Positions 1 to 64,000 of a stretch of DNA of 64,000 nucleotides are shown piece after piece. Numbering within the stretch: position 1 is the first letter of the stretch; each line of letters starts with the position of its first letter. Source of the stretch: a virus; IMG/VR virus record IMGVR_UViG_3300045256_000050, positions 124,001-188,000 of that record; one strand, 5' to 3'. The translations under genes were made by a program, and so were the position numbers. The notes below the pieces were generated by a model. It did no database searches and had not been told where the DNA came from. It saw only the letters and a program-made list of their open reading frames with translations.

Positions 1-1
1 A

Positions 2-133
2 AGCCGTGAAACGAAGGAAATTGCTAAGAATGTGACTGTGAAAAATGAGAGCAGTCGCATAGATACCACCGTAATCAAAGAGACGTTGATCGCAGCCCTC
101 GGTGGGATCGTGAACTCAAAGGTTGCTGAATAA
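2..133 (+). CDS. C-terminal fragment of an upstream gene (5' end outside window)
   Basis: An open frame enters from the left edge and ends at a TAA at 131-133, giving about 43 residues that finish in GGIVNSKVAE. It stops 19 nt before the scaffold gene start. In T4 the gene immediately before the scaffold gene 22 is the prohead protease gene 21, so this could be the protease C-terminus. The visible tail has no diagnostic residues, so that is position-based inference only. Confidence 0.5.
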   Translation, partial: SRETKEIAKNVTVKNESSRIDTTVIKETLIAALGGIVNSKVAE

Positions 134-152
134 CATAGGCGAGGTTAACAAT

Positions 153-1076
153 ATGAACAAGGTACTAGAAGCTTTGAAGAAGATTCTGCCTGCCGAGCAT
201 GTGCAAGAAGTCGCAACGGCCGTTGAAGCCATGATCGCTGAAGCCGAGGCGAAGATCGAAGCTAAGAAGGAAAAGGAATTCAACGCTAAGCTCCTCGAAG
301 CTTACGACAAGGTTTCGGCTGAACTGCAAGAAGCAGAAGCAACGGCCGAGACGGGTTACAAGCAAGCTTTCGCTCACATTCAGGAGTTGACTCTGCGTCT
401 GGAACGCCAGCAGGAAGAGTTCGACAACCTGATGGACGAGGGCTTCAGCGAAGCATACGAGATGCTGGAGAAGGAACAGGCCAAGAACAACAATCTCGAA
501 GTCGAGATGTACGAAGAGTTCAACAACCGCCTGAAGCGGATGAAGGACATGTTCGTCGAGAAGTTCGACCAGTTCAGCCAAATCCAGTACGCCGAAATCT
601 ACGAAGCCGCTCGTCGGGACATCATGAATGACCCACGGATGGTGGAACACAAGGTCGCTCTGGACAAGATCATCGACATCGTTGGCAACTACGTTAGCGA
701 AGAAGACTTCGCTGGTGTAAACAGCACGAAGGTCAATGAGGCGTTCAAGGCGGTCGAAGACCTGAAGGGTCAAGTCCGGGTGCTGGAAGCCCGTAACGTG
801 CGTCTGTCCACTCAGAACAACAAGCTCAACGAGCAGGTTCGTGAGATGAACAACATGCTTACGGAAAGCACCAAAGTTGAAAAGCAAGAACGGAAGCGAG
901 TAGCAGGAACAGCAAGTGGGCGTGGAAGCAAGGTGCTTGGTGGTAAGGAGCAGATCATTGCCGAATACCACAATCCGCAGGCACAACAACAAGATGATGA
1001 CGGTCAATCGTTGGTTGAAAACAACGCAGCGTTGGAAGACCTGCTCGCTCTCGCCGGTTTGACGGAGCAAAAGTAA
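153..1076 (+). CDS. Prohead core scaffolding protein, gp22-like
   Basis: Encodes about 308 aa, extremely rich in Glu, Lys, Ala and Gln, with long uninterrupted heptad-like coiled-coil stretches (about residues 30-150 and 190-260) and no hydrophobic core or membrane segment. This composition is typical of T4 gp22-type core proteins, which assemble inside the prohead and are degraded by the prohead protease. It lies directly upstream of the major capsid gene, as gene 22 does before gene 23. The ATG at 153 was chosen over an upstream TTG because GAGG lies about 8 nt before it. Function rests on composition and synteny, not on a catalytic motif. Confidence 0.75.
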   Translation: MNKVLEALKKILPAEHVQEVATAVEAMIAEAEAKIEAKKEKEFNAKLLEAYDKVSAELQEAEATAETGYKQAFAHIQELTLRLERQQEEFDNLMDEGFSEAYEMLEKEQAKNNNLEVEMYEEFNNRLKRMKDMFVEKFDQFSQIQYAEIYEAARRDIMNDPRMVEHKVALDKIIDIVGNYVSEEDFAGVNSTKVNEAFKAVEDLKGQVRVLEARNVRLSTQNNKLNEQVREMNNMLTESTKVEKQERKRVAGTASGRGSKVLGGKEQIIAEYHNPQAQQQDDDGQSLVENNAALEDLLALAGLTEQK

Positions 1077-1113
1077 GGTTCACTAACACTGAGAAATAAA
1101 GGAAACATAACCT

Positions 1114-2559
1114 ATGATGAATTCCCGATTCTTGAACGAAGCTAAGGCCATCGAACAAAAGTGGGCCAAGACTAAGCTTCTCAACAAGATTGAAGACCGC
1201 TTCACTCGTTCCGCCACTGCTGTTCTTCTGGAAAACCAGTGGTTGATGAATGAAGCGATGACGGATACGGGCGACATTGCCAGCTTCAAGCGTATTAGCA
1301 TTCCGCTGGTTCGCCGTATCTACCCGCAGTTGATTGCGAACAAGATTGTGTCGGTTCAGCCGCTTCTCGGCCCGACGGGTCTTGTGTACTACCTCCGCTT
1401 CCGCTACTCGTCCAACAAGGGCGGCATGCGTGGCGCAAGCCTCCAGGGCGGCTACCCGAGCGACGACGCAGCATCGCTGCAACAGTTGGCTTCCGGTGAC
1501 GGCAACCTGGAAATCTACTACACCCACCAGTTCGTACAGAACGAAGTTTCTTCGACGCATCCGGGTGGTAGCAGCGTAGCAGCAGTGTACGCACCGCTGG
1601 AACACACTCCGGTTCTTCCGGGTGCGTTCACCGGCACCGTGTACGACGGCAGCACCGCAATCCAGACCTTCATTGTGTCCACGTCTGGCGTGTTCACCTT
1701 CACGGACATCGGCACCCCGACCGTCAAGGCTCAGTCGAGCGGTTCGTCCATCGACCTGAACACCGGCGAAGTTGTTCTGCAATGGACCGGCGGCGATCCT
1801 GGTGACAACCACTTCGTTGCCTCCTACGAGTACAACATGGAGTGCAACCAAGACCTTCCTGAAGTCAACCTCGTCGTTGAGTCGGAAGAAATCGCAGCCA
1901 AGACCCGTAAGTTGAAGGCTGTGTGGAGCTACGAGGCTCAGCAAGACCTGCGTTCCCAGCACAACCTGGACGCCGAAGCTGAGTTGACGAGCGTCCTGGC
2001 TCAAGAAATTAACCTTGAAATCGACCGTGAAGTCCTCACCGACTTGCGTAACAACGCCGGTACGATTGCAGTGTGGGACTTCAACACCGCACTCGGCGAC
2101 ACGATCAAGGAAAAGTACGAGTCGCTGTACGTCAAGGTTGTGGAAGTTTCCAACGTCGTTCACCGTAAGACCCTCCGTGGCGGGTGCAACTGGCTCGTGA
2201 CTTCCCCGGAAGTTGCGTCCGTCTTCGAAACGGCAACCGCTGGTTTCGCACCGGCTCCTTCGGACACCTTCACGAGCAGCCTCGGCGTCCAGTACGTCGG
2301 CACCGTGAACAACCGTTGGCGTCTGTACAAAGACCCGCTGTTCCCGACGGGCCAAATCCTCATGGGTTACAAGGGCGACAGCTACATGGATAGCGGCTAC
2401 TTCTACTGCCCGTATGTTCCTCTTACGCAAACCCCGGTCGTTCTCGACCCGGAAAGCTTCTGCCCTCGGAAGGGTATCCTCACCCGGTACGGCAAGAAGT
2501 TGCTGCGTGAAGGGGCAAAATTCTACGCAAGAATGTCGATTGCCAACTTCGTTGTGTAA
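1114..2559 (+). CDS. Major capsid protein, gp23-like
   Basis: A 481-aa HK97-fold-type capsid subunit of the T4 gp23 family. The N-terminal third contains the family hallmark around residues 62-95: VRRIYPQLIANKIVSVQPL followed by GPTGLVYYLRFRY, closely like the T4 pattern in which a pre-protein arm precedes the conserved LIA-QIV-VQP segment. The first ~60 residues are probably removed by the prohead protease, as in T4. An AAAGGA ribosome-binding site precedes the ATG ATG pair at 1114. It follows the scaffold gene by 37 nt and ends just before a strong terminator, so scaffold and capsid probably share a transcript. Length is close to T4 gp23 (521 aa). Confidence 0.93.
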   Translation: MMNSRFLNEAKAIEQKWAKTKLLNKIEDRFTRSATAVLLENQWLMNEAMTDTGDIASFKRISIPLVRRIYPQLIANKIVSVQPLLGPTGLVYYLRFRYSSNKGGMRGASLQGGYPSDDAASLQQLASGDGNLEIYYTHQFVQNEVSSTHPGGSSVAAVYAPLEHTPVLPGAFTGTVYDGSTAIQTFIVSTSGVFTFTDIGTPTVKAQSSGSSIDLNTGEVVLQWTGGDPGDNHFVASYEYNMECNQDLPEVNLVVESEEIAAKTRKLKAVWSYEAQQDLRSQHNLDAEAELTSVLAQEINLEIDREVLTDLRNNAGTIAVWDFNTALGDTIKEKYESLYVKVVEVSNVVHRKTLRGGCNWLVTSPEVASVFETATAGFAPAPSDTFTSSLGVQYVGTVNNRWRLYKDPLFPTGQILMGYKGDSYMDSGYFYCPYVPLTQTPVVLDPESFCPRKGILTRYGKKLLREGAKFYARMSIANFVV

Positions 2560-2588
2560 TGCGATGGCTGCGTAGCAGCAAACTAAAG

Positions 2589-2618
2589 AACCCGGCCGAA
2601 AGGCCGGGTTTTCTTTTT
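2589..2618 (+). terminator. Rho-independent terminator after the capsid gene
   Basis: A perfect 9-bp stem (AACCCGGCC / GGCCGGGTT) with a GAAA tetraloop is followed by a T-rich tract interrupted by one C. It lies 30 nt after the capsid stop codon. Confidence 0.9.
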
Positions 2619-2639
2619 GTAAGTTCTATGCCCGTGTGT

Positions 2640-2646
2640 TATCATA
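2640..2646 (+). promoter_or_regulatory. -10-like element TATCATA fused to a start codon
   Basis: TATCATA ends 4 nt before the ATG at 2651. TTGTAA at 2617-2622 lies 17 nt upstream of TATCAT and could act as a -35. Transcription would start at or next to the ATG, and there is no Shine-Dalgarno, so a leaderless mRNA is predicted. Confidence 0.5.
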
Positions 2647-2650
2647 TGGC

Positions 2651-3256
2651 ATGTCAAGACCCAAGTTCATTAAGATCACTGACGAAGATTTGAAGCAGTT
2701 CTGTGAATCAAAAGGCACGCAGTTCGTCCGTTCTTGGATTCAGAACAAGAAGACCCGTTTGGAGTACGTCTGCGGGTGCGGTCGGACGTGCGAGGCGTAC
2801 TGGACGAACTTCAAGAACTATCCGAACTGCAAGAAGTGCGGCTCGAAGAAGATTGCCGGGGTGAACTGCTACATGTACGACCCCGACCGTGAGGCGGTTG
2901 CACTGAGGAAAAGGTTCCGCAAGACCTGCGAGCGGCACATCCGCCGGTTCATGAAGGCCAGCGGCCAGAAGAAAACGAAGCACACCCACGAACTCCTCGG
3001 CTACACCCCGCAGCATCTTCAGGAACATATTTTGAACCACCCGGAGATGGCCCGGTGCGGAGAAGAGTGGCACATCGATCACATCTGGCCGATCCAGGCG
3101 TTCGTCGATCACGGGGTTTTCGACTTGAAATTAGTCAACTCGTTGAGTAACTTGAGGCCAATGCCCGGCAAGGAGAACCTTTCCAAAGCCGACAAGTACG
3201 ACGAAAAGGAGTTCGAGGCATGGATGCTGAAACAGCAGTGCAGGTTGCCGAACTAA
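2651..3256 (+). CDS. HNH endonuclease with N-terminal zinc-binding cysteines
   Basis: About 201 aa. The N-terminal half has CGCGRTC and CKKCG cysteine clusters that look like a zinc ribbon. The C-terminal part has an HNH nuclease core, EEWHIDHIWPIQAF followed by NSLSNLRPMPGKEN, in which the paired His-Asp-His and the downstream Asn supply the metal site. Such genes are usually free-standing homing endonucleases in T4-like phages. The ATG at 2651 is preferred to a GTG at 2636 because it sits at the conserved spacing from the upstream promoter-like hexamer. The 3' end overlaps the next gene by 37 nt, and that gene is a second, different HNH protein. Confidence 0.8.
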   Translation: MSRPKFIKITDEDLKQFCESKGTQFVRSWIQNKKTRLEYVCGCGRTCEAYWTNFKNYPNCKKCGSKKIAGVNCYMYDPDREAVALRKRFRKTCERHIRRFMKASGQKKTKHTHELLGYTPQHLQEHILNHPEMARCGEEWHIDHIWPIQAFVDHGVFDLKLVNSLSNLRPMPGKENLSKADKYDEKEFEAWMLKQQCRLPN

Positions 3257-3813
3257 ACAGGGTGGAGTCGAAGATCGCTCCAGTGGTTCTGGAGTTTTTC
3301 AATCAGCGAAGTCCTGGGTTCGAGTATCACATGGGCGATCTTCAGCAATACGTCGCCGCCAGAGCAGACATCTCACCTGATTCACCGAGCCGTATTCTCC
3401 GTGATCTGAAGCGAAAGGGTGAGATCAATTACGAGATCGTCAACCGGCGGCAGTCGCTTTACCGTTTCCTCGGTTTCATTGACGGTCGAAAGGAGAGGCC
3501 GCTTCACGAAATTCTTCGTGACATGGGTCTGGAAACACTGGATGAATACTACGTCACAGACGGCTGGGTTCAAAGACGGGAGCGGTATTTCGAAACTCAT
3601 GAGAGGCGATGCCGTCTTACAGGCCGAACAGACAACATCCAGCTTCACCACATTCGGTACACCAACCTCGGCAACGAACCGGACGCAGACCTTATGCCTC
3701 TCTGTGCTGAAGCACATGAGATGCTTCACTTGATCGTGAAGGAATACGGAGTTCCTTTAGAGAAAGCTCATCTCGTGTTCACCGCCATCAGGAACTTCAC
3801 CCTGGGTGCGTAA
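3220..3813 (+). CDS. Winged-helix plus HNH-type nuclease
   Basis: A 197-aa protein. Residues ~15-85 look like a winged helix (GDLQQYVAARADISPDSPSR, then RILRDLKRKGEINYEIV). Residues ~130-172 carry an HNH-like core with LHHIRYTN and LCAEAHEMLH. The usual first CxxC pair appears as CRLTG, so zinc binding may be incomplete. The two domains suggest a sequence-specific DNA-cleaving enzyme. It overlaps the preceding HNH gene but is unrelated to it in sequence, so this is not a simple tandem duplication. Confidence 0.65.
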   Translation: MDAETAVQVAELNRVESKIAPVVLEFFNQRSPGFEYHMGDLQQYVAARADISPDSPSRILRDLKRKGEINYEIVNRRQSLYRFLGFIDGRKERPLHEILRDMGLETLDEYYVTDGWVQRRERYFETHERRCRLTGRTDNIQLHHIRYTNLGNEPDADLMPLCAEAHEMLHLIVKEYGVPLEKAHLVFTAIRNFTLGA

Positions 3814-3830
3814 AGCAGTGAAAACCAACA

Positions 3831-3862
3831 ACACCCGCCAGAAATGGCGGGTGTTTTCTTTT
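3831..3862 (+). terminator. Rho-independent terminator
   Basis: The 9-bp stem ACACCCGCC / GGCGGGTGT with an AGAAAT loop is followed by TTTTCTTTT. It terminates the HNH pair, and its T-tract runs directly into the promoter-like element of the next gene. Confidence 0.9.
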
Positions 3863-3865
3863 ATA
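3859..3865 (+). promoter_or_regulatory. -10-like TTTTATA fused to a start codon
   Basis: The element ends 4 nt (GGCT) before the ATG at 3870 and emerges from the terminator T-tract. No Shine-Dalgarno is present, so a leaderless start is likely. Confidence 0.4.
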
Positions 3866-3869
3866 GGCT

Positions 3870-4160
3870 ATGACTCAACTCAAGTTCAAAGGCAAGTTCC
3901 AAGAAGCCTCCAACAAGCATCGTGGCCGCTGCTACCCCGACATGCTCCGACAATACTGTGCAGAGAAGCTGGAAAAGCTCGAACAGCGCAAGCCCCCGGT
4001 ACACGAAAACAAGCTGACGATGCGTCAGGTCTGGACGTGCCCGCTAACCGGCATTGACCACTACTGGCCGCATGACAAGGCTGAACCCGAACCGACATTC
4101 ACTAAATGTGTCAGATTCGCCTTCACCGGCGAGATCACCATCCCGAAGGACGAAGAATAA
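3870..4160 (+). CDS. Hypothetical protein, 96 aa
   Basis: A basic protein with an amphipathic helix (RYCPD to LEKLEQRKP) and a C-terminal segment containing WTCPLTGIDHYWPHD and TKCVRFAFTGE. The two cysteines and two histidines could bind a metal, but no known zinc-finger spacing is met. The stop codon overlaps the next start (TAATG), so the two are translationally coupled. Not recognised. Confidence 0.65.
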   Translation: MTQLKFKGKFQEASNKHRGRCYPDMLRQYCAEKLEKLEQRKPPVHENKLTMRQVWTCPLTGIDHYWPHDKAEPEPTFTKCVRFAFTGEITIPKDEE

Positions 4161-4576
4161 TGGCATTACTCAAAGGCTTTCCACCCGCACAGCAGATCGG
4201 CTGCTTCATTCGGATCACGCCTCGTGATCTGGAATACACCCTGCTCCCACAGGACTTCACCTTCGTCAACGCCGGGCCACGGGGCTTCGTGTTCGACGTG
4301 GAGTGTAACCCAGGGCCGATGCAACTCGACCCGGACACCTGCGAACCGAGGTATCTCACCAGTCGGATCGTCATCACCAGGGACGAGCAACACATCTGGC
4401 CGATCTGGAGTCCGAATAAAGAACACATGGAGCGGGTACTGCACTCGGCCAAATACTTCCGTAAGGAGCTTAAGGAACGTGGCGAGAAGTACGAACGGTT
4501 CTACAACCACTGCAAGGCTCGTAAGCAGTGGGACCGACTTTACGTCGTCCCGGACTGCACCATCGTCATTGATTAA
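4160..4576 (+). CDS. Protein with tail-sheath-like N-terminus, 138 aa
   Basis: The first ~45 residues (MALLKGFPPAQQ, then IRITPRDLEYTLLPQDF) follow the start of this phage's own tail sheath at 21689 (MAILRGFPPSNT, then VRITEKDLSFIAPEQSF), with the same spacing of the GFPP, RIT and DL blocks. The remaining ~90 residues are not sheath-like. The T4 sheath N-terminal arm links neighbouring sheath rings, so a small protein with such an arm might cap or terminate the sheath or be a degenerate paralogue. The start is fixed by the TAATG overlap. Function is inferred from the internal similarity only. Confidence 0.7.
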   Translation: MALLKGFPPAQQIGCFIRITPRDLEYTLLPQDFTFVNAGPRGFVFDVECNPGPMQLDPDTCEPRYLTSRIVITRDEQHIWPIWSPNKEHMERVLHSAKYFRKELKERGEKYERFYNHCKARKQWDRLYVVPDCTIVID

Positions 4577-5031
4577 CTGTATTGCGGCCTGAGTTCGTCA
4601 GCATTCGGAACCGGAAGTTCCGGTTGTGACTCTTCCCACCCTTTCACGAAACCCAAGTACCATTGGTGGAAGTTGGATCGCATGTGGCGGCGCATGTTGC
4701 CGTAGACGTAGAACTGGCCGTTTTCGTCGGCGTGCTTACCGGCCTCGTAGCCGCTCATCGCTGCGTCGTTCTTCGGGATGAATGATTGCGTGCGACTCTT
4801 AAACTTGGACGGCCAGAGAGCTTGTGGCTTGCCAGAGCCTTGTGGGTGCGCAGTCGGCTGAGGTTGATTATCTTTGAAGTCGGCAAAATCATTCGGGCCT
4901 CGGATCACTGAATACCCAGGCGGAACTCTTTCGTCGTTCGGGAACTCCGTTGCGATTTCGGGAGTGCGTGTATGGAAACGGTTCTCCGGCTCTACCGCCA
5001 GTCTTTCCATGAATGATCGAAACGTAAGCAT
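4573..5031 (-). CDS. Probable capsid-targeted internal protein, 152 aa
   Basis: The N-terminus MLTFRSFMERLAVEPENRF resembles the T4 capsid-targeting sequence (MKTYQEFIAEA type), which routes internal proteins into the prohead and is cleaved after Glu. The rest is polar, with a Pro/Gln-rich middle and a C-terminal segment rich in Trp, Tyr and Arg (residues ~105-135, GFVKGWEESQ). No enzymatic motif is visible. It converges with the preceding plus-strand gene, and the two stop codons share the palindrome TTAA at 4573-4576. Capsid targeting is inferred from the N-terminal pattern shared with other genes here. Confidence 0.65.
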   Translation of the reverse strand: MLTFRSFMERLAVEPENRFHTRTPEIATEFPNDERVPPGYSVIRGPNDFADFKDNQPQPTAHPQGSGKPQALWPSKFKSRTQSFIPKNDAAMSGYEAGKHADENGQFYVYGNMRRHMRSNFHQWYLGFVKGWEESQPELPVPNADELRPQYS

Positions 5032-5035
5032 GACG

Positions 5036-5041
5036 TATCTA
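5036..5041 (-). promoter_or_regulatory. -10-like TAGATA fused to a start codon
   Basis: On the minus strand TAGATA is followed by CGTC and then the ATG at 5031. This is the same 4-nt spacing seen upstream of 12361, 19729 and 37061. Confidence 0.5.
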
Positions 5042-5043
5042 GT

Positions 5044-5077
5044 AAAAAACCCGGCCAGTTGGCCGGGTTTTCTTTTA
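5044..5077. terminator. Bidirectional terminator
   Basis: AACCCGGCC / GGCCGGGTT with an AGTT loop is flanked by A6 on the left and TTTTCTTTT on the right, so it can terminate in both directions. It serves the minus-strand gene ending at 5088. Its stem is the same as that of the terminator at 2589-2610. Confidence 0.85.
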
Positions 5078-5087
5078 GTACACTACT

Positions 5088-5330
5088 TTACTTCTGGGCC
5101 GGGACGACCGGCGGTTGCAGCTTGTTCATGATCTTCTCTACTTCGGCTGCGAACTCAGCGACATCCAAAGCGATCTGCTTCGTGTCCGTTACAACCTCAG
5201 TGTAACGACCGGCCTTGATGTCGGCGATGATCTCCATCAAATCCTTGACGATATCTTCGCCTTCCTTCACAACAGGCACAACCTGTTCTGCCATTTGGGC
5301 TTTGCCCTTGATCCAACTCAAAATGCTCAT
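5088..5330 (-). CDS. Small helical protein, 80 aa
   Basis: Starts MSILSWIKGKAQMAEQ and continues as one or two amphipathic helices rich in Val, Ile, Asp and Glu, ending in a Pro-rich tail (PPVVPAQK). There is no transmembrane run and no recognisable motif. AGGAGG lies just upstream of the ATG, so this gene uses a conventional ribosome-binding site, unlike its leaderless neighbours. It is followed by a terminator and is probably monocistronic. Function unknown. Confidence 0.7.
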   Translation of the reverse strand: MSILSWIKGKAQMAEQVVPVVKEGEDIVKDLMEIIADIKAGRYTEVVTDTKQIALDVAEFAAEVEKIMNKLQPPVVPAQK

Positions 5331-5363
5331 AAGTCCTCCTCAGACTTAAAGGATAACCTATCT

Positions 5364-5909
5364 ATGAATAACAACATTGTCTTCAAGCGGAAGTACCGCT
5401 ACACCCTCGAAGCCACCCTCCCAGGGGGCAACGTCGAACCCTTCTGGGTTAAGATCGGCTGTCGTCCCACAGACCCCATTGTCACCACGGGCGGGCACAG
5501 CGAACAACTCCACGTCATCGTCTACGAGATGGACTTAAACAACGAGTTCTGGAAGGTGATCCAGCCGTCGCTGCACGAGAATGTGCCGTTCGCCCCGGAA
5601 GACAAGCTCGGCACGTTTGTACTGAAGATGTACGACGGCTGCGGCATGCTGATGGAAACCCACACGATGAGCGAAGCCTACATCAGCAGTCTCGTCTTCG
5701 GTGACACTTACCCGGATGAATACGTCTGCTTCGAGTTCGACGTGCGATACCGCAAGTTGACATCCGTGCCGAACGGCGAGTACAAGTACATCCCGCCGAC
5801 GTTCGGTGGGCTGGGCCTTTGTGCAATACCGGCCCCGAAGACAAAGTGCCCGAACTGCCAGCACGAGTTCTTCGCCAGCCCGATCCCGAACCCCTCCATC
5901 ATTTACTGA
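5364..5909 (+). CDS. Tail-tube paralogue, gp19-like (copy 1)
   Basis: A 181-aa protein that aligns by eye with the tail-tube genes at 24144-26705. It shares N-terminal FKRKYRYTLEA (others FKRKFRWTL), WVKIGCRP (others VKVAARP), LKMYDGCGMLMETHTM (others LYDGCG-LERW) and a final beta-strand FEFDVRYRK. The C-terminus is extended by a segment with CPNCQHEF, a possible half zinc knuckle absent from the others. It sits 18 kb from the main tube cluster, beside the terminase gene. It could form a specialised tube ring or a tube-baseplate adaptor (T4 gp54/gp48-type role). Confidence 0.8.
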   Translation: MNNNIVFKRKYRYTLEATLPGGNVEPFWVKIGCRPTDPIVTTGGHSEQLHVIVYEMDLNNEFWKVIQPSLHENVPFAPEDKLGTFVLKMYDGCGMLMETHTMSEAYISSLVFGDTYPDEYVCFEFDVRYRKLTSVPNGEYKYIPPTFGGLGLCAIPAPKTKCPNCQHEFFASPIPNPSIIY

Positions 5910-6648
5910 TGAGGAAGTGGCCCTCGACTTCCTGAAGCCACGCCGCCTCGCCCATCATCTTCCTCATGTTCTCGTTGGCCCCTTCGTCCTTGTAGATCGG
6001 ATTCTCCCGGTAGTCGGCCTCGAACGCCTTGAAGTTGTTCGTGCCCTGTAAGGCACCACTCCAAGCCTGCTCGAACCAGTTGCCGATGCCGTTGGTCGTC
6101 GAAAGGGCGAAGCACTTGCCGTCCGTGGACAGCGTGGGGAAGACGCACGGCCACTTCTTGTCGAAGTCCTTAATGAACGCAACCTCGTCGATGATGAGAT
6201 GCGTCACCAGTCGCCCTCGGCACGCCTCCCATGTGTAGAAATCCATGCGGCTGTCGAGGGCGAACGTCTTCTCGTGCTTCGTGTTCTTCACCACCATCCG
6301 GGACATCCACTCCGGCAGGTTGTGGATCGCCCTGGAGACGAGTTCACTAACTTCCTCGGCCTCACGGTAGCTCGGCGACAGTACGAACACCCGCCTTTGC
6401 GGCTGGAAGATGCACTGCCACAGCCCGTACAGTGCCGACATGGTGAGGTAGCCAGCCGACCTGAATTTCTTCACTAACACAAATCTGTTTGTGTTATACG
6501 AGTCGAGCAGGCGGCGGTGGTAGTCGTGTAACTCGAAGGGCACCATGCCCAGCTTCGGGTGCATGATCTTCAGGTAATGCTGGCTGAAGTGGTCAAAGCT
6601 CATCGAGCAGTTGTAGCCCTCTTCCCAGATGGAGTGCGAGATTTTCAT
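5899..6648 (-). CDS. Terminase large subunit ATPase domain, gp17-like, without nuclease domain
   Basis: A 249-aa protein matching the N-terminal motor domain of T4-type large terminases: an adenine-binding region (FELHDYHRRLLDSY), a Walker A region VKKFRSAGYLTMSALYG, Walker B HLIIDEVAFI with the catalytic Glu, and a coupling motif FALSTTNGIGNWFEQAW. The Walker A is atypical, with no GKT/S. The protein ends at EGHFLISK, where the RNase H-like nuclease domain would normally begin, so it is about half the usual ~550 aa. The nuclease may be encoded elsewhere, or this may be a regulatory paralogue. No frameshifted continuation is seen downstream. It overlaps the convergent tube gene by 11 nt. Confidence 0.8.
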   Translation of the reverse strand: MKISHSIWEEGYNCSMSFDHFSQHYLKIMHPKLGMVPFELHDYHRRLLDSYNTNRFVLVKKFRSAGYLTMSALYGLWQCIFQPQRRVFVLSPSYREAEEVSELVSRAIHNLPEWMSRMVVKNTKHEKTFALDSRMDFYTWEACRGRLVTHLIIDEVAFIKDFDKKWPCVFPTLSTDGKCFALSTTNGIGNWFEQAWSGALQGTNNFKAFEADYRENPIYKDEGANENMRKMMGEAAWLQEVEGHFLISK

Positions 6649-6652
6649 ACCC

Positions 6653-6659
6653 TATTGTA
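6653..6659 (-). promoter_or_regulatory. -10-like TACAATA fused to the terminase start
   Basis: On the minus strand TACAATA is followed by GGGT and the ATG at 6648, the recurrent 4-nt spacing. No leader is predicted. Confidence 0.5.
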
Positions 6660-6661
6660 GT

Positions 6662-6693
6662 TTTACTTTTTTACTTCGCAGCAAAAAAGTAAA
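6662..6693. repeat. 11-bp inverted repeat between divergent genes
   Basis: TTTACTTTTTT (6662-6672) and AAAAAAGTAAA (6683-6693) are perfect inverted copies separated by 10 nt. They occupy the 65-bp gap between divergent start codons at 6648 and 6714, each with its own -10-like element. The site could be an operator for both promoters or a weak AT-rich hairpin. Confidence 0.55.
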
Positions 6694-6702
6694 CAAACAT
6701 CC

Positions 6703-6709
6703 TATAATA
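6703..6709 (+). promoter_or_regulatory. -10-like TATAATA fused to a start codon
   Basis: A consensus TATAAT followed by ACGGT and the ATG at 6714. With normal -10 to +1 spacing the transcript begins at the start codon. Confidence 0.6.
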
Positions 6710-6713
6710 CGGT

Positions 6714-7064
6714 ATGACACTAGAAGAAACCATCACCGCCCTCCGGTCGCACCTGGAGGCGTGGTACGAGAAGCGTAAGACCCAGGCCCACGACGGCCGG
6801 GAAGTGCCCAAAGCCTACAACGGCATCCAGCCGATCAACCCTCGGGAGTTGAAGACGGCAGCCGACGAGTTCCTGAGCCAGCACCCGGAATGCAAGGAAC
6901 ACGAATTTGACTTGTACTACGACTTCGTGGTGAAGGACGAGAGCTTCACTCCGGGCTGTATCTGCGGGGACGGCTGTGACGTATTCGCCCACGTCACCAC
7001 GACCGGCGTGAGAGTTCAGGCGATGGATTGGGATAAGCTCGGTCGGCTAGGAGTCGGAGAATGA
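6714..7064 (+). CDS. Hypothetical protein, 116 aa
   Basis: An acidic protein with an N-terminal helix (MTLEETITALRSHLEAWYE) and a C-terminal half with CICGDGCDVF, a CxCxxxC cluster that could bind zinc or iron. The stop codon overlaps the next ATG (ATGA), coupling it to the glycosyltransferase. It is divergent from the terminase gene across a 65-bp control region. Not recognised. Confidence 0.7.
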   Translation: MTLEETITALRSHLEAWYEKRKTQAHDGREVPKAYNGIQPINPRELKTAADEFLSQHPECKEHEFDLYYDFVVKDESFTPGCICGDGCDVFAHVTTTGVRVQAMDWDKLGRLGVGE

Positions 7065-7831
7065 AGCTCGGCATCTCGTACCCCGTCTTCCACGGCGAGG
7101 AGTTTTTGGAATACACGGTCCGAAGCATCCGCAATCAGGTCGATTGGGTCGGGGTTGTCTACCAAGACTTGTCGTTCAATAGCAACCCAGCACGACCCGA
7201 GATGATCGAACACCTTCACCGACTCAAGGCCAGCGGTCTGATCGACTGCGTTGCCAAATACGACCCTGACTTTTCACTCCGTTACAAAGTCAACGAGGCC
7301 AATGCCAGGAACGTCGGACTGGACTGTGCCATAGCAGCAGGGTGTACGCACCACATCACGGCGGACGTGGACGAGATGTACCTGCCGCACCAGTTGGAGT
7401 ATGTGAAGAAGAACTTCGGGGATCACGATTGCTGTGTGGCCCACTGCGAGGGGTACTACAAGAAGCCGACCTGGAAGCTGGTGCCGCCACCGGACCAACT
7501 GATGCCTATCATTCACACGGTCAACACCCGCTGCGACGTGAACGCCACGTTCCCGGTGCCCCAGGACGACTCACGGAAGATGAAGACGGAGAAGTGTTGG
7601 ATTCTCCGGCGGGACGAGTTTGTTGTCCACCACATGAGCTACGTCAGGAAGAACCTCGTCGAGAAGATCGAGAACACCACCCACAAGTACAAGAGCCATG
7701 CGAAATTCGTGGAAGAGTTTCGTAAATACAACTTAGGAGATAGAGTGCGACTCGCCCCGGACTTCCTCAACCGAAGGACCGTGTTGGTAGAGAACACGTT
7801 CAACATTCCCGAGGAAGTATATGACAGCTAG
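7061..7831 (+). CDS. Glycosyltransferase, family 2-like
   Basis: A 256-aa GT-A-type protein. It begins MKLGISYPVFHGEEFLEYTV, followed by an acceptor/donor region ending in ITADVDEMYLPHQL, where DVDE is the DxD-type metal/nucleotide-sugar site. The N-terminal strand-loop-helix and NARNVGLDCAIAAG (the family's conserved Asn-Arg-G segment before DxD) support this. It probably transfers a sugar to phage DNA, a virion protein or a host surface component; the substrate cannot be told. It is coupled by ATGA to the upstream gene and overlaps the downstream structural gene by 11 nt. Confidence 0.8.
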   Translation: MKLGISYPVFHGEEFLEYTVRSIRNQVDWVGVVYQDLSFNSNPARPEMIEHLHRLKASGLIDCVAKYDPDFSLRYKVNEANARNVGLDCAIAAGCTHHITADVDEMYLPHQLEYVKKNFGDHDCCVAHCEGYYKKPTWKLVPPPDQLMPIIHTVNTRCDVNATFPVPQDDSRKMKTEKCWILRRDEFVVHHMSYVRKNLVEKIENTTHKYKSHAKFVEEFRKYNLGDRVRLAPDFLNRRTVLVENTFNIPEEVYDS

Positions 7832-8183
7832 TTCTGTAACAGGAAAGGGACCGGGTTCATCCAACAAGCCGACGCTCGCCGACCTTTCGATTGCCGCCGG
7901 TGGCCCCCAGATCGTGATCGCCGACGTTCTTCACACCAGTGCGGTTGACAACGCCAGCCCGCCTGCGTCTGGCGGCACGGTCGTTTTCCCGACCCCGCTG
8001 CCCGGTGGTTCGGAGAAGTATGTGGTTAACTTGACGACCGTCAGCGGCGGCCTCGCCTATCTGGTTGATTTGGATGAAAACGATGACGGGGATTTCGTAG
8101 GGTTCAGCGTAATCGTCAATACCGAGTGCGATGTTCACTACATGGTGGCGAAGAAGGGCTACAAGCCGAGCGACGTTCGCTAA
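7821..8183 (+). CDS. Small probable virion protein, 120 aa
   Basis: Gly/Ser/Thr-rich N-terminus (MTASSVTGKGPGSSNKPTL) followed by alternating hydrophobic beta-strand segments, without Cys or catalytic motifs. The style matches phage decoration or fibre-accessory proteins. Its N-terminus resembles the start of the broken gene at 11359 (SSTSVTGVGQG). It overlaps the glycosyltransferase end by 11 nt and the convergent minus gene by 4 nt. Function inferred from composition only. Confidence 0.65.
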   Translation: MTASSVTGKGPGSSNKPTLADLSIAAGGPQIVIADVLHTSAVDNASPPASGGTVVFPTPLPGGSEKYVVNLTTVSGGLAYLVDLDENDDGDFVGFSVIVNTECDVHYMVAKKGYKPSDVR

Positions 8184-8449
8184 AGAAGGACGAAGGCGTC
8201 GGCCGGGACCATCCAGACGTAACCACGCTGTTCTTCAATGTTCAGCTTTGCGAAGCGGGCCTCTTCGGTCCGCTTCTTTGCTTTGCGGACCTTCATCGGC
8301 TCGGACCAGTCGAGGCTGGAGATTTCCAACTCCTCGCCCTCGTCGAACGTCCACTCCTCAAGGGTGTGCGGATCACCGTACTTGTCGTGATCGAGGCGAG
8401 CGAGCAACGTGATGCTCTTGGTGAATTTGACTCTCAAGTCTGGTCCCAC
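8180..8449 (-). CDS. Hypothetical protein, 89 aa
   Basis: Starts at a GTG that overlaps the end of the upstream gene by 16 nt. The sequence is charged (MGPDLRVKFTKSITLLARLD, then WTFDEGEELEISSLDWSEPM) and ends in a hydrophobic strand (RGYVWMVPADAFVLL). It may be a small all-beta protein. Translational coupling to the preceding capsid-targeted gene is likely. Not recognised. Confidence 0.6.
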   Translation of the reverse strand: MGPDLRVKFTKSITLLARLDHDKYGDPHTLEEWTFDEGEELEISSLDWSEPMKVRKAKKRTEEARFAKLNIEEQRGYVWMVPADAFVLL

Positions 8450-9081
8450 TTCAGGTGTTGAACTTGCTTGTACTGTTGTTTTAGATACTGTTCGACACGG
8501 GGCGAGATCACCCGGAACCTAGTATAGAATGGGCCGAACGAGGATGCAACAGCGGCCATTGTCGGGCTGACTTTCAGTTCTTCTGGTTTGATCTGGCCGA
8601 TGACCTGTCGGATGGCCTCCATCGCCTTCTGAACCGAACCGAAGTTCCGCAAGTCCAGGCGAGCCACCATCTCGGCGTTCTCGTGCTGGCTGTTGTTCAT
8701 CAAATTCTGGACGTTCGACAGGAACTTCTGGCCCAGGGCGACCACCGGCTTGAGGAGTCCGGCGAGGGCCGGGTGGTTCCGAGACGTGGTGATGTAAAGG
8801 TACGTCAACCAGTCGGGATCAGTTTCCGTCCCATGAGACTGTTCGGGGGACATGAAGTCCGGGGTTCCAGAGATGGCAGTACGGCCACGGTTACGGATGT
8901 ATGGGTCGAGTTGCTGTACAGCCGACACGATCTGCATCACCTTGTTGTTCAAGATCGCAGTCGGGGAGGCGTGGTAGGTCGTCGTGGCGGCGAACGCATC
9001 GGGTTGCTTCTCACCGTCATCCATGAAGACGTAAGATTTAGTTGCGGCGTCGTCCTGCTCTATGAAGTCTCTGAAACGCAT
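8434..9081 (-). CDS. Probable capsid-targeted internal protein, 215 aa
   Basis: The N-terminus MRFRDFIEQDDAATKSY fits the short aromatic capsid-targeting pattern shared with the genes at 4573, 14362, 37061 and 45556. The remainder is mostly helical, with a Gln/Met-rich middle (VQNLMNNSQHENAEM) and no enzyme signature. The ATG at 9081 was chosen over a start 24 nt upstream because it begins this motif and has a -10-like TAGATA 5 nt before it. It is likely cleaved by the prohead protease and packaged; function after ejection is unknown. Confidence 0.7.
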   Translation of the reverse strand: MRFRDFIEQDDAATKSYVFMDDGEKQPDAFAATTTYHASPTAILNNKVMQIVSAVQQLDPYIRNRGRTAISGTPDFMSPEQSHGTETDPDWLTYLYITTSRNHPALAGLLKPVVALGQKFLSNVQNLMNNSQHENAEMVARLDLRNFGSVQKAMEAIRQVIGQIKPEELKVSPTMAAVASSFGPFYTRFRVISPRVEQYLKQQYKQVQHLKWDQT

Positions 9082-9086
9082 CAGTC

Positions 9087-9092
9087 TATCTA
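9087..9092 (-). promoter_or_regulatory. -10-like TAGATA near a start codon
   Basis: On the minus strand TAGATA is followed by GACTG and the ATG at 9081 (5-nt spacing). It lies in a 35-bp gap between divergent genes. Confidence 0.45.
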
Positions 9093-9116
9093 CGGTCCTC
9101 GTCACTCTTTTACTTC

Positions 9117-9467
9117 ATGACTACCACATTACCGACTTGCTACGGCTGTTTCGTTAACCAATCCTGGGTCACGCAACCCATCTATGACAACATCCCCGCC
9201 CCGCAGCAGACCCCGCTGGTTCACCCGCACCCGCTGTTTTTCATGAACTTCGGGGCGAGTCTGACCGAGGAAGAGAAAGAGATCGTCAACCTGCTGGCAC
9301 TGGCGTTCAACAAATTCGTGGCCCTGGGGGAGAAGCACCCGGCCGACGACTCCGAGTTCTGCACGGCGATCCACGATGCGCAGAAGACGGTGGCGATGCG
9401 GGTGGCCCGGCGGTGTAACCCTGATGTTTGGACACAATACCCGCAAGAGAGCGTAGATAACGTATGA
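9117..9467 (+). CDS. Small helical protein, 116 aa
   Basis: The first ~50 residues are Pro-rich and probably flexible. The last ~60 form two predicted helices: EEEKEIVNLLALAFNKFVAL, then HPADDSEFCTAIHDAQKTVA, ending MRVARR. This two-helix pattern recurs in small phage proteins and is reminiscent of helical-hairpin nucleotide-sponge proteins of the Acb2/Tad1 type, but I cannot confirm membership. It overlaps the following fibre gene by 4 nt. Confidence 0.65.
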   Translation: MTTTLPTCYGCFVNQSWVTQPIYDNIPAPQQTPLVHPHPLFFMNFGASLTEEEKEIVNLLALAFNKFVALGEKHPADDSEFCTAIHDAQKTVAMRVARRCNPDVWTQYPQESVDNV

Positions 9468-10486
9468 CCGAGAAATTAGCCAATAACGCCCAAACCACCC
9501 TCGTCGATGCGATCAACAACACCGATAACCCGGCCGTGTTTAACGTGGCCGTGGCTGATCGTTTTCCGTCGAGCGGGAACTTCCGTGTCATCATTGAAGG
9601 GGAAATCCTCCTGGTGACGGGTGTGAGCGGCAACCAGTTCACCGCCACCCGTGCCCAAGAAGGGACCGAGATCGCATCCCACGCTGCGGGGACGAAGATC
9701 ACTCACATCCTGACGGCCGGTGGCGCTCAGCAGTTCGTGGACGACCGCATCCTTCTTAGCGTTCCGTCGCAGACCGGGAACAACGGCAAGTTCTTGCAGA
9801 CCAACGGCACGACGACTTCGTGGAAGTTCGCCGGGTCACTGGCCGATGTGGTGCCAGATACTCCCGGCCTCTATGACGAGGAGTTCGACGGGACGCTCAA
9901 CACGCTCCCGACGGATTGGTCTTGGGTAGACACAACTGCACCAAGCGGTAGTGATGCGTGGTATGTTAACAAACCTTCCCTTCCAAGTTGGCTGTCGATT
10001 TATGGCGATGGCAGTGGCAATTATTACTTGAAACGAAGTAACTTCACCCCGTCGGGCGACTTCGGTATTTGGTGCAAGGTCATGGTGGGCACTGCCGTGG
10101 ACTCTGTGCGATGTGACTTCCGCATGTATGTCTACAACTCTGGTCGGTCGCAGGGCAGGGCTGTGGAAGTGTATCCACCCCAAAACGACCCTCGGGTGCG
10201 AGCGTTAACAACAAACGGCGGTGAATCAGCATGGTCGTCTGGTGCCGGTTACACAGTCGGTGCCGCAACCACCATTTACTACCTGGGCCTGACAAGATCG
10301 TCGAGCAACGTGTGGCGTGCTTGGGCAAGTACGAGTGGCATGAGCTACCATCAGATTGCCGCACCCGAATCCCACAGCTTCACTCCCGACCACATTCTTT
10401 TCAGCTTTAATACCTATACCATGAAGTGTTTGCTCGGCCTTGATTGGTTGAGGTATCGTAGCGATTTGGATTTCCCGGTTCACTAA
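9464..10486 (+). CDS. Fibre-like virion protein with LamG-like C-terminal domain
   Basis: A 340-aa two-part protein. Residues ~1-90 form a beta-rich attachment module (EGEILLVTGVSGNQFTATRA, then ILTAGGAQQFVDDR) shared with the gene at 12361. The C-terminal ~200 residues, starting near YDEEFDGTLNTLP, resemble a concanavalin/LamG-type jelly roll (FGIWCKVMVG, IYYLGLTR, LLGLDWLRYRS). This layout suits a receptor- or glycan-binding fibre. The stop overlaps the Dam start (TAATG). Confidence 0.75.
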   Translation: MTEKLANNAQTTLVDAINNTDNPAVFNVAVADRFPSSGNFRVIIEGEILLVTGVSGNQFTATRAQEGTEIASHAAGTKITHILTAGGAQQFVDDRILLSVPSQTGNNGKFLQTNGTTTSWKFAGSLADVVPDTPGLYDEEFDGTLNTLPTDWSWVDTTAPSGSDAWYVNKPSLPSWLSIYGDGSGNYYLKRSNFTPSGDFGIWCKVMVGTAVDSVRCDFRMYVYNSGRSQGRAVEVYPPQNDPRVRALTTNGGESAWSSGAGYTVGAATTIYYLGLTRSSSNVWRAWASTSGMSYHQIAAPESHSFTPDHILFSFNTYTMKCLLGLDWLRYRSDLDFPVH

Positions 10487-11331
10487 TGAGTAACAACGAC
10501 GTGCTGGTGAAGTGGACCGGCAGCAAGCGGATTCAAGCCCCGAAGATTGTTGAACACTTCCCCGATGAGATCGACACCTACTACGAACCCTTCCTCGGTG
10601 GGGCGTCGGTCTTCTATTGCCTCGCCAACTCCGGCAAGAAGGTGAAGAAGTACGTCCTCAGTGACATCAACGCCTCCCTGATCGGCATCTACAAGCTCGT
10701 GGCCTCCGACCCGGATTCATTGATGGCGGACTACACAACCCGGTGGACGGAGTTGAAGAAGCAGGGGCAGGATTACTACTACGCCACCCGCACCGAGTTC
10801 AACAAGGACAAAGACCCGAAGAAGTTCTTCTTCCTTTTGCGGACCTGCCGCAACGGACTGGTTCGCCACAACAAGAAGGGCGAGTTCAACAGCGGCTTCC
10901 ACCAGAAGCGGGACGGCATGGTCCCAGCCACGCTCCAGAAAACCGTCAATTCCTGGCACAAGGCGTTCACTGAGAACAACGTCGAGATCAAGGTTGCGAG
11001 CTACGATCACGTCGTAACCACTGAAGGGGACTTGCTTTACATTGATCCGCCCTATGTCACCCCGGAAAACAGTTGGGCATATTTCGGAATGATTGATTTG
11101 GAGCGGATGTACGAGTGGTTACGAAATTCCCCAGGAAAACTCATATTTTCATTTAACGGTTTTAAGGACGGAATTGATTGCAGAATAAATATCCCTGGCG
11201 ACATCTACGACCGTGAGGTTCTGGTCTACAACGGGTTGAACAAGTTCGACCAATTGGCGACGAAAGCGAAGGTCATAGCGAAGGATGCACTCTACATTCG
11301 GGATGTCAGGAAAGGAGATAATTCTGCGTAA
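10486..11331 (+). CDS. dam: DNA adenine N6-methyltransferase (D12 class)
   Basis: A 281-aa SAM-dependent methylase. The N-terminal KWTGSKR is the F/W-x-G-x-K SAM-binding motif, YEPFLGGASVFY is motif I, LSDINASLIGIYK holds the D-x-N ligand for the SAM adenosine, and YIDPPYV at about residues 186-192 is the DPPY catalytic motif. Length matches T4 and E. coli Dam (259-278 aa). It probably methylates phage DNA against host restriction. Its distal third (11080-11330) is more AT-rich than the flanks. It is coupled by TAATG to the fibre gene. Confidence 0.93.
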   Translation: MSNNDVLVKWTGSKRIQAPKIVEHFPDEIDTYYEPFLGGASVFYCLANSGKKVKKYVLSDINASLIGIYKLVASDPDSLMADYTTRWTELKKQGQDYYYATRTEFNKDKDPKKFFFLLRTCRNGLVRHNKKGEFNSGFHQKRDGMVPATLQKTVNSWHKAFTENNVEIKVASYDHVVTTEGDLLYIDPPYVTPENSWAYFGMIDLERMYEWLRNSPGKLIFSFNGFKDGIDCRINIPGDIYDREVLVYNGLNKFDQLATKAKVIAKDALYIRDVRKGDNSA

Positions 11332-11358
11332 ATAGGGGATCAGAGAGGATTCAGAAAT

Positions 11359-11625
11359 ATGTCATCAACTTCCGTTACGGGCGTCGGCCAGGGGGCAATG
11401 CGGCCTCGATCACGGCCTTCACGACCGAAGTGATGACCGCTCTGAACACACTTTCAACGGTGGTGTTCAATAACAGCGGTTCTCTCTGGTTTTGTCCGAG
11501 TTCGTGGTATAATCGTGAACGGGGCGACCCCAGGTACGGTGCAACTCCGGTTCGCCTCCGTTACCAACGGCCAGACCAGCACCATCCAGACGAACTCGTT
11601 CGTCAACTCGACTCGTCGAGCCTAA
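11359..11625 (+). pseudogene. Frameshifted small fibre/decoration-type gene
   Basis: An ATG at 11359 (MSSTSVTGVGQG) and a TAA at 11623-11625 are in the same frame, but the middle reads sensibly only in the -1 frame (NAASITAFTTEVMTALNTLS, then TVVFNNSG). The end returns to the first frame (GFVRVRGIIVNGATPGTVQL, then RFASVTNGQTSTIQTNSF). Two compensating shifts are therefore needed, one near the AGGGGGC run at about 11388-11394 and one near 11470-11485. It could be a real pseudogene, a pair of sequencing indels, or less likely programmed frameshifting. The N-terminus resembles the gene at 7821. Confidence 0.6.
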
Positions 11626-11637
11626 AGAAAGGATAAC

Positions 11638-12357
11638 ATGAAGAAGTTCCTCGCTGTAGTCCTTCTCGCCCTGAGTGTTTCGACGCTCAGGGCCGAAGAC
11701 CCCTACAAACTCACCGACCAGGGCGATTACGAGAAGTCGGATGTTTTACTGAAGCAAATCCAGCCGAACTCGGACGAGTTCGCCAAGTACGCCTTCTACC
11801 GGGGCGTCAACGCCTTCGCCATGAACAACAAGGACGAGGCGAAGAAGTGGCTAGAGTTGGTGTTCGACTCGTTCGACAAAAACATCCCGACCCGCTACAA
11901 GAACACGGCGGGCATGATGTTGTACGACCTGGAGAACTGGAAGAAGGATGACCTGGGCGACATCGGCCGGGACATGGGCATTTCGGGCAACAAGTTGAAG
12001 AACAACTACGCCGGGGAGAAGACCCAACACGTCCAGAAGGAGATCGTCAACAAGCTCGACAAGATGATTAAGGAATTGGAGAACAAGGGCAAGGGCGGCG
12101 ACGGTCAGGCCAACGGGAAAGACTCGTTGCCGGGGCCGGGCGGGCAGGGACAACCGGCCCAGGACTCACACGTCATGGGTGGGTCGGGAGCGGGCAAGGT
12201 GGACGAGAAGAAGCTGCGTCAGGTGGCCGAGAATTGGGGGACGCTGCCTCCGGCTCGGCGGGCCGAGATTATTCAAGAGATCACCCGTGATCTTCCGCCA
12301 AAGTACAAGCCGATGATTGACGAGTATTTCAAAGCTCTCAACAGGACTCATAAATAA
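11638..12357 (+). CDS. Secreted TPR-like protein with a planctomycete-type C-terminal module
   Basis: A 239-aa protein with a signal peptide (MKKFLAVVLLALSVSTLRAE, cleavage probably after RA). Helical TPR-like repeats follow (SDEFAKYAFYRGVNAFAMNN), then a Gly/Pro-rich linker and a C-terminal helix pair containing WGTLPPARRAEIIQEITRDL and PPKYKPMIDEYFKAL. I associate that last module with exported proteins of Planctomycetes, which suggests host origin. AAAGGA precedes the ATG. It probably acts in the host periplasm; it is unusual among virion genes and may be an acquired accessory gene. Confidence 0.7.
   Translation: MKKFLAVVLLALSVSTLRAEDPYKLTDQGDYEKSDVLLKQIQPNSDEFAKYAFYRGVNAFAMNNKDEAKKWLELVFDSFDKNIPTRYKNTAGMMLYDLENWKKDDLGDIGRDMGISGNKLKNNYAGEKTQHVQKEIVNKLDKMIKELENKGKGGDGQANGKDSLPGPGGQGQPAQDSHVMGGSGAGKVDEKKLRQVAENWGTLPPARRAEIIQEITRDLPPKYKPMIDEYFKALNRTHK
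12349..12356 (+). promoter_or_regulatory. T4-late-like CATAAATA fused to a start codon
   Basis: CATAAATA resembles the T4 late promoter TATAAATA and is followed by AAGT and the ATG at 12361. The genome encodes a gp55-like late sigma factor that could use it. Confidence 0.6.
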
Positions 12358-12360
12358 AGT

Positions 12361-13323
12361 ATGTCTATTGAGCAGTATGCAAACAACGCCTCTACGACCC
12401 TGAACGGGTCCATCACGAGCGGAGCGACTTCCATCACTGTGTCGGGGTACAGCACGTTCCCGTCCTCGACACAATTCCGCATCAAGATTGATAACGAGAT
12501 CATGATCGTGACAGGCGGGGCGGGGACGACCACCTGGACTGTCACTCGTGGGGTTGAGGGTACAACCGCCCGGAGTCACGCCGACGGGGCGGTTGTAAAA
12601 CACATCCTGACGGCTGGCGGGCTGGTTCAGACTTTCGAGGACCGGATCAACTCTGGCTTGTTGGCTAACCGACCGACGGCTGGTACGCCGAAGCGGGTTT
12701 ACATTGCTCGTGACGGACGTGGCATTGATGTGGACGACGGATCGGTATGGAACACTCTGACCGGCCTTGCTTACTCGAAACCCCCGGTTCTTGCCAACTT
12801 CTCTTGGGTCAACCAGGGAACTGCGACGGCCACGCAGACCAATCACGGCATTGATTTCTTTATGCCGAACTCTGGGAGCGACCAGTTACGGTACTTGGCG
12901 AAAGCTCCTTCGACCACGCCGATTGACGTGACGATTAGCTTCCAGTCGTTGTTGAGCTTGAACAACTTCAACGCAGCCGGAATGTTTTTATTCAATAGCG
13001 GTGGCGCTCTGGTTATGAGCTACATGCAGGAGTTCAATAACACGGTTACTTACAAGAGATGGAATAGCGTTACCAGCTTCAACTCAGAGCCAAACGGTGC
13101 GGTGCGTGGTATTTCCTTCGGTGCCCAGATGTACCTGAGATACCAAGAAGACTTAACGACTCGTTACTTTAAGGTTTCGATTGACAATAACAACTGGTTG
13201 ACACTGCATTCCGAGAGTAACACAACATTCCTGACGGTGGATAGAATCGCCATTGGCATGCAGATGAACAGTGCTGGCGGAAACACGGCGTTCGCCAAGT
13301 TTGTCCACTTCGAAGAGAGATAA
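12361..13323 (+). CDS. Fibre-like virion protein, paralogue of the 9464 gene in its N-terminus
   Basis: A 320-aa protein. Residues ~1-105 (ASTTLNGSITSGATSITVSG, FRIKIDNEIMIVTGG, RSHADGAVVKHILTAGG) match the attachment module of the gene at 9464. The C-terminal ~190 residues are a different LamG-like beta-sandwich (DVTISFQSLLSLNNFNAAGM, MYLRYQEDLTTRYFKVSIDN). The shared anchor with exchanged distal domain is typical of fibre diversification by recombination. It starts at a promoter-fused ATG, probably leaderless. Confidence 0.75.
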   Translation: MSIEQYANNASTTLNGSITSGATSITVSGYSTFPSSTQFRIKIDNEIMIVTGGAGTTTWTVTRGVEGTTARSHADGAVVKHILTAGGLVQTFEDRINSGLLANRPTAGTPKRVYIARDGRGIDVDDGSVWNTLTGLAYSKPPVLANFSWVNQGTATATQTNHGIDFFMPNSGSDQLRYLAKAPSTTPIDVTISFQSLLSLNNFNAAGMFLFNSGGALVMSYMQEFNNTVTYKRWNSVTSFNSEPNGAVRGISFGAQMYLRYQEDLTTRYFKVSIDNNNWLTLHSESNTTFLTVDRIAIGMQMNSAGGNTAFAKFVHFEER

Positions 13324-13363
13324 AAAACACCCACGGAGAGCAAGGCGTGTGTCTCCGTGGGTG
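13322..13363 (-). terminator. Terminator for the neck gene (minus strand)
   Basis: A 12-bp perfect stem (CACCCACGGAGA / TCTCCGTGGGTG), read on the minus strand, is followed by TTTTTTA. It ends transcription of the gene at 13385-14299 and also separates it from the convergent fibre gene. Confidence 0.85.
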
Positions 13364-13384
13364 CAAACCCAACTCGTGTTGAGT

Positions 13385-14299
13385 TTAGTCCATCGTGATC
13401 GGCAGCGGATCACCGTACCGGGTGATAAGCTGTTCCTCCCACTTCTGTTTCAGTTCCCAGCCCTTGTCTTTCATGTACTGGCCGTCGTTCTGCACGCCGC
13501 CCTGGATGCCAGGAATCTGCGTGTACTTACCCCGGATGTGACCGAGGATAATCATGGCGTGGGCCAGTGCGCCTTCACGGAGGGCTTGGTTGGCGTCTTT
13601 CCAGTCTTTACACTTCTGTAGGTAGTGAACCATGACCCGGCTGCACCGGCACGGGGTCGGGTACAGCTTGACGTAGCCCATGTCGCTGATCCACTCCCAG
13701 CCGCCGATGTTACTCGACACACGGCTGTACATCTGCTCGTATTGCTTGTAGAGAACCCATTCGCCCATACGGCCCCAGATCGGTTGGATCGGGTCGATGA
13801 GGCCACCCTGGATGGAGGCGTAGGCACCACCTGGGTAGAAGTATTCGACCGGAATAGCACCGTCCAAGTCGGACGCCTGGAAGGCGAAGGTGCCCTGTTC
13901 CTTGTAAAACACGTTGCGGATGATGCCCACGTCGTCCGGCATCTTGTAGACGGACTTACCGGCGGTTGTGTTGAAGACGTAGTAGTCGAAGAACTCCCGT
14001 GGGGCGTAGTCTTCGTAAATGTCGAACGCCTCGTCGATTGCGCAGTCCAAACCCTGTTCGTCCAACTCGATTTTCACGACCGGGGCACCGAGCTTCAGCA
14101 ATACATAATCCCGAAGCTTCTGGCGGGTTTCCTCCCGATACTTTCTTTTACTGAGGTTACGCTTGCCCGTGAAGGCGGTGCAGGAGCCGCCGTTGCCGCA
14201 AACCGTCGTGGCCGTAGCCTTTTCGCCGGTGGCACATGCCTTGTCAAAGCTCGCCTGGGACGGGCGACCGATGTTCATACTTCCTGATCCACAAGCCAT
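13385..14299 (-). CDS. Neck protein, gp13-like
   Basis: A 304-aa protein. Residues ~55-98 contain RQKLRDYVLLKLGAPVVKIE, then IDEAFDIYEDYAPREFFDYY, the pattern of gp13-type neck proteins in T4-like cyanophages. Such proteins join the head portal to the tail. The first ~45 residues are Cys/Gly/Ala-rich (MACGSGSMN, CATGEKATATTVCGNGGSC), an unusual extension. Its start faces the large internal-protein gene across a 62-bp region with a palindromic TATATA. A strong terminator follows. Confidence 0.7.
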   Translation of the reverse strand: MACGSGSMNIGRPSQASFDKACATGEKATATTVCGNGGSCTAFTGKRNLSKRKYREETRQKLRDYVLLKLGAPVVKIELDEQGLDCAIDEAFDIYEDYAPREFFDYYVFNTTAGKSVYKMPDDVGIIRNVFYKEQGTFAFQASDLDGAIPVEYFYPGGAYASIQGGLIDPIQPIWGRMGEWVLYKQYEQMYSRVSSNIGGWEWISDMGYVKLYPTPCRCSRVMVHYLQKCKDWKDANQALREGALAHAMIILGHIRGKYTQIPGIQGGVQNDGQYMKDKGWELKQKWEEQLITRYGDPLPITMD

Positions 14300-14331
14300 G
14301 TTGTCTCCTCCAGATTTCGATGGTTCTGTCC

Positions 14332-14340
14332 CATATATAC
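14332..14340. promoter_or_regulatory. Palindromic TATATA element between divergent genes
   Basis: CATATATAC lies in the 62-bp gap between the divergent starts at 14299 and 14362. Similar TATATA elements occur at the divergent junctions near 19014 and 45542. It could act as a -10 or late-promoter core in both directions. Confidence 0.45.
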
Positions 14341-14361
14341 GTTAAGTTCGAGAGGGAAATA

Positions 14362-17300
14362 ATGCAAAGATTCAGCGATTACGTTAACAAGCGGCAGTTC
14401 AACTTGGTCGAATTCATGTTGGACGAAGGCGAAGGCCAGCAGTTCGGCGGGCAGCGATTCCCGATTCCGCTGAATCTCGCCATGTTGTTGTCATTGGTGC
14501 CGGGTGGCCCGAACATGCAGGGTCAGGCGTTGAAGTACATCATGACCGATGCCCTCTACCGGGCGGCGAAGGGTCGTCAGCAGATCGCCAAGCAGATGTC
14601 CGAGGATTTGGGCCGGGAGGTTAAGGAATACGAAGTGTTCTCCCCGGACATCCACGAGAAAGACCCCAACGTCAAGTTCCTTTGGGACCAGTACCAGAAG
14701 GAGTACGAGGACAAGTACGAGCCGAAGTACATCCGCCTGGATTACGGCGGCAACATCGGCGACGTGATGATCTCGATCCCGAAGCTGAACGGGGTTTTAC
14801 AACAACACGGCCTGCCGCCGGTTCAGTTCGGTGGCCCGCACGGTCTGGTGGAACTGATGGAATCCGGCCGTGGCTGGGCGAAGGGTAAGCCGTCGCTCCT
14901 CCCGGCCCACGGCGAGGGTGCGCACCACGAACGTAACGGTATCGACCTGTCCCACCCGAGACTTCACCGCTACGCCGACAAGCCGAACGAGCCTCGGGTG
15001 GCGTTCGGCTTCAGCCCGAACATGGACGCCGACAAGCGTGGCTTCCGTGAGCCGGGCTGGGAACCGTCCATTAACACAACCTACTACACCCGCCGTATGC
15101 ACCAGTGGCTCAGCCGCATGAGTGCGAAGGCAGAGCAACTGATGTCGGGCATCCCGGACGACGATCCGCAGAAAGAGCAACTTGCTCAAATCTTCGGTTC
15201 GATTGCGAAGGGCATGACCAAATCCAACACGTCGCTCCCGGACAAGACGTTCGGTCAGGGCGGTGGTGAGGTTGGGTTCGACGACATGCAGGGATACGAG
15301 GCCATTAAGAAGAAGGTGCGGGCGGCGTTCGACGCATTCAACGCAATGCCGCAAGAGGACCGCCAACTGGCCGGTGTGCCGTTGCGTCAGGCGTCCGAGG
15401 ACGAAATCAAGTCCATGATGAACAAGATTTTCCCGATGGTGGATGACGGGACGGGCAACCTCGTCCCGGCGACCGACCAGGACGGGAATATGATTGTACG
15501 TCAACAGGTTTCCGGCTTCGGCCCGTTCAACGACGCCGGGAAGGGCGGCAGCAAGATTCTGGTTAGCTCGCTGCTCAACTGGCTGCACCACAAGAAGATT
15601 AAGACGCCGAAGGGCGGCGACGATGCGGCCAACCCGGAGCGTGGCGACTTCAACCCTTACACCCTGCGGCAAGACCTGCCGGGCATGGACGACGTGTTCG
15701 AGAAGCCGAAGACCACGCAGAAGGTCTTGGGGCCGAACCTGAGCCACGACATTCTGAAACACGACTACGACGGCTACTTCCCGATGGACGACACGGAAGG
15801 CGACGTTGAAAGCAAAATCGCCATGAAGAAGCCGTTCTACCTGACGAACGGTGAGGACGAGATTGCGTTCCGCTTTGACAAGGAATCCGGGAACTGGATT
15901 GCAAGTCAAATGGCGGGCGGCGGCGACCCACACAGCGAGTTCCAGAAGTGGCGTCATCAGTCGATTGGGGCTGACCCGAAGAAGAAGGTGGGCGGGCGTA
16001 AGCCGCTCGAACCGTCGCCGGTCATCCTGCCGGGTAACGACCAGATGGGCTTCATCCGGCCGCACAACTTCGACCACATCCCGGTGTACGGTAAGAGTCG
16101 GCAGAAGTTGCTCGCCATGTGGGACAAGTTCGCCGCTGCAACGGGCGGCGACCGGGCCGAAGAAGCTGACATTGTGAAACGCAGTGCTGCGTCCCAGGTT
16201 AAGGGGCGTGGTGGCGAAACCGACTTCGACACCTACAAGGACGAGGCCGGGGACGCCTTTGAGGCGTTCGAGAAGTTGCTTGGCTCGCCGAAGTTCTTCT
16301 TCGGTGAACTCGGCCGTCACTTCGCCGCCCTGTTGGCTAAGAACAACTTCGACCCGCACGAGGCGATGGCGATCTCCAAGAAGGTCGAAGAGATGTTGAA
16401 CAAAGGAGAGCTTCCGTCGCCGGAGGCTCTGTCGGACGAGTTCGGCCCGGAAGGCAAGAACATTTACAACCTGCTGTTGCAGAACGGCAAGGGTTGGCGT
16501 ATCGGTGCGGCCACAGCTTTGCTGGCTGGTAACATCGCCCACGTCAAGAAGGTGCGTGGCAAGGAGCGGACCGGAGTCGGTTCGACGAACAAGGAAGGCG
16601 AACAGTCCGACGTGATGGCTAACGCCGGTGAAGACGCCGCTGCTAAGCGTCACGCTATGGGCCAGGACACGACTGCGGCAATCAGCGGTAAATTGAACCG
16701 GACCTTCTCCGGCCGTTCGACGTTGAGCGGCGGACAGGCTGATTTGAGTAAGGCGGCTGGTCACGTCGGCCAGTCTGCCGTGTACAAGTCCGAAGGGGAG
16801 CGGGAAGTCGGACCGACCAACAAGCCGACCTTCGACGAGTTCTACGGCAAGTTCTTCACTGCGTACAAGGGGATGTTCCGGCCCAACGACGTTGAGTCGT
16901 TGTGGCAAATCAATGGTCACATCAACAAGTTGCAGAACAGCCACCCGAACGGGGAGGTTATCCGGGCTGCCGGTAACGCCGCCGTCATGGACGTTCTCCA
17001 CGATGTTATCAAAGACTATGCCGCCTCCATCAAGCAGGACGACTCGAAGCGGGCACTGGCCCAGATTCTTTTCAACCTGTTCGCCAACCCGGACGGCGGG
17101 CTGAAGGAAATCTTGACTAGCGACGAGGAAGAAGAAAGCTCGGTCGATACCGGGCCGCTGATTCGCCAGATTCAGCCGCTCCTGGGTCACGACAAGCAGA
17201 TGAAGGTGTACTTCGACGCCTTGAAGGACGGCAAGTCGCTGGAGAGCATCCCGCCTGTCGAAGAGAAGCCACAGAAGGGGTTGAGCGTGGTCGGCACGCC

Positions 17301-17727
17301 GACTGCGGCTGCACCGAAGCCGACGTTCGGCGGTACGAGCGGTGGTGGTATGACCACCACGTCGCAACAGCCGGTGACGTTCCAGTTCAACGGCCGCACC
17401 TGGACGCCGGAGACGTTCAAGGCTCAGGTCTTGGACTTCCTCGAACCGGAAGACATCCACACGGAGTTGCCGCCGCAGTCGTGGTCGCAGTTCCCGGAGC
17501 CGGTTCGTCGGATGATCCAGGCTAAGGCCGGGCAGCAGAACTTGGCGAAGGCGGAATCGCTGCTCACCATCGACCAGTTCCTTACTATGCTAAGGGAAAC
17601 CGATGCGATCTTCGACGGGAGTAAGCCGACGACCTTCAACTGGTGGGGTGCCGTGGGCGACCCGCTCGGCAAGGTGATCGACGGCGACGTGCCCGTAAAG
17701 AAGAAAAAGAAGCATGCCCGAAAGTAA
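14362..17727 (+). CDS. Very large probable internal virion protein, 1121 aa
   Basis: Begins MQRFSDYVNKRQFNLVEFML after a GAGAGGGA ribosome-binding site. The N-terminus is a loose match to the capsid-targeting pattern. The body is hydrophilic and largely helical, with Gly/Lys/Asp-rich linkers, a Gly/Ala/Thr-rich low-complexity stretch near residues 985-1020, and a very basic C-terminus (VPVKKKKKHARK). No catalytic motif, transmembrane segment or known domain is recognised. Size, location between neck genes and composition fit a packaged ejection protein. An antisense frame of ~890 codons is a codon-usage shadow. Confidence 0.75.
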   Translation: MQRFSDYVNKRQFNLVEFMLDEGEGQQFGGQRFPIPLNLAMLLSLVPGGPNMQGQALKYIMTDALYRAAKGRQQIAKQMSEDLGREVKEYEVFSPDIHEKDPNVKFLWDQYQKEYEDKYEPKYIRLDYGGNIGDVMISIPKLNGVLQQHGLPPVQFGGPHGLVELMESGRGWAKGKPSLLPAHGEGAHHERNGIDLSHPRLHRYADKPNEPRVAFGFSPNMDADKRGFREPGWEPSINTTYYTRRMHQWLSRMSAKAEQLMSGIPDDDPQKEQLAQIFGSIAKGMTKSNTSLPDKTFGQGGGEVGFDDMQGYEAIKKKVRAAFDAFNAMPQEDRQLAGVPLRQASEDEIKSMMNKIFPMVDDGTGNLVPATDQDGNMIVRQQVSGFGPFNDAGKGGSKILVSSLLNWLHHKKIKTPKGGDDAANPERGDFNPYTLRQDLPGMDDVFEKPKTTQKVLGPNLSHDILKHDYDGYFPMDDTEGDVESKIAMKKPFYLTNGEDEIAFRFDKESGNWIASQMAGGGDPHSEFQKWRHQSIGADPKKKVGGRKPLEPSPVILPGNDQMGFIRPHNFDHIPVYGKSRQKLLAMWDKFAAATGGDRAEEADIVKRSAASQVKGRGGETDFDTYKDEAGDAFEAFEKLLGSPKFFFGELGRHFAALLAKNNFDPHEAMAISKKVEEMLNKGELPSPEALSDEFGPEGKNIYNLLLQNGKGWRIGAATALLAGNIAHVKKVRGKERTGVGSTNKEGEQSDVMANAGEDAAAKRHAMGQDTTAAISGKLNRTFSGRSTLSGGQADLSKAAGHVGQSAVYKSEGEREVGPTNKPTFDEFYGKFFTAYKGMFRPNDVESLWQINGHINKLQNSHPNGEVIRAAGNAAVMDVLHDVIKDYAASIKQDDSKRALAQILFNLFANPDGGLKEILTSDEEEESSVDTGPLIRQIQPLLGHDKQMKVYFDALKDGKSLESIPPVEEKPQKGLSVVGTPTAAAPKPTFGGTSGGGMTTTSQQPVTFQFNGRTWTPETFKAQVLDFLEPEDIHTELPPQSWSQFPEPVRRMIQAKAGQQNLAKAESLLTIDQFLTMLRETDAIFDGSKPTTFNWWGAVGDPLGKVIDGDVPVKKKKKHARK

Positions 17728-18004
17728 GATGCTCAACTACATGGCGAACCCCCGCTCCTTCACCCTGAAGAAGTGGCTCGCCGAGTTGTTGAAAGAGAAG
17801 TACCCGCCACACGATCAGACCGCTGATCGTGTGGCGACGGCCCTCATCACCGAGAAAGACCTGGAAGCCTTCGGCAAGTTGATCGTCGAGGTTTACGAGA
17901 AGGGTTACTTTAAGGCCGTCTCAGACTACAAAGAGCAGTTCGAAAAGCTTGGCGTGAAGATCAACGTCGTCGCCGAGCGGCCTAATCCGACATGTCAGGG
18001 TTGA
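17714..18004 (+). CDS. Small helical protein, 96 aa
   Basis: Its ATG overlaps the end of the 1121-aa gene by 14 nt. The sequence is charged and helical (FTLKKWLAELLKEKYPPHDQ, then LEAFGKLIVEVYEKGYFKAV). It contains an inverted DNA repeat, CACACGATCAG / CTGATCGTGTG, around 17810-17834, which may form a hairpin in the mRNA. It converges with the next gene, overlapping 23 nt. Not recognised. Confidence 0.65.
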   Translation: MPESKMLNYMANPRSFTLKKWLAELLKEKYPPHDQTADRVATALITEKDLEAFGKLIVEVYEKGYFKAVSDYKEQFEKLGVKINVVAERPNPTCQG

Positions 18005-18638
18005 AGTCCGACACGATGGTGGTGACGATGTAGCCGCCTGAGTCGGCCTCCGACTTCTGCACCTGCCACCAACTGCTGTTCCGCTCGACCCCACCCTCGA
18101 ACACGATGGACCCGTTCTCCAACTTCGTCTTAGTCCAAAAGGTGAACATCAAGTCGTTGTTCTCCATCGGCACGCCGTAGAAGCTGAACTTCTTACCGAA
18201 CACCTGTTCCACGCTCTCGTCGCCGTAGAGTTCGTCCACCTTCTTCCGAAGGTGCATGGGCAAACAGGAGTAAGTCTTTTGCCGTAGTTCAATCCGCTCG
18301 TCTACCGTGACGACGGGCTGTTGGATTTCTTCCAATTCGACCCGAGGGCGTGGTTTGACAACCGGGGGTGGCGGCGGGGGCAGCGTGAAGGGTTCCGGTT
18401 CGGGCTTGGGTTCGACCTTCTTGGGCGGCGTGAAGGTGACTTCATTCGGTGAAAGCCGGGACATGAACTCGTCCAAGACCTTCATGGGTGTGACCTGTTG
18501 GTCTTTGTAAACGACTTCTTTCCACTCGCCGAAGTTGAGTAGTTCGACGGAATTGCGGTCCCAGAAGGACTGTTCCTTCATGATCTTGTTCGGGCCTTGC
18601 AGCCGGTACTCGGTGCCGTCACGGTTTTTAATTGGCAT
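17982..18638 (-). CDS. Hypothetical protein with Pro-rich linker, 218 aa
   Basis: Three parts are visible. An N-terminal block MPIKNRDGTEYRLQGPNKIM resembles the start of the neck protein at 19729 (MPICNPDGTPYQLSG). A strongly Pro-rich linker follows at residues ~70-105 (EPEPFTLPPPPPPVVKPRP). A C-terminal globular part contains YSCLPMHLRKKVDELYGDES and NNDLMFTFWTKTK. The shared MPI-N-DGT-Y-L-G block suggests a common docking segment, perhaps at the neck or head vertex. No enzyme motif. The start overlaps the HTH gene end by 11 nt. Confidence 0.65.
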   Translation of the reverse strand: MPIKNRDGTEYRLQGPNKIMKEQSFWDRNSVELLNFGEWKEVVYKDQQVTPMKVLDEFMSRLSPNEVTFTPPKKVEPKPEPEPFTLPPPPPPVVKPRPRVELEEIQQPVVTVDERIELRQKTYSCLPMHLRKKVDELYGDESVEQVFGKKFSFYGVPMENNDLMFTFWTKTKLENGSIVFEGGVERNSSWWQVQKSEADSGGYIVTTIVSDFNPDMSD

Positions 18639-18975
18639 TGTACTTGTAGCTCACTTTCACTTCGGCTTCGCCCCCGAAGTTCAGCCCAGGCGTGGCCTTG
18701 TTGACGATCCTGGCGACCATTGATTGAGACACGCCGAACTTGGCGGCGATGTCCTTCTGGAGCCAGTGTTCCTCGAAGTAGAGGCGGCGGATTTCGGCCT
18801 CTTGTTCTTTATTGAGTTTGTGCGGGCGGTATCCCTTCTTCGTCAACCCGTGGGCACGGATGACCCGACTGAGGGTGGACTTGCTGACGTTGTACTTGGT
18901 GCAGATGTCCTCCCGGCTCATCGTGTTGAGGAGCTTCTGCACTTCGTCTTTGGTTAACGCCTTGAGGGTTCGCAT
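18628..18975 (-). CDS. Helix-turn-helix DNA-binding protein, 115 aa
   Basis: Two HTH-like segments are visible: SREDICTKYNVSKSTLSRVI (about residues 17-36) and QKDIAAKFGVSQSMVARIVN (about residues 72-91), joined by a basic linker (HGLTKKGYRPHK). This is the architecture of small homeodomain-like or resolvase-type regulators. The ATG at 18975 was chosen because the longer frame covers the divergent promoter region. It probably regulates phage genes, perhaps its own divergent promoter at 19014. Confidence 0.75.
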   Translation of the reverse strand: MRTLKALTKDEVQKLLNTMSREDICTKYNVSKSTLSRVIRAHGLTKKGYRPHKLNKEQEAEIRRLYFEEHWLQKDIAAKFGVSQSMVARIVNKATPGLNFGGEAEVKVSYKYNAN

Positions 18976-19012
18976 TTTAGAACTTTGCCAGCCGGAAAAT
19001 ACTTTGTCACTG

Positions 19013-19020
19013 TTATATAT
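19013..19020. promoter_or_regulatory. TTATATAT element between divergent genes
   Basis: TTATATAT lies in the 74-bp gap between the HTH gene start (18975, minus) and the structural gene start (19050, plus). It is palindromic at its core, so it may serve both directions. Confidence 0.45.
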
Positions 19021-19049
19021 GGGGAGAAGGTCTAAGTTAAGGAGCAAGC

Positions 19050-19451
19050 ATGGCACTTATTTGTCCCGATCAGAAGGGTGAGATTCTTCTGCTTCAGTAC
19101 ATCGTTGGGATGGTGGACGCCGGGAACCCGGTTCTTCACCTTTACCGCAACGACAACTTCACTCCGTCCGACTCGACGACGATCACCGACTTGCTGGAAG
19201 TAACCTCGTCCGGTTACGCCGCTATCACGTTGGTGTCCTCGAACTGGACGACGACGCAGACGGCCGGTGTGACCACGGCGGTGTACTCGGAGAAGACGTT
19301 CTCGTTCAACACGAACGCCACGGCGTATGGCTACTACGTCACCGACACGTCGAACCAGTTGTTGTGGTTCGAGCGGTTCAGCGGTGCCCCGTTCGAAATC
19401 CCGGACGGCGGTGGTTCGATCAGCATTACCGCAAAACTGACACTGAGCTAA
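19050..19451 (+). CDS. Probable virion accessory protein, 133 aa
   Basis: A Thr/Ser-rich all-beta protein (MALICPDQKGEILLLQYIVG, ITDLLEVTSSGYAAITLVSS, ending GGGSISITAKLTLS). This composition is common in small phage decoration or fibre-accessory proteins. AAGGAG precedes the ATG. It lies just before the neck gene and 3 nt before a small gene, so it belongs to the virion module. Not assigned to a family. Confidence 0.65.
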   Translation: MALICPDQKGEILLLQYIVGMVDAGNPVLHLYRNDNFTPSDSTTITDLLEVTSSGYAAITLVSSNWTTTQTAGVTTAVYSEKTFSFNTNATAYGYYVTDTSNQLLWFERFSGAPFEIPDGGGSISITAKLTLS

Positions 19452-19454
19452 GTT

Positions 19455-19712
19455 ATGGAAAGTTTCTTACAGATGTGGGACCGGGTGAACGGCGAGCCGT
19501 ACACTGACGGCGTGCCGCCCCCGGTCAAATACAACATGCCGACCTACGACGGCGTGGACATGAGTGCGGAGTTGAAGCCTCTCGATTACGTCGCCCGCCC
19601 GGCGACGGAAGAGGAGGTTGCCGCCAACTTGAGGAAGAAGGGCAACACGACCAAGCTCGGGCCGCAGATGACGGACGAGGAGTTGGCGAAGTTCTTCGGA
19701 CATAGTTGGTAA
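19455..19712 (+). CDS. Hypothetical protein, 85 aa
   Basis: A polar protein with aromatic N-terminus (MESFLQMWDRVNGEPYTDGV) and a C-terminal helix (MTDEELAKFFGHSW). It starts 3 nt after the preceding stop and ends 16 nt before the gp14-like gene, which begins at its own promoter-like element. Function unknown. Confidence 0.65.
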   Translation: MESFLQMWDRVNGEPYTDGVPPPVKYNMPTYDGVDMSAELKPLDYVARPATEEEVAANLRKKGNTTKLGPQMTDEELAKFFGHSW

Positions 19713-19718
19713 TAGGCA

Positions 19719-19724
19719 TAGATA
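19719..19724 (+). promoter_or_regulatory. -10-like TAGATA fused to a start codon
   Basis: TAGATA followed by AGGT and the ATG at 19729, the same spacing as upstream of 5031 (minus), 12361 and 37061. Confidence 0.5.
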
Positions 19725-19728
19725 AGGT

Positions 19729-20295
19729 ATGCCTATTTGCAACCCTGACGGAACCCCGTACCAACTGTCGGGGTCACTGCAACAATTCGACCCTGAGAAC
19801 CCAGAGATTGACCTGTTCAACACCTGGGACCAGGAAGTCATTGAGATCGCCGGTACGCCGATCTACTACTACGAAGTGTTCATTCAGTCGAACACGGTAG
19901 ACCCGTTGTACATGGAAGACCGGGGCAAGCTCTACAGCACCAAGCCGATCTGCCTGTACGGGTTCTACAACCCAATCCCATCCCAGAACTTCATGTCCAC
20001 GTTCGGCGTAGACTCGCCGGACGAACTGATGTTCGAGTTCAACTACAAGGACGTGCTGAACCGGATCGGCCACCCGCCGAAGGTCGGCTCACGTCTCTTC
20101 ACTCCTCACCGCCGGGAGAACTGGAAGATTCTCCAGTGCAACGTCGAAGAGTTCAAGCTGTGGGGCGAGATGCGTCTTCAGGTCATGTGCGAGAAGTTCC
20201 AAGAGGACCGCAGCATTGGCGAGGGCAAGGTCACGCAGACGGCTCCGAACGTGGACCCGGAGGCGATTCGGAAGGACCGGATAAACATTCAGTAA
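19729..20295 (+). CDS. Neck protein, gp14-like
   Basis: A 188-aa protein. Segments typical of the gp14 family are YMEDRGKLYSTKPICLYGFY, then the aromatic run near LMFEFNYKDVLNRIGHPPKV, and the GSRLFTPHRRENWKILQCNV strand before the final KLWGEMRLQVMCEKF. gp14 completes the neck between head and tail. The next recognisable gene is gp15-like, then sheath and tube, preserving the T4 order 14-15-18-19. Shorter than T4 gp14 (256 aa). Confidence 0.7.
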   Translation: MPICNPDGTPYQLSGSLQQFDPENPEIDLFNTWDQEVIEIAGTPIYYYEVFIQSNTVDPLYMEDRGKLYSTKPICLYGFYNPIPSQNFMSTFGVDSPDELMFEFNYKDVLNRIGHPPKVGSRLFTPHRRENWKILQCNVEEFKLWGEMRLQVMCEKFQEDRSIGEGKVTQTAPNVDPEAIRKDRINIQ

Positions 20296-20425
20296 CGAAC
20301 TCCGACTTCTGGGTTGGGTGACAGTTCTTGAACAACCGAAACGGAATCTTGTTCGGCGTCCTCAGTGGAGGAACGAGCTTGTACCGTTTCGGAAGTGGGT
20401 TTTTACACTTAATTATTCTGAGCAT
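20231..20425 (-). CDS. Possible small antisense gene, 64 aa
   Basis: A minus-strand frame starting MLRIIKCKNPLPKRYKLVPP fills most of the 155-bp gap between the gp14- and gp15-like genes. It then runs 65 nt antisense into the gp14-like gene. The first ~45 residues are basic and Pro-rich and the codons look plausible; the tail (GPSESPPGPRSEPSA) looks like antisense read-through. It may be a real small protein or chance. Confidence 0.25.
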   Translation of the reverse strand: MLRIIKCKNPLPKRYKLVPPLRTPNKIPFRLFKNCHPTQKSEFVTECLSGPSESPPGPRSEPSA

Positions 20426-20450
20426 TTGATACCTACCCCATAGAGAAGTT

Positions 20451-21464
20451 ATGACCCAACCAGATTTGAACCCCTGCAACGAACCCGGCCCGATCAAGGA
20501 CGTGAACATCGAGTCGGCCCCGCCGTTCTGCGACCCGAAGGGTCCGGCCGAGTGTTGCGACGGGGACGAGGGCGTTAATAGTTCCCAGAAAGCAGTCTCC
20601 GGTCGCTTCTTCGACTGGCTCGACGAACCCACCCAAAAGAAGACCGGCATCGGCCACGAGGCCAACTGCGACCCGATGCAGGCCGGTCACATTATTAACG
20701 AACAACACGGCATGGGTGTGAACCCGGACCGTAGCACCTTGTACCGCTACTCGAAGGCACTTCGGGGTTGCGACGAGGCGATGCAGGACTTGTTCCGTGA
20801 TCTCGTCGTGATCGACGAGTGGGGCAAGGCCAACCCGGTGCCGATCATGTGGGCCACGCAAGAGAAGGCCGTCGCCATGTTGCTGCAAGAGAACGTTCGG
20901 AAAGATCGGAGTCTTGCGGTTGACCGGATCAAGCTGCCGGTGTTGGCGATCCACAACTCGGGCATGCAGTTCCAGCAGAGCCGGTACTGCTACCACAAGG
21001 CCATCGACTACTTGCGTGACTGGCGGCGTAATAACGCACCCGGTTTCACGACGAAGGAACGTTACGAACGGGACACTGTTTTCGGCGTGGCGAAGGGTCT
21101 TCCGGTCGATGTGGAATACACCTTGTTTGCCTGGACGATGCACCGTGAGGACATTAACCAGATTGTCGAACAAGTGATTCTGAAATTCAGCCCCCTGGCA
21201 TATATAAGGGTGCGTGGTGTTTCCTGGGAGATTGGTGTCAAGCTAAATTCTGTAGCTAATAACATCAACCTCGATCCGGGAGACAAGAAGGTGAACGTGT
21301 TCAAGTACCAGTTCACCATGACGGCTGAGACTTACATCCCGCAGCCGGTGGTCCGCAAGAAAGCCGTCCTCAAGACCAGGACGGAAATCGTTGATAGCGT
21401 CGAGGACGACAACGTGAACGAAGTGATCGCAAGATTGGAACAAGCTGTTAAGGAATTGCAATGA
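20451..21464 (+). CDS. Tail completion / sheath stabiliser protein, gp15-like
   Basis: A 337-aa protein with the gp15 signature in its second half: VPIMWATQEKAVAMLLQENV, LPVLAIHNSGMQFQQSRY, VEYTLFAWTMHREDINQIVE followed by QVILKFSPLAYIRV. The QIVEQ-ILPxFSP type segment is diagnostic of the T4 gp15 family, which forms the hexameric terminator on tube and sheath. The first ~60 residues, with Cys-Pro-rich CDPKGPAECCDGDEG, are an extension not present in T4 (272 aa). It is coupled by ATGA to the following 74-aa gene and precedes the sheath. Confidence 0.8.
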   Translation: MTQPDLNPCNEPGPIKDVNIESAPPFCDPKGPAECCDGDEGVNSSQKAVSGRFFDWLDEPTQKKTGIGHEANCDPMQAGHIINEQHGMGVNPDRSTLYRYSKALRGCDEAMQDLFRDLVVIDEWGKANPVPIMWATQEKAVAMLLQENVRKDRSLAVDRIKLPVLAIHNSGMQFQQSRYCYHKAIDYLRDWRRNNAPGFTTKERYERDTVFGVAKGLPVDVEYTLFAWTMHREDINQIVEQVILKFSPLAYIRVRGVSWEIGVKLNSVANNINLDPGDKKVNVFKYQFTMTAETYIPQPVVRKKAVLKTRTEIVDSVEDDNVNEVIARLEQAVKELQ

Positions 21465-21685
21465 TCGAAATCAAGAACAAGAACAAAAGTCCCATTTCCG
21501 TAATAGTGCGATCCAAGAAAGCACCGAGGGCGTTTACGACCTTGCTGATTCCTGGGATCGGTGCGGGAAAGAATGTACGGCGCATACCGGACGAGATGAA
21601 CACCGAATATGTGGAGCGGTTGGAGAAATCGGGGCTTATCTCCACTAGATACATTCCAAATAACGAGGTTGAAAAGGGAGAATAA
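21461..21685 (+). CDS. Small basic protein between gp15 and sheath genes, 74 aa
   Basis: Starts inside the gp15-like stop (ATGA) and ends 3 nt before the sheath gene. Its sequence (MIEIKNKNKSPISVIVRSKK, then LLIPGIGAGKNVRRIPDEMN) looks like a small all-beta domain. Its fixed place in the tail operon suggests a tail assembly or terminator accessory. No family recognised. Confidence 0.65.
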   Translation: MIEIKNKNKSPISVIVRSKKAPRAFTTLLIPGIGAGKNVRRIPDEMNTEYVERLEKSGLISTRYIPNNEVEKGE

Positions 21686-21688
21686 GTT

Positions 21689-24064
21689 ATGGCAATTTTA
21701 CGGGGCTTCCCGCCATCCAACACGATCTCGCCGAGTGTGCGTATCACCGAGAAGGACTTGAGCTTCATTGCTCCTGAACAATCTTTCCACCGGGCAGGTC
21801 TGGTTGGTTTCGCAAGCAAGGGGCCGATTAACGTTCCGACTTTGATCGCCACCCAACGTCAGTTGACCACGGTGTTTGGATATCCGCACCCGGAGTCGTC
21901 TGACCCATACATGCTCTACGCTGCTCAGCAATACCTGCTGATCGCTAACGAGTTGTGGATCGTGCGTGTCGCAGACGAAGATAACGTCAGCGACGAGCAG
22001 GCAACGACGGCTGAGGTAGATGTACCTTCGGCCGGTGGGCGTATCCAGATCGAGTCCGACGTGGCCGGTCCTTACACCTTCGACACTGACTCGTTCTTCC
22101 GTTGGCGGCTCAACGGCGTTCTCGCATCGAAGACGCTGGTTGTTCTCGCAGGCACCTACAGTGCTGCACAACTCGCCGAAGACCTGAACCTTCAGGTTGT
22201 GGGCGACATCGACGGCATCGAGTTCTATGTGACCGAAGACGACGAGATCGCCGTCATGACGACGTTCTCCTTCGGCCCGGACGCAGAACTGGAACTGGTT
22301 TCGGTACAGGACGCCATCTACGGTGGCCCGGCCGCAGCCCTCTTCCCGTCTGACCCGGAAGCGACCAACATCACTGGCCTCGGTACTGGTATGACCCGTG
22401 CCCGGCTGGTCGGTTCGAACGCTCAGTACCCGGAGTCTTACCAGACCGCCGGTGAGTACGACCTGACGGGCCTGACGAACCTTAACATCCAGATCGTCGT
22501 TGACGGCACCGACTCGGTGTTGATCGACAACGTGGTGCAGGTCATCGACCTTGCCGACCTGGAAGGTGCCGAGTGGACGGTTGACGAAATCGTTGACGAA
22601 ATCAACAGCCAGAAGGTCGAGAACGGCGGTTCGCTGCCGGGCGGCTGGACGGCATACGCCGAAGGCGACAACCTCGCTTTCCGCACCGACCACAGCGGCC
22701 GTGACGCCCGCATGTTGGTTAAGCCTGACTCGACGGCCCTCGACATCTTCGGTTTCGAGAGCGTGACGAAGGTTGGTACTTCTCCGATCCGTACCAGTGG
22801 CGACACTGACGTGGAAGTGGCTGGCCGTGTGAACGGTGACGCCAACGACACGGGGGCTGTGACCTTCACCTGTACCGCCGACTCGGCTGGTATCGACGGT
22901 AACAGCACTCAGATCGTGGTTGAGAACAACGTCCGTGAAGGTAACTTCCAGATCGCTGTCTACAACAACGGTGTGCAGGTCGAGTCGTTCGGTATGTTGA
23001 CGAAGGACGAGACGAGCCGGTTCTATGTGGAAACCTACATCGCCCTCGTGTCCGACTGGATTCGGGTTGTAGACAACACGGCTAACGCCGCCCCGCCGCT
23101 CGACGGCACCTACAGCCTGTCTGGTGGTTCTGACGGTATCCCGTCTGACCCGGACGACCAGGACGCATTGCTGATCGGTAATCAGTTGGCCTACACCGGC
23201 ATGTACGCTTTGAGCGAGCCGGAACAGATCGACCTTGACCTGATCGCCGCTCCGGGTCACTCCTCGACGAGCGTTGTGTTGGCCCTGCTCGATCTTTGCC
23301 AAAACGTCCGTATGGACTGCTTGGCGGTTATCGACTCGCCGTTCGGCATGACCGTGAACGAGATCATCGATTGGCAGAACGGTACTCACCCGTTGAACAC
23401 CACTCGGTTCGATTCCGACTTCGGTGCGCTCTACTGGCCGTGGGTTAAGATTCGTGACAACTTTAACAGAATCGACGTATGGGCACCGCCCTCGGGTTCT
23501 GTAATGGCAACCATCGCTCGCAGCGACCAGTTGTCGGCACCGTGGTTCGCACCGGCAGGTGTTAACCGTGGTACGGTCCCGAACATCATGGACGTGTTCT
23601 CCCGGCCGACGCTGGAAGAACGGGACTTGATGTACGGCTACCGCAACTGCATCAACCCGATTGTGCAGTTCGTGGACTTCGAAGGGTTCGTTGTCTGGGG
23701 TCAAAAGACCATGCAACGTCGCCCGACGGCCCTGGACCGTGTTAACGTTCGCCGCTTGATGTTCTACATCGAGAAGCGTATCCGTGCCGCCAGCCGCCAA
23801 CTGCTGTTCGATCCGCACGACGATGAACTCCGCTCGAAGTTCGTCCGTATCGCCACGGCGATCCTGACCGAAGTTCAAGTGGGTCGTGGTGTGACGGACT
23901 TCCGGGTGAAGTGCGACGAAGAGTTGAACCCGCCAGACGTAATTGACCGTAACGAACTGCGGGCACGCATCGGCGTCCAGCCGACCCGTGCTGCCGAGTT
24001 CATCTTCATCGAGTTCTCGATCCACCGGACGGGAAGCTTCGGCGAAGGTACTGACGCCTTCTAA
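21689..24064 (+). CDS. Tail sheath protein, gp18-like
   Basis: A 791-aa contractile sheath subunit. Conserved features: N-terminal arm MAILRGFPPSNTISPSVRIT, first core block AGLVGFASKGPINVPTLIAT followed by VFGYPHPESSDPY, and the C-terminal sheath core GALYWPWVKIRDNFN, WFAPAGVNRGTVPN, then MFYIEKRIRAASRQLLFDPH and KCDEELNPPDVIDRNEL. Residues ~110-470 are large variable insertions (surface domains). Length exceeds T4 gp18 (659 aa). It is followed by a strong terminator and then four tube genes. The start of this protein is echoed by the small gene at 4160. Confidence 0.95.
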   Translation: MAILRGFPPSNTISPSVRITEKDLSFIAPEQSFHRAGLVGFASKGPINVPTLIATQRQLTTVFGYPHPESSDPYMLYAAQQYLLIANELWIVRVADEDNVSDEQATTAEVDVPSAGGRIQIESDVAGPYTFDTDSFFRWRLNGVLASKTLVVLAGTYSAAQLAEDLNLQVVGDIDGIEFYVTEDDEIAVMTTFSFGPDAELELVSVQDAIYGGPAAALFPSDPEATNITGLGTGMTRARLVGSNAQYPESYQTAGEYDLTGLTNLNIQIVVDGTDSVLIDNVVQVIDLADLEGAEWTVDEIVDEINSQKVENGGSLPGGWTAYAEGDNLAFRTDHSGRDARMLVKPDSTALDIFGFESVTKVGTSPIRTSGDTDVEVAGRVNGDANDTGAVTFTCTADSAGIDGNSTQIVVENNVREGNFQIAVYNNGVQVESFGMLTKDETSRFYVETYIALVSDWIRVVDNTANAAPPLDGTYSLSGGSDGIPSDPDDQDALLIGNQLAYTGMYALSEPEQIDLDLIAAPGHSSTSVVLALLDLCQNVRMDCLAVIDSPFGMTVNEIIDWQNGTHPLNTTRFDSDFGALYWPWVKIRDNFNRIDVWAPPSGSVMATIARSDQLSAPWFAPAGVNRGTVPNIMDVFSRPTLEERDLMYGYRNCINPIVQFVDFEGFVVWGQKTMQRRPTALDRVNVRRLMFYIEKRIRAASRQLLFDPHDDELRSKFVRIATAILTEVQVGRGVTDFRVKCDEELNPPDVIDRNELRARIGVQPTRAAEFIFIEFSIHRTGSFGEGTDAF

Positions 24065-24071
24065 AGAAACA

Positions 24072-24110
24072 AGGGGCACTCGCCCGCTGCGGCGGGTGCC
24101 CCTCTTCTTT
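24072..24110 (+). terminator. Rho-independent terminator after the sheath gene
   Basis: A long GC-rich stem (AGGGGCACTCGCCCGC pairing with GCGGGTGCCCCT, one G-U pair) is followed by CTTCTTT. It separates sheath from tube transcription and may lower read-through. Confidence 0.85.
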
Positions 24111-24143
24111 ATCACATCAAATCAAACTGAATAGGAGTAGAAG

Positions 24144-24686
24144 ATGCCGATGGGAATTGGTCGTGTCGGTGCGCCTGGAGTTATCTTCAAGCGTAAGTTC
24201 CGATGGACCCTACAAATCACGACTCCCTGCGGCTTCATTCCTGAGCATTACGTCAAGGTTGCAGCCCGCCCCAAGCTCAGCATTGAGAAGACGGAAGTGA
24301 ACTTCCTCAACGCAACGACGTGGATGCCTGGAAAAGCTAAGTGGGAACCGATCAATGTTACATATATAGATGTACCGGCCGCTGACATGGCTGGTCTGTG
24401 GAACTGGATCGCCACCGTCTACAACTTCACCGACCCGAACGGTTTGAGCCAGTCTGAGAAGGCCGGTTGGAATGGGGTGGGATTGTTAACCTTGTACGAC
24501 GGCTGCGGCAGTCCGCTGGAACGGTGGCTGTTGGGGTCGATGTTCCCGGAGTCGGTTGACTTCGGTGAGTTGGATTACTCGTCCTCGGATGAAGTGACTA
24601 TCGAATTGGGCTTGGTTTACTCCGACGTGCAATATCAGGGAATCTGTGGGCCTAACCCACAAGCATGCTGTAGAGGCTGCAACTAA
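24144..24686 (+). CDS. Tail-tube protein, gp19-like (copy 2)
   Basis: A 180-aa protein. Shared tube motifs: MGIGRVGAPGVIFKRKFRWT, HYVKVAARPKLSIEKTEVNF, LNATTWMPGKAKWEPINVTY, NGVGLLTLYDGCGSPLERWL and VDFGELDYSSSDEVTIELGL. The C-terminus is short with a Cys cluster (QACCRGCN). AGGAG precedes the ATG. It is the first of four consecutive tube paralogues after the sheath terminator. By position it is the best candidate for the main tube subunit, but the copies at 24705 and 25378 are equally canonical. Confidence 0.9.
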   Translation: MPMGIGRVGAPGVIFKRKFRWTLQITTPCGFIPEHYVKVAARPKLSIEKTEVNFLNATTWMPGKAKWEPINVTYIDVPAADMAGLWNWIATVYNFTDPNGLSQSEKAGWNGVGLLTLYDGCGSPLERWLLGSMFPESVDFGELDYSSSDEVTIELGLVYSDVQYQGICGPNPQACCRGCN

Positions 24687-24704
24687 CTCAGGAGCTTTAA
24701 CAAT

Positions 24705-25361
24705 ATGGCTACAAGAGATCGTAAGAATATGGGCATCGGGGTTATCGGCCGTCCCGATATGACCTTCAAGCGTAAGTTCCGGTGGACGTTCGAAATCGTT
24801 GGCTACTGCGACAACGAGAAGAACGTGATTCCTGAACACTTCGTCAAGGTCGCCGCTCGCCCGAACCTCAACATTGAGGAGACGGAAATCAACCACTTGA
24901 ACGCAAAAATGTGGATTCCGGGTAAGGGGTCGTGGGAAACCATCACCGTTACCTACATCGACGTTGCTCACGAAGAGATGCGTAACTTGTGGAACTGGCT
25001 CGCCACCGTGTACGACTTCACGGACCCGATCAAGCTGACCAACGCTGAGAAGCGGGATTGGGACGCTACCGGCGTTCTGAACATGTACGACGGCTGCGGC
25101 ACCCTACTGGAACAATGGCAGTTGCAGCACATGTGGCCGCAAGCCATCAACTTCGGCGACTTGGACTACTCGTCCTCGGAAGAAGCGACCATCGAACTGA
25201 CGCTGCGTTACAGCGACGTTCGTTACCGCTCGTACTGCCCGGACTTCACCCCGCAAGCTTGCTGCTCGCCGTGCGGCACTCGGGTCAAGAAGGTTCAGGG
25301 CAATGACTTTGGCTCGTTCGACCCGTCTCGGCAGGCCAACTTCAACGTGACCAGCGTCTAA
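24705..25361 (+). CDS. Tail-tube protein, gp19-like (copy 3)
   Basis: A 218-aa paralogue with the same core (MGIGVIGRPDMTFKRKFRWT, HFVKVAARPNLNIEETEINH, VLNMYDGCGTLLEQWQLQHM, INFGDLDYSSSEEATIELTL). The C-terminal extension carries QACCSPCGTRVKKVQGNDFG, a CC-x-x-C cluster also present in the copy at 25378. AGGAGC lies upstream of the ATG, 18 nt after the previous stop, so the tube genes are probably co-transcribed. Sequence divergence from neighbours suggests distinct roles or mixed rings. Confidence 0.9.
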   Translation: MATRDRKNMGIGVIGRPDMTFKRKFRWTFEIVGYCDNEKNVIPEHFVKVAARPNLNIEETEINHLNAKMWIPGKGSWETITVTYIDVAHEEMRNLWNWLATVYDFTDPIKLTNAEKRDWDATGVLNMYDGCGTLLEQWQLQHMWPQAINFGDLDYSSSEEATIELTLRYSDVRYRSYCPDFTPQACCSPCGTRVKKVQGNDFGSFDPSRQANFNVTSV

Positions 25362-25377
25362 GTGAACAGGAGAGATA

Positions 25378-26025
25378 ATGGCTGAAAAAATCCCGATGGG
25401 TATCGGAAACTTGGGCTTCTCGAACTTGATCTTCAAGCGTAAGTTCCGATTCACCTTTGAACTGCAAGATATTTGCGGCAATCAGAGTGTTCCGAAGCAC
25501 TATGTTAAGGTTGCGGCTCGTCCGAACCTTAACGTAGAAGAGGTTGAAGTCAACTTCCTCAACGCTACGACCTGGATTCCGGGTAAGGCTAAGTGGGAGA
25601 CGATGACCGTCACCTACATCGACGTGGCAACTGCGGAGATGGCCTCGTTGTACAACTGGCTCGCCAGCGTGTACAACTTCACCGACCCGATCCAACTCCA
25701 GATGGGTTCGCAGCGTAAGGACTACACTGCGACCGGCATCCTGAAGTTGTGGGACGGCTGTGGTCAGCTTCTCGAAACCTGGACGATGAAGGACGTGTGG
25801 CCGACGAACGTGAACTTCGGTGAACTCGACTACTCTTCTTCGGAAGAAGTGACCATTGAACTGACGCTCCGCTACAGCGACGTTAAGTACAAGAACGAGT
25901 GCCCTGGCTTCACGATTACGCCGTGCTGCTCGCCGTGTGGTGGGTCGAACCCGCCGCCTAACGGCAACACGCCGACTGGCCCAGGAACCGGCAACAAGAC
26001 TAACACGCCGGTCGCTGGCGTCTAA
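25378..26025 (+). CDS. Tail-tube protein, gp19-like (copy 4)
   Basis: A 215-aa paralogue (MGIGNLGFSNLIFKRKFRFT, HYVKVAARPNLNVEEVEVNF, GILKLWDGCGQLLETWTMKD, VNFGELDYSSSEEVTIELTL). It ends with a Cys cluster (CCSPCGGSN) and a flexible Pro/Gly/Asn/Thr-rich tail (PPPNGNTPTGPGTGNKTN) that could protrude into the tube lumen or interact with the tape measure. AGGAG is 5 nt before the ATG. A terminator follows. Confidence 0.9.
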   Translation: MAEKIPMGIGNLGFSNLIFKRKFRFTFELQDICGNQSVPKHYVKVAARPNLNVEEVEVNFLNATTWIPGKAKWETMTVTYIDVATAEMASLYNWLASVYNFTDPIQLQMGSQRKDYTATGILKLWDGCGQLLETWTMKDVWPTNVNFGELDYSSSEEVTIELTLRYSDVKYKNECPGFTITPCCSPCGGSNPPPNGNTPTGPGTGNKTNTPVAGV

Positions 26026-26031
26026 GAGACA

Positions 26032-26060
26032 AGAGGGCCGGAAACGGCCCTCTTACTTTT
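26032..26060 (+). terminator. Rho-independent terminator within the tube cluster
   Basis: AGAGGGCCG / CGGCCCTCT with a GAAA loop, followed by TACTTTTT. It separates three tube genes from the fourth. Confidence 0.88.
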
Positions 26061-26072
26061 TACAGGGGAACT

Positions 26073-26705
26073 ATGGGAAGACGAATGGGGATGGACTTCG
26101 GGTTGCCCGAACCGTTCAGCGGGAACTCGAAGCTCTGCAAGCGGAAGAACCGTTGGTTGTTCAAGATCGAAGGTCTGGTCGCCGACCAGAACCAGATCAA
26201 CTCGTTGCCGCCTCAGAAGTCGGCCCGCCCCGGCTTGCAGTTCAAGGAAATGGAAATCCGGCACCTGAACGAACACATCATGTACCCGCAGAAGCCGGAC
26301 TGGAAGCCGATCACACTCTCCCTCTACGACATCAAGACCAACGTCCTTCACCCGATCTTCGACTGGATCATGAAGGTGTACGAGCCGGACAAGACCGGCA
26401 AGTGGCATCCCGTGGTCAGGACCGGGCCGGTGTCGAATCGCTTCCTTCGGGACGGTATTCTGGAACTCTTCGACGGGTGCGGCAACGTACTTGAACGATG
26501 GACGTTCGAGCAGTGCTGGCCGCAGAACGTGGAATGGGGCGAGTTGGACATGGGCAGCAGTGAAGTGGTCATGTGCGACCTGACCCTGCGGTATGCTCGG
26601 GCCTACACCGAGGTTCTGCCGCCGCCACCGCCGGATCAGAACCAGAACAACGAAAATGGAGAGGGCCAACAGACCCTCTCCACTAACAGTTTGAACGAAC
26701 AATAA
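26073..26705 (+). CDS. Tail-tube paralogue, gp19-like (copy 5)
   Basis: A 210-aa, more divergent member. It keeps CKRKNRWLFKIEG, FKEMEIRHLNEHIMYPQKPD, ILELFDGCGNVLERWTFEQC and VEWGELDMGSSEVVMCDLTL, but carries an insertion around residues 105-130 and a C-terminal tail with PPPPPD followed by a Gln/Asn-rich run. It starts 19 nt after a terminator with AGGGGAAC before the ATG. Divergence and separate termination suggest a specialised ring, such as an initiator at the baseplate or the last ring under gp15. Confidence 0.82.
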   Translation: MGRRMGMDFGLPEPFSGNSKLCKRKNRWLFKIEGLVADQNQINSLPPQKSARPGLQFKEMEIRHLNEHIMYPQKPDWKPITLSLYDIKTNVLHPIFDWIMKVYEPDKTGKWHPVVRTGPVSNRFLRDGILELFDGCGNVLERWTFEQCWPQNVEWGELDMGSSEVVMCDLTLRYARAYTEVLPPPPPDQNQNNENGEGQQTLSTNSLNEQ

Positions 26706-26711
26706 GTTCGA

Positions 26712-27026
26712 TTAGACTTTCTTGGCTTTGCGACCGACGCTTTTCTTGGACTTCTTCTTCTCGACCTTCGGCTGAGACTCTTCATCGGGATCGGCCAGGG
26801 CGAGTTCTGGAAGAAGTTCTCTCATTTTGCGGAGGGCGTCTTCCAGTTCTTTGCTCTTGATGCCCAACTCACGACACGTCGCCGATTTGTTGAGTCGATC
26901 CTTCTTGGTGTAACACTTATTCTCGTTGAGAAGCATGCACTCGATGATTTCCCCGTAACCGGCGGCGATCAACTTGTCGATTAGTTCCTGCGTCTCCATC
27001 ATGGCAATGGGATTGCTGCGTAACAT
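26712..27026 (-). CDS. Hypothetical protein next to the late sigma factor, 104 aa
   Basis: Helical N-terminal ~70 residues (MMETQELIDKLIAAGYGEII, then LNKSATCRELGIKSKELEDA) and a very basic C-terminal tail (VEKKKSKKSVGRKAKKV). It starts directly after the sigma stop codon (no intergenic base), with GGAG before the ATG, so the two are co-translated. In T4 the late sigma gp55 works with the small co-activator gp33. Size, helicity and gene pairing fit such a role, but sequence does not prove it. Confidence 0.65.
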   Translation of the reverse strand: MLRSNPIAMMETQELIDKLIAAGYGEIIECMLLNENKCYTKKDRLNKSATCRELGIKSKELEDALRKMRELLPELALADPDEESQPKVEKKKSKKSVGRKAKKV

Positions 27027-27596
27027 TTAACTCCAGTTGTCTATGTGGCCTTCAACTGGAACGTCGAAAGTCCGGCCTCCTCCCAGGGCACTCCCCCGCA
27101 AGACAGCGGACTCGAACCGTTCCTGTAAATGGTTCAGGTACTTGCGCTTCAATTCGTTGTAGTTCTTGATGCTGCGGTAGAGTTGTCGGTAGTGGTTTAG
27201 TATGCAGGTAGTCATGTAGTTGAACGCCTTACCCTTCCGAGGATCAAATCTATCAATTTTCTCGAAACAAATCAAGACCCCTTCTTGAACAGCGTCCTCA
27301 CTGTCGATCCCGCTGTAACGGGCGTAGTAATTGGCGATGTTCTCGCTGAGGATGTAGAAGGCGTAAGCCAACTGTTCCTGGTAGTCCTTGTACGAGCCGC
27401 AGATTCGACCGTACTCAGATTCGGCCTCCGTCATGAGGCCCAAGCGTTCTTCGTCGTTGTACTTCTTCTTCCTTCGCTGGTAAGTTTCTTTTACGTCTGC
27501 CAGCTTCAATTCATGACGCATCTTGGCTCGCTTGAAGCCTTGAAAGGCGTCGATAATCGCTTCGAATGTCTTGTTGTTAAGGTATTCGTTCGCCAT
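27027..27596 (-). CDS. Late-transcription sigma factor, gp55-like
   Basis: A 189-aa protein with a sigma-70 region 2 core: AFYILSENIANYYARYSGID, SEDAVQEGVLICFEKIDRFD, then KGKAFNYMTTCILNHYRQLY. These match region 2.1-2.4 of small phage sigma factors such as T4 gp55 (185 aa). Region 4 is absent, as in gp55. It should direct RNA polymerase to simple AT-rich late promoters, consistent with the TAAATA/TATATA elements seen here. The ATG at 27596 has AGGAG at the right distance; longer upstream frames are not supported. Confidence 0.85.
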   Translation of the reverse strand: MANEYLNNKTFEAIIDAFQGFKRAKMRHELKLADVKETYQRRKKKYNDEERLGLMTEAESEYGRICGSYKDYQEQLAYAFYILSENIANYYARYSGIDSEDAVQEGVLICFEKIDRFDPRKGKAFNYMTTCILNHYRQLYRSIKNYNELKRKYLNHLQERFESAVLRGSALGGGRTFDVPVEGHIDNWS

Positions 27597-27688
27597 CGCA
27601 CTCCTGTTCAAACCCGGAAAAAAGGGTGAAGGTATATCTGCGTCCGTGCGAAAGAATTCCCTGGAAAACTTCCTGTTTTCCTCTACTC

Positions 27689-27694
27689 CTATTA
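27689..27694 (+). promoter_or_regulatory. -10-like CTATTA fused to a start codon
   Basis: CTATTA followed by AAGT and the ATG at 27699. The same hexamer with the same spacing precedes 35456. Confidence 0.4.
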
Positions 27695-27698
27695 AAGT

Positions 27699-27944
27699 AT
27701 GAATCTGGCAAGACTTGTCGCCGACATCCAGCTTCAGCCAAGATCGGTGAGGCCGTACCGGGAGATGGCTGAACTCCTTAGAAAACAAGGCAAAACACAC
27801 GAGGCGAACGTATTCGAGGAACTGGCCGAGCATGTTAACAGCACACGTCGTCACCAAGAACAACATCAAGAGCATCCAGCAGACTCTCGACTCAGTGAAG
27901 CCCCTCCAGTGCCCGGTCAAGATCATCGACCTGGGCAGCAGTGA
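27699..27944 (+). CDS. Short TPR-like protein overlapping a glycosyltransferase gene, 81 aa
   Basis: The first ~48 residues (MNLARLVADIQLQPRSVRPY, then REMAELLRKQGKTHEANVFE) look like a TPR helix pair. The last ~33 residues are His/Pro/Gln-rich and lie entirely inside the next gene's reading region, so they may be an accidental tail. The 113-nt overlap is unusual here. The coding signal at the start is good and a promoter-fused ATG is present. Confidence 0.5.
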   Translation: MNLARLVADIQLQPRSVRPYREMAELLRKQGKTHEANVFEELAEHVNSTRRHQEQHQEHPADSRLSEAPPVPGQDHRPGQQ

Positions 27945-28761
27945 CGGCACGCCGTCACTCGTCCGACGACTCGGTTACGAGATAGAACACATGGAGGCCG
28001 ACGGTCGTGACGTTGCCCTCAGTAAAACAACATCGTCACCAGGGTGGCACTTCCTCATCCGCCCCGGCGAAGTCCTCGCCGAAGGCCACCGTGCCCTCCA
28101 GACGTTCCGTGGCACCGCCGCCAACGTCCGCCTGATTCGTGACTCGTTCATCTCCTACGAGGTTAGAGTGTGGACCGGGGACACACGGTTCGCCAACCCC
28201 GTGTGGCCGTACCCCGTCATCGAGTCCGACAAGCTCATCGGTGTTAACCTATTCGGCTCCGACAACAATCCTCATGCGTTGGAGGAAGTGGCGGCGTGGC
28301 AGAATCGTAGCCCGACGTTGGGTGAGCCACGATTCTGTAAGGCCATGATCCTCTTCGCCCAGGGTAAGTACAAGGACTTCATGCACGAGGCCGAGCAGTA
28401 CATCTTCGTCGAAAAGCAAGGCCGGTCGGTGACGATGGCCCGGTATTATCACGCCGTCGCCAACATCCTGACCGGGGGCAAGGCCCAGGACTCACTGAAG
28501 CAACTCAATCTGTGCGTGTGCGCCGCCCCGCTCATGGCCGAGTTCTGGTGTGCGATGGGGGACGTGTACTACCACAAGCTGAGTCGGTTCGAGGACGCCG
28601 CCCAGATGTACGAGAACGCCATGTTCGTCGGTGCGAAAAGAAAGTCCACCGACCTGTGGCCGATGGACATCGTGAAGTACCAAGAGTACCCGGAGACGAT
28701 GATCGAGAGTTGCCGCAAGATCATCGCCCACCGGGCTATTTACAAAGTTCAGCCATCTTAG
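27832..28761 (+). CDS. Glycosyltransferase (GT-A, family 2-like) with C-terminal TPR-like region
   Basis: A 309-aa protein. The N-terminus has the GT2 start MLTAHVVTKNNIKSIQQTLD and CPVKIIDLGSSDGTPSLVRR, where D-x-G-S-x-D-G-T is the nucleotide-sugar-binding loop. Around residue 75 HFLIRPGEVLAEGH takes the place of the DxD segment, so metal binding may differ. Residues ~170-290 contain helical repeat segments (FAQGKYKDFMHEAEQYIF, VYYHKLSRFEDAAQMYENAM) typical of TPR. It differs from the glycosyltransferase at 7061 and probably modifies another target. Confidence 0.75.
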   Translation: MLTAHVVTKNNIKSIQQTLDSVKPLQCPVKIIDLGSSDGTPSLVRRLGYEIEHMEADGRDVALSKTTSSPGWHFLIRPGEVLAEGHRALQTFRGTAANVRLIRDSFISYEVRVWTGDTRFANPVWPYPVIESDKLIGVNLFGSDNNPHALEEVAAWQNRSPTLGEPRFCKAMILFAQGKYKDFMHEAEQYIFVEKQGRSVTMARYYHAVANILTGGKAQDSLKQLNLCVCAAPLMAEFWCAMGDVYYHKLSRFEDAAQMYENAMFVGAKRKSTDLWPMDIVKYQEYPETMIESCRKIIAHRAIYKVQPS

Positions 28762-29539
28762 CGTCAAGCTGGGCAGACACGCTCTGCATCTTGAACAGGT
28801 TACTTTCCGTCATTTCCTCGATCTTCTTCTCCATCTCCTTGTGCTGGGTGATGTCGATCAGGGTGCCCTCGATGCATTTGCCGTTGCAGTTCATGTGCAG
28901 GTGGGCGGATACCCAGATGTGACGACCGTCCTTCAGCTTCAGTTCAACCTCGTAGCCTTCGACCCGGCCGGACTTCCGCAACTTGTTCAGGAGCTTCTTC
29001 CGCTGGCCCTTATCGACGTAGAGATCGGATGTCTTCTCCTCGGCCATCAACTCTTTCACCGAGTTGTAGCCCAGCAGACCGGCACACGCCTTGTTCGCCA
29101 TCATGAACTTGCCCGACTCGATCTCCGTCCGTAGGAACGCCACCGGCGTGTCCTCGAAGAAGTTGATGTAGTTGGGGTTGTCTAGGAAGGATAGGTCGTT
29201 CTGCACGCCGATGAAGTGGGTGCATTCGCCGTTCTCGTAGAAGGGGAAGACGTGGAGTTCGATCCGTAGGTTCGTCCCGTCTTTGTGCTTATTCACCATC
29301 TCGACGACCACGGGCAACTTTTCGTCTAGGGCCGTCTTGATCTTTGCTTTCTGTTCGGTATGGTCAAAATCCTCCGAACGGAGGAAGTTGGCGTTGCGAC
29401 CCTGGGCTTCCTCTAGGGAGTAGCCGTTGAGTTCGGTAAACGCAGGGTTGACGTAGATGATTGGGTAGCCCGGACCAGTCGTCGTAATGATGATCGACTG
29501 GTATGCGGACTCGGCGTTAGTGATGAAGTCTTTTAACAT
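28736..29539 (-). CDS. Tandem PAS protein with LOV-like first domain lacking the photoactive cysteine
   Basis: A 267-aa protein with two PAS domains and a C-terminal coiled coil (HKEMEKKIEEMTESNLFKMQ). The first domain (~15-115) follows the LOV pattern closely: IIYVNPAFTELNGYSLEEAQ, then GRNANFLR, NKHKDGTNLRIEL and HFIGVQNDLS. In photoactive LOV domains the motif is GRNCRFLQ; here Cys is Ala50 and the terminal Gln is Arg54. The second PAS spans ~125-235 (FLRTEIESGKFMMANKACAG, GTLIDITQHKEM). There is no kinase or output enzyme, so it probably acts by protein interaction. A T4-late-like ATAAATA lies 26 nt upstream of the start. Confidence 0.85.
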   Translation of the reverse strand: MLKDFITNAESAYQSIIITTTGPGYPIIYVNPAFTELNGYSLEEAQGRNANFLRSEDFDHTEQKAKIKTALDEKLPVVVEMVNKHKDGTNLRIELHVFPFYENGECTHFIGVQNDLSFLDNPNYINFFEDTPVAFLRTEIESGKFMMANKACAGLLGYNSVKELMAEEKTSDLYVDKGQRKKLLNKLRKSGRVEGYEVELKLKDGRHIWVSAHLHMNCNGKCIEGTLIDITQHKEMEKKIEEMTESNLFKMQSVSAQLDAKMAELCK

Positions 29540-29565
29540 ACCTTGCCCTTAAATGGTGGACAAGG

Positions 29566-29572
29566 TATTTAT
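29566..29572 (-). promoter_or_regulatory. T4-late-like ATAAATA upstream of the PAS gene
   Basis: On the minus strand CATAAATA lies 26 nt before the PAS start at 29539, with a short leader that could hold a ribosome-binding site. It overlaps the end of the upstream minus gene. Confidence 0.45.
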
Positions 29573-29955
29573 GATTCCAGTTCTAGTTCGTTGATGATAA
29601 CCGTGACCTGATCTTGGAATCTAGCTACCTCAACCTGCTTCCGGCCAGGAGGGAGTTTCTGAAGGCGACTCTGGAGTTCGTCGATGTGGCAGTTGATGAC
29701 CGTCCACTCATTCCTTGCCACCTTGTTCATTTCCGCCTCCGGTGCCGCCTCCTTGCCCGGATAGTAGGCGAGCAATTGGGCTTTCGCTACCTGCAAAACC
29801 TTGCGGTATATCGGGTGGTTGCACGCACACCCCGGATTGCTCAGAAACTTCTGCACGTCCGTCAGCAGTTCCTCGGGCAAGGTACTCCTGAATCGCTGAT
29901 CCAGCAGGGCGGATTTCACGTCGGTCAACGATATTCTTCTTGATGATGCTTTCAT
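29569..29955 (-). CDS. Hypothetical protein, 128 aa
   Basis: Basic N-terminus (MKASSRRISLTDVKSALLDQ), a central NPGCACNHPIYRKVLQVAKA with a C-x-C-x-H cluster that may bind metal, and a C-terminal helical part (ELQSRLQKLPPGRKQVEVAR). It overlaps the end of the upstream zinc-ribbon gene by ~250 nt in another frame. Its own codon pattern and helix continuity favour this frame in the overlap. Function unknown. Confidence 0.6.
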   Translation of the reverse strand: MKASSRRISLTDVKSALLDQRFRSTLPEELLTDVQKFLSNPGCACNHPIYRKVLQVAKAQLLAYYPGKEAAPEAEMNKVARNEWTVINCHIDELQSRLQKLPPGRKQVEVARFQDQVTVIINELELES

Positions 29956-30253
29956 TCTCTTGCTTCACTTCCGTGTGGTTACTCTCTGGGACGGCGAAGC
30001 CACGGACCGTTAGGCCACGCCCGCACTTCGGGCACTTCACCATCTTCGGCCTCGGCAGTGCCGGGCGGTTTTCCGCCTTACCTGCGGGGGACATTTTCGG
30101 AACCCCACCCGGCACGTTCGCCAACGGCACTCGGGTCATCTGTTGCAGATTGAACCCGATGTCTACCTTCTGCTTGCCGCAGCTATCGCAGTAGACGACG
30201 TACTTCTTAGGCGGTGGGCCTTTCGCCACCGGACCCATCTCCGACAGCTTCAT
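29708..30253 (-). CDS. Double zinc-ribbon protein, 181 aa
   Basis: Contains two CxxC pairs, YCDSCGKQKVDIGF and KCPKCGRGLTVRGF (about residues 22-90), that could form one zinc ribbon or two knuckles. A charged linker follows (NHTEVKQENESIIKKNIVDR). The last ~80 residues are Gly/Gln/Pro-rich and lie antiphase to the better-supported gene at 29569, so the true C-terminus may be altered by an unrecognised frameshift. The start at 30253 was chosen because GGAGGGG precedes it. Zinc binding is likely; role unknown. Confidence 0.55.
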   Translation of the reverse strand: MKLSEMGPVAKGPPPKKYVVYCDSCGKQKVDIGFNLQQMTRVPLANVPGGVPKMSPAGKAENRPALPRPKMVKCPKCGRGLTVRGFAVPESNHTEVKQENESIIKKNIVDRREIRPAGSAIQEYLARGTADGRAEVSEQSGVCVQPPDIPQGFAGSESPIARLLSGQGGGTGGGNEQGGKE

Positions 30254-30731
30254 CCCCTCCGATTGTGGCGGTGGTGTCGTGTGCATCCAAGAACTCCTTT
30301 TGAACAAGCTCGACCTTATACGACATGTATCTAGTCAGGAAGTTGCCCAAAGGTGCGAGGAACGCACCGGCCCCGCCGCTCAGCATGACGACCCAAACGT
30401 TCTCGGTCAGGAACAACGCCCCGACGAAGAAGCCGAGGAACGTGGCGGCGACCACCAACTTCGGGTGGTACTTCTTCAAGAACTTCCAGCCAACGACTGC
30501 ACCAACGGTGGCGGTGAGCAGGGTAATGGTCGTGCCCCAGAAGCCGGTGTTGAGGACGAGGCCGCAGCCCAGCCCGACCCAGGTGCCCATGCACTGATGG
30601 CAGGTGAACACGTCGAAGACTTCTTCCGGCAGCTTCGTCGCCAGCCAGTCTCGTACTTCATCAAAGACGGTGCCGTCAACGATGATGGCGGTGATGCCGA
30701 TCACGGCGAGGCAGAATAAGAATGCGGTCAT
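30207..30731 (-). CDS. Integral membrane protein, DUF1360-like
   Basis: A 174-aa protein with three or four hydrophobic segments (MTAFLFCLAVIGITAIIVDG at the N-terminus, then TWVGLGCGLVLNTGFWGTTI, LVVAATFLGFFVGALFLTEN, VWVVMLSGGAGAFLAPLGNF). The motif DVFTCHQCMGTWVGLG resembles the conserved Cys-x-x-Cys-x-G-x-W-V-G segment of DUF1360-type proteins in bacteria and phages. It resides in the host inner membrane. The start overlaps the preceding stop (TAATG). Function of the family is unknown. Confidence 0.72.
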   Translation of the reverse strand: MTAFLFCLAVIGITAIIVDGTVFDEVRDWLATKLPEEVFDVFTCHQCMGTWVGLGCGLVLNTGFWGTTITLLTATVGAVVGWKFLKKYHPKLVVAATFLGFFVGALFLTENVWVVMLSGGAGAFLAPLGNFLTRYMSYKVELVQKEFLDAHDTTATIGGDEAVGDGSGGERPTA

Positions 30732-30994
30732 TAGTCCTCCTGGGTTTCTTTATCTTCCGGGTCGATCTTCGTCGAGTTCGGAACGAAGCGTGGGAACGGA
30801 GCGTCGAAGTCCACCTTCTCGACCCGGCTCGCCTCCTTCGTGGTCGGCACGAACATCACGTCGTACTCCCCGTCAGCTTTCAACTGATCGAGCAACGCCT
30901 TGTTCTGGTTGCGGATCAGGGTGATGGTTTCGTCCACGTTCTGCCCCTGCTCGGGGAAGAAGTTGATGTAGAAGACGATGAATCCTTTTTTCAT
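30731..30994 (-). CDS. Hypothetical protein, 87 aa
   Basis: Begins MKKGFIVFYINFFPEQGQNV, then NQNKALLDQLKADGEYDVMF, and ends in an acidic tail (KIDPEDKETQED). The compact alternating beta/alpha pattern suggests a small Rossmann- or ferredoxin-like domain. It is translationally coupled to the downstream membrane protein by TAATG. Not recognised. Confidence 0.65.
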   Translation of the reverse strand: MKKGFIVFYINFFPEQGQNVDETITLIRNQNKALLDQLKADGEYDVMFVPTTKEASRVEKVDFDAPFPRFVPNSTKIDPEDKETQED

Positions 30995-31009
30995 TTTTGC
31001 CTCGTAGAA

Positions 31010-31378
31010 TTAACGCCAGAAGGATATGTAAAGGTACTGGTCATCTCGCCAAGTTGCACAATAATCAAACCCGATTACTTCGCAGAGTTCATCGCACAAC
31101 TTGTCGAGCGGTATCCTTACGTTACGCACGATATCATAGTGTAACTTCTCCACGAACACCCGTTCTCCGAAGAACTCCTCTAACTTCTGGATGTCTTCCG
31201 GCCGAAGGCTGTTCATGAAATCGAGCATTGCCGCCTTCCCCATCTGTCGCATGAATGGGAACTGCTTGGCGATCCGCCACTGCTCGTAGTAGCTAAACAA
31301 CTCGGGATTCAGGGAGTTTACCAGTTCCCTGTCCGACAAAATTAGTTCTTCGACGTTCGAGAAATTGACTTCGATCAT
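31010..31378 (-). CDS. Hypothetical helical protein, 122 aa
   Basis: Starts MIEVNFSNVEELILSDRELV with a GAGG ribosome-binding site about 11 nt upstream. Mostly helical (QMGKAAMLDFMNSLRPEDIQ) with a final aromatic strand (CATWRDDQYLYISFWR). Not recognised. Its start is divergent from the gp26-like gene across a 44-bp gap. Confidence 0.65.
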   Translation of the reverse strand: MIEVNFSNVEELILSDRELVNSLNPELFSYYEQWRIAKQFPFMRQMGKAAMLDFMNSLRPEDIQKLEEFFGERVFVEKLHYDIVRNVRIPLDKLCDELCEVIGFDYCATWRDDQYLYISFWR

Positions 31379-31422
31379 ACTTGATTACCTCAGACCTTCC
31401 ATAAGAATAGTAAGGAGAGTAC

Positions 31423-32601
31423 ATGGCAGACGACGTTTTCCGTCAGACTCGCAGAAAGATCACTGCGGATGAAGCTCGGCTACAGCAGCAACAACCGCCC
31501 GTTCCCCAGCAGCCTGTTGCGCCGCCGATGGGCGATGCGGCAGGTGTGAATCCGATGGATCGCATCCGCCAGATTCAGGAAGAAATGGCAGCAGACGGTG
31601 GTGAAGAACAGGTCGAGAAGTTCCAGCAGACCCCGTTCCGTCAGAACCCGGACTCCGGGTTCCAGATGTCCGGCAACATCCCGCCGGGCCTCCAAGAAGC
31701 CTTCGCCCGTCGTGGGCAACAAGCCCCGCCGTCCGCAGCACCGACTCCGGGCAACGTGAGTAAGAAGGGGCCGCAGCCTCGGGTCATCCCGATGAACCAG
31801 AACAGCGACCCGAACAGTGACGCCCTGGAAGCCTTGCTCGAACAGCTTGGCGGCAGCCTCACCTGGGATAAGGTCGAACTCCCGTCGAAGGGCAAGTTCT
31901 ACGACGGCATCCCCGGCACGCTGCACATCCGCCCGATGACGGGTGAAGAAGAACAAATCTTGGCGACCCCTCGGCACGTCCGTCGTGGTAAGGCCATCGA
32001 CATGATCTTCCAGAAGTGTATCAAGGAGAACATCGACACGGAGCAGTTGTTGTCTATGGACCGCACCTACCTGTTGATCTTCCTTCGTGGTATCTCCTAC
32101 ACCCCTGAGTACGACGTTGAAGTGAAGTGTCCCGAGTGTGCCACCAAGTTCAACACGATGATCGACCTGAACGCCATCGAAGTCGATGGGTGCCCGGCCG
32201 ACTTCGGCGTTGAGCAACTGCAAGGCGTACTCCCGACGACCGGGTTCCGGTTCAAGTACCGTCTCTCGACGGGTAAGGACGAACTGGCCGTCAACAAGTA
32301 CCGTGAGGATCGGGTCAAGATGTTCGGCGACCAGAGCGAGGACGACACGCTGCTGTACCGGACGGCTCTCATGCTCGAAGAGATCGAGGGCGTGACCGAC
32401 ACCCGTGAGATCAAGTTCCTGTTGGCGAAGCTGCCGATCAACGACGTGGCTCACCTTCGGAACGTCGTGTCCGACCCGCCGTTCGGCGTGGACACGGCCA
32501 TCGGGATGTCCTGCCCGGCCTGCACCGCTGAGTTCGAGGTAGACCTGCCTCTCGAAGCAAATTTTTTCTTCCCCAGGAAGAAGAAGCAGACCCATCAGTA
32601 A
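31423..32601 (+). CDS. Baseplate protein, gp26-like, with probable -1 frameshift extension
   Basis: A 392-aa protein. The first ~125 residues are Gln/Pro-rich and disordered. The conserved part (residues ~130-385) matches T4 gp26-type baseplate proteins: ELPSKGKFYDGIPGTLHIRP, TGEEEQILATPRHVRRGKAI, LLSMDRTYLLIFLRGISYTP. Two CxxC pairs (VKCPECATKF and MSCPACTAEF) probably bind one zinc. Near the end (32559-32565) lies the heptamer A AAT TTT in the reading frame. The -1 frame after it is open into the next 52-aa gene. AGGAG precedes the ATG. Confidence 0.8.
   Translation: MADDVFRQTRRKITADEARLQQQQPPVPQQPVAPPMGDAAGVNPMDRIRQIQEEMAADGGEEQVEKFQQTPFRQNPDSGFQMSGNIPPGLQEAFARRGQQAPPSAAPTPGNVSKKGPQPRVIPMNQNSDPNSDALEALLEQLGGSLTWDKVELPSKGKFYDGIPGTLHIRPMTGEEEQILATPRHVRRGKAIDMIFQKCIKENIDTEQLLSMDRTYLLIFLRGISYTPEYDVEVKCPECATKFNTMIDLNAIEVDGCPADFGVEQLQGVLPTTGFRFKYRLSTGKDELAVNKYREDRVKMFGDQSEDDTLLYRTALMLEEIEGVTDTREIKFLLAKLPINDVAHLRNVVSDPPFGVDTAIGMSCPACTAEFEVDLPLEANFFFPRKKKQTHQ
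32559..32565 (+). other. Candidate -1 ribosomal frameshift heptamer A AAT TTT
   Basis: The in-frame codons GCA AAT TTT TTC create X XXY YYZ (A AAU UUU). A -1 slip reads FFLPQEEEADPSVILWQTLM before merging with the 52-aa downstream gene. No stop codon lies between the heptamer and 32775 in the -1 frame. A downstream stimulatory structure was not identified. Confidence 0.6.
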
Positions 32602-32618
32602 TACTGTGGCAAACGCTC

Positions 32619-32777
32619 ATGGAGGAGCTATTTTTCTTCCAGTACCATATGCACATGAGCAAGAAAGACTGCATGACGCTGCCTGTGCATGAACGAAAGT
32701 GGTTGATCCAACGCTTCATCGACCAGAAGAAAAAGGAGAATGAGGCAATCGAGAAGGCGAAGCGAAAGAAGAAGTAA
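32619..32777 (+). CDS. Small tail-assembly-type protein or frameshift product, 52 aa
   Basis: Encodes MEELFFFQYHMHMSKKDCMT, then VHERKWLIQRFIDQKKKENE and a Lys-rich end. Short proteins with this aromatic-then-basic pattern follow baseplate or chaperone genes in several myoviruses. No good ribosome-binding site precedes the ATG at 32619. The frame is open upstream to the slippery heptamer at 32559 (in-frame VILWQTLM precedes the Met), so it may be made mainly as the C-terminal extension of the gp26-like protein. The stop overlaps the next start (TAATG). Confidence 0.6.
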   Translation: MEELFFFQYHMHMSKKDCMTLPVHERKWLIQRFIDQKKKENEAIEKAKRKKK

Positions 32778-33184
32778 TGTGTGACTGTTGGTTTAGCTGT
32801 AACGGATGTAATCGAGGATACGTCCCGAATATCACAGACGTTTTCGACTGCCCCTCCAAAGAGGAGCGGGAGTTGATGTCTGAAGGAGTCCGTTTGTTTA
32901 AGAACCGCAACGTCTGGCTGCGAAAGCACAACCAGAGAAAGTTTAACCAGCGTATGAAGTGGTACGAGGAGATGGAGAAGACCGGCGAAATGCCGGACGC
33001 CATGATCCAAGACATGCAAGACGCTGCCCACCGTAACGCAGGCCACGAGCCGGAACCCGCTTGTAACAAGCGATGGACGAGGATGGAAGTGATGTCGCAA
33101 CCCGGCACGTCCTTCCTCTACCGGACCGACGCTGGTCTGTCATTTCTGAACCACCCTCCAGGGTGGGATAACTCCCTGATTTGA
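32777..33184 (+). CDS. Cys-rich N-terminal hypothetical protein, 135 aa
   Basis: Starts MCDCWFSCNGCNRGYVPN, with four cysteines in the first 11 residues that could bind zinc or iron. A charged helical region follows (VRLFKNRNVWLRKHNQRKFN), then a polar tail (GTSFLYRTDAGLSFLNHPPG). It is coupled by TAATG to the 52-aa gene. Not recognised. Confidence 0.65.
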   Translation: MCDCWFSCNGCNRGYVPNITDVFDCPSKEERELMSEGVRLFKNRNVWLRKHNQRKFNQRMKWYEEMEKTGEMPDAMIQDMQDAAHRNAGHEPEPACNKRWTRMEVMSQPGTSFLYRTDAGLSFLNHPPGWDNSLI

Positions 33185-33215
33185 AAGTCGGAAAGACTCG
33201 AAAGGAACGAAAGCA

Positions 33216-33953
33216 ATGGCAAGAAAGCAAAGATACCAGAACCCTGCCGTGGGCGACCAGATTGAACTTCGGATGCTCACGTTCAACTCTAACAACCTCG
33301 CCGACGTTACAGTTGAGCAGGTGGACGTATACTACCTCGATCCGCAAGCCAAGACCGCTGACAATCCTGACGGGAGACGACTCCTCGATACGATCTCCGG
33401 GGACGCTGTTACGGCCGAGGACACGGGGCAGTATATGTTCATCCTCTCTGCTGACTCCCCGAAGTATTTGATCGGGAAGTACATTGACGTATGGACGATT
33501 CGCACGTCGCAGGACATGCCTGCGTCCACGATCAATAACTACTTTGAAATCTTTCCCCAATTGTGGTACACTTCGCCTGTACCGATTGTTTACGATTTCA
33601 GTTTTCACTTCCAACCAAATCGTCTGCGGCAGGGTTCTCGGCAATATCTCATGGTCGAAGTGATCCCGAACGTTCCACGTTCGACCGATCTCGCCCGATA
33701 CTACACCAACCTCGCCATCGGTGCTGATCTCAGCATCACCATTGAACAACAATGCGGCGACTGCGTGCCGAAGGAGCGTGATCTGCGGGTCGTTGTAGAC
33801 GATGAGCCACTGACGCACCGAGAGAAGTGTTTCGGGTACTACCAGTTGGACACGGAAGAGATGGAATGTGGCATCTACGACGTTACGTTCAAGATGGAGT
33901 TCGGCGGGAACGTATACCTCTCGGACCGTATGCAACTCCAAATCTACAAGTAA
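33216..33953 (+). CDS. Virion-associated beta-rich protein of unknown function, 245 aa
   Basis: An all-beta protein. Segments include VGDQIELRMLTFNSNNLADV, VDVYYLDPQAKTADNPDGRR, YLIGKYIDVWTIRTSQDMPA, NYFEIFPQLWYTSPVPIVYD, FSFHFQPNRLRQGSRQYLMV. The first half looks like an Ig-like domain that presents a linear strand, the second like a scaffold domain. AAGGAA precedes the ATG. It is one base from the downstream tube paralogue, so a role in the tail or baseplate is likely. Family not named. Confidence 0.6.
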   Translation: MARKQRYQNPAVGDQIELRMLTFNSNNLADVTVEQVDVYYLDPQAKTADNPDGRRLLDTISGDAVTAEDTGQYMFILSADSPKYLIGKYIDVWTIRTSQDMPASTINNYFEIFPQLWYTSPVPIVYDFSFHFQPNRLRQGSRQYLMVEVIPNVPRSTDLARYYTNLAIGADLSITIEQQCGDCVPKERDLRVVVDDEPLTHREKCFGYYQLDTEEMECGIYDVTFKMEFGGNVYLSDRMQLQIYK

Positions 33954-33954
33954 C

Positions 33955-34566
33955 ATGGCAAAGAAAACAAACCCCAAGTCCGAGATGAGGAAGCTGAAGA
34001 AGGCTCTCCTCGAACCGACCAACACCGTCTTGGTCGAGAACTGTAAGCCGGTCAACGGCCGAAGCATGGGCATCGGTCGCAAGGGCGACCCCTGTATCAC
34101 GTTCGCACGGAAGTTCCGCTGGACGCTGGCGAGCGAAGGGCTGCCCGAACACTTCTTCAACAAGGTGAAGATCGACTACAAGAATAAGACCATCGACTTC
34201 GATTACCTGGACGTGACGGACGGCAAGGAGGGCTTCCACGCCCATGCCTGGGCCGACAACCTGGACAACCGGCCGCAAACCACCCTGACCCTGAAGACTT
34301 ACGACGGCTGCGGCCGGACGCTGTACACCGTTGTGTTCAAACAGTTGAGGTTGTTGGGGTTCAAGGCCGATTTCGACTACGCAGTCAGCGACCCTTCCGA
34401 GAGCAAGATCAGTGTCGCTTACAACACACTAATACGAGAGGTTCATCATGAAGAAGGGAACGATAACAAGGAAAGTGGATGTGACGGTTTCACCTGCGAA
34501 GAACAGCGGCCTGTCACTGAAGGACTCAAAGTGGATAAGCCCCGAGCCAAAGGTCGTCGAGGTTAA
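33955..34566 (+). CDS. Tail-tube paralogue, gp19-like (copy 6)
   Basis: A 203-aa protein. It keeps MGIGRKGDPCITFARKFRWT, PEHFFNKVKIDY, LTLKTYDGCGRTLYTVVFKQ and a final strand ISVAYNTLIREV, but the GELDYSSS segment is replaced by DYAVSDPSES. The N-terminal 35 residues are a basic extension not found in the other copies. It lies in the baseplate neighbourhood, so a tube-initiator role (analogue of T4 gp54 or gp48) is more likely than the main tube. Confidence 0.82.
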   Translation: MAKKTNPKSEMRKLKKALLEPTNTVLVENCKPVNGRSMGIGRKGDPCITFARKFRWTLASEGLPEHFFNKVKIDYKNKTIDFDYLDVTDGKEGFHAHAWADNLDNRPQTTLTLKTYDGCGRTLYTVVFKQLRLLGFKADFDYAVSDPSESKISVAYNTLIREVHHEEGNDNKESGCDGFTCEEQRPVTEGLKVDKPRAKGRRG

Positions 34567-35035
34567 TGAGGCGAACACGCCCAACACGGATCGTTACTTG
34601 GTAATTCCTAAGTCCGCTCCGAATCTTCAGTCACACATCCGGGCCGGTGCCTGGGACGTGATGAACAAGACACTCAGCGTGTCTATCACTGAGACAAAAG
34701 ACTTGTTCGTCCTCGAATGGCTCGCCGCCGTGAACAGCCGCCGCAAGGCAGCAGAGAAGAGTCCGTTCCCCGACTTCGAGTACGACCAGATCGCCCTCGT
34801 CTTCCTCACCGGAGACGGTGGCCGGATCGTCGGCTTGAAGCTGAAGGGGATCGAACTGGTGAGCCACACAAGCTCCTTCGGCGGGGCACCGAGGAACCTG
34901 ACCCACGAAGTCCTCTTCAAGTATGAGAAGACGGAGAAGATCGTCTTCAACGTCGAAGACAAACCCCTCCCGCCAGACAACGAACTGGCCGACGAGGAGT
35001 GGTCAACGGTCGAACTAGAACCCAAGACCAAGTAA
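34448..35035 (+). CDS. Possible seventh tail-tube-fold protein, 195 aa
   Basis: Overlaps the preceding tube paralogue by 119 nt and starts after GAGAGG. The core shows a weak version of the tube pattern: ITETKDLFVLEWLAAVNSR, LVFLTGDGGRIVGLKLKGIE (in place of LYDGCG-LERW) and NLTHEVLFKYEKTEKIVF as the last strand. The N-terminus (MKKGTITRKVDVTVSPAKNS) is unlike the others. Tandem placement behind a clear tube paralogue supports a related baseplate/tube role, at lower confidence. A terminator follows. Confidence 0.6.
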   Translation: MKKGTITRKVDVTVSPAKNSGLSLKDSKWISPEPKVVEVNEANTPNTDRYLVIPKSAPNLQSHIRAGAWDVMNKTLSVSITETKDLFVLEWLAAVNSRRKAAEKSPFPDFEYDQIALVFLTGDGGRIVGLKLKGIELVSHTSSFGGAPRNLTHEVLFKYEKTEKIVFNVEDKPLPPDNELADEEWSTVELEPKTK

Positions 35036-35040
35036 ACGAA

Positions 35041-35068
35041 GAAGCCGGGCATTGCCCGGCTTCCTTTA
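35041..35068. terminator. Terminator between convergent genes
   Basis: GAAGCCGGGC / GCCCGGCTTC with an ATT loop. On the plus strand it is followed by CTTTATTT, on the minus strand by TTCGTTT, so it may act in both directions. Confidence 0.75.
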
Positions 35069-35410
35069 TTTCGTGATCTTCCCTGGCCGGGGACGAGATA
35101 CGGTGTGAACTTCGTGGGTGCCGTCGAAGTCATCCGGGCAGGTGAACTCCCAACACCACTGCGGGTAGTAGTTGGTCGGGATCGTGCCCTCAATGAAGTA
35201 CCCGAAGTGGTGGTTGCACCGCCACTTCACGTCGTTAACGAACCACACCTTAACCACAACCCGGTCGCCGGGGCTGACCTTGATCGAGAACGTCGTGTCC
35301 TCGTTGCACACCTTCGTGTGGGTGGTTTCGTTGTTGATCTTCGTGTAAACGCAGCGGTGGCAGTTTCCGACCGGCGGCAGGTCGGGCAAATCGATGGTGA
35401 ACGTGTACAT
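35066..35410 (-). CDS. Cys/His-rich hypothetical protein, 114 aa
   Basis: An all-beta-looking protein with six cysteines (CHRCVYTKIN, KVCNEDTTFSIKVSPGDRVV, KWRCNHHFGYF, WCWEFTCPDDFDG). The spacing fits a small disulfide- or zinc-stabilised sandwich, perhaps Ig-like or carbohydrate-binding. No signal peptide. It is convergent with the tube paralogue across a shared terminator. Not recognised. Confidence 0.65.
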   Translation of the reverse strand: MYTFTIDLPDLPPVGNCHRCVYTKINNETTHTKVCNEDTTFSIKVSPGDRVVVKVWFVNDVKWRCNHHFGYFIEGTIPTNYYPQWCWEFTCPDDFDGTHEVHTVSRPRPGKITK

Positions 35411-35445
35411 TTTCTCCCTCCGATTTTATGTATGCGAAGCTTACT

Positions 35446-35451
35446 CTATTA
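35446..35451 (+). promoter_or_regulatory. -10-like CTATTA fused to a start codon
   Basis: CTATTA followed by GTTC and the ATG at 35456. No Shine-Dalgarno is visible. Confidence 0.4.
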
Positions 35452-35455
35452 GTTC

Positions 35456-36013
35456 ATGACCGAATTCAACTCTGACGATTTCGAAGTAGACGACCTGATG
35501 GCGGAACAGGCCAAGAAGAAAAAGAAGCTCAACTCCAAGAAGAAGGGCAACCGGGTGGAGTTGGGGCTGTGTAAGGTACTGACCGAACATTTCGGTTGTT
35601 CCTTCTCCCGTAGCGTAGGCTCGGGGAACGGCTGGGGCCGTGGTGTTAATCTACCGTCCCACGCCAAGACGACGTTCACGGGCGACATCTGCCCGCCCGA
35701 GGGCTTCCTGTGGGTGATCGAATCCAAAGGCGGCTACGAGGACGACATTGACCTGAACGCCATTATCGGCGAGAATAACAGCCAACTCCAGAAGTTCATC
35801 AATCAGGTGATGGACGACCACGGGCGGTGCGGCCGTAAGCCCATCGTCGTTTGGAAACGCTCCCGTAAGCCCGCCCTGGCTATGATCCAACAACAGGAAC
35901 TCCCGGCCGGGTACGACAAGGACCGGATGTTCTGGAACGGCTGGGTCATCGTCAACCTCGTTGATCTTCTGCAAGGCACACCACGAACCTACTGGTTCGA
36001 AGAGGGAAAGTAA
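35456..36013 (+). CDS. PD-(D/E)xK nuclease, Holliday-junction-resolvase-like
   Basis: A 185-aa protein. After a basic N-terminus (EQAKKKKKLNSKKKG) it has the elements of an archaeal Hjc-type core: NRVELGLCKVLTEHFG (helix with the first Glu), FSRSVGSGNGWGRG, TGDICPPEGFLWVIESKGGY, where GD and ESK are the metal-binding Asp and the ExK pair. Size is close to resolvases (~130-180 aa). It may resolve replication branches before packaging, the role of T4 gp49, although that enzyme is unrelated. The stop overlaps the next ATG. Confidence 0.75.
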   Translation: MTEFNSDDFEVDDLMAEQAKKKKKLNSKKKGNRVELGLCKVLTEHFGCSFSRSVGSGNGWGRGVNLPSHAKTTFTGDICPPEGFLWVIESKGGYEDDIDLNAIIGENNSQLQKFINQVMDDHGRCGRKPIVVWKRSRKPALAMIQQQELPAGYDKDRMFWNGWVIVNLVDLLQGTPRTYWFEEGK

Positions 36014-37053
36014 TGAATCTCAAAGGGCGTCTGATCGCCGTCGATTTCGATGGCACTATTGTCGAACACGAATTCCCGAGGATCGGGAAGCCGAAGCCTG
36101 GGGCCATTGAAACCCTCAAGGCGTTGATGGCCGCAGGGGCGAAGCTCATCCTGAACACTTGCCGTGAAGACGAAGGCAACAAGAAGTTTCTGACCGAAGC
36201 TGTTGACTTCTGTAAGAAACACGGCGTCGAGTTCGTCAGCGTGAATGAGAACCGCCTGGAGGACGACTTCCGGGACGACGAGCGTTACCTGCGTCGGAAG
36301 CCCTACGCCCACATCTACATCGACGACCGGAACTTCGGCGGCTTCCCCGGCTGGGACGTGATCGGCAAGGTGTTGTTGCAGGACTACGTTTACTCCGGCA
36401 CGCTCAACGACGTGGAGACGCAGAAGCGATGGAAACAGATTGACGAACAAGCTGGCGTCGGCGAAACCAAGAAGGCATACGCCCACCGGCTGCGGGACGG
36501 GTGGTTCGAGAAGTACGCCCCGGAGGATCAGCCGGGCATCGACATCGGCTGCCAGCACGACCCGCTCAACCAGACGTTCCGCCGGTACGACCTGATCTTC
36601 GGCGACTCGGACGCCCAGCAGATGTTCGGGGTGCCCGACGAGAGCTTCTTCACCGTGTACGCCAGCCACGTTCTTGAACACATCAAGAACCCGGCCGAAG
36701 CTCTCCAGAACTGGTGGCGGATTCTGAAGCCGGGAGGCCACCTGATCGTCATGGTGCCGCACCGGGACCGCTACGAGAAGAAGAAGGAACTGCCGAGCTA
36801 CTGGAACCACGACCACAAGTGGTTCTTCATGCCCACGGAGAGCGAAGCCCCATGCACCATCGGCGTCCTGCCGTTGTTGATGAAGACCATCCCAGGGGGC
36901 GAACTGGTTTCACTGACGGTACTGGACGAGGGCTGGGTGGAAACCCCGCCGGACCAGCACGCCGTCGGCGAGTTCTCCATCGAAGCGATCATCCGCAAGC
37001 CGCTGCCCCAGGTCGCACAAAAGGACCGTCAAATCATCCCGATGAGCCGCTAA
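36013..37053 (+). CDS. HAD-phosphatase and SAM-methyltransferase fusion protein
   Basis: 346 aa with two domains. Residues ~1-120 form a HAD-superfamily domain: IAVDFDGTIV carries the DxD nucleophile and acid/base, LILNTCRED motif II, and AHIYIDDRNFGG motif IV. Residues ~170-320 are a class I SAM-dependent methyltransferase: GIDIGC (motif I), FTVYASHVLEHIKNPAEALQ, then WWRILKPGGHLIVMVPHRDR. The pairing is unusual and may combine phosphate removal and methylation of one substrate (nucleotide, RNA end or sugar). Substrate unknown. Confidence 0.78.
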   Translation: MNLKGRLIAVDFDGTIVEHEFPRIGKPKPGAIETLKALMAAGAKLILNTCREDEGNKKFLTEAVDFCKKHGVEFVSVNENRLEDDFRDDERYLRRKPYAHIYIDDRNFGGFPGWDVIGKVLLQDYVYSGTLNDVETQKRWKQIDEQAGVGETKKAYAHRLRDGWFEKYAPEDQPGIDIGCQHDPLNQTFRRYDLIFGDSDAQQMFGVPDESFFTVYASHVLEHIKNPAEALQNWWRILKPGGHLIVMVPHRDRYEKKKELPSYWNHDHKWFFMPTESEAPCTIGVLPLLMKTIPGGELVSLTVLDEGWVETPPDQHAVGEFSIEAIIRKPLPQVAQKDRQIIPMSR

Positions 37054-37056
37054 ATA
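37051..37056 (+). promoter_or_regulatory. T4-late-like TAAATA fused to a start codon
   Basis: TAAATA overlaps the stop codon of the preceding gene and is followed by GCGT and the ATG at 37061, identical spacing to 12361. It lies within the small palindrome CGCTAAATAGCG. Confidence 0.55.
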
Positions 37057-37060
37057 GCGT

Positions 37061-37627
37061 ATGCTCACGTTCAAGAAGTTCATGATGGCTGAGGCAAACC
37101 CCATTGCGGCGATGCCTCAGCCCGGTGTTAAAGCAACTCAGCTAGACCCAGCCTCCATGAAGGCTATCACCAACTACCTGTCGCAGATCGAGGCGGCAGG
37201 TTATCGTCTTCTTGTTCACCAAACCGACTACGAGACGGCCCACAAGATCACCCAGGGCCAAACCTTCGGCCACATGGGCGTCCACGGCACGGCTCTGTTC
37301 ACAAACTCGGCCAAGCTGGCGGCACAGATTCAGGGCATGAACGCCGCCCACACGGCCGGACAGGCTGGGGATTGGGACACCTACCGCCACCACGCAGGTA
37401 CAAACAACATCCACAAGGGGTCAGACGCCATCGTGGTGATGGCGATCCCGGTAAAGTCGGCAAAGGGGTCTACGATGGGCCTGGACGACGTGTTGGCAGA
37501 TTTGTTCGGAGCAGGCAAGATCAAGCAGGTTGGAGTACCCAACAACTACATCGTTGGGTACTGGAACACGTTGACGGGGCAGTTCGCAGGCAACGCTCGG
37601 TTCAAGCCGGACGGGACTCTTCCGTAA
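37061..37627 (+). CDS. Capsid-targeted protein with ADP-ribosyltransferase-like domain (Alt-analogue candidate)
   Basis: A 188-aa protein. The N-terminus MLTFKKFMMAEANPIAAMPQ is the best match here to a T4 capsid-targeting sequence, with a likely cleavage after the Glu of MAEA. The main domain has YRLLVHQTDYETAHKITQGQ, GVHGTALFTN, AIVVMAIPVK and VPNNYIVGYWNTLTGQFAGN. The H-x-T, G-T-alpha and Y-I-V-G-Y features recall ART-fold enzymes of phage polyvalent proteins. T4 Alt is likewise packaged and injected, but the catalytic triad is not certain here. A leaderless start is predicted. Confidence 0.55.
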   Translation: MLTFKKFMMAEANPIAAMPQPGVKATQLDPASMKAITNYLSQIEAAGYRLLVHQTDYETAHKITQGQTFGHMGVHGTALFTNSAKLAAQIQGMNAAHTAGQAGDWDTYRHHAGTNNIHKGSDAIVVMAIPVKSAKGSTMGLDDVLADLFGAGKIKQVGVPNNYIVGYWNTLTGQFAGNARFKPDGTLP

Positions 37628-37829
37628 CAGGCTCGAACCCGCCGTGCTTGCCGCTGGTAAAGACTTCTTCGCCAACGAGATCGTCGTAGAATTTGGACTC
37701 TACGCTCTCGTCGTCAACGAACGTCACTTCCACGATCTTCCCGAGCATCCTCGGGTGGCAGTTACCGACGACCTTGACCTTCTGGCCCACGGTCGGCCGG
37801 AAGCCGTTGTTCATCGGGGTCGTGTTCAC
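37602..37829 (-). CDS. Small KOW/SH3-like protein, 75 aa
   Basis: Starts at a GTG that overlaps the RNA ligase stop (GTGA), with GGGGAG upstream; an internal ATG five codons in is an alternative. The sequence GQKVKVVGNCHPRMLGKIVE then VTFVDDESVESKFYDD resembles a small beta-barrel (KOW-like), ending in a polar tail. Co-translation with the ligase suggests a linked role in RNA handling. Its 3' end overlaps the convergent gene by 26 nt. Confidence 0.6.
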   Translation of the reverse strand: MNTTPMNNGFRPTVGQKVKVVGNCHPRMLGKIVEVTFVDDESVESKFYDDLVGEEVFTSGKHGGFEPVTEESRPA

Positions 37830-38491
37830 GCTGGCGTCTCCCCTACAAGGTCTTCTTCCAGAATCCGCTCCCAATCCATCGGCTTCCGCTTCCGCAGTTC
37901 CTCGAAGTAGGCGTGGCACTTGATCTTCGCCATCCACAGGTCGTGCCCCTTCCCGCCTTTGACGATCATCCCTTCCGGGACTTCCGTCTTGATCGGGTAC
38001 TTGGACACGAAGTCGTACTTCGACTCTTTGACGGCGGCGATGATCTCTTCGTTCAGGTTGCCCTGGTAGATCATCTCGGCGACTTGAAGGTGGCCGAACT
38101 CGTCCAAGAACTCCTTCGGCCCGAGCATGCCCTTCGTGATCGGGTTCACGTCGAACAGAACGATGTCCTTCGGATCGCCGTCCTCGTGCTGACCGGCGAA
38201 GCTTTTTGCGCCAAACCACTCGGCGAAGACGATCACCCGGTCCACGCCCCGGAACATCTTCGACTTCTTGAAGACGGCTTCCAGGTCGTCCCCGTACTTC
38301 TGCTTGAAGAGGGGGATGGCCGGGCCGAACATGCTCGTCTCGTCGAACAGCAGGTTGCGGGTGCCGAACTTGTGCCAGCCCCGCTTCTTGCTCCACTCGA
38401 AACGAAGGTTCGACCCGTCGTACTTGACGAAGCCGTAGCAGGGCTGCCGTGGTGCCTTGCTCGAATTGTTGATGCTGGGGTAGCTTTTCAT
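37826..38491 (-). CDS. RNA ligase, Rnl2-like nucleotidyltransferase domain
   Basis: A 221-aa ATP-dependent ligase core. The adenylation motif I is YGFVKYDGSNLRFEW with Lys23; motif III-like IVFAEWFGAKSF, motif IV EGMIVKGGKG and motif V LWMAKIKCHAY are all present in order. It lacks the ~100-residue C-terminal domain of T4 Rnl2 (334 aa), which some stand-alone ligases also lack. It probably seals RNA nicks, for example tRNAs cut by host anticodon nucleases. A TATACT element lies 6 nt before the ATG. Confidence 0.85.
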   Translation of the reverse strand: MKSYPSINNSSKAPRQPCYGFVKYDGSNLRFEWSKKRGWHKFGTRNLLFDETSMFGPAIPLFKQKYGDDLEAVFKKSKMFRGVDRVIVFAEWFGAKSFAGQHEDGDPKDIVLFDVNPITKGMLGPKEFLDEFGHLQVAEMIYQGNLNEEIIAAVKESKYDFVSKYPIKTEVPEGMIVKGGKGHDLWMAKIKCHAYFEELRKRKPMDWERILEEDLVGETPA

Positions 38492-38530
38492 GCGATCAGT
38501 ATACCGGCAGGACAGTCGGTGTAAAAGAGA

Positions 38531-38556
38531 AAGGGGCGGTTTCCCGCCCCTTTTTG
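38531..38556. terminator. Bidirectional terminator
   Basis: GGGGCGG / CCGCCCC, extended by A-T pairs, is followed by TTTTT on the plus strand and TTTCTCTTTT on the minus strand. It ends the minus gene at 38558. Confidence 0.85.
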
Positions 38557-38557
38557 C

Positions 38558-39508
38558 TTACTCGGCCTGAGCCTTCTTCTTGGCTCGTGCCAGTTTCTTC
38601 TTCAGTTTCTCGTTCTCGATCTCGGCGAGTTGCTGACGGAGCTTTTCGTTCTCCTCTTCCAAGTCGGCAATCTGCTTGGACTTGGCGGAAACTTTCTTCG
38701 GTGAAGGAGCGGCCACAGCTTCCGGCTTTTTCTCGAAGCCCTGGAGGAACACCTTCAGTTGGACGTAATCCGTCTCGGCCTCGAATGCGACCGTGCGGAA
38801 CGTCTGACCCGTCGTGTTCCCTTCCACCGTACAGCCGTCTTGAAGTGCCAGCTTCTCCAGCGGGTGTCCGCCGAAGGCCGACGTTTCGGGAGCGGCGTTG
38901 AACGAGGCTTCCAGGCTGCACGGGGCAACGCTGGCATCGTTCTGGAACGAGGCGAGCTTAGCCATCCCGGCGTCGTTGCTGACGCTGTTGGTGGCGTGGC
39001 AGCTAGAACCGCCCGCTGTCGTCATCCGCCGCTGCATCGTGTTGCGAACACCCCAATACGGCTGCGGGTAGATCGGCCACGGCTGCGGCCGAGGGCGTGG
39101 GTAGTGGTGGTGATGGTGGTGATGTTCGACAACCGGGGTATGTACCCACTTGTTCTCTTTCTCCAGGTAGAACTTGGCCTCGACCAAGCCTTTCACCTTG
39201 TCTTCGTTCGGCCCGTTCTTGCCGAAGTCCACGGCGTCCGGGGAATCCAGGGATACGAACTTGAAGCCAACGTCCTTGTCCCAATGGCGGCGGATGTCAA
39301 CGTGGCTGTTGGCGTCGATGATGTAGCCGTCGCCGGACACGTTCTCACCGTCGATGGTGAACTTCACCATCGCACGCCGGTTGTTTTTGTTACGGAATCG
39401 CAGGACGTACTCCGCACCGAAGGGGAGCTTCACGACGCCGTTTGCTAGTTCTTTTTGGGGTTCGCCGTTCAGAAGAACGGACATGACGAATTTGTTACTG
39501 TAAACCAT
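38558..39508 (-). CDS. Protein with natural His7 run and C-terminal coiled coil, 316 aa
   Basis: The N-terminal ~115 residues are beta-rich (VMSVLLNGEPQKELANGVVK, YVLRFRNKNNRRAMVKFTID, GDGYIIDANSHVDIRRHWDK). A linker has seven consecutive His then Pro/Arg/Tyr/Trp (VEHHHHHHHYPRPRPQPWP). A middle domain (GHPLEKLALQDGCTVEGNTT) precedes a C-terminal coiled coil (SKQIADLEEENEKLRQQLAE). The architecture suggests a trimeric or fibrous structural protein. A late-promoter-like TATATAAAT lies ~80 nt upstream, so it is probably a late virion gene. Confidence 0.7.
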   Translation of the reverse strand: MVYSNKFVMSVLLNGEPQKELANGVVKLPFGAEYVLRFRNKNNRRAMVKFTIDGENVSGDGYIIDANSHVDIRRHWDKDVGFKFVSLDSPDAVDFGKNGPNEDKVKGLVEAKFYLEKENKWVHTPVVEHHHHHHHYPRPRPQPWPIYPQPYWGVRNTMQRRMTTAGGSSCHATNSVSNDAGMAKLASFQNDASVAPCSLEASFNAAPETSAFGGHPLEKLALQDGCTVEGNTTGQTFRTVAFEAETDYVQLKVFLQGFEKKPEAVAAPSPKKVSAKSKQIADLEEENEKLRQQLAEIENEKLKKKLARAKKKAQAE

Positions 39509-39559
39509 GACTAAACCTAATCCTTTTGTAAACCCCCATCCTCACTCGGGCACTGGTTT

Positions 39560-39597
39560 GGTGTCTAGGTCACGACACCGAGGAATTGATTTATATA
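39560..39597 (-). promoter_or_regulatory. Late-promoter-like TATATAAAT and leader hairpin
   Basis: On the minus strand TATATAAAT (39589-39597) is followed within the leader by the inverted repeat GGTGTC / GACACC (39560-39579), before the gene starting at 39508. The hairpin may stabilise the leader. Confidence 0.5.
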
Positions 39598-39632
39598 CTA
39601 GCTCGCAGTTGAAAAATGCGCAAGATAATTTT

Positions 39633-40655
39633 TCAAGATTGTAGCTTGACGCCGAACGACGCTGCGTTGACGGCCGAGTCCACCCAGGCAACGTTGCCGT
39701 CGGGGTTTCTCTCGAAGATGCCGGTACGGTAAGCGAACCCGGCCCCGGCGTACTTGTCGCCGGATTCCGACGTGCTGCCGTTGGAGCTACACTGCAATCG
39801 GAGTGGGCGGGCCGAGCCGTTCGCCACCTGGGTGTAGGCGCTCACCTGGATGCCGTAGATGTTACCGGCATCTTGTGAAACCGTCAGGAAGCGGTAGTTG
39901 TCAATGTCCCCGGCGTTCGACGTGTAGTTGTAGTCGGTGGTGTTGGCGGGCCACTCGTCTACGTTCTGGTAGTTCGAGGCCGTGCTGGGCGTCCAGTTGT
40001 TCGTGATGCCGTTACTCGTAACGGCACTCGACACCACCTTCACGTCACCGAGGAAGTCGTTGTTGTACGAGCCGGTCGTGTCCGCCATGTAGATGTCGTC
40101 GAACCGCATGGTGCCGTTCGCCAAGACGAACAGGTTCCACGCCCGAGCGTCGTTGGTATCGGAGACGGTGTTGACGCCGGTTACGTTAAGGTACTGAGTT
40201 CCGTTGACCCGCACCTGAATCGAACCGCTCGTTCCGGTCCCGATCACCACCTTAGCCTCGATGTAGTACCAAGTGTTAGACGGACTCAACGTGAGCGTCG
40301 AGTCGGAGCCTAGCTGCGTGTTGGCCCGAGTGGCGTATATCTTGCCGGTAGACGCCCGAATCCCGAAGTCACACAAGCCGTTGTTGTATTCGTTGCAGAC
40401 GTAGAAAATCCGGTCGTCCTGTGCCGGAAGGGACGACATGAAGAGGCCGCAACCGAAGATGACGGTGGTGACTCCGTTCCAGATCGTCTGAGGGCTGCGA
40501 TAGTTGCCGTCGTTGGTGAACGAGAGGGAGTAGCCGTTCCCCGACGCCCGAGGCGACTGCTGAAAGGTGACGTTGTTACTGAGTGAAACACCCCGCAGCG
40601 CAGCATCGGCTACGCTCGTGTAGTAATCCATTCCGTCCAGCCAAACGAGAGCCAT
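39633..40655 (-). CDS. LamG-like fibre/adhesin protein A, 340 aa
   Basis: Begins MALVWLDGMDYYTSVADAAL and continues as a concanavalin-like beta-sandwich (TWYYIEAKVVIGTGTSGSIQ, VRVNGTQYLNVTGVN, MRFDDIYMADTTGSYNNDFL). A second beta domain ends in ERNPDGNVAWVDSAVNAASF then GVKLQS. The same start, central LGDVKV segment and end occur in the genes at 42480, 43487 and 44485, so these are tandem paralogues. Probably glycan-binding virion proteins. It is separated from the next paralogue by the Gly-repeat gene. Confidence 0.8.
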   Translation of the reverse strand: MALVWLDGMDYYTSVADAALRGVSLSNNVTFQQSPRASGNGYSLSFTNDGNYRSPQTIWNGVTTVIFGCGLFMSSLPAQDDRIFYVCNEYNNGLCDFGIRASTGKIYATRANTQLGSDSTLTLSPSNTWYYIEAKVVIGTGTSGSIQVRVNGTQYLNVTGVNTVSDTNDARAWNLFVLANGTMRFDDIYMADTTGSYNNDFLGDVKVVSSAVTSNGITNNWTPSTASNYQNVDEWPANTTDYNYTSNAGDIDNYRFLTVSQDAGNIYGIQVSAYTQVANGSARPLRLQCSSNGSTSESGDKYAGAGFAYRTGIFERNPDGNVAWVDSAVNAASFGVKLQS

Positions 40656-40663
40656 CCTTCTCC

Positions 40664-42469
40664 TTACCGATACAACGTTGTGTTAGAGCGTTTCGTAACG
40701 GGCTTCACGAATCTCTTCGTGATCTGCCCTTCGAAGTTGCTGTAAGACTTTTTCTTGTATTTACGCAGGCGGCACACGGCTACTGCGGCCAACTTCCCTT
40801 CCACCTGCCCGTTACTCAGTGAAATGTCCGTTACCTCGAACCTCGTGTCGTCCGGCTTTCGCACACAGCACATGTTGTCGTCGTCCTGACGGCAAGCACC
40901 ACGATTCTTGACCTTCCGGGTGTTCAACAAGCTGCGAGGCCGAACAACCGCACCGCCAGTGCCAGGGAAATAGTAGAACTGGTTGATCGTGTTGCCACCG
41001 TTAAGCACCGCACCGCCTGAAGCGACGAACCCGATGTCAATCGGGGCCACGCCCCCACACACCACCCCGCCAGAGGCGTTGATGTTTGTGAGAATGCGCC
41101 CCACACCGGCAGTACCGGCACAAACCGCCCCGCCCTGGCCGAACAACCAAAGCTGGATGTCCACCCGGCCGTTACAGACTGCCCCGCCCGTTCCAGGGAA
41201 GTAGTAGAACTGGTTGATTCGGTGAGAGCCGCCACAGACTGCCCCACCAGAGCCGGTGTTCGATACAATCCGACCGATGATGGCGATTCCGCCACAGACT
41301 GCCCCGCCAGAGCCGGTGTTCGATACAATGCGACCGACTCGGGCCGTACCGCCTCCCAACGACCCGCCACTGACAGAAGAAACGAAGTCGTCGATGCCGT
41401 GGCCCGCTACGACAACCCCGCCGATGATCGGGATGATGCGTGTTACGTTAACACGGGCCAGACCGGCACAGTTCACGCCGCCGAAGCCGATGTAGTCCGG
41501 GGTTGGCGAGAGGGCTTGCCCGCCCGGCGTAGCACCGCCAGTGCCGTTGATTCGGTATACCATCCGAATCGTCGCCGTGCTACCGCCTCGCACACCGCCT
41601 CGTGGGTCGAAGTCGGCGAAGACTCTAGCCGTGCCGCCACCACGAACACCCGCCCCGACGAGGACGACGCTCTGTACGCCGAATTTATCTGCCAATCCAC
41701 CGACGACGGCACCGCCGAACGTCGGTGTGATCTGTTGTTGCGGAACGCTACCGCCGCCGACCACACCGCCCGAGGCCCGTGGTCCCCAGATGAAGGTGCG
41801 GATGGACGTGCCGCCCGCTTTAACCCCTGCCGTTGGTAAAGGAATGTACTGAACGGGTGCCGTGCCGCCACCCTTTACGCCGCCAGATGTCGTAAGACCC
41901 TGGAAGCCGCCGACGGTCGATGTGCCACCGCCGACCACACCACCGGACGTGAACTGCGAGAACAGTAGGACGGCCGAGCCTCCCGGCCGGGCACCGCCGC
42001 TAGTCGTCTGGTTCCAGAAGTTGTTACGAAGGATCGCACCACCGGGCCGGGCACCGCCCTGGCCGGTGAAGAAGTACCGCTGTAGCAACGCACCAGAACC
42101 GCCGACCAACGCACCCTGGCTGAGCGGGGTGTAGTTGGCGTAAATCTTTCGGACGGGGTTAGCCGCACCGCCGCCTTTGATACCACCACGGGCGACGATC
42201 AGGTTGATGTTGTCGGCCAGCATCTCGAAGAAGACCTGACTGACCTGAGCCTGACCGGGAGCGGATTGGGCCGTAACCTGAAGTTGTACCGAGGAAACCC
42301 GAGCGGGAGGATTTGGGTGGTTGGCAGCAACATTCAGTGTGGCCTGCGACATCCGCACCACACCCGTCGTCGCCAGACCCAGGACTTCGATACGAGCCTG
42401 CGTCAACCGAACCGTTGACGGTTCGGTGCCCAGGCTTTTGACGACGACTTGTGTTACTCTTGCTGTCAT
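40664..42469 (-). CDS. Glycine-rich repeat virion protein, 601 aa
   Basis: After an N-terminal ~85-residue beta domain (MTARVTQVVVKSLGTEPSTV) come about 22 repeats of ~15-25 residues. Each is centred on a glycine cluster (GGVKGGG, GGARPGG, GGAVCGG) followed by a short hydrophobic strand. The C-terminal ~95 residues are a non-repeat basic domain with Cys (GACRQDDDNMCC). Stacked GG-x-x-GG turns could form a polyglycine-II or beta-roll bundle, as in glycine-rich adhesin tips of T-even-like phages. Several cysteines cluster in repeats 16-20. Position between LamG paralogues supports a receptor-binding or fibre role. Confidence 0.7.
   Translation of the reverse strand: MTARVTQVVVKSLGTEPSTVRLTQARIEVLGLATTGVVRMSQATLNVAANHPNPPARVSSVQLQVTAQSAPGQAQVSQVFFEMLADNINLIVARGGIKGGGAANPVRKIYANYTPLSQGALVGGSGALLQRYFFTGQGGARPGGAILRNNFWNQTTSGGARPGGSAVLLFSQFTSGGVVGGGTSTVGGFQGLTTSGGVKGGGTAPVQYIPLPTAGVKAGGTSIRTFIWGPRASGGVVGGGSVPQQQITPTFGGAVVGGLADKFGVQSVVLVGAGVRGGGTARVFADFDPRGGVRGGSTATIRMVYRINGTGGATPGGQALSPTPDYIGFGGVNCAGLARVNVTRIIPIIGGVVVAGHGIDDFVSSVSGGSLGGGTARVGRIVSNTGSGGAVCGGIAIIGRIVSNTGSGGAVCGGSHRINQFYYFPGTGGAVCNGRVDIQLWLFGQGGAVCAGTAGVGRILTNINASGGVVCGGVAPIDIGFVASGGAVLNGGNTINQFYYFPGTGGAVVRPRSLLNTRKVKNRGACRQDDDNMCCVRKPDDTRFEVTDISLSNGQVEGKLAAVAVCRLRKYKKKSYSNFEGQITKRFVKPVTKRSNTTLYR
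41230..41337. repeat. Direct DNA repeat inside the Gly-repeat gene
   Basis: Two 48-nt copies (41230-41277 and 41290-41337) differ at two positions and are offset by 60 nt, encoding two successive GGAVCGG repeats. A further related pair encoding NQFYYFPGTGGAV lies at about 40964-40990 and 41190-41219. This suggests recent repeat duplication. Confidence 0.8.
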
Positions 42470-42479
42470 TGATTATCTT

Positions 42480-43487
42480 TCACGCTTGGACTTTCACGCC
42501 GAAGGTGGCTGCGTTAATTGTGGCGTCCGTCCAGGCCACGTTTCCATCCGGGTTTCTTTCGAACATGCCGAAGAATGTTTGGTAAGTATCCGACACATAC
42601 TTGTCGCCGCTCTCGCTCAGGTTCGAGTTCGACATCGCTTGCAATCGCAAGCTCCTGACGTAAGCATCCGTTTTCCGGGCGTAGCCGTTAACCATGACCC
42701 CCTTCATGTTCCCGGATTCGCTGAGGGTAGTGAAGAAGTAGCGGTCGGCGTTGCTGACCGTCGATGTTTCCACATAGTCCGTGTCGTCGTTCGGCGTGGC
42801 TTCATCAACACACTGGTAGTTCGACCCGGTGCTGGCGGTCCAGCTATTCACGTCGCCGTTGGCCCGAGGCAACAACTGGTAGACCTTCACGTCGCCCATG
42901 AAGTCGTTGTTCACTGATCCGGTCGTGTCCCACATCACCAGATCGTCGAGGAAGTTGTTGTTCGCCGACGATAGGAACCGGAGTTGAGAAACCCCGGTGC
43001 CGGTGCCCTGGGCCTGTGTGTTCTGTCCGGTCAGGTTTAAGACTGTCTGGCCGTCCAGTTTCACAACAACCGACCCGCTGGTGCCCGAGGCGATGACGAC
43101 TTTGCATTCGATGTAGTGCCAAGTGTCCAACGCAAAAGCCACGTCGCTGCCAAGCTGCGTACCAGCACGGGTCACATACAGAACGCCCGACGCTTTGGTT
43201 GAGATCGTGATCTGGTTGCCGGTGTTCGACGAGTTGAACCACCAAACGTGGTCGTTTTGCAAGCCGCTCGATCCGCAGTACCAACCCGCCCCGAACCCGA
43301 CGGTCGTGGCCTCGTTCCAAAGCCCCATCGGGGACTTCCACTCGCAGTCCGTCTGGAACTTGATGGAACTCCCCGTCCCGGAGATACGAGGCGTCTGGCC
43401 GGTGATCGGGCTGAGTAGATAAACACCCTTCTGGGCTGCGTTGGCAACGGACGTGTAGTCCATGCCGTCCATAAACAATAGTGCCAT
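42480..43487 (-). CDS. LamG-like fibre/adhesin protein B, 335 aa
   Basis: Starts MALLFMDGMDYTSVANAAQK (ATG at 43487) and contains TWHYIECKVVIASGTSGSVV, VKLDGQTVLNLTGQN, a GSVNNDFMGDVKVYQLL junction and the family end ERNPDGNVAWTDATINAATF then GVKVQA. It has the same two-domain plan as the genes at 39633, 43487 and 44485. The start overlaps the upstream paralogue's stop (TAATG), so three paralogues form one translational unit. Confidence 0.8.
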   Translation of the reverse strand: MALLFMDGMDYTSVANAAQKGVYLLSPITGQTPRISGTGSSIKFQTDCEWKSPMGLWNEATTVGFGAGWYCGSSGLQNDHVWWFNSSNTGNQITISTKASGVLYVTRAGTQLGSDVAFALDTWHYIECKVVIASGTSGSVVVKLDGQTVLNLTGQNTQAQGTGTGVSQLRFLSSANNNFLDDLVMWDTTGSVNNDFMGDVKVYQLLPRANGDVNSWTASTGSNYQCVDEATPNDDTDYVETSTVSNADRYFFTTLSESGNMKGVMVNGYARKTDAYVRSLRLQAMSNSNLSESGDKYVSDTYQTFFGMFERNPDGNVAWTDATINAATFGVKVQA

Positions 43488-44485
43488 TATGACTCCAGTT
43501 TGATGCCAAAGTAAGCCGCATTGACCCCGCTCTGCGTCCACGCCACCGACGTACTCGGGTCCGTCTCGAACACGGTCAGGTGCGGGTAGTAGCTGTTAAA
43601 GGTCTGCTGGGCCGACCCGGTGGCCTCGACCCCACCGGATTTCGCAATCGCCCGGATTGATTTCAGTTCAACGTCAGTCTGGATTGCGACCAGATATACC
43701 GCTACGCCTTTGATGTCGGCGAAGTTGCTGACCGTCTGGAAGGTGTAGTTATCCTTGTTACCCACGCCTGTTGTCGAAACGTAGTCGGTTGTGTTGTAAG
43801 GCGGCGTGTCGTCAACGCACTGGTAGTTCGACCCGGTGCTGGCGGTCCAGTTGTTCGTGTCGCCGTTGGCCGTCGGCAGGAAGTATCTTACTTTACACGG
43901 GCCGAGGAAGTCGTTGTTCGTACTCCCGTTGCCGTCACAGATGTAGATGTCGTCGAAGAGGTTGCCGCTGAACCTCACGTCGTCGTAACCGAGGAACCGG
44001 ACCGAACCGACCCCGGTCGTGCCGGTGTTCACGTTCCCCGTGTCGATCACCTGTGACCCGTCGATGCGCACCACTACCCGCCCCACGGTTGCACTGACGA
44101 TGAACTTGACTTCGAAATAGTGCCAACCTTCATTGATTAAGGTTGGTGCGGGGCTGTAGGTCGTGGAACCGACGGTGAATCTCGGACTGGTGTCGAACCA
44201 CTGGAACTGGAACAAAACACCCGCCGTCTGGCTCAACAGCCGAAGGAAAGTCCGGTTGTCCCGCTGGATGATCGTGGGGTACATGGCGAACCCAACGATG
44301 AGCGTGGTCGGGGTGTTGTCCAGAGGGTAGGCGATGTACCGGCCGAATGGGATGCGGATCGACGACCCCACGCTGAATCGGCCCGTTTGCGCAACGGTGA
44401 CGCCGCCGTTGGAAACCTGCCAAGTCGATTTCATGTCGGCGTTCGTGGTGTAAGTGTCGAATCCGTCTGCGAGCAGTAGTGTCAT
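43487..44485 (-). CDS. LamG-like fibre/adhesin protein C, 332 aa
   Basis: Starts MTLLLADGFDTYTTNADMKS. The jelly-roll strands WHYFEVKFIVSATVGRVVVR and IDGSQVIDTGNVNTGTTGVG, the junction GSTNNDFLGPCKVRYFLPT and the end DPSTSVAWTQSGVNAAYF then GIKLES define it as a paralogue. It is the most divergent of the three tandem copies. Coupled on both sides by TAATG overlaps. Confidence 0.8.
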   Translation of the reverse strand: MTLLLADGFDTYTTNADMKSTWQVSNGGVTVAQTGRFSVGSSIRIPFGRYIAYPLDNTPTTLIVGFAMYPTIIQRDNRTFLRLLSQTAGVLFQFQWFDTSPRFTVGSTTYSPAPTLINEGWHYFEVKFIVSATVGRVVVRIDGSQVIDTGNVNTGTTGVGSVRFLGYDDVRFSGNLFDDIYICDGNGSTNNDFLGPCKVRYFLPTANGDTNNWTASTGSNYQCVDDTPPYNTTDYVSTTGVGNKDNYTFQTVSNFADIKGVAVYLVAIQTDVELKSIRAIAKSGGVEATGSAQQTFNSYYPHLTVFETDPSTSVAWTQSGVNAAYFGIKLES

Positions 44486-45516
44486 TATGCCTCCAGCTTC
44501 ACGCCGAACTCGGCTGCGTTGATGTTCGTGCCCGTCCAGTCGATGTTGCCGTTCGGGTCTTTATCAAAGGCGTAACCGAAATAGCCGTAGACCGACTGAG
44601 TGGGACTGAGGACGCCGCTCGTGGCGTCCGACGCACTGGAGTGGGCCTGGAGTCTGATCTGCCGGGTGCCCGCAATCGTCTTTTCCGCCGAACACTCGAC
44701 CCACACGGCTTTGCCCGAGAGGCCGGTCGGCACGTTGGTCACGTCGTACAGGTCAACGTGCCCTGCGGTGCTGTCTTCAACGTAGTCGGTGTTACCGTTG
44801 GCGACGGCCGTCTCGTCTACGCACTGGTAGTTGCTCGCCGCACCGACGGGCGTCCACTGGTTCGTCGAGCCGTTGCCGATGGGGTTGCTGGTCAGAACCT
44901 TGATCGAGCCGAGGAAGTCGTTGTTGAAGCTCCCGGTGTTGTCTGCGATGTACCAGTCGTCGAACCAGCCGGGGAAGTTGTCGGCTGCCAGGGCGACCTT
45001 CGTCACGTTCGCAGAAGCCGCTTGCTGCGTGTTCACGTTGGTCAGGTTCAACACGGTCTGGCCGTTGACCTTGACCAGCACCGAGCCGGTGCTGCTGTTA
45101 ATCACTACCTTTGCCTCAACCCAGAACCAAGTCCCGTTGTTCGGGACGCCGATGGTCCCGATGCTTCCGAGTAGGGTGCCACCCGCCCTAGAAGCGAAGA
45201 AGTGGCCCGATTGCGTCAACGAGATAGTGAGTTGCAGTGTCGTGGCGTTATAGAAGTAGAGCAGGAAGCCGCTGCCGACGTTCTGCGTGTTCTGGTCGTC
45301 GATCTTGTAGGCGAAGCCGGTAATAACCGTGGGGGAAGCCAGGATGTTGTCCGGTGTGGTCAGAATGCGGTCGTCGGCGAAATAGCAGGACGTGCCGGTG
45401 CCGAGCCTGCCGGTCTGTCCGAACTGGAAGTTCGTGCCGTTAATCGTGTAGCCACGGGCCGTGAAGTCCGAGCTTTGCGTGTAGTTTTCAAAACCTTCAA
45501 CCCAGACGAGTGCCAT
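44485..45516 (-). CDS. LamG-like fibre/adhesin protein D, 343 aa
   Basis: Starts MALVWVEGFENYTQSSDFTA. It shows WFWVEAKVVINSSTGSVLVK, VNGQTVLNLTNVNTQ, the junction GSFNNDFLGSIKVLTSN and the end DPNGNIDWTGTNINAAEF then GVKLEA. It is the first gene of the minus-strand adhesin operon. AAGGAGG lies ~13 nt before the ATG, and a TATATA element lies 26 nt upstream, shared with the divergent gene at 45556. Confidence 0.8.
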   Translation of the reverse strand: MALVWVEGFENYTQSSDFTARGYTINGTNFQFGQTGRLGTGTSCYFADDRILTTPDNILASPTVITGFAYKIDDQNTQNVGSGFLLYFYNATTLQLTISLTQSGHFFASRAGGTLLGSIGTIGVPNNGTWFWVEAKVVINSSTGSVLVKVNGQTVLNLTNVNTQQAASANVTKVALAADNFPGWFDDWYIADNTGSFNNDFLGSIKVLTSNPIGNGSTNQWTPVGAASNYQCVDETAVANGNTDYVEDSTAGHVDLYDVTNVPTGLSGKAVWVECSAEKTIAGTRQIRLQAHSSASDATSGVLSPTQSVYGYFGYAFDKDPNGNIDWTGTNINAAEFGVKLEA

Positions 45517-45541
45517 AGACGGGAAACCTCCTTGATACGTC

Positions 45542-45547
45542 TATATA
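45542..45547. promoter_or_regulatory. Palindromic TATATA between divergent genes
   Basis: Lies 26 nt before the adhesin operon start (45516, minus) and 9 nt before the ATG at 45556 (plus). It may be a bidirectional late-promoter core. Confidence 0.5.
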
Positions 45548-45555
45548 CCCGTAGG

Positions 45556-46026
45556 ATGAGTACATTTAGTGATTGGCTGGATAACGCAGAACTGAGCGAG
45601 GGGACGACCCGCTACTCGGTCGAAGTGAACTTCCGCACGAAGCTGCCGGAGGTACTGGACGGGTATGCGAAGATCGCCCTGGGCTTCGTTTCGGCTGCAC
45701 TGAAGCAAGCCGACTTCCACGTCAAGCAGGTCTTCGACGACGGCTTGATCCGTATCCTCGTCTCAACCCGGAATTGGGACGACGGTGAGTGGGTCGTGGT
45801 TCTGTCTTGGAACCCGCACCACAAGGCGTTCGTCATGACGCCTGGGCACTACAACACGCTCAACAAGTCCGTTTCCTTCAAGAAGCACGCCTCCACCCTG
45901 CTGAAGTCCGACAACCCTAGCGAGTTGACCAAGCTGGTGAAGGATGCGATGGACAAACTGAAGAACGTCCCAGACCGCCACGTCGAAAAGCTCAAAAAGG
46001 TGCCTCTCAAACGGGGACCGAAGTAA
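45556..46026 (+). CDS. Possible capsid-targeted internal protein, 156 aa
   Basis: N-terminus MSTFSDWLDNAELSEGTTRY fits the aromatic capsid-targeting pattern with a possible cleavage at LSE. The body has an alpha/beta arrangement (LDGYAKIALGFVSAALKQAD, WVVVLSWNPHHKAFVMTPGH) and a Lys-rich helical C-terminus (KLVKDAMDKLKNVPDRHVEK). No catalytic signature. It is divergent from the adhesin operon. Confidence 0.65.
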   Translation: MSTFSDWLDNAELSEGTTRYSVEVNFRTKLPEVLDGYAKIALGFVSAALKQADFHVKQVFDDGLIRILVSTRNWDDGEWVVVLSWNPHHKAFVMTPGHYNTLNKSVSFKKHASTLLKSDNPSELTKLVKDAMDKLKNVPDRHVEKLKKVPLKRGPK

Positions 46027-46446
46027 AAGTTTTCCGATCAAATTTGGCCGCAAGGCACCCTATTCGCAGATTATCCCTACAGACGCAGGCGGGTTCTCAG
46101 CGAGTTCTCAGGAATTTGTGGAAATCCGTTAAGACCGGCCTCTAGGGTACGGTATCTGCAAGTAAGTGCAGTGCGTAGGGACTACCCCGGTCACTTTGGA
46201 AAAAGTGATAATTTCCCTTGACGGGACGGGGATGGACAGGATGAAATGGATGCTTGAGGGTACGCCTTCCCCGGCCTCCTCCTGTCCGGCCTCAATCCGA
46301 ATCGTGTCGGGTTGAGGTTTCAAGGACGATGAACCGAGGTCTGAAACCCCAGGATGGGGCAACTTCAGGCCAAAACTCCCAGAAAAAGCCGGGGGTTTGC
46401 TGTGGGGACCACGTTTCCGTTCTACTCCAGGGCGAAGCAGGCACTT
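46027..46446. other. Non-coding stem-loop-rich region
   Basis: About 420 bp without a convincing gene. Visible structures: GACCGG (46133-46138) pairing with CCGGTC (46188-46193) and enclosing CTGCA / TGCAG; GGAAA / TTTCC near 46198-46217; CTCAATCCGA / TCGGGTTGAG near 46292-46317; GGTTTCA / TGAAACC near 46316-46348. A TTGACG at 46219 could be a -35, but no strong -10 follows. It may encode a structured RNA or leader. No tRNA fold was found by eye. Confidence 0.45.
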
Positions 46447-46662
46447 GTGGTGGCTGAACGCTGCGAATGCGGCCATCTCAAGTCAGAACACGGCAGCAAG
46501 CTGACACGTTTGCCGAACGGGCAAATGTATCGGCAGTACCAGCACGGCTCGTGCTGCGAAGATGACTGCCCGTGCGACCAGTACACCTTCGCCGAGTATG
46601 TGACCGAAGAAGAGGCCGTCGAACACCTGTTGCAGTGCCGACGCCTGAAAGTCGTGGCCTGA
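46447..46662 (+). CDS. Small Cys/His zinc-binding protein, 71 aa
   Basis: Contains ERCECGHLKSEHGSK and SCCEDDCPCDQYTF, with Cys and His spacing suggesting two zinc sites, then an acidic helix (YVTEEEAVEHLLQCRRLK). The start is uncertain: GTG codons at 46447 and 46450 directly precede the conserved part, while an in-frame ATG at 46354 would add 31 low-complexity residues over the structured RNA region. A hairpin follows the stop. Confidence 0.55.
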   Translation: MVAERCECGHLKSEHGSKLTRLPNGQMYRQYQHGSCCEDDCPCDQYTFAEYVTEEEAVEHLLQCRRLKVVA

Positions 46663-46690
46663 GCAAGTCGCCCAACGCTGGGAAATGACT

Positions 46691-46718
46691 ACGCCGAGCG
46701 GAATGTCCCGCTCGGCGT
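46691..46718. terminator. Strong hairpin, possible terminator
   Basis: ACGCCGAGCGG / CCGCTCGGCGT, an 11-bp perfect stem with a 6-nt loop, 28 nt after the zinc-protein stop. The following T-tract is weak on both strands, so it may instead be a processing or stabilising element between convergent units. The 46719-46845 stretch holds nothing convincing. Confidence 0.5.
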
Positions 46719-46845
46719 CGTACTTTGTGGTCGGAAGTGAGCATCCTGCTTTCCAACTCGGGTGGGTCTGCTTCTCAACTACCTCTATGACGCTCCAGGC
46801 GGTTGAGAAGTTCACCACGAATCCTGAGAAATTCCCTTCTCGCTC

Positions 46846-48528
46846 CTACTTTCTGACCTTGATCGAATAGAGTTTCTTGCCCTGGAAGAACATGACTTGG
46901 GAGTCCCGAGCGGTCAAGATCATGTCGCCTTCCGTCACCGGATCGTCGATCTCTTTGACGCTCGGATGATCGACACGGAAAATCTCGACGTTTTCCTGCT
47001 CATTCATCAGCACGCCGATGCCCGTTGGAAGCCCTACGAAGTTCAGGGAGGGCACGGAAACGTCCGAGACGGTCCTGATCTCGTAGCTCCAGTCGGCAGC
47101 GAACCGCAGCGTGTGGCGAGCGTACTTGCCCGTCCGGTCCACGGTGATGATGCCCAACAGCCGGTTGTGGTAGCGGGCGTCCACCACCTGAAGCCCGTTA
47201 AGCTCCTTGATGGCGATCTGCCGGTTCTCCCGGCTGTTCGGGAAGATCGACGCAATCGTGGCGTCGAACAGGGTTTGGATCAAGCAGCCCTCGAAAACCT
47301 TCGTGGACTGTGGGATGTATGTCCCAACGACAGTGGTCCCGGCGAGAACTTTACTTCCCAGACCAGTGAAGGTAAGTTCCAGAACGTTCCCGCCGAGGAG
47401 GACGTACACCCGGTCGCCAGAGGTAAACACCTTCTCGGCGTTGCAGGTAATGGGAATCTTGTCGCCCGTCAGGATGTTCTGGATGTTCAGCGTGCCGTGA
47501 TCGGTCCACACGGCCAGCGGGGTAGCACCCAGGAATCCGATCTGGACGGGGTGTGCGAGTGCGACACGTCTGCCGTTCACATATGCGCATCCCTGGCACA
47601 GCACCACTTCCGTGCCCTGGCTGTAGCGGTAGCCGACGATCTCCTCGTCCAACTCCCGCAGCAGTTCGATGTCGAAGTTGTTGCTGCCCTTGATCGTCTT
47701 GACGGTCGTGATGACGGCGAGTTTGGCGACCAGATCGAACGGCGGCGGCACCCGCATCCCACGGTCCAGAACGGCCTCGTACCACTTCAGGTACACGTCT
47801 GGGATGACGGAGAGCGGCTGGCAGACGGCCTTCGGGTAGGTCACGTCGGGGTTGAGGACGGAGATGTTGGCCTTCATGCGGCCGTCCATCGCCGTGTTCT
47901 TGTCCGTGAACTTCGGGTGGTTCCCCTTGTAGGGGTGAATCCCGATGAACATCTGGAACGTGACGACGGCGAACGAGAACCAGTCCGTTCCTTCAGTGAA
48001 CTTGTTGTTACAGTGGCGGTCCCGGATGGACTCCATGATCGCCGTGGCCGGGTAGCTCGGCGTCTGGTACGAGTTCACGTCGATGAAGAACACGTTCTCA
48101 AGGGGAGCGTCCAGAAGGAAGTTCAACTCGTTCAGGTCTACGAGCAGAACCTTCTTCGAGTGGATGAAGCCGGTGGTCGCCTGCATCTGGCGGACCAGCT
48201 TCAGCACCATGTCCGGGGTGACGTTGTTCCGGGTGCGGAACGCCTTCGTGAACAACTGGCAGAGGGTGTAGGCGTCGGGCACGAGCTTCATCGTGTACCC
48301 GACATCGACGCCCTTCGTGTCCACGAGGATGTCTTCCGGCCGAATGATGTGCGGCTCGTCGAGGACGGCGAGTTCCTTGAACTTCTGCTCCGGGATCATC
48401 TTCCCCGGTTCGCAGACTTTGTAAACCACGCCGCCCTTCGAGTAAACCTCACCTTCCCCGCCTTTGGCGAGGAAGTTCCTCTTGTCGAGGTTCACTTCGA
48501 GACGCTTCCCCTTGAGAGTGAGCTTCAT
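46846..48528 (-). CDS. Divergent Ser/Thr protein kinase (TerY-P-triad type)
   Basis: 560 aa. Residues ~15-290 carry kinase motifs: Gly-loop FLAKGGEGEVYSKGG, VVYKV with Lys37, catalytic loop LLVDLNELNFLL (Asp131, Asn136) and FFIDVNSYQTPSYP in the DFG position (Asp150), then GTDWFSFAVVTFQMFIGIHP. Residues ~330-560 form a beta-propeller-like repeat domain (YVNGRRVALAHPVQIGFLGA, DGRVYVLLG-type strands) with no enzyme motif. The operon also encodes a PP2C phosphatase, and a vWA protein lies nearby, the set described as the TerY-P triad. It probably phosphorylates host or phage proteins; substrate unknown. Confidence 0.82.
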   Translation of the reverse strand: MKLTLKGKRLEVNLDKRNFLAKGGEGEVYSKGGVVYKVCEPGKMIPEQKFKELAVLDEPHIIRPEDILVDTKGVDVGYTMKLVPDAYTLCQLFTKAFRTRNNVTPDMVLKLVRQMQATTGFIHSKKVLLVDLNELNFLLDAPLENVFFIDVNSYQTPSYPATAIMESIRDRHCNNKFTEGTDWFSFAVVTFQMFIGIHPYKGNHPKFTDKNTAMDGRMKANISVLNPDVTYPKAVCQPLSVIPDVYLKWYEAVLDRGMRVPPPFDLVAKLAVITTVKTIKGSNNFDIELLRELDEEIVGYRYSQGTEVVLCQGCAYVNGRRVALAHPVQIGFLGATPLAVWTDHGTLNIQNILTGDKIPITCNAEKVFTSGDRVYVLLGGNVLELTFTGLGSKVLAGTTVVGTYIPQSTKVFEGCLIQTLFDATIASIFPNSRENRQIAIKELNGLQVVDARYHNRLLGIITVDRTGKYARHTLRFAADWSYEIRTVSDVSVPSLNFVGLPTGIGVLMNEQENVEIFRVDHPSVKEIDDPVTEGDMILTARDSQVMFFQGKKLYSIKVRK

Positions 48529-48540
48529 GTTGCCCTCGGG

Positions 48541-49026
48541 TTACTTGACTTCTTCCAGGGCCAGGATGCGGCTGCTGACCTGACGCCGCATCTTCCGGCT
48601 CATGGCTTCCACGTCCTTGTCCTTGAACTCGCCAGCCGTGGCGATCAGCTTGTCCAGGTCGGCTTCCAGCTTCTCCAGCATCCCGCCGACCGGACTCTCC
48701 GGGGGCGTGCCGGGGATGACCGTCGCCTGCTTGATGACCAGCTTCTTCTTCGGCTTTGGCCCCGGCTTCTTCTTGACCGGCTGAACCGTCCCCGTCGCCG
48801 CCGGGGTGCCGTGGGCGTGGGCCGGGCTGGCGAGCGGCTTGGCCTTCGCCTTCTTGTCCCGCCACGTCTTCCGGGCGTACTGGAAGAGTTGGTTGTTCGG
48901 CACGTCCATCCGGGTCGGGTGCTTCTCCTTGAACTGCCGCACCATCTCCTCGAAGGAGATGTTCTCGTTCTCCTCGAACATCTTGTGGATCAGAGCCGTC
49001 GCCGATTCTCGCTTCGTCGTGTCCAA
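48541..49026 (-). CDS. Hypothetical Lys/Pro-rich protein between kinase and nadD genes, 161 aa
   Basis: Starts probably at a TTG (49026) after GAGGGC. The N-terminal ~60 residues are helical (ALIHKMFEENENISFEEMVR, LFQYARKTWRDKKAKAK). The middle is a Lys/Pro/Ala-rich linker (KKKPGPKPKKKLVIKQATV) and the C-terminus is helical again (LEKLEADLDKLIATAGEFKD). The linker could bind nucleic acid or be a kinase target. It lies 10 nt after nadD and 12 nt before the kinase, so it belongs to the operon. Family unknown. Confidence 0.65.
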   Translation of the reverse strand: MDTTKRESATALIHKMFEENENISFEEMVRQFKEKHPTRMDVPNNQLFQYARKTWRDKKAKAKPLASPAHAHGTPAATGTVQPVKKKPGPKPKKKLVIKQATVIPGTPPESPVGGMLEKLEADLDKLIATAGEFKDKDVEAMSRKMRRQVSSRILALEEVK

Positions 49027-49036
49027 GATCGTGCCC

Positions 49037-49618
49037 TCAGTAGAGGTTGTTTGCCTGGACGTAGAGGTAAGTGTCGTGGAGGACAAGCTTGGCTGCCTCC
49101 GGGTCGTGTGCCTCGTACATCCGGCGGAAGTCAGAAGACGCCACTTGCAGGTTCGCACCGGCGAGGTACTTGTGGGGAGGGCGATGCCACCACTCGTTAC
49201 CACGGGTGTAACCGGCTCTGTCAAATACTACAAACGGCACCACGTCCAGTAAAGCAGGATAGCCAACCCACTTCTCGATTTTCAGGGCGTTGTCCATCCC
49301 GATCATCAGGTGGAATTGATACTGCGGATAAGCATCCCGCAGCAGTTCGTAGACCCCCATCGTCGGGAGTTGAAGCTGGTGCTTGATCTCGAAGTCGCTG
49401 GCTTTGGCCCACGGGCCGAGATGATCCACCATCAGTTCGCACATGCGAAGCCGATGGAACGGGTCAGACATGACCTTGCCGAACATGTGCTTGTAGCAGG
49501 GCATCACCCACACTTCGTCGAAGTGCGGGCGAGCCAGACACATGAGTTGCTGGTGTCCGATAGTCGGCGGGTCGGCTGCCGTGCCTAGAACTGCGACCGT
49601 CCTGGTCTTATCCGTCAT
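49037..49618 (-). CDS. nadD: Nicotinate-nucleotide adenylyltransferase (NadD/NMNAT-like)
   Basis: 193 aa of the nucleotidyltransferase alpha/beta-phosphodiesterase fold. AVLGTAADPPTIGHQQL is the G-x-x-x-x-P-x-x-x-G-H nucleotide-binding motif, and ASSDFRRMYEAHDPEAAKLV matches the S/T-x-x-R signature before the C-terminal helix. The middle has WVMPCYKHMFGKVMSDPFHR and HLMIGMDNALKIEKW, as in NadD (WVPTxxxPxK-type loop and G-x-D). It converts NaMN plus ATP to NaAD (or NMN to NAD). It lies between the PP2C gene (11-nt overlap) and an unknown gene, and supplies the substrate of the NAD synthetase. Confidence 0.85.
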   Translation of the reverse strand: MTDKTRTVAVLGTAADPPTIGHQQLMCLARPHFDEVWVMPCYKHMFGKVMSDPFHRLRMCELMVDHLGPWAKASDFEIKHQLQLPTMGVYELLRDAYPQYQFHLMIGMDNALKIEKWVGYPALLDVVPFVVFDRAGYTRGNEWWHRPPHKYLAGANLQVASSDFRRMYEAHDPEAAKLVLHDTYLYVQANNLY

Positions 49619-50414
49619 ATACCACTCCTATTCCGAAGTCATCTTCGTTGATGTAGTTGTATTCCTTGAACTTCTCGAACGCCTTGTGGCAACGCCTGCG
49701 AACGAACGTCCCAGCGTAACCCTTGAAAGCCATCACTTCGTTCAGGATGGAGTCGATCTCCACCGTGTTCTTCGTGATCGAGGTTGCGTTCTTCACCTTC
49801 TCGGTGAAGTGGCTCAGCCCGTCGGTGATGAGGGCCACCATGTCGTACTCGGCACGGGAGAAGGAGAACGCCCATCCGCTCAACCCGTACTCGATACCCA
49901 TCTCGTTGACACTCACGTCGTCGTCAATGGTCGTGACGACGAACTTCCCCCAGCCGAGCTTCTTCAGGTACTCCTCCCGGTCGCCGGGGGTGAAGCCGTA
50001 CTTCAAGTAGTACGGTCCGCCCGACGTGAACTCGACGGTCACGACCTGGAGTTTGCCGCTGCGGTGACGGGCGATGATGTTGCCGTCACCGTACAGGCAC
50101 CCGCCGAAGTTCGGATCGTTCTTCCTCATCGTCACCCACCCCAGAGTCGCCAGGAGCGAGTTCGGATCGAGTTCCAGACCGTGCCGGTGCAGGTCTGCGG
50201 CCTTGAACACCGCTTCACCGATTACACCCCCGGTCCGCTTCAGCGAGAGTTCGGCGGACTTCGCCAGCAACCGTGCGCCCCAATCCGTGTCCGGGGCCGA
50301 GGAACAGCCGTCGCAGATCACTGCGTAGGCCATGTCCTCAGTCAAACCCGACAGGGCGTAGTCCTGGCAGACTGCGTGCGTCGAACCGATGGTGTAGAAG
50401 GCGTCGGCGTTCAT
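49608..50414 (-). CDS. PP2C-type Ser/Thr protein phosphatase
   Basis: 268 aa with the PP2C metal-binding acidic positions in order: CQDYALSG (Asp18), AVICDGCSSAPDTDWGARLL (Asp35-Gly36), a central GGCLYGDGNIIARH, MVALITDGLSHF and the C-terminal NEDDFGIGVVYDG. The spacing fits short bacterial and phage PP2C domains of the TerY-P and type VI secretion contexts. It overlaps nadE by 4 nt (ATGA) and nadD by 11 nt, placing a signalling phosphatase inside an NAD-synthesis operon. It probably reverses the action of the kinase at 46846. Confidence 0.85.
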   Translation of the reverse strand: MNADAFYTIGSTHAVCQDYALSGLTEDMAYAVICDGCSSAPDTDWGARLLAKSAELSLKRTGGVIGEAVFKAADLHRHGLELDPNSLLATLGWVTMRKNDPNFGGCLYGDGNIIARHRSGKLQVVTVEFTSGGPYYLKYGFTPGDREEYLKKLGWGKFVVTTIDDDVSVNEMGIEYGLSGWAFSFSRAEYDMVALITDGLSHFTEKVKNATSITKNTVEIDSILNEVMAFKGYAGTFVRRRCHKAFEKFKEYNYINEDDFGIGVVYDG

Positions 50415-52462
50415 TCAGGAACTCCAGAGAGCCACAGTGCGGGTAACACGTCAGACGGGGCACGCCAGTCGCCCCGTGGCGACAGGCCGACAGAACCGAC
50501 CTTCGGGCCGTCCGGGACACAGTTCCGCTTGAACTGGTTCTGAACGAACCGAGCCAGGAACGTCCGCAGGGCGTTCTTCTTCTCGCCCTCGGTGTAGTCT
50601 ATCGAGAACTTCGCCTTCGTCATGAGGTAGGCGATCTTCTCCGGCGGGAACTGGTTCCGCAGGAAGTTGAACAGGATGAAGTCGTGGAGTTCATACGCCC
50701 CCAGGACGCTCTCCGTCTTCTGGACGTGCTGGCCGTCCTTACCCACCGGCAGAAGTTCCGGGGATACAGGCGTTGCCACGATATCGTAGAGGACGCTGGC
50801 GAGCTTGTCCCGCTTCTCGTTACCGCCCTCTATCACGAAGTCGTCGATGCACTCGTCGGCGATGTACTTGACCACGAACTTCACGAGCGTCTTCGGCACG
50901 GTGCAGTTCGGGTTGTAGTTGCTCATGTGGTCGCCGTTGTAGGTACACCACCCCAGAGCCGCCTCCGAGAGATCACCCGTACCGACCACGAACCCCTTCG
51001 AGAAGAGTAACAGGGTCCGCAGACGGGCCTGGACGTTCTCGAACGTCAGGTCTTTCAGTTCTTCGGCGGGCGTCTCTTCGATGAGCTTGTTGATCCACTG
51101 GAACATCCCGTAGCCGTAAGGCTGTTCCTGACCGAATGGGGCATGACGGATCAGCGTCATCACGTCGCTGGTCAGGTGCGTGATCGGCATCGTGGACTGC
51201 GTGATGCCCAGCAGACGCATCAGTTCCAGGGCGTTCCCCTTCGTCCGCTCGGTCGTACCGAACCCCGGCATCGTTGCCCCGTGGATTCGGGTGTGCGGGA
51301 TGCCCAACTCGTCGCAGGCACGGACCACCGCCAGCAGGGCCAGCGTGGAGTCCAGGCCACCGGAGACGCCGATGACAAGCGGCGTACTCGGCTGGAGTTG
51401 TTCGATCCGCCTGCACAGACCGTGCGTCTGAATGCCGAAGATGTCCGAGCAGCGGGCCTGAAGCGTGGTCGGGTCACTCGGCACGAACGGGGCTGGGGCG
51501 ACGTACCGCAGCAGGTCCGTCCTGGGCGTCTCCGTGACCTGGAACCAGACCGGGATGTGGCGGTACTGGTGGTAGTCGTGCCGCCTCGACTGAGTGAAGG
51601 TGTTGGACTTCGCCCGGTCGTTGTTGAGCTTCATCAAGTCCACGTCGGCACGGGCGTAGGCGACTTCCTTGTACTTCAGCCCCTTGCCGACCCGCTTGGA
51701 CTCGTTGAGCAGGTTGCCGTTCTCGGCGATGATGCAGTGCCCGCCGAACACGACATCGCTGCTGCTTTCGGTGGAACCGGCCGAAGAGTAGGCGTAAGCC
51801 GCCACGCACCGGGCCGACTGGTTCTTCACCAAGTCCATCCGGTACTCGCTCTTGGCGACGAGTTCGTTGCTGGCCGAGAGGTTGACGAGAATTTGCGCCC
51901 CGTGGATGGCGGCGTGGGAGGAAGGCGGGATGGGCATCCACATGTCTTCGCAGATTTCGGCGAAGATGCGGACATCGTGGCCCGGCCGTCGGTCGTCGGC
52001 GAACATCAGGTCCGGGCCGAACGGGATGACCCCGCCTGCGAAGTAGACTTCGGTCGGACAGTTCGCATTCCAGGGCGAGAAGTGACGGCCCTCGTAGAAC
52101 TCGCCGTAGTTCGGCATGTACGTCTTCGGGACGATGCCGATGAGCTTCCGGTCTTGGAACGCCAGGGCACAGTTGTAAAGCGCACCTTCCACCCGGACCG
52201 GACAGCCCACGAAGACGAGGGGCGTGGTCGGCAGGTGCTTCCAGAGTTCGATGACGGCCTGTTCGGCGGCGTCGATCAGGTGCTTGTGGCCGAAGTAGTC
52301 GCCGCAGGTGTAGCCGGTGACGGCGAGTTCGGGAAAGACGATCAGGTCGGCGTCGGCTTGGGCCTGTGCCGCTTCGATGATGGATTTGGCGTTCATCGCC
52401 GGGTCGGTGACGTAGACCCTGGGCGAAACGGCCGCAATGCGGAAAAAGCCGAACTTGTCCAT
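50411..52462 (-). CDS. nadE: Glutamine-dependent NAD+ synthetase
   Basis: 683 aa, the two-domain bacterial form. Residues ~1-310 are a nitrilase-type glutaminase with catalytic Glu45 (VFPELAVTGYTCGDYF), Lys113 (GIVPKTYMPNYGEFY) and Cys171 (IFAEICEDMWMP). Residues ~340-660 are the amidotransferase/synthetase with the PP-loop IGVSGGLDSTLALLAVV (~364-380) and FVVGTGDLSEAALGWCTYNG. It converts NaAD, ATP and glutamine to NAD+. It is the first gene of the operon nadE-PP2C-nadD-unknown-kinase, behind a promoter at 52481-52508 and an AAGGAGG site. Full length, no missing key residue. Confidence 0.95.
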   Translation of the reverse strand: MDKFGFFRIAAVSPRVYVTDPAMNAKSIIEAAQAQADADLIVFPELAVTGYTCGDYFGHKHLIDAAEQAVIELWKHLPTTPLVFVGCPVRVEGALYNCALAFQDRKLIGIVPKTYMPNYGEFYEGRHFSPWNANCPTEVYFAGGVIPFGPDLMFADDRRPGHDVRIFAEICEDMWMPIPPSSHAAIHGAQILVNLSASNELVAKSEYRMDLVKNQSARCVAAYAYSSAGSTESSSDVVFGGHCIIAENGNLLNESKRVGKGLKYKEVAYARADVDLMKLNNDRAKSNTFTQSRRHDYHQYRHIPVWFQVTETPRTDLLRYVAPAPFVPSDPTTLQARCSDIFGIQTHGLCRRIEQLQPSTPLVIGVSGGLDSTLALLAVVRACDELGIPHTRIHGATMPGFGTTERTKGNALELMRLLGITQSTMPITHLTSDVMTLIRHAPFGQEQPYGYGMFQWINKLIEETPAEELKDLTFENVQARLRTLLLFSKGFVVGTGDLSEAALGWCTYNGDHMSNYNPNCTVPKTLVKFVVKYIADECIDDFVIEGGNEKRDKLASVLYDIVATPVSPELLPVGKDGQHVQKTESVLGAYELHDFILFNFLRNQFPPEKIAYLMTKAKFSIDYTEGEKKNALRTFLARFVQNQFKRNCVPDGPKVGSVGLSPRGDWRAPSDVLPALWLSGVPE

Positions 52463-52480
52463 GATGTCCTCCTTGACACT

Positions 52481-52508
52481 AGGATACCGTTGGGAGCGTA
52501 GTTGTAAA
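52481..52508 (-). promoter_or_regulatory. Sigma-70-like promoter of the nadE operon
   Basis: On the minus strand TTTACA (-35), a 16-nt spacer, then TATCCT (-10), followed by AAGGAGG and the nadE ATG at 52462. It overlaps the end of the upstream gene (stop at 52509). Confidence 0.55.
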
Positions 52509-53276
52509 TCAGGGCAGGGTCAAAATCTCCACGCCTTTCTCAGTAACGAGAACCGTGTGTTCGTACTGAGCGGATAGCTTACCGTCCGCCGTCCGAGCCG
52601 TCCAATTGTCGGCGTCGATCCGACAGTGCGGCGTACCGGCGTTAATCATCGGTTCGATGGTGAAGATCATACCCGGCTTCATGACCGGGCCGTGATTCTT
52701 CTTTGTCATGTAGTGATTGACTTCCGGGGCTTCGTGGAATTTCAACCCGACCCCGTGACCGGCGAAGTTGTACACGACGGAGTGGCCGTGAGTCAGTGCG
52801 TACTTGGTGATGGCGAAACCGATGTTGCCGAAGTAGTTACCCGGTCGGACTTCCTTAATGCCGACTTCCAGGCACTTCTTGGCGACTTCCATTACCTGAG
52901 CGGCGTGACGGCTGATCGGCCCGACGGCGAACATCGTGGACGTGTCGCCGAAGTAGCCGTCGAGGATCGTGGACACGTCCACGTTCACGATGTCACCTTC
53001 CTTCAGAATGGTTGTCTCTGAAGGAATGCCGTGGCAGATGACTTCGTTGATGGAGATGCAGCACTCCTTCGGGTAGCCACGGTAGTTGAGCGTGGCCGGA
53101 GTGCCGCCGTGATCCTGCGTGAACTGGATGACGAGTTGGTTAATCGCCTCCGTGCTGACGCCTGGAACAACGTGTGGCCGGATGAAATCGAGGGTTTGGG
53201 CCGTCAGCTTACATGCTTTTCGGATACCCTCGATCTGCTCCGGCGTTTTGATGATGATTTCTTCTGTTACGGTCAT
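52509..53276 (-). CDS. map: Methionine aminopeptidase, type I
   Basis: 255 aa. The pita-bread-fold motifs are present: NEVICHGIPSETTILKEGDI with the substrate-site His, then VNVDVSTILDGYFGDTSTMF (two metal-binding Asp), NFAGHGVGLKFHEAPEV (metal His and substrate His) and GMIFTIEPMI (metal Glu). A final Glu lies near AQYEHTVLVTEKG. Length matches E. coli MAP (264 aa). The ATG at 53276 was chosen (SD GGGAAGG) over a longer frame. It removes initiator Met, perhaps to support fast late protein synthesis with leaderless mRNAs, although that link is inference. Confidence 0.92.
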   Translation of the reverse strand: MTVTEEIIIKTPEQIEGIRKACKLTAQTLDFIRPHVVPGVSTEAINQLVIQFTQDHGGTPATLNYRGYPKECCISINEVICHGIPSETTILKEGDIVNVDVSTILDGYFGDTSTMFAVGPISRHAAQVMEVAKKCLEVGIKEVRPGNYFGNIGFAITKYALTHGHSVVYNFAGHGVGLKFHEAPEVNHYMTKKNHGPVMKPGMIFTIEPMINAGTPHCRIDADNWTARTADGKLSAQYEHTVLVTEKGVEILTLP

Positions 53277-53302
53277 TGTGCCTTCCCTGGCATAATGTAG
53301 TC

Positions 53303-54535
53303 TTACAAGTCTCTCTTTAGGCCAAGCCGCTTGGCGAATGTCCATTTCGCCACCTTGACGGCTTCGGGGTCGCCGGTCGCCTTCGTGTCCACGTCGCTGA
53401 TCTTCACCACCGGCATCCCGTTGACGGTCGCCAGCTTCATGACGATATTCATCGCCTTCGTGCCGCCGAAGGGAACGAAGTCGTTGGTGAAGTTCGTCCC
53501 GATCCCCGCTCCGACGGACTTGAAGCAGTTCTTGTAGAGATCGTACAGTTCGACCGCCTGCCCGGCGTTCAGGCCGTCGCTGAACGTGATCCCCTTCGTC
53601 TTGGGGTCGATCCCCAGCTTGCGGTAGTGGCTGAGAATCTTGTTGGCGAACGCCCGTGGGCAGCCGCTATCCTGCCGCACGGCGTCGTACTCATTTGCCA
53701 AGTGCTTGTCGAAGTCCAGCAGGAACACGTCCGTGCCGAACGTGTCAGGCAGGGCGAGCTTCGGCAAGCCGAGCGGCAGGTGCTTCAGCCACAGGTTGAG
53801 GGCGTGCTTGTTGGCGTGGCTCAGCCCTTCGAGGGCTGAGACGCCCATGTACCACTCGTGGGCGACGGTGCCCAGCGGGGCCATGTTGTACTTCTTGGCG
53901 AGGTAGACGTTGCTCGTGCCGAGGCAGTTGTTGTGCTTCTTGAACTCGGCGACCACGGCGTCCTGAATCTCGAAGCTCCGACGACGACGGGTGCCGAACT
54001 CAGAGAACTTGCACTCGCCCATGAACGTCGCCTTCGCCCCCTGGGCGGCGGCGTAACCGGCGACCAGCGATCCGGTCTTTCGCTTCAGGTTGGTCGTTTC
54101 GGCGGCGAAGGTCAACTCGCTGACGAGGGCGAGTAGTGGAACTTCCCACATGATCGCCGTCTTCCACGGGCCGGACACGGTGATCTTCAGGTTGCCCTGC
54201 GGGTCTTCACCAATGGCAACCTCTTCCGGGTTGTAGAAGAAGTTTTGGAGGAAGTCGATGTAGTTCCTCGGGAAGCCGAGGTTGGAGAGGTAGGCGAGTT
54301 CGTGGTCTTCCAACTTCAGCTTCGCCATGCTCTTGATGGCCTGCTGGAGCTTGTAAGGGATGACGCCGTGCTTGAAGCCGTCGGGCCGGGTGCTGCCCCG
54401 GTCGATGAACTTGTACGTCACCTGGGCGTCCGGGTATTCCTGAAAGACGGCGTTGCCCATCAGGAACTTGTACCAGTCGTTGTCCAAGATGGACGGGATG
54501 ATCTTGCATTCCGGGTCGATGTATTCCGTTGTCAT
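53303..54535 (-). CDS. pncB: Nicotinate phosphoribosyltransferase
   Basis: 410 aa, like E. coli PncB (400 aa). Hallmarks: SILDNDWYKFLMGNAVFQEY at the N-terminus, SGPWKTAIMWEVPLLALVSE, then GTVAHEWYMGVSALEG with the phosphorylatable His226, and LLDFDKHLANEYDAVRQDSG plus KGITFSDGLN in the phosphoribosyl-pyrophosphate site. It makes nicotinate mononucleotide from nicotinate, PRPP and ATP. It follows the vWA terminator and has its own promoter-like TTACTT-16-TATCAT, so it may be expressed separately from pncA. Confidence 0.95.
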   Translation of the reverse strand: MTTEYIDPECKIIPSILDNDWYKFLMGNAVFQEYPDAQVTYKFIDRGSTRPDGFKHGVIPYKLQQAIKSMAKLKLEDHELAYLSNLGFPRNYIDFLQNFFYNPEEVAIGEDPQGNLKITVSGPWKTAIMWEVPLLALVSELTFAAETTNLKRKTGSLVAGYAAAQGAKATFMGECKFSEFGTRRRRSFEIQDAVVAEFKKHNNCLGTSNVYLAKKYNMAPLGTVAHEWYMGVSALEGLSHANKHALNLWLKHLPLGLPKLALPDTFGTDVFLLDFDKHLANEYDAVRQDSGCPRAFANKILSHYRKLGIDPKTKGITFSDGLNAGQAVELYDLYKNCFKSVGAGIGTNFTNDFVPFGGTKAMNIVMKLATVNGMPVVKISDVDTKATGDPEAVKVAKWTFAKRLGLKRDL

Positions 54536-54557
54536 GGCTTTCTCCTCTTGTTATCCC

Positions 54558-54585
54558 ATGATACCATCTTCGGGCAAAAAAGTAA
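54558..54585 (-). promoter_or_regulatory. Promoter-like element before pncB
   Basis: On the minus strand TTACTT, a 16-nt spacer, TATCAT, then an AGAGGAG ribosome-binding site before the ATG at 54535. The -35 abuts the terminator of the upstream vWA gene. Confidence 0.45.
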
Positions 54586-54607
54586 GCCGTGGATTTCTCC
54601 ACGGCTT
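54573..54607 (-). terminator. Terminator after the vWA gene
   Basis: AAGCCGTGGA / TCCACGGCTT with a 4-nt loop, followed on the minus strand by ACTTTTTTG. It lies 25 nt past the vWA stop codon. Confidence 0.88.
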
Positions 54608-54632
54608 GCGCTTTCCTGGTTAAGACCCCGTG

Positions 54633-55427
54633 TTAGAACACGAGGCTCTGGCTCGGCCCCTTCGTGCCGAGCGCCTGGGACTGGCTGCTGATCGACTGGC
54701 TGACGAACTTCGCCAGCTTCGCCAGGGTCTTCTCGCTGGCGTCGTTCAGCGACAGGTAGGGGACTTCCGTCTCCTTCCCGCTGGCGTCCTTGACCTTGAC
54801 CGGGGTGAACCCGGCCTTCTGGGCGAACTCGGTCAGGTAGGCGTGCAGCCGGGGGTCGTTGACGTTCACCCCGATCAGGATCGCCACCAGGGACTCCATC
54901 GCCTCGGACTGCACCGCCTCCTTCAGCGCCTCGCCGACGTTGACCGCCGTGAGCAGCGAGGCGTTGTCGTCACCGTCGGTGATGACGAACACGATCCCGT
55001 TGCACAGGAAGTCGTTGGCCGACAGTTGCTTGGCGTAGGCGTTCGACGCCTTGATGGCGTTGTGGCTGCTGTCGAACAGGGCGGTCGTCGCCCCGTTGCC
55101 GGACTTCCCGTAGAAGCCCTGGTAGTCGGCCACGTTGCAGTTTTCGAGCAGCTTGAACCCGTGGAACTCGCTCATCTTCGTGCCGAACACGACGGTGCGG
55201 AGCATCAGGTTGTCGGCACGGGGGCTGTGGCGGCAGGACTTCACGATCTCCTGCGTGGCCTTCTCCATCTCCCCGGCGAACCCGGCCGTCGAACCGGACT
55301 CGTCGAACACGACGGTCGCCAGGGTGTACTCGGTCGCCTGGAGATCGCCGATCTTCGCAGCGGAGAATCCGTAGTGCGAGTTCGGGATGTTGAAGTTCTC
55401 CAGGTCGTCGTCGCCTACGAGGGGCAT
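54633..55427 (-). CDS. vWA-domain protein (TerY-like)
   Basis: 264 aa. The MIDAS metal-adhesion site is complete: VVFDESGSTAGF (Asp42, Ser44, Ser46), GATTALFDS (Thr114) and VFVITDGDDNASLL (Asp151). Length and architecture match TerY-type single-domain vWA proteins. With the kinase at 46846 and the PP2C at 49608 it completes the components described as the TerY-P triad, thought to couple phosphorylation signalling to stress response. Here the three are separated by NAD-synthesis genes. It lies between terminators, so it is probably transcribed alone or by read-through from pncA. Confidence 0.82.
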   Translation of the reverse strand: MPLVGDDDLENFNIPNSHYGFSAAKIGDLQATEYTLATVVFDESGSTAGFAGEMEKATQEIVKSCRHSPRADNLMLRTVVFGTKMSEFHGFKLLENCNVADYQGFYGKSGNGATTALFDSSHNAIKASNAYAKQLSANDFLCNGIVFVITDGDDNASLLTAVNVGEALKEAVQSEAMESLVAILIGVNVNDPRLHAYLTEFAQKAGFTPVKVKDASGKETEVPYLSLNDASEKTLAKLAKFVSQSISSQSQALGTKGPSQSLVF

Positions 55428-55456
55428 GGTATTCTCCTGTGTCTTGTTTGAGTGAA

Positions 55457-55475
55457 GGGGCGGGTTTCCCGCCCC
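55457..55475 (-). terminator. Hairpin after the nicotinamidase gene
   Basis: GGGGCGGG / CCCGCCCC with a TTT loop, 12 nt past the pncA stop. The following minus-strand tract (TTCACTCAAAC) is weak in T, so termination may be partial. Confidence 0.65.
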
Positions 55476-55487
55476 GTGGGTGTTGGG

Positions 55488-56291
55488 TTACGCCAGGAAG
55501 TCCGTCGTGGTCGTGGTCTTCATGCCACGGGCCACCATCTCCTTGATGAAGTCGTCCTGGTTCTTCTCGAACCCAGGGACCGGCGACGTGGCGTCGGTCA
55601 GCAGGACGAGCTTCTTCACGAAGCTGTCGTCCGGGAAGTAGTTCACCATGTCCCGGCCGGTGTTGGCGAGGCAGTGGCTCCCGGCCTCCCCGGCGAGCAG
55701 CACGATGTCCGCCTCGTTCACGGTCTGGAGGAACCCGGTGTTGATCTGGGTGCCTGGGTCGCTCGGGTCCGGCACGTCGGCCTGGATCGCCGAGTAGTGT
55801 TCGGTCAGGATGTTGCTGCCCTTCGTCACGAAGTCGATGCTGCCGAACCGCTGGTTCGACCAGTCCATCAGCTTCTCGTACAGGGCGGGCCAGACCCCGT
55901 GCCCCCACGACCCGATCAGGCAGTGCGGGGGCCAGATGCACAGCGGGTAGCGGCTGTTCTTCTCCAGCCCCTCGACGTAGGCGAGCGCCCGCTTGTACAG
56001 GCCCGGCTTGCTGGTCGTCCACGTCCCGTTCCGCACGTCGGCAGCGGAGATGATCGTGAACGGGTTCGGGTGCTGCCCGGCCGAGTTCTTCCAGAAGACC
56101 GGGTGGGCGATGTGGATCGCTTGGTGGCTGTCGAGGGTGACGTGGATGTCGTGCAGCTTGTCCCGCAGCCGCCCGACCATCGTCGCCAGCCGGTTCATGT
56201 CCTTGTCGGACCCGTTGACGTAGAGTGCCCCCTTCGGGTCGCAGAAGTCGTTCTGCGGGTCGATCACGATCAGGTGTGCCTTGTTCGCCAT
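55488..56291 (-). CDS. pncA: Nicotinamidase (isochorismatase fold)
   Basis: 267 aa. Catalytic triad positions are clear: Asp11 in LIVIDPQNDFCDP, Lys157 in DFVTKGSNILTEHYSA and nucleophile Cys207 in LLAGEAGSHCLANT. The metal site is TLDSHQ (Asp54, His56) with a further His near HPVFWK. It deamidates nicotinamide to nicotinate, the entry step that recycles nicotinamide released by NAD-consuming enzymes. It is longer than E. coli PncA (213 aa), mostly in the 60-150 region. It is the first of the NAD genes on this strand. Confidence 0.93.
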   Translation of the reverse strand: MANKAHLIVIDPQNDFCDPKGALYVNGSDKDMNRLATMVGRLRDKLHDIHVTLDSHQAIHIAHPVFWKNSAGQHPNPFTIISAADVRNGTWTTSKPGLYKRALAYVEGLEKNSRYPLCIWPPHCLIGSWGHGVWPALYEKLMDWSNQRFGSIDFVTKGSNILTEHYSAIQADVPDPSDPGTQINTGFLQTVNEADIVLLAGEAGSHCLANTGRDMVNYFPDDSFVKKLVLLTDATSPVPGFEKNQDDFIKEMVARGMKTTTTTDFLA

Positions 56292-56330
56292 GTCAGCCTC
56301 CGGTAAAGGTTCGGTCTGTTCACCAGGATT

Positions 56331-56945
56331 TTACAGTGGTGCTTCGGGTTGTAAAGCAGCTTTTTCAGCCGCCTCACGCATCGCCAGGATCACGGGTTGC
56401 AGGTCCGCCCACACGTCGGCCTTCGCTGCGGGCGTCCTCAACAAATACGAGGGGTGGTAGGTGCAAATGACCCGCTTCCCCTTGTATTCGTGTTCACCAC
56501 GCAAACTACCCATCGACCGTTCCTCTGGCTTGCCCAGCAGGTAGATCGATGCCGTCTTGCCGAGACAGATGATCCACTTGGGGTCAACGACCTTGATCTG
56601 GAGATCGAGGAACGGGCGGCAGTTGGCCGCTTCTTCCTTCGTGGGCGTCCGGTTGAACGGAGGGCGGCACTTGAGGATGTTGCAGATGAAGATGTGTTCC
56701 CGCTTCCACCCTGCGGCGGCGATGAGCTTGTCGAGAAGCTGACCGGCTTTACCGACGAAAGGTCGCCCGGACCACGCCTCGTCCTCTCCCGGAGCTTCAC
56801 CGAGGATAAGGATGTCGGCGTTCGGGTGGCCCTCGCCGGGGACGTATTTGTACTCGAAGTGATTCCGGTACTCCGAAAGACCACTGCACTTGTTACATGC
56901 AGTGATCTTGGTGTTGATGACTTCTAACGCTTGCGACTTGAGCAT
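56331..56945 (-). CDS. Uracil-DNA glycosylase, family 4
   Basis: 204 aa. Motif A is LGEAPGEDEAWSGRPFVGKA, motif B/C is YHPSYLLRTP. Cysteines at ITACNKC and in NILKCRPPFNRTPTKEEAAN plus CRPF supply the four ligands of the 4Fe-4S cluster typical of this thermostable-type family. It removes uracil from DNA. In a phage this could protect against cytosine deamination or edit host DNA. It starts 7 nt after the preceding stop, in the same operon direction as Thg1. Confidence 0.92.
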   Translation of the reverse strand: MLKSQALEVINTKITACNKCSGLSEYRNHFEYKYVPGEGHPNADILILGEAPGEDEAWSGRPFVGKAGQLLDKLIAAAGWKREHIFICNILKCRPPFNRTPTKEEAANCRPFLDLQIKVVDPKWIICLGKTASIYLLGKPEERSMGSLRGEHEYKGKRVICTYHPSYLLRTPAAKADVWADLQPVILAMREAAEKAALQPEAPL

Positions 56946-56952
56946 CCTGCCC

Positions 56953-57168
56953 TCAATCCTGGTAGTCCTTGTCGAAGTCGGGCTTTTTGCCCTCGTTCCA
57001 CCAGTAGGTGTTTTTCTGGTCGTCTTCGGTCTTGGCGTTCGTTGTCTTCACCAACTTGTTCAGACAGAGACAGCCGACGATGACGGTTCCCAGAATCCCG
57101 CAGACGATCCCCATCCAGAAGTCCGGCGAGTTCATGACCCCGCCGGACCCGTAGGTTGCGAACAGCAT
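56953..57168 (-). CDS. Small single-span membrane protein, 71 aa
   Basis: One transmembrane helix (FWMGIVCGILGTVIVGCLCL, about residues 18-37), a short N-terminal segment and a charged C-terminal tail (AKTEDDQKNTYWWNEGKKPD). It starts 1 nt after the Thg1 stop. It could be a holin-like, spanin-like or membrane-signalling component; nothing specific supports any of these. Confidence 0.6.
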   Translation of the reverse strand: MLFATYGSGGVMNSPDFWMGIVCGILGTVIVGCLCLNKLVKTTNAKTEDDQKNTYWWNEGKKPDFDKDYQD

Positions 57169-57169
57169 C

Positions 57170-57777
57170 TCACTCCTCCTGAGTAACTGGTTCCGACTCC
57201 GTTTTGAGAACCGGGGTGGCCCCCTCGAACATTACCTCTTCCCGGTTGGCGATCCGCTTGAGCGGCGGGATGTCCAACGCCACCACTTCCTGACGGGTGA
57301 TGGTGAGGTTCGGGTTCTTCCGGGCGGCGTGCATCGGCGGGAGCTTGTCCAACTCCTCGGTGCTGAACGGCCGCTCGGTCTTCCGTCGAGCGAGGTAGGT
57401 GCCCCGCTTGAAGAAGTCCGGGTAGTTGTTCCAGTTGACCCCGTGGGTCTGGAACATCATCTCCTGCATCATGCTGCTCGACTTGTTCTGCAACTCCTTG
57501 TGCGAGAACATCGACTGAGCCGCCATGCTGACGCTGTTCCGGGTGGCATCCATCTCCCGCCAGATCAGGTAGTTGGTCGCCTCCCAATCCGTCGGCACGT
57601 TGTACACCCGTGCGTCGAACAGGGGCATCCGGTCGGCCTTCTCTGGGAGGTAGTCCTTCAGGTTGCGGTTGAAAAACGCCGTGGTCATCGACGCCAACAC
57701 GGAAGTCATCTTCAACAACTTGGCGTCGAAGAAGTGTTCGGCGTCGATCTCGTCGGAGTACCACACGAGCGAGATTT
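57170..57777 (-). CDS. Thg1-like 3'-5' RNA polymerase, exon 2
   Basis: Second exon of a gene split by a group II intron (join 60368-60137 and 57777-57170, minus strand). It begins with the last two bases of the Glu codon of the catalytic SDE motif and continues ISLVWYSDEIDAEHFFDAKL, then YLPEKADRMPLFDARVYNVP, YLIWREMDATRNSVSMAAQS and TYLARRKTERPF, all conserved in Thg1/TLP proteins. The spliced protein is 279 aa, the usual length. An unspliced transcript would give only a C-terminal fragment. It adds nucleotides to tRNA 5' ends (tRNA-His guanylylation or 5'-end repair). Confidence 0.9.
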
Positions 57778-57851
57778 GTCGGGTAAGGGCGGAACATCGC
57801 TGCCCGCCCTCCCCTAAGAACCGTGCGTGTAAGTTTCCCTTCACACGGCTC
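57778..57851 (-). ncRNA. Group II intron domains V and VI
   Basis: Domain V (57818-57851) reads GAGCCGTGTGAAGGGAAACT and on to GCACGGTTC, a canonical 34-nt catalytic hairpin. Domain VI follows (GGGGAGGGCGG, then CCGCCCTTACCCGAC) with a bulged A opposite position 57784, seven nucleotides from the 3' splice site. Confidence 0.92.
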
Positions 57852-57873
57852 AAGCAATCGGCTTAGCCACCAA

Positions 57874-59556
57874 TCACGCCTTCTTCCCGTGCTTTGCCAG
57901 ATGGCAGTACAAGTGAAGAATGCGGAGGTTTGCGAGGCTGTCGTCCCCACCTTCCGAACGAGGCTTCACATGATGCTCATGTAACTCCTCGCCGTTGTTG
58001 AGGCTTTCGCCGCACTCAGGACACAAGAAGTTCTGTTGTTTGGCGACCTGACGCTTCTTGACAGTCAAGAGGTCGGACGCCTTTTCAGCGTCCCGCTCCT
58101 CCCAATACTGTTCAAGGGCGGGGTCGTCCCAGCAGGCGAACCGCTGGACAACAACGTGCCTCTTGATGAGAACCCAAGAAGGTTTCATCATGTAGCATTC
58201 GGACGTGCCGAACACCCATTTTGCACCCTTCCGGTAGTTCCCCCAATACCGCTTCAGCCACCCCCAACTCTTGTTGGCGTGACGCCGCCTGACCCAACGG
58301 TATTGCAGTTGGACCAGATAGTTGTCGAGGCCGTCAAAAGTTCGGGACGCCACCGAGCATCGGAAGTAGTTGCACCACCCACGGATGATCGGGTTCACTC
58401 TGGAGATCAGTTCTTCCAAAGGTCGCCCGTCATACTTGCGGAAGGTTTCCTTCAGCTTCTGCTTGATGGCCTTCACGGACTTCTTGCTGGGCTTGATGAA
58501 GAGCTTGTCGCCCTTCTTCGAGGTCAGCGTCTTGTACCTCCTGATGTTGAACCCAAGGAAGTCGAAACCTTCGTCCAGATGGGTGATACGGGTCTTTTCC
58601 TCAGAGAGTTCCAGACCACGTTCCTTCAACCAGACAACTAGCTTCGCCCGAATTGCTTCGGCTTCCTCCTTGGAGTGACACAACACCACGAAGTCGTCGG
58701 CGTACCTGACCAGCCCAACCGAGTTCGGAGCCAGTTCGTAGGTGGTCTTCCCGGTCCCCTTGCGGGTGTTTTTCCGGTACTTGACGCCCAGAACCTCCTC
58801 CATTCCGTGAAGAGCGATATTCGCCAACAAGGGACTAATCACTCCACCTTGCGGCGTACCCGCATGGGTGTCGTGGTAGCTGCCGTCGAATTCGACGTAA
58901 CCCGCCTTCAGCCATTGCCGGATCAATTCCCTTGCGGGAAAATTCCCGATCAACTGCATCAGCTTGTCGTGGTCGATGTTGTCGAAGGCTCCCTTGATGT
59001 CAGCGTCCAGCACCCACAATTTCCCACCTTGGCTGGTGAGTTTGAAGATGCGAGCGATGGCATCTTGGCAAGAGCGTTTCGGTCGGAAACCGTAGGACGA
59101 GTCCTCGAACTTCGCTTCCCAGAACGGTTCCAGTGCGTTAAGCACCATCGCCTGAACAGCACGGTTCGTGATGTCAGGGATGCCCAAAGGACGGAGCTTG
59201 CCGTTGGCTTTCGGTATATAAATCCGTCGTGCGGGACACTTCTTGGCGAGTTGGTATTCAGCCAACTCGTCCACGAGGCGTCCCCTTGCTTCGGGGGTTT
59301 TGACAACGATCTTGTCCACCCCCGGCGTCGTCCTCCCTTTGTTCAACTGCGTCACCCGTCGAACCGCCAGACAGCGGTTCTCGTAGCTCCGCAGCATAAC
59401 ATGCTGAAGACTTCGCACCCTCTTGAGGTTTCCCTCTTTGGCGGCACGGAAAATCTCTTGGCGAAGGCGGCGTACAAAAGTGACGACGTGGGACCAGTCA
59501 ATGCTGTTCCAGTCGCACTTTTGCTGGGAACTTACGCTTTGCTTTTCGTTCTCCAT
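57874..59556 (-). CDS. ltrA: Group II intron reverse transcriptase/maturase with HNH domain
   Basis: 560 aa. RT domains in order: RRIYIPKANGKLRPLGIPDI, SYGFRPKRSCQDAI, WVLDADIKGAFDNIDHDKLM, GTPQGGVISPLLANIALHGM, VRYADDFVVL (YADD at 285-288), FDFLGFNIRRY. The maturase X domain follows (ISRVNPIIRGWCNYFRCSVA). The C-terminal ~45 residues are an HNH nuclease with zinc Cys: CPECGESLNNGEELHEHHVK, then LANLRILHLYC. GGAGGG precedes the ATG. It lies in intron domain IV and should splice the intron and retrohome. No frameshift or missing catalytic residue, so the element looks active. Confidence 0.97.
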   Translation of the reverse strand: MENEKQSVSSQQKCDWNSIDWSHVVTFVRRLRQEIFRAAKEGNLKRVRSLQHVMLRSYENRCLAVRRVTQLNKGRTTPGVDKIVVKTPEARGRLVDELAEYQLAKKCPARRIYIPKANGKLRPLGIPDITNRAVQAMVLNALEPFWEAKFEDSSYGFRPKRSCQDAIARIFKLTSQGGKLWVLDADIKGAFDNIDHDKLMQLIGNFPARELIRQWLKAGYVEFDGSYHDTHAGTPQGGVISPLLANIALHGMEEVLGVKYRKNTRKGTGKTTYELAPNSVGLVRYADDFVVLCHSKEEAEAIRAKLVVWLKERGLELSEEKTRITHLDEGFDFLGFNIRRYKTLTSKKGDKLFIKPSKKSVKAIKQKLKETFRKYDGRPLEELISRVNPIIRGWCNYFRCSVASRTFDGLDNYLVQLQYRWVRRRHANKSWGWLKRYWGNYRKGAKWVFGTSECYMMKPSWVLIKRHVVVQRFACWDDPALEQYWEERDAEKASDLLTVKKRQVAKQQNFLCPECGESLNNGEELHEHHVKPRSEGGDDSLANLRILHLYCHLAKHGKKA

Positions 59557-60136
59557 TTATCCCTCCTTCCCTTGAAATCTTCCGTCCGATCACCTGTCGG
59601 AATTCAGCACCCTTTCGGGTCGGGCATTACCCTATCCAGCCGGTTATGGATTCCCGTTGCCTTTCGGCTGCTGGCATTCGCTTGATCCGACATCCTTTAC
59701 CTGCTGGGGAGTCCAGTGTTGCTCACGCTTCACTTGCTTTCGGGCCGAAACCTTCAAGACCCCAACAGGCTTAACACGTTCCGCAGAACCGAAGGTACGA
59801 CTGCCGTAGGTAGTTCCTATACGCCGGGGATCGGAGGGGTGTTACTGGCCGTTGCCAGACGAAGACAGCCAGCCCTTCTGTGATCCCAGATAACCCGGCG
59901 TCAATTGCATTGCCGAGCCTACTCATCACGACGCTTCAAATGGAACTTCGCTTTCGCTTACCGTAGCAGTCTTTCCCCCGCCCCGGCTTTCTCCCGCAAT
60001 TTGGGTACTCGCCGTTGGGCATTCTTGCTCCCAGCTTCACACGCCTCCGTTGCCAGAGACGCATGTGGGATGGGGAAAAGGTTTAACACAAACCTTGGAG
60101 TTACCTCCACTTCAGTTCAGCGACCTCGTGTCGCAC

Positions 60137-60368
60137 CGTCGCTCTGGGTGTAACCGACCCGTGCGTTCGTCTCTTGGACGAGGAACTTGGTGGTCGCCAC
60201 CATGAGCCGGGACAGCCGCTCGTCGAACGGCCGCTTCAGACCCGCAGTGAAGGTGTGGAACGCCTTGCCGTCCATCCGGGCCACGATGGGAATGAGCGGA
60301 AGGAGTTGTTGGCCTGAGTATTGGAACTCGTAGCCCTTCATGCGGTCGCCGAGACTGTCCTTCTTCAT
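60137..60368 (-). CDS. Thg1-like 3'-5' RNA polymerase, exon 1
   Basis: First exon, 77 codons plus one base. It contains KGYEFQYSGQQLLPLIPIVA and RMDGKAFHTFT, the first metal-binding Asp motif, then VGYTQSD, where the frame meets the intron. The spliced junction gives TQSDEISLVWY, with the second Asp and the Glu of the polymerase-like palm. Read without splicing, translation stops 6 codons into the intron. GGGAGA lies before the ATG. The family can act on tRNA-His or repair truncated tRNA 5' ends; the substrate cannot be decided from sequence. Confidence 0.9.
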
Positions 60369-60481
60369 GTCTTCTCCCTGTTTCAGTTCGATCAGTCTAC
60401 CTCGGAGTTTTCCCGCTGTAAACCACTTCTGTCCTAAAATTGCGTCCGAAATGCCAGTACATACGGGTGGAGGAACTACCC

Positions 60482-60778
60482 ATGATTATTTGTATTCTGG
60501 CACCCAACGACAAGGTTGAAGTGGTGCGGGAGCGGGCTAAGCAAATCCCCAAGTTTGCCAACCACACCGCCCTGTCGGTCCCCGTTTCGGCAACCGGCGA
60601 TCTCCCGGCGACTCATTGGTTCTGCACTTTCAGCACAGACGAGGAGTTGTACGCACAGATCAAAGCCCTACAGGAATTCAGTGAGGTTGTCGAGGCCGAC
60701 CCGAAGGCGTTCCTCGAAGGCAAGAAGCTTAAGCCAATTCCGCTACGCAAGGTCATCGCCGCTGGAAAGGTACAGTAA
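60482..60778 (+). CDS. Hypothetical protein, 98 aa
   Basis: Starts MIICILAPNDKVEVVRERAK after GGAGG. It has an alpha/beta pattern (THWFCTFSTDEELYAQIKAL) and a basic C-terminus (FLEGKKLKPIPLRKVIAAG). The stop overlaps the next ATG (TAATG), so it is co-translated with the oxygenase. Not recognised. Confidence 0.65.
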   Translation: MIICILAPNDKVEVVRERAKQIPKFANHTALSVPVSATGDLPATHWFCTFSTDEELYAQIKALQEFSEVVEADPKAFLEGKKLKPIPLRKVIAAGKVQ

Positions 60779-61395
60779 TGAAGTTTGTCGTGCAGCCCGA
60801 CTTCATCACGCAAGATGAAGTCGGGATCATCAAGTCGTATGAGAAGCCGCAGATCGGCGAAATCCAGAACTACCACATCAAGTCTGTGAACGATGCGGCT
60901 CGGGGCTGGACGATCATGAAGGACTTCAGCCGGACCGACGCCTCGAAGGAAGTCACCCGCTTCCAGGGCGACGGCACGCTCGTCGAAGAAGTGCCGGTCT
61001 ACTTCAAAGACCTGGGCCACAGGATCGCTCGGGCCGTTGGCGTGAGCGACGAACACATGTTCTTCCAGTACATCGTGATTGGTCCCGGCGGCGAGATTCG
61101 CAAACACTACGACGCCGGGAAACCGGGTTACATCACTTACAAGTGCAACGTGTGCGTCGAAGGCCCAGCCGACGACTTCATCTACGTCGGCGACGACGTG
61201 CTGTCGGCCAAGCCACTCGGCCTGTACTGCTTCGAGGCCAACCTGTATAAGCACTGGATGGACACGAGCGACGTGACCCGCATCGTCTTAAGCTACGGGT
61301 TCCTCGTCCCCTACGACTCCCTGGGATGGGCCGAGGACAGCCCCCGCATCCGGTTGAGCAACCGCATCTGGCAGGCTTACATCGGTCGGGGCTAA
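60778..61395 (+). CDS. 2-oxoglutarate/Fe(II)-dependent oxygenase-like protein
   Basis: 205 aa. A double-stranded beta-helix is suggested by FFQYIVIGPGGEIRKHYDAG (H-x-x-D-type near HYD), YITYKCNVCVEG, and a distal KHWMDTSDVTRIVLSYGFLV, where His and Arg would bind iron and 2-oxoglutarate. Phage members of this superfamily modify DNA bases, proteins or small molecules. The iron ligands are inferred from spacing, so the assignment is moderate. Its 3' end overlaps a convergent minus gene by ~108 nt. Confidence 0.6.
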   Translation: MKFVVQPDFITQDEVGIIKSYEKPQIGEIQNYHIKSVNDAARGWTIMKDFSRTDASKEVTRFQGDGTLVEEVPVYFKDLGHRIARAVGVSDEHMFFQYIVIGPGGEIRKHYDAGKPGYITYKCNVCVEGPADDFIYVGDDVLSAKPLGLYCFEANLYKHWMDTSDVTRIVLSYGFLVPYDSLGWAEDSPRIRLSNRIWQAYIGRG

Positions 61396-61698
61396 GAACT
61401 TGGTCTTGAACTCGTGGTAAGCAAGGATGGCGGGGTTGAGGATGGCACAGTCCGCCCCCGTCAGGTACTTGCAGGTCATGAACGTCGGGTAGTCCTTGAC
61501 CTTGTGCCTAGACGCCTTGTCGATGTACTCGTACATGCACCAAACGTCTTCTGGCAGCTTCTCTCCCGCCTGCTTGAATGCCAGGGGCAGGAAGATCACC
61601 GCCAGGAGACGCTTGTCGTCTTCGGGAATCATCCAACTCCCGAAGACCTTGCCGTCTACGACATCAACCGCCAGTTGTTTGAGTTCCGCTTCGGTCAT
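61288..61698 (-). CDS. Hypothetical protein, 136 aa
   Basis: Starts MTEAELKQLAVDVVDGKVFG. The first ~95 residues look genuine (MIPEDDKRLLAVIFLPLAFK, YEYIDKASRHKVKDYPTFMT). The last ~40 (DVSLPDAVAQPDAGAVLGPS) are antisense to the oxygenase gene and may be incidental. It overlaps the upstream minus gene by 35 nt. No family recognised. Confidence 0.6.
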   Translation of the reverse strand: MTEAELKQLAVDVVDGKVFGSWMIPEDDKRLLAVIFLPLAFKQAGEKLPEDVWCMYEYIDKASRHKVKDYPTFMTCKYLTGADCAILNPAILAYHEFKTKFLAPTDVSLPDAVAQPDAGAVLGPSQGVVGDEEPVA

Positions 61699-61942
61699 CC
61701 GATTCCTTCGGTAGTGGCGGGCACGGGTTGCCGTCCTCGTCCACGAATCCTGTCTTGTAAAAGTCGTACTCGATGTAGCCGCAGAAGCCAAGTCCGCAGA
61801 ACTTCCAGTCGTCCTTGAACTGCTGGGGCACGTCCACCTTCACCCCATTCTCGTACAACTCAACCTCATGGACATTGAGGTTCTGCATCTCCCGGTACTT
61901 CTGGATCAGTGCCCGGACTTCTTCTACGTCTACTCGGATCAT
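61664..61942 (-). CDS. Hypothetical protein, 92 aa
   Basis: Starts MIRVDVEEVRALIQKYREMQ, overlapping the Nudix stop (ATGA). A middle segment KDDWKFCGLGFCGYIEYDFY carries two Cys; the C-terminus is polar (PPLPKESDDRSGTQTTGG). Likely a small co-translated accessory protein. Not recognised. Confidence 0.65.
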   Translation of the reverse strand: MIRVDVEEVRALIQKYREMQNLNVHEVELYENGVKVDVPQQFKDDWKFCGLGFCGYIEYDFYKTGFVDEDGNPCPPLPKESDDRSGTQTTGG

Positions 61943-62592
61943 GTGGGTGGCAACATGTAAGAGGTTGAGATACGGCCCATCTGCCGGATCATGTACAGCA
62001 TGGGCCACGCCTTCGCAGCGATCACCACGCCCTCGAACTCGTCGGTCCGGTCGCAGAGCCGCTTGACGCCCTCGTAGTCGAGTAGCATCGGCTCGATGAT
62101 TTCTTCTTCTTCGTGGCCTTCCACGTCGAGCTTGCCGCTCGCCAGACAGAAGACCATCTGCACCGACTCGTCGCTCAGCCCGGCGGACGACACGATGGGC
62201 GGGCTGACTTGCAGCACACGCTCCAGCGTCAGCCCGGCCTCTTCTTTCAGTTCACGACGGGCGGCTTCGACCGGACCCTCGTCGCCGTCGATCAGTCCCG
62301 CAACGAACCCATACTCGAAGTTCTGGATCGGGTGCCGCCACTCCTTCGTGACGAGCAGCTTGAGTTCGTCCTGGCCTTCGACTGCGACGAAGGCCATGCA
62401 GATCACGGCGTCCGGTTGGATGTTCTGGAAGCTCTTGGAGAGGGCCGGGAGCTTCTTGCGGGAAGCCATCAGCCACGAACCCTTCTTCAACGTCCCGTTG
62501 CCTTCATCCCCGGTCTGGTAGTCCATCCGGTAGACGTTGAGCCAGGGGGTGTTGAGCAGGGTTTCCATCCCGGTGAGGGTCGTCGGCTTCAT
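61939..62592 (-). CDS. Nudix hydrolase, ADP-ribose-pyrophosphatase-like
   Basis: 217 aa. The Nudix box GLIDGDEGPVEAARRELKEE followed by AGL fits G-x5-E-x7-R-E-U-x-E-E-x-G-U exactly. The N-terminal strands (NVYRMDYQTGDEG, GSWLMASRKKLPAL) and PDAVICMAFV then LLVTKEWRHPIQNFEYGFVA match ADP-sugar pyrophosphatases. ADP-ribose is the likely substrate, which would connect it to the NAD genes, but other nucleoside diphosphate derivatives are possible. The ATG at 62592 follows a TGA two nt upstream. Confidence 0.88.
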   Translation of the reverse strand: MKPTTLTGMETLLNTPWLNVYRMDYQTGDEGNGTLKKGSWLMASRKKLPALSKSFQNIQPDAVICMAFVAVEGQDELKLLVTKEWRHPIQNFEYGFVAGLIDGDEGPVEAARRELKEEAGLTLERVLQVSPPIVSSAGLSDESVQMVFCLASGKLDVEGHEEEEIIEPMLLDYEGVKRLCDRTDEFEGVVIAAKAWPMLYMIRQMGRISTSYMLPPT

Positions 62593-62593
62593 C

Positions 62594-62821
62594 TCAGTCG
62601 TCTCCGAAAAGTTTGCGGGCATTAGCGATGGCGGGCACGAGGAGATCGAAAGCCTTCTTCTGGCTCTCGATCTCACGCTCGTGCCCGTCAGTGACGACCC
62701 CCGTCGGCGTCAGTACGCCGACGGTGCCGTAGGTATCAAGGTGCTTGTAAGCGTGTTCCGCCGCCTCCAGCAGCTTCAGGAACACAACGTCGTCACCCAC
62801 GTTCTTCTGTTGCTTAGGCAT
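62594..62821 (-). CDS. Hypothetical protein, 75 aa
   Basis: Starts MPKQQKNVGDDVVFLKLLEA after AAGGAG. A single helical protein (AAEHAYKHLDTYGTVGVLTP, ESQKKAFDLLVPAIANARKL). It lies between the RNA ligase (15 nt) and Nudix genes in one operon. Not recognised. Confidence 0.65.
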   Translation of the reverse strand: MPKQQKNVGDDVVFLKLLEAAEHAYKHLDTYGTVGVLTPTGVVTDGHEREIESQKKAFDLLVPAIANARKLFGDD

Positions 62822-62836
62822 CCTTGCCGCTCCTTC

Positions 62837-63934
62837 TTAGTGGAACTCGGTCCCACCCTTCCGCTCGTGGTAGTCCACCGAGATCGACTTCAGGATAACA
62901 CGCCCGAAGTTCGGCAGCAACTCGGAATACCGTTCCTTAACAGGCGTGACCACCACGCCCTCCCGGCCCTTGAACTTACTGGTGTTCTCCTCGGCCGAGC
63001 AGACGGTCGTCGTGCCGTCCGTGTGCTGCGTCAGCACGTCCATACTGAACGGCCCACGGTACAGGATCGGCACCATGTCGATCCCGTGCTTCTTGAACAA
63101 CTCCACTTTCACGTCGAAATCCAGGTACTTGCCGTTCACGGCGATGTCGAACGCCCGGTAGGCGGCGGTCTTCACCCCGTAGGCCATGTCCTGAATGCCC
63201 GGTCCGTAGATTTCTCCGTACACCACCACGTTGTTCTGGTGGGCACAGAGTTCCACGAGCAGGTTCTTCATGTTGTCGGTCATCGGCAGCCAGTAGAGCG
63301 ACTTCACGCCCTTGTCGTTCTGCGGCTTCCGACGGGTGCCGTGCGAACCGGCGACGAACGTCCACTCCATGCTGCCGTCCGTGTCGTTCGGCTGCTGGAC
63401 GATCCCGACCCGGCTGTTGGTGCCGTGCAGCTTCTCCGTGAAGATCACTTCCTCGCCGTCCACCAGCACGCCGGGGAAGTTCCCGATGTTCTCGATGTCG
63501 GTGTAGGCGTGGAACGTCCCGATGGGCGGGGCGGCATCGCCGTCCATCGCCTTGACCGGCGGCTCGTACTTCTTCACGCCCCAGGCTTCGACCATGCTCG
63601 TCCCGACGGGGAGGCTCTGGTCGTCGAGCGGGGCGAGGAACCCCTGCGACCGCTCACCCCGGAGGCGGGCCGCACGGATACGCTGGCCCGGTGGCCGGGT
63701 GCCGTCGATCTGCTTGGCGAGCGGGGCGGTGTACTTCGTGATGCCCCACTTGTCCGTCAGAGCTTCACTGACGACAGAATCGGGCGGCAGGTACACGCCT
63801 TTCTGGCCGACCTGCCAGTTGCCGGTCCCGCTGATGACCCACCAGTTTTTGACCCGAACGAGTTCGAGTCGGTCGGCACCGGGGTGCTTCTTGACTTCTT
63901 CGACCTGAACTACGTCAACGATCAGGGTACTCAT
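62837..63934 (-). CDS. RNA ligase with N-terminal OB domain, Rnl5/DRB0094-like
   Basis: 365 aa. The N-terminal ~150 residues look like an OB-type domain (VEEVKKHPGADRLELVRVKN, then KWGITKYTAPLAKQIDGTRP). The nucleotidyltransferase core has motif I FTEKLHGTNSRVGI (Lys168), motif III-like VVVYGEIYGPGIQD, AYRAFDIAV, motif IV REGVVVTPVK and motif V ILKSIS. This order (OB first, ligase second) matches the Deinococcus DraRnl/Rnl5 family, which seals 3'-OH/5'-P nicks in RNA or RNA:DNA. The ATG at 63934 was chosen because AGGAGGG precedes it. Confidence 0.85.
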   Translation of the reverse strand: MSTLIVDVVQVEEVKKHPGADRLELVRVKNWWVISGTGNWQVGQKGVYLPPDSVVSEALTDKWGITKYTAPLAKQIDGTRPPGQRIRAARLRGERSQGFLAPLDDQSLPVGTSMVEAWGVKKYEPPVKAMDGDAAPPIGTFHAYTDIENIGNFPGVLVDGEEVIFTEKLHGTNSRVGIVQQPNDTDGSMEWTFVAGSHGTRRKPQNDKGVKSLYWLPMTDNMKNLLVELCAHQNNVVVYGEIYGPGIQDMAYGVKTAAYRAFDIAVNGKYLDFDVKVELFKKHGIDMVPILYRGPFSMDVLTQHTDGTTTVCSAEENTSKFKGREGVVVTPVKERYSELLPNFGRVILKSISVDYHERKGGTEFH

Positions 63935-63937
63935 CGT

Positions 63938-63974
63938 GCCCTCCTTTCGGCAGTAAGACACTGCCCAGGAGGGC
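63938..63974 (-). promoter_or_regulatory. Ribosome-binding-site-sequestering hairpin before the RNA ligase gene
   Basis: In the minus-strand mRNA, GCCCTCCT (from 63974) can pair with AGGAGGGC, which contains the Shine-Dalgarno 4 nt before the ATG at 63934. An inner stem GGCAGT / ACTGCC strengthens the hairpin. Folding would block translation initiation, so a temperature-, protein- or RNA-controlled switch is possible. The remaining 26 bases to the window edge hold nothing recognisable. Confidence 0.6.
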
Positions 63975-64000
63975 AGGTTCACATCTTGAAGGAATCGCCC

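What the first reader, a model, noticed from the sequence alone, without database searches (positions are those of the whole stretch)
57170..60368. Group II intron splits a phage Thg1-like gene exactly inside the SDE catalytic motif
Seen: a full-length Thg1-like protein is recovered only if 57778-60136 is removed. The junction GACG/AAATC rebuilds the Glu of Ser-Asp-Glu. The intron has GUGCG at the 5' end, a canonical domain V, a domain VI bulged A seven nt from the 3' end, and an intact RT-maturase-HNH. Known: group II introns often insert into conserved functional codons but are rarely found in phage genomes, and Thg1/TLP genes are uncommon in phages. The insertion makes the tRNA-end enzyme depend on splicing and could act as a timing control.
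Basis: partly seen in the sequence, partly recalled or inferred. Interest (0 to 1): 0.87.

Follow-up and report, generated by a model that had tools for sequence, protein, structure and literature searches.

The report
Group II intron in phage Thg1 gene
A large phage carries an RNA enzyme gene (Thg1, which builds RNA in the reverse direction) that is cut in two at its catalytic site by a complete self-splicing mobile intron; the sequence evidence is clear, but introns of this type in phages were already reported in 2025 and splicing itself is not shown.

Summary
On the minus strand, removing window 57778-60136 (2359 nt, GUGCG...CGAC) joins two exons into an intact 279-aa Thg1-like protein, with the Glu of Ser-Asp-Glu split G|AA. 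Rfam finds group II domain V/VI ending exactly at the predicted 3' splice site and a D1-D4 match near the 5' end. The intron encodes an intact 560-aa RT-maturase-HNH. Of 83 other phage Thg1 loci inspected, 82 (73 distinct genes) read through the site; one (L039) is syntenic, shares 15 identical bases across the junction and has no intron. So this is an intron inserted into one phage lineage.

Group II introns in phages were surveyed in 2025 (PMC12350094: 20 in reference phages, hits in 9,229 IMG/VR contigs), and Thg1 occurs in 127 reference phage records and at least 559 IMG/VR stretches. Nothing supports a timing control; the plain reading is a selfish retroelement in a conserved coding site. 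The only other intron-split Thg1 found is in a contig identical over the 26.9 kb compared, so the host gene looks unreported, but the element is a new member of a known kind. Splicing and mobility are inferred, not shown.

The parts
60137..60368 (-). Thg1 exon 1 (codons 1-77 plus first base of Glu78)
   Evidence: splice; tblastn to residues 1-77
57778..60136 (-). Group II intron, 2359 nt, GUGCG...CGAC
   Evidence: absent in 82 homologous loci
60019..60097 (-). D1-D4 core match (RF02012)
57874..59556 (-). Intron-encoded protein, 560 aa: RVT_N, RT (YADD), maturase (GIIM), HNH; AAGGAGG upstream of ATG
57778..57853 (-). Domains V and VI; bulged A 7 nt from the 3' end
   Evidence: RF00029 55 bits; fold
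57170..57777 (-). Thg1 exon 2 (rest of Glu78 to stop)

Best explanation
A complete group II intron of the bacterial type with an RT-maturase-HNH protein (probably IIB with a chloroplast-like protein) has retrohomed or retrotransposed into the Thg1-like gene of a large phage, in the Glu codon of the catalytic Ser-Asp-Glu motif. The maturase is translated from its own ribosome-binding site inside the intron, helps the intron RNA fold and splice, and the exons rejoin to a full-length Thg1 mRNA. The intron persists because splicing makes it nearly neutral, and the target codons are conserved in other phages, giving future homing sites. The Thg1 protein most likely repairs or edits RNA 5' ends, perhaps together with the neighbouring RNA ligase. 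Shown by sequence: anatomy, boundaries, intact ORFs, intronless alleles. Inferred: splicing, mobility, Thg1 activity.
For: RNA-model hits at both intron ends with the exact 3' boundary; canonical GUGCG/AC ends, D5, D6 bulged A; intact RT-X-HNH protein, best solved match 6me0 (group II maturase RT) E 3e-117; exact in-frame junction, with D33, D77 and E78 among the 32 residues invariant in nine phage Thg1 proteins; 82 of 83 other loci uninterrupted there, and syntenic L039 carries the same 15 bases CAGAGCGACGAAATC with no intron; both exons and the IEP show excess third-codon-position change against relatives (codon positions 1/2/3: exon 1 vs L039 19/17/49; exon 2 vs L039 72/47/127; IEP vs L120 214/162/324).
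Against: No RNA data. EBS1-IBS1 is weak: CGUC/GACG, four pairs in the hairpin loop where the Streptomyces relatives L124/L125 have six; the best EBS2 candidate (UCUGGG with CCCAGA, intron 247-252) lies elsewhere than in those relatives, so exon recognition is not settled. Only one phage population carries it: the second contig is identical over all 26.9 kb compared.
Confidence: 0.9

Rival explanations
1. The intron is regulatory: splicing timing or host condition controls when active Thg1 appears.
For: Unspliced translation would end at 83 aa, without the Glu of SDE and everything after it, so Thg1 strictly needs splicing.
Against: This holds for any intron in a coding sequence; no regulatory feature was found; 82 homologous loci have no intron at the site; single phage population.
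Confidence: 0.04
2. Splicing is lost or very poor and Thg1 is a recently disrupted gene on the way to a pseudogene.
For: EBS1-IBS1 has only four clear pairs; Thg1 is fragmentary in some phages (L013, L101).
Against: Both exons, the IEP, D5 and D6 are all intact; a dead gene or intron would be expected to collect frameshifts, though a very recent insertion would not yet show them.
Confidence: 0.05
3. Assembly artefact joining a bacterial intron into a phage contig.
For: Only two contigs, identical where compared, possibly from related samples.
Against: Boundaries are exact at both ends with the phage gene continuing on both sides; a second contig record has the same junctions.
Confidence: 0.01

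Closest known systems
Phage group II introns of Merk, Jones and Eddy 2025 (PMC12350094)
   Same: Group II introns interrupting conserved phage genes, several encoding RTs, some in jumbo phages, with intronless homologues
   Different: Thg1 is not named as a host gene in the main text; the supplementary tables could not be read, so this contig may be among their 9,229 IMG/VR hits
Bacterial group II introns with RVT_N-RT-maturase-HNH proteins (Sinorhizobium, Chlorohelix, Chondrocystis plasmids; the maturase of 6me0)
   Same: Same domain order, D5/D6 and D1-D4-7 type in part of them; 47-53% IEP identity
   Different: The window IEP is a long separate branch with no close relative found
Thg1-like protein of solved structure 4kgk (called Bacillus thuringiensis TLP from memory) and phage tRNA-His guanylyltransferases (phrog_4717)
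   Same: Spliced product aligns over residues 4-209, E 4e-44; catalytic residues kept
   Different: The gene is interrupted by an intron; its C-terminal 70 residues beyond the 4kgk match are shared with large phages

Membership tests
Group II intron | Domain V (with VI) at the 3' end | tested here: met
   RF00029 55 bits, full length
Group II intron | 5' GUGYG and 3' AY, bulged A in D6 | tested here: met
   GUGCG...GAC; A 7 nt from end
Group II intron | D1-D4 structure | tested here: met
   RF02012 40.6 bits; full D1 not modelled
Group II intron | EBS-IBS exon pairing | tested here: inconclusive
   Four-pair EBS1, unsettled EBS2
Group II intron | IEP with RT and maturase domains (mobile members) | tested here: met
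Group II intron | Self-splicing and retrohoming | not testable with these tools
   Needs RNA or a mobility assay
Thg1/TLP family | Thg1 domain with Asp ... Ser-Asp-Glu metal site | tested here: met
   Pfam Thg1 2.6e-30; D33, D77, E78 invariant
Thg1/TLP family | 3'-5' nucleotide addition activity | not testable with these tools
   Enzyme assay needed
Group IIB, chloroplast-like IEP class | RNA subclass and IEP class | tested here: inconclusive
   Closest solved IEP 6me0 and RVT_N domain; no class reference set was aligned

The most novel reading that the evidence does not exclude
The intron makes phage Thg1 production depend on splicing in a way that is used as regulation, for example linked to RNA damage or infection stage, so a retroelement has become a switch for an RNA-repair enzyme.
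Probability: 0.04. Interest if true: 0.75.

Novelty: new member of a known kind. Interest (0 to 1): 0.33.

Why it matters
It adds a clear, intact, RT-bearing phage group II intron in an unusual host gene, with intronless alleles that match the junction, including one in a syntenic phage. That makes a clean system for testing splicing and retrohoming in a phage. It also shows that a gene caller would see this Thg1 as two fragments and miss a full enzyme. It does not change the general picture set by the 2025 survey.

Tried and rejected
Other intron-split Thg1 genes: 80 best Thg1 loci, 80 best RT-maturase viral loci and two splice-site DNA patterns found only the identical contig. The two patterns cover only some codon choices and the lists keep only the best 80 loci, so this is not exhaustive. 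D5/D6 searches of 17 other Thg1 phage contigs found none.

A recent bacterial donor: none in genome contigs (best 56% over part of the protein, L025) or plasmids. The genome-contig scan used exact 8-residue words, so it finds close relatives only.

CGUCGU at intron 204-209 pairs with all six bases of IBS1 but was rejected as EBS1, because it aligns with a motif conserved in relatives and lies outside the EBS1 hairpin.

Thg1 N-terminal fragments that end just before QSDE (phage PJN02; L101/L104) were checked as possible other intron cases: no Rfam intron and no second exon nearby.

No structure prediction was run: the sequence evidence was enough.

Full report
What is there. The window is bases 124001-188000 of a 244,986-base virus record. 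On its minus strand, 60368-60137 and 57777-57170 are two exons of a Thg1-like gene, separated by a 2359-nt intron. The join is in frame over 280 codons and restores YTQSDEISLVW. The Glu codon is split after its first base. Unspliced, the reading frame ends six residues after QSD, giving an 83-aa fragment.

The intron. Rfam places D5/D6 at 57778-57853 (55 bits) and a D1-D4 model at 60019-60097 (40.6 bits). The 3' end of the D5/D6 match is the predicted splice site. The ends are GUGCG and AC, and D6 folds with a bulged A seven nucleotides from the end. The 560-aa ORF has RVT_N, RT with YADD, maturase and HNH domains without interruption, preceded by AAGGAGG. The closest solved relative is the maturase of 6me0 (E 3e-117), and its nearest public relatives are plasmid-borne bacterial introns at about 47-53% identity. 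A quick tree leaves it as a separate branch near those bacterial proteins. There is one copy in the record.

The empty site. Of the 83 Thg1 loci other than this phage that I examined, 82 (73 distinct genes) have one uninterrupted match over residue 78; the exception is a truncated gene in Bacillus phage PJN02. L039 (IMGVR_UViG_3300031991_000117) shares the order RNA ligase, Thg1, PncA-like, VWA-like, nicotinate phosphoribosyltransferase with the window, has 61% identical Thg1, no intron, and the same 15 bases CAGAGCGACGAAATC over the junction.

How it works. Established knowledge of group II introns gives the mechanism: the maturase binds the intron RNA, two transesterifications remove it, and the lariat RNP with RT and HNH can insert into intronless alleles. 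Exon recognition is the weak point here. In two Streptomyces relatives, EBS1 pairs fully with six exon bases and EBS2 with six more. In the window, the equivalent hairpin loop offers CGUC for GACG, four pairs, and the EBS2 candidate UCUGGG/CCCAGA lies in a different place. I therefore treat the pairing as plausible, not shown.

Why the catalytic motif. The site -12..+6 is 67.5% identical to the window on average over the 73 distinct genes, against a median of 53% for 18-nt windows, ranking 48 of 793. So it is a well-conserved site but not the best in the gene. Conservation of a target in many phages is the ordinary reason for group II introns to survive there. Nothing points to regulation.

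What is known. Merk, Jones and Eddy (2025, PMC12350094) reported 20 group II introns in reference phages and hits in 9,229 IMG/VR contigs, found 14 of the 20 in coding regions with intronless homologues, and noted that splicing was not tested. Their main text does not mention Thg1; supplementary tables were not available. A jumbo-phage overview (PMC7824862) describes Thg1 as sporadic in jumbo phages and as part of an RNA-repair set. This case is a well-supported new member, in a host gene I did not find reported.

Limits. The record may be a fragment, the phage host is unknown, and the second contig carrying the intron is identical over the 26.9 kb compared, so it does not count as an independent evolutionary observation. 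No RNA evidence exists in these tools.

Noticed in passing
window 53303-63982: RNA ligase, NUDIX, Thg1, family-4 uracil-DNA glycosylase, PncA-like isochorismatase-fold protein (weak match), VWA-like protein (phrog_7371; VWA is a guess from its sequence) and nicotinate phosphoribosyltransferase cluster together; most of the order is shared with L039 and parts with L042, L044, L049, L108. It looks like an RNA-repair plus NAD-salvage cassette.
   Followed up: partly
L006, L040, L045, L068 and others: In 19 of 84 phage Thg1 loci, tRNA genes lie within the fetched flank, up to 17 in one locus; the window phage record itself has only two tRNAs (Glu, Leu) and none for His.
   Followed up: partly
L053:3617-3689, L068:8548-8618, L069:8125-8200: Three phage tRNA-His genes near Thg1 have a G just before position 1 in the DNA, so Thg1 there may repair ends instead of adding a missing G-1; very small sample.
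   Followed up: no
L101:1429-1635, L104:2808-3014, L013:2998-3264: Thg1 N-terminal fragments that stop a few codons before QSDE; in L101/L104 a full Thg1 follows about 1 kb downstream.
   Followed up: partly
L051:3171-4795; L113:5626-5946, L114:5626-5946: Two tandem full Thg1 genes in L051 and a C-terminal Thg1 fragment downstream of a full gene in L113/L114.
   Followed up: no
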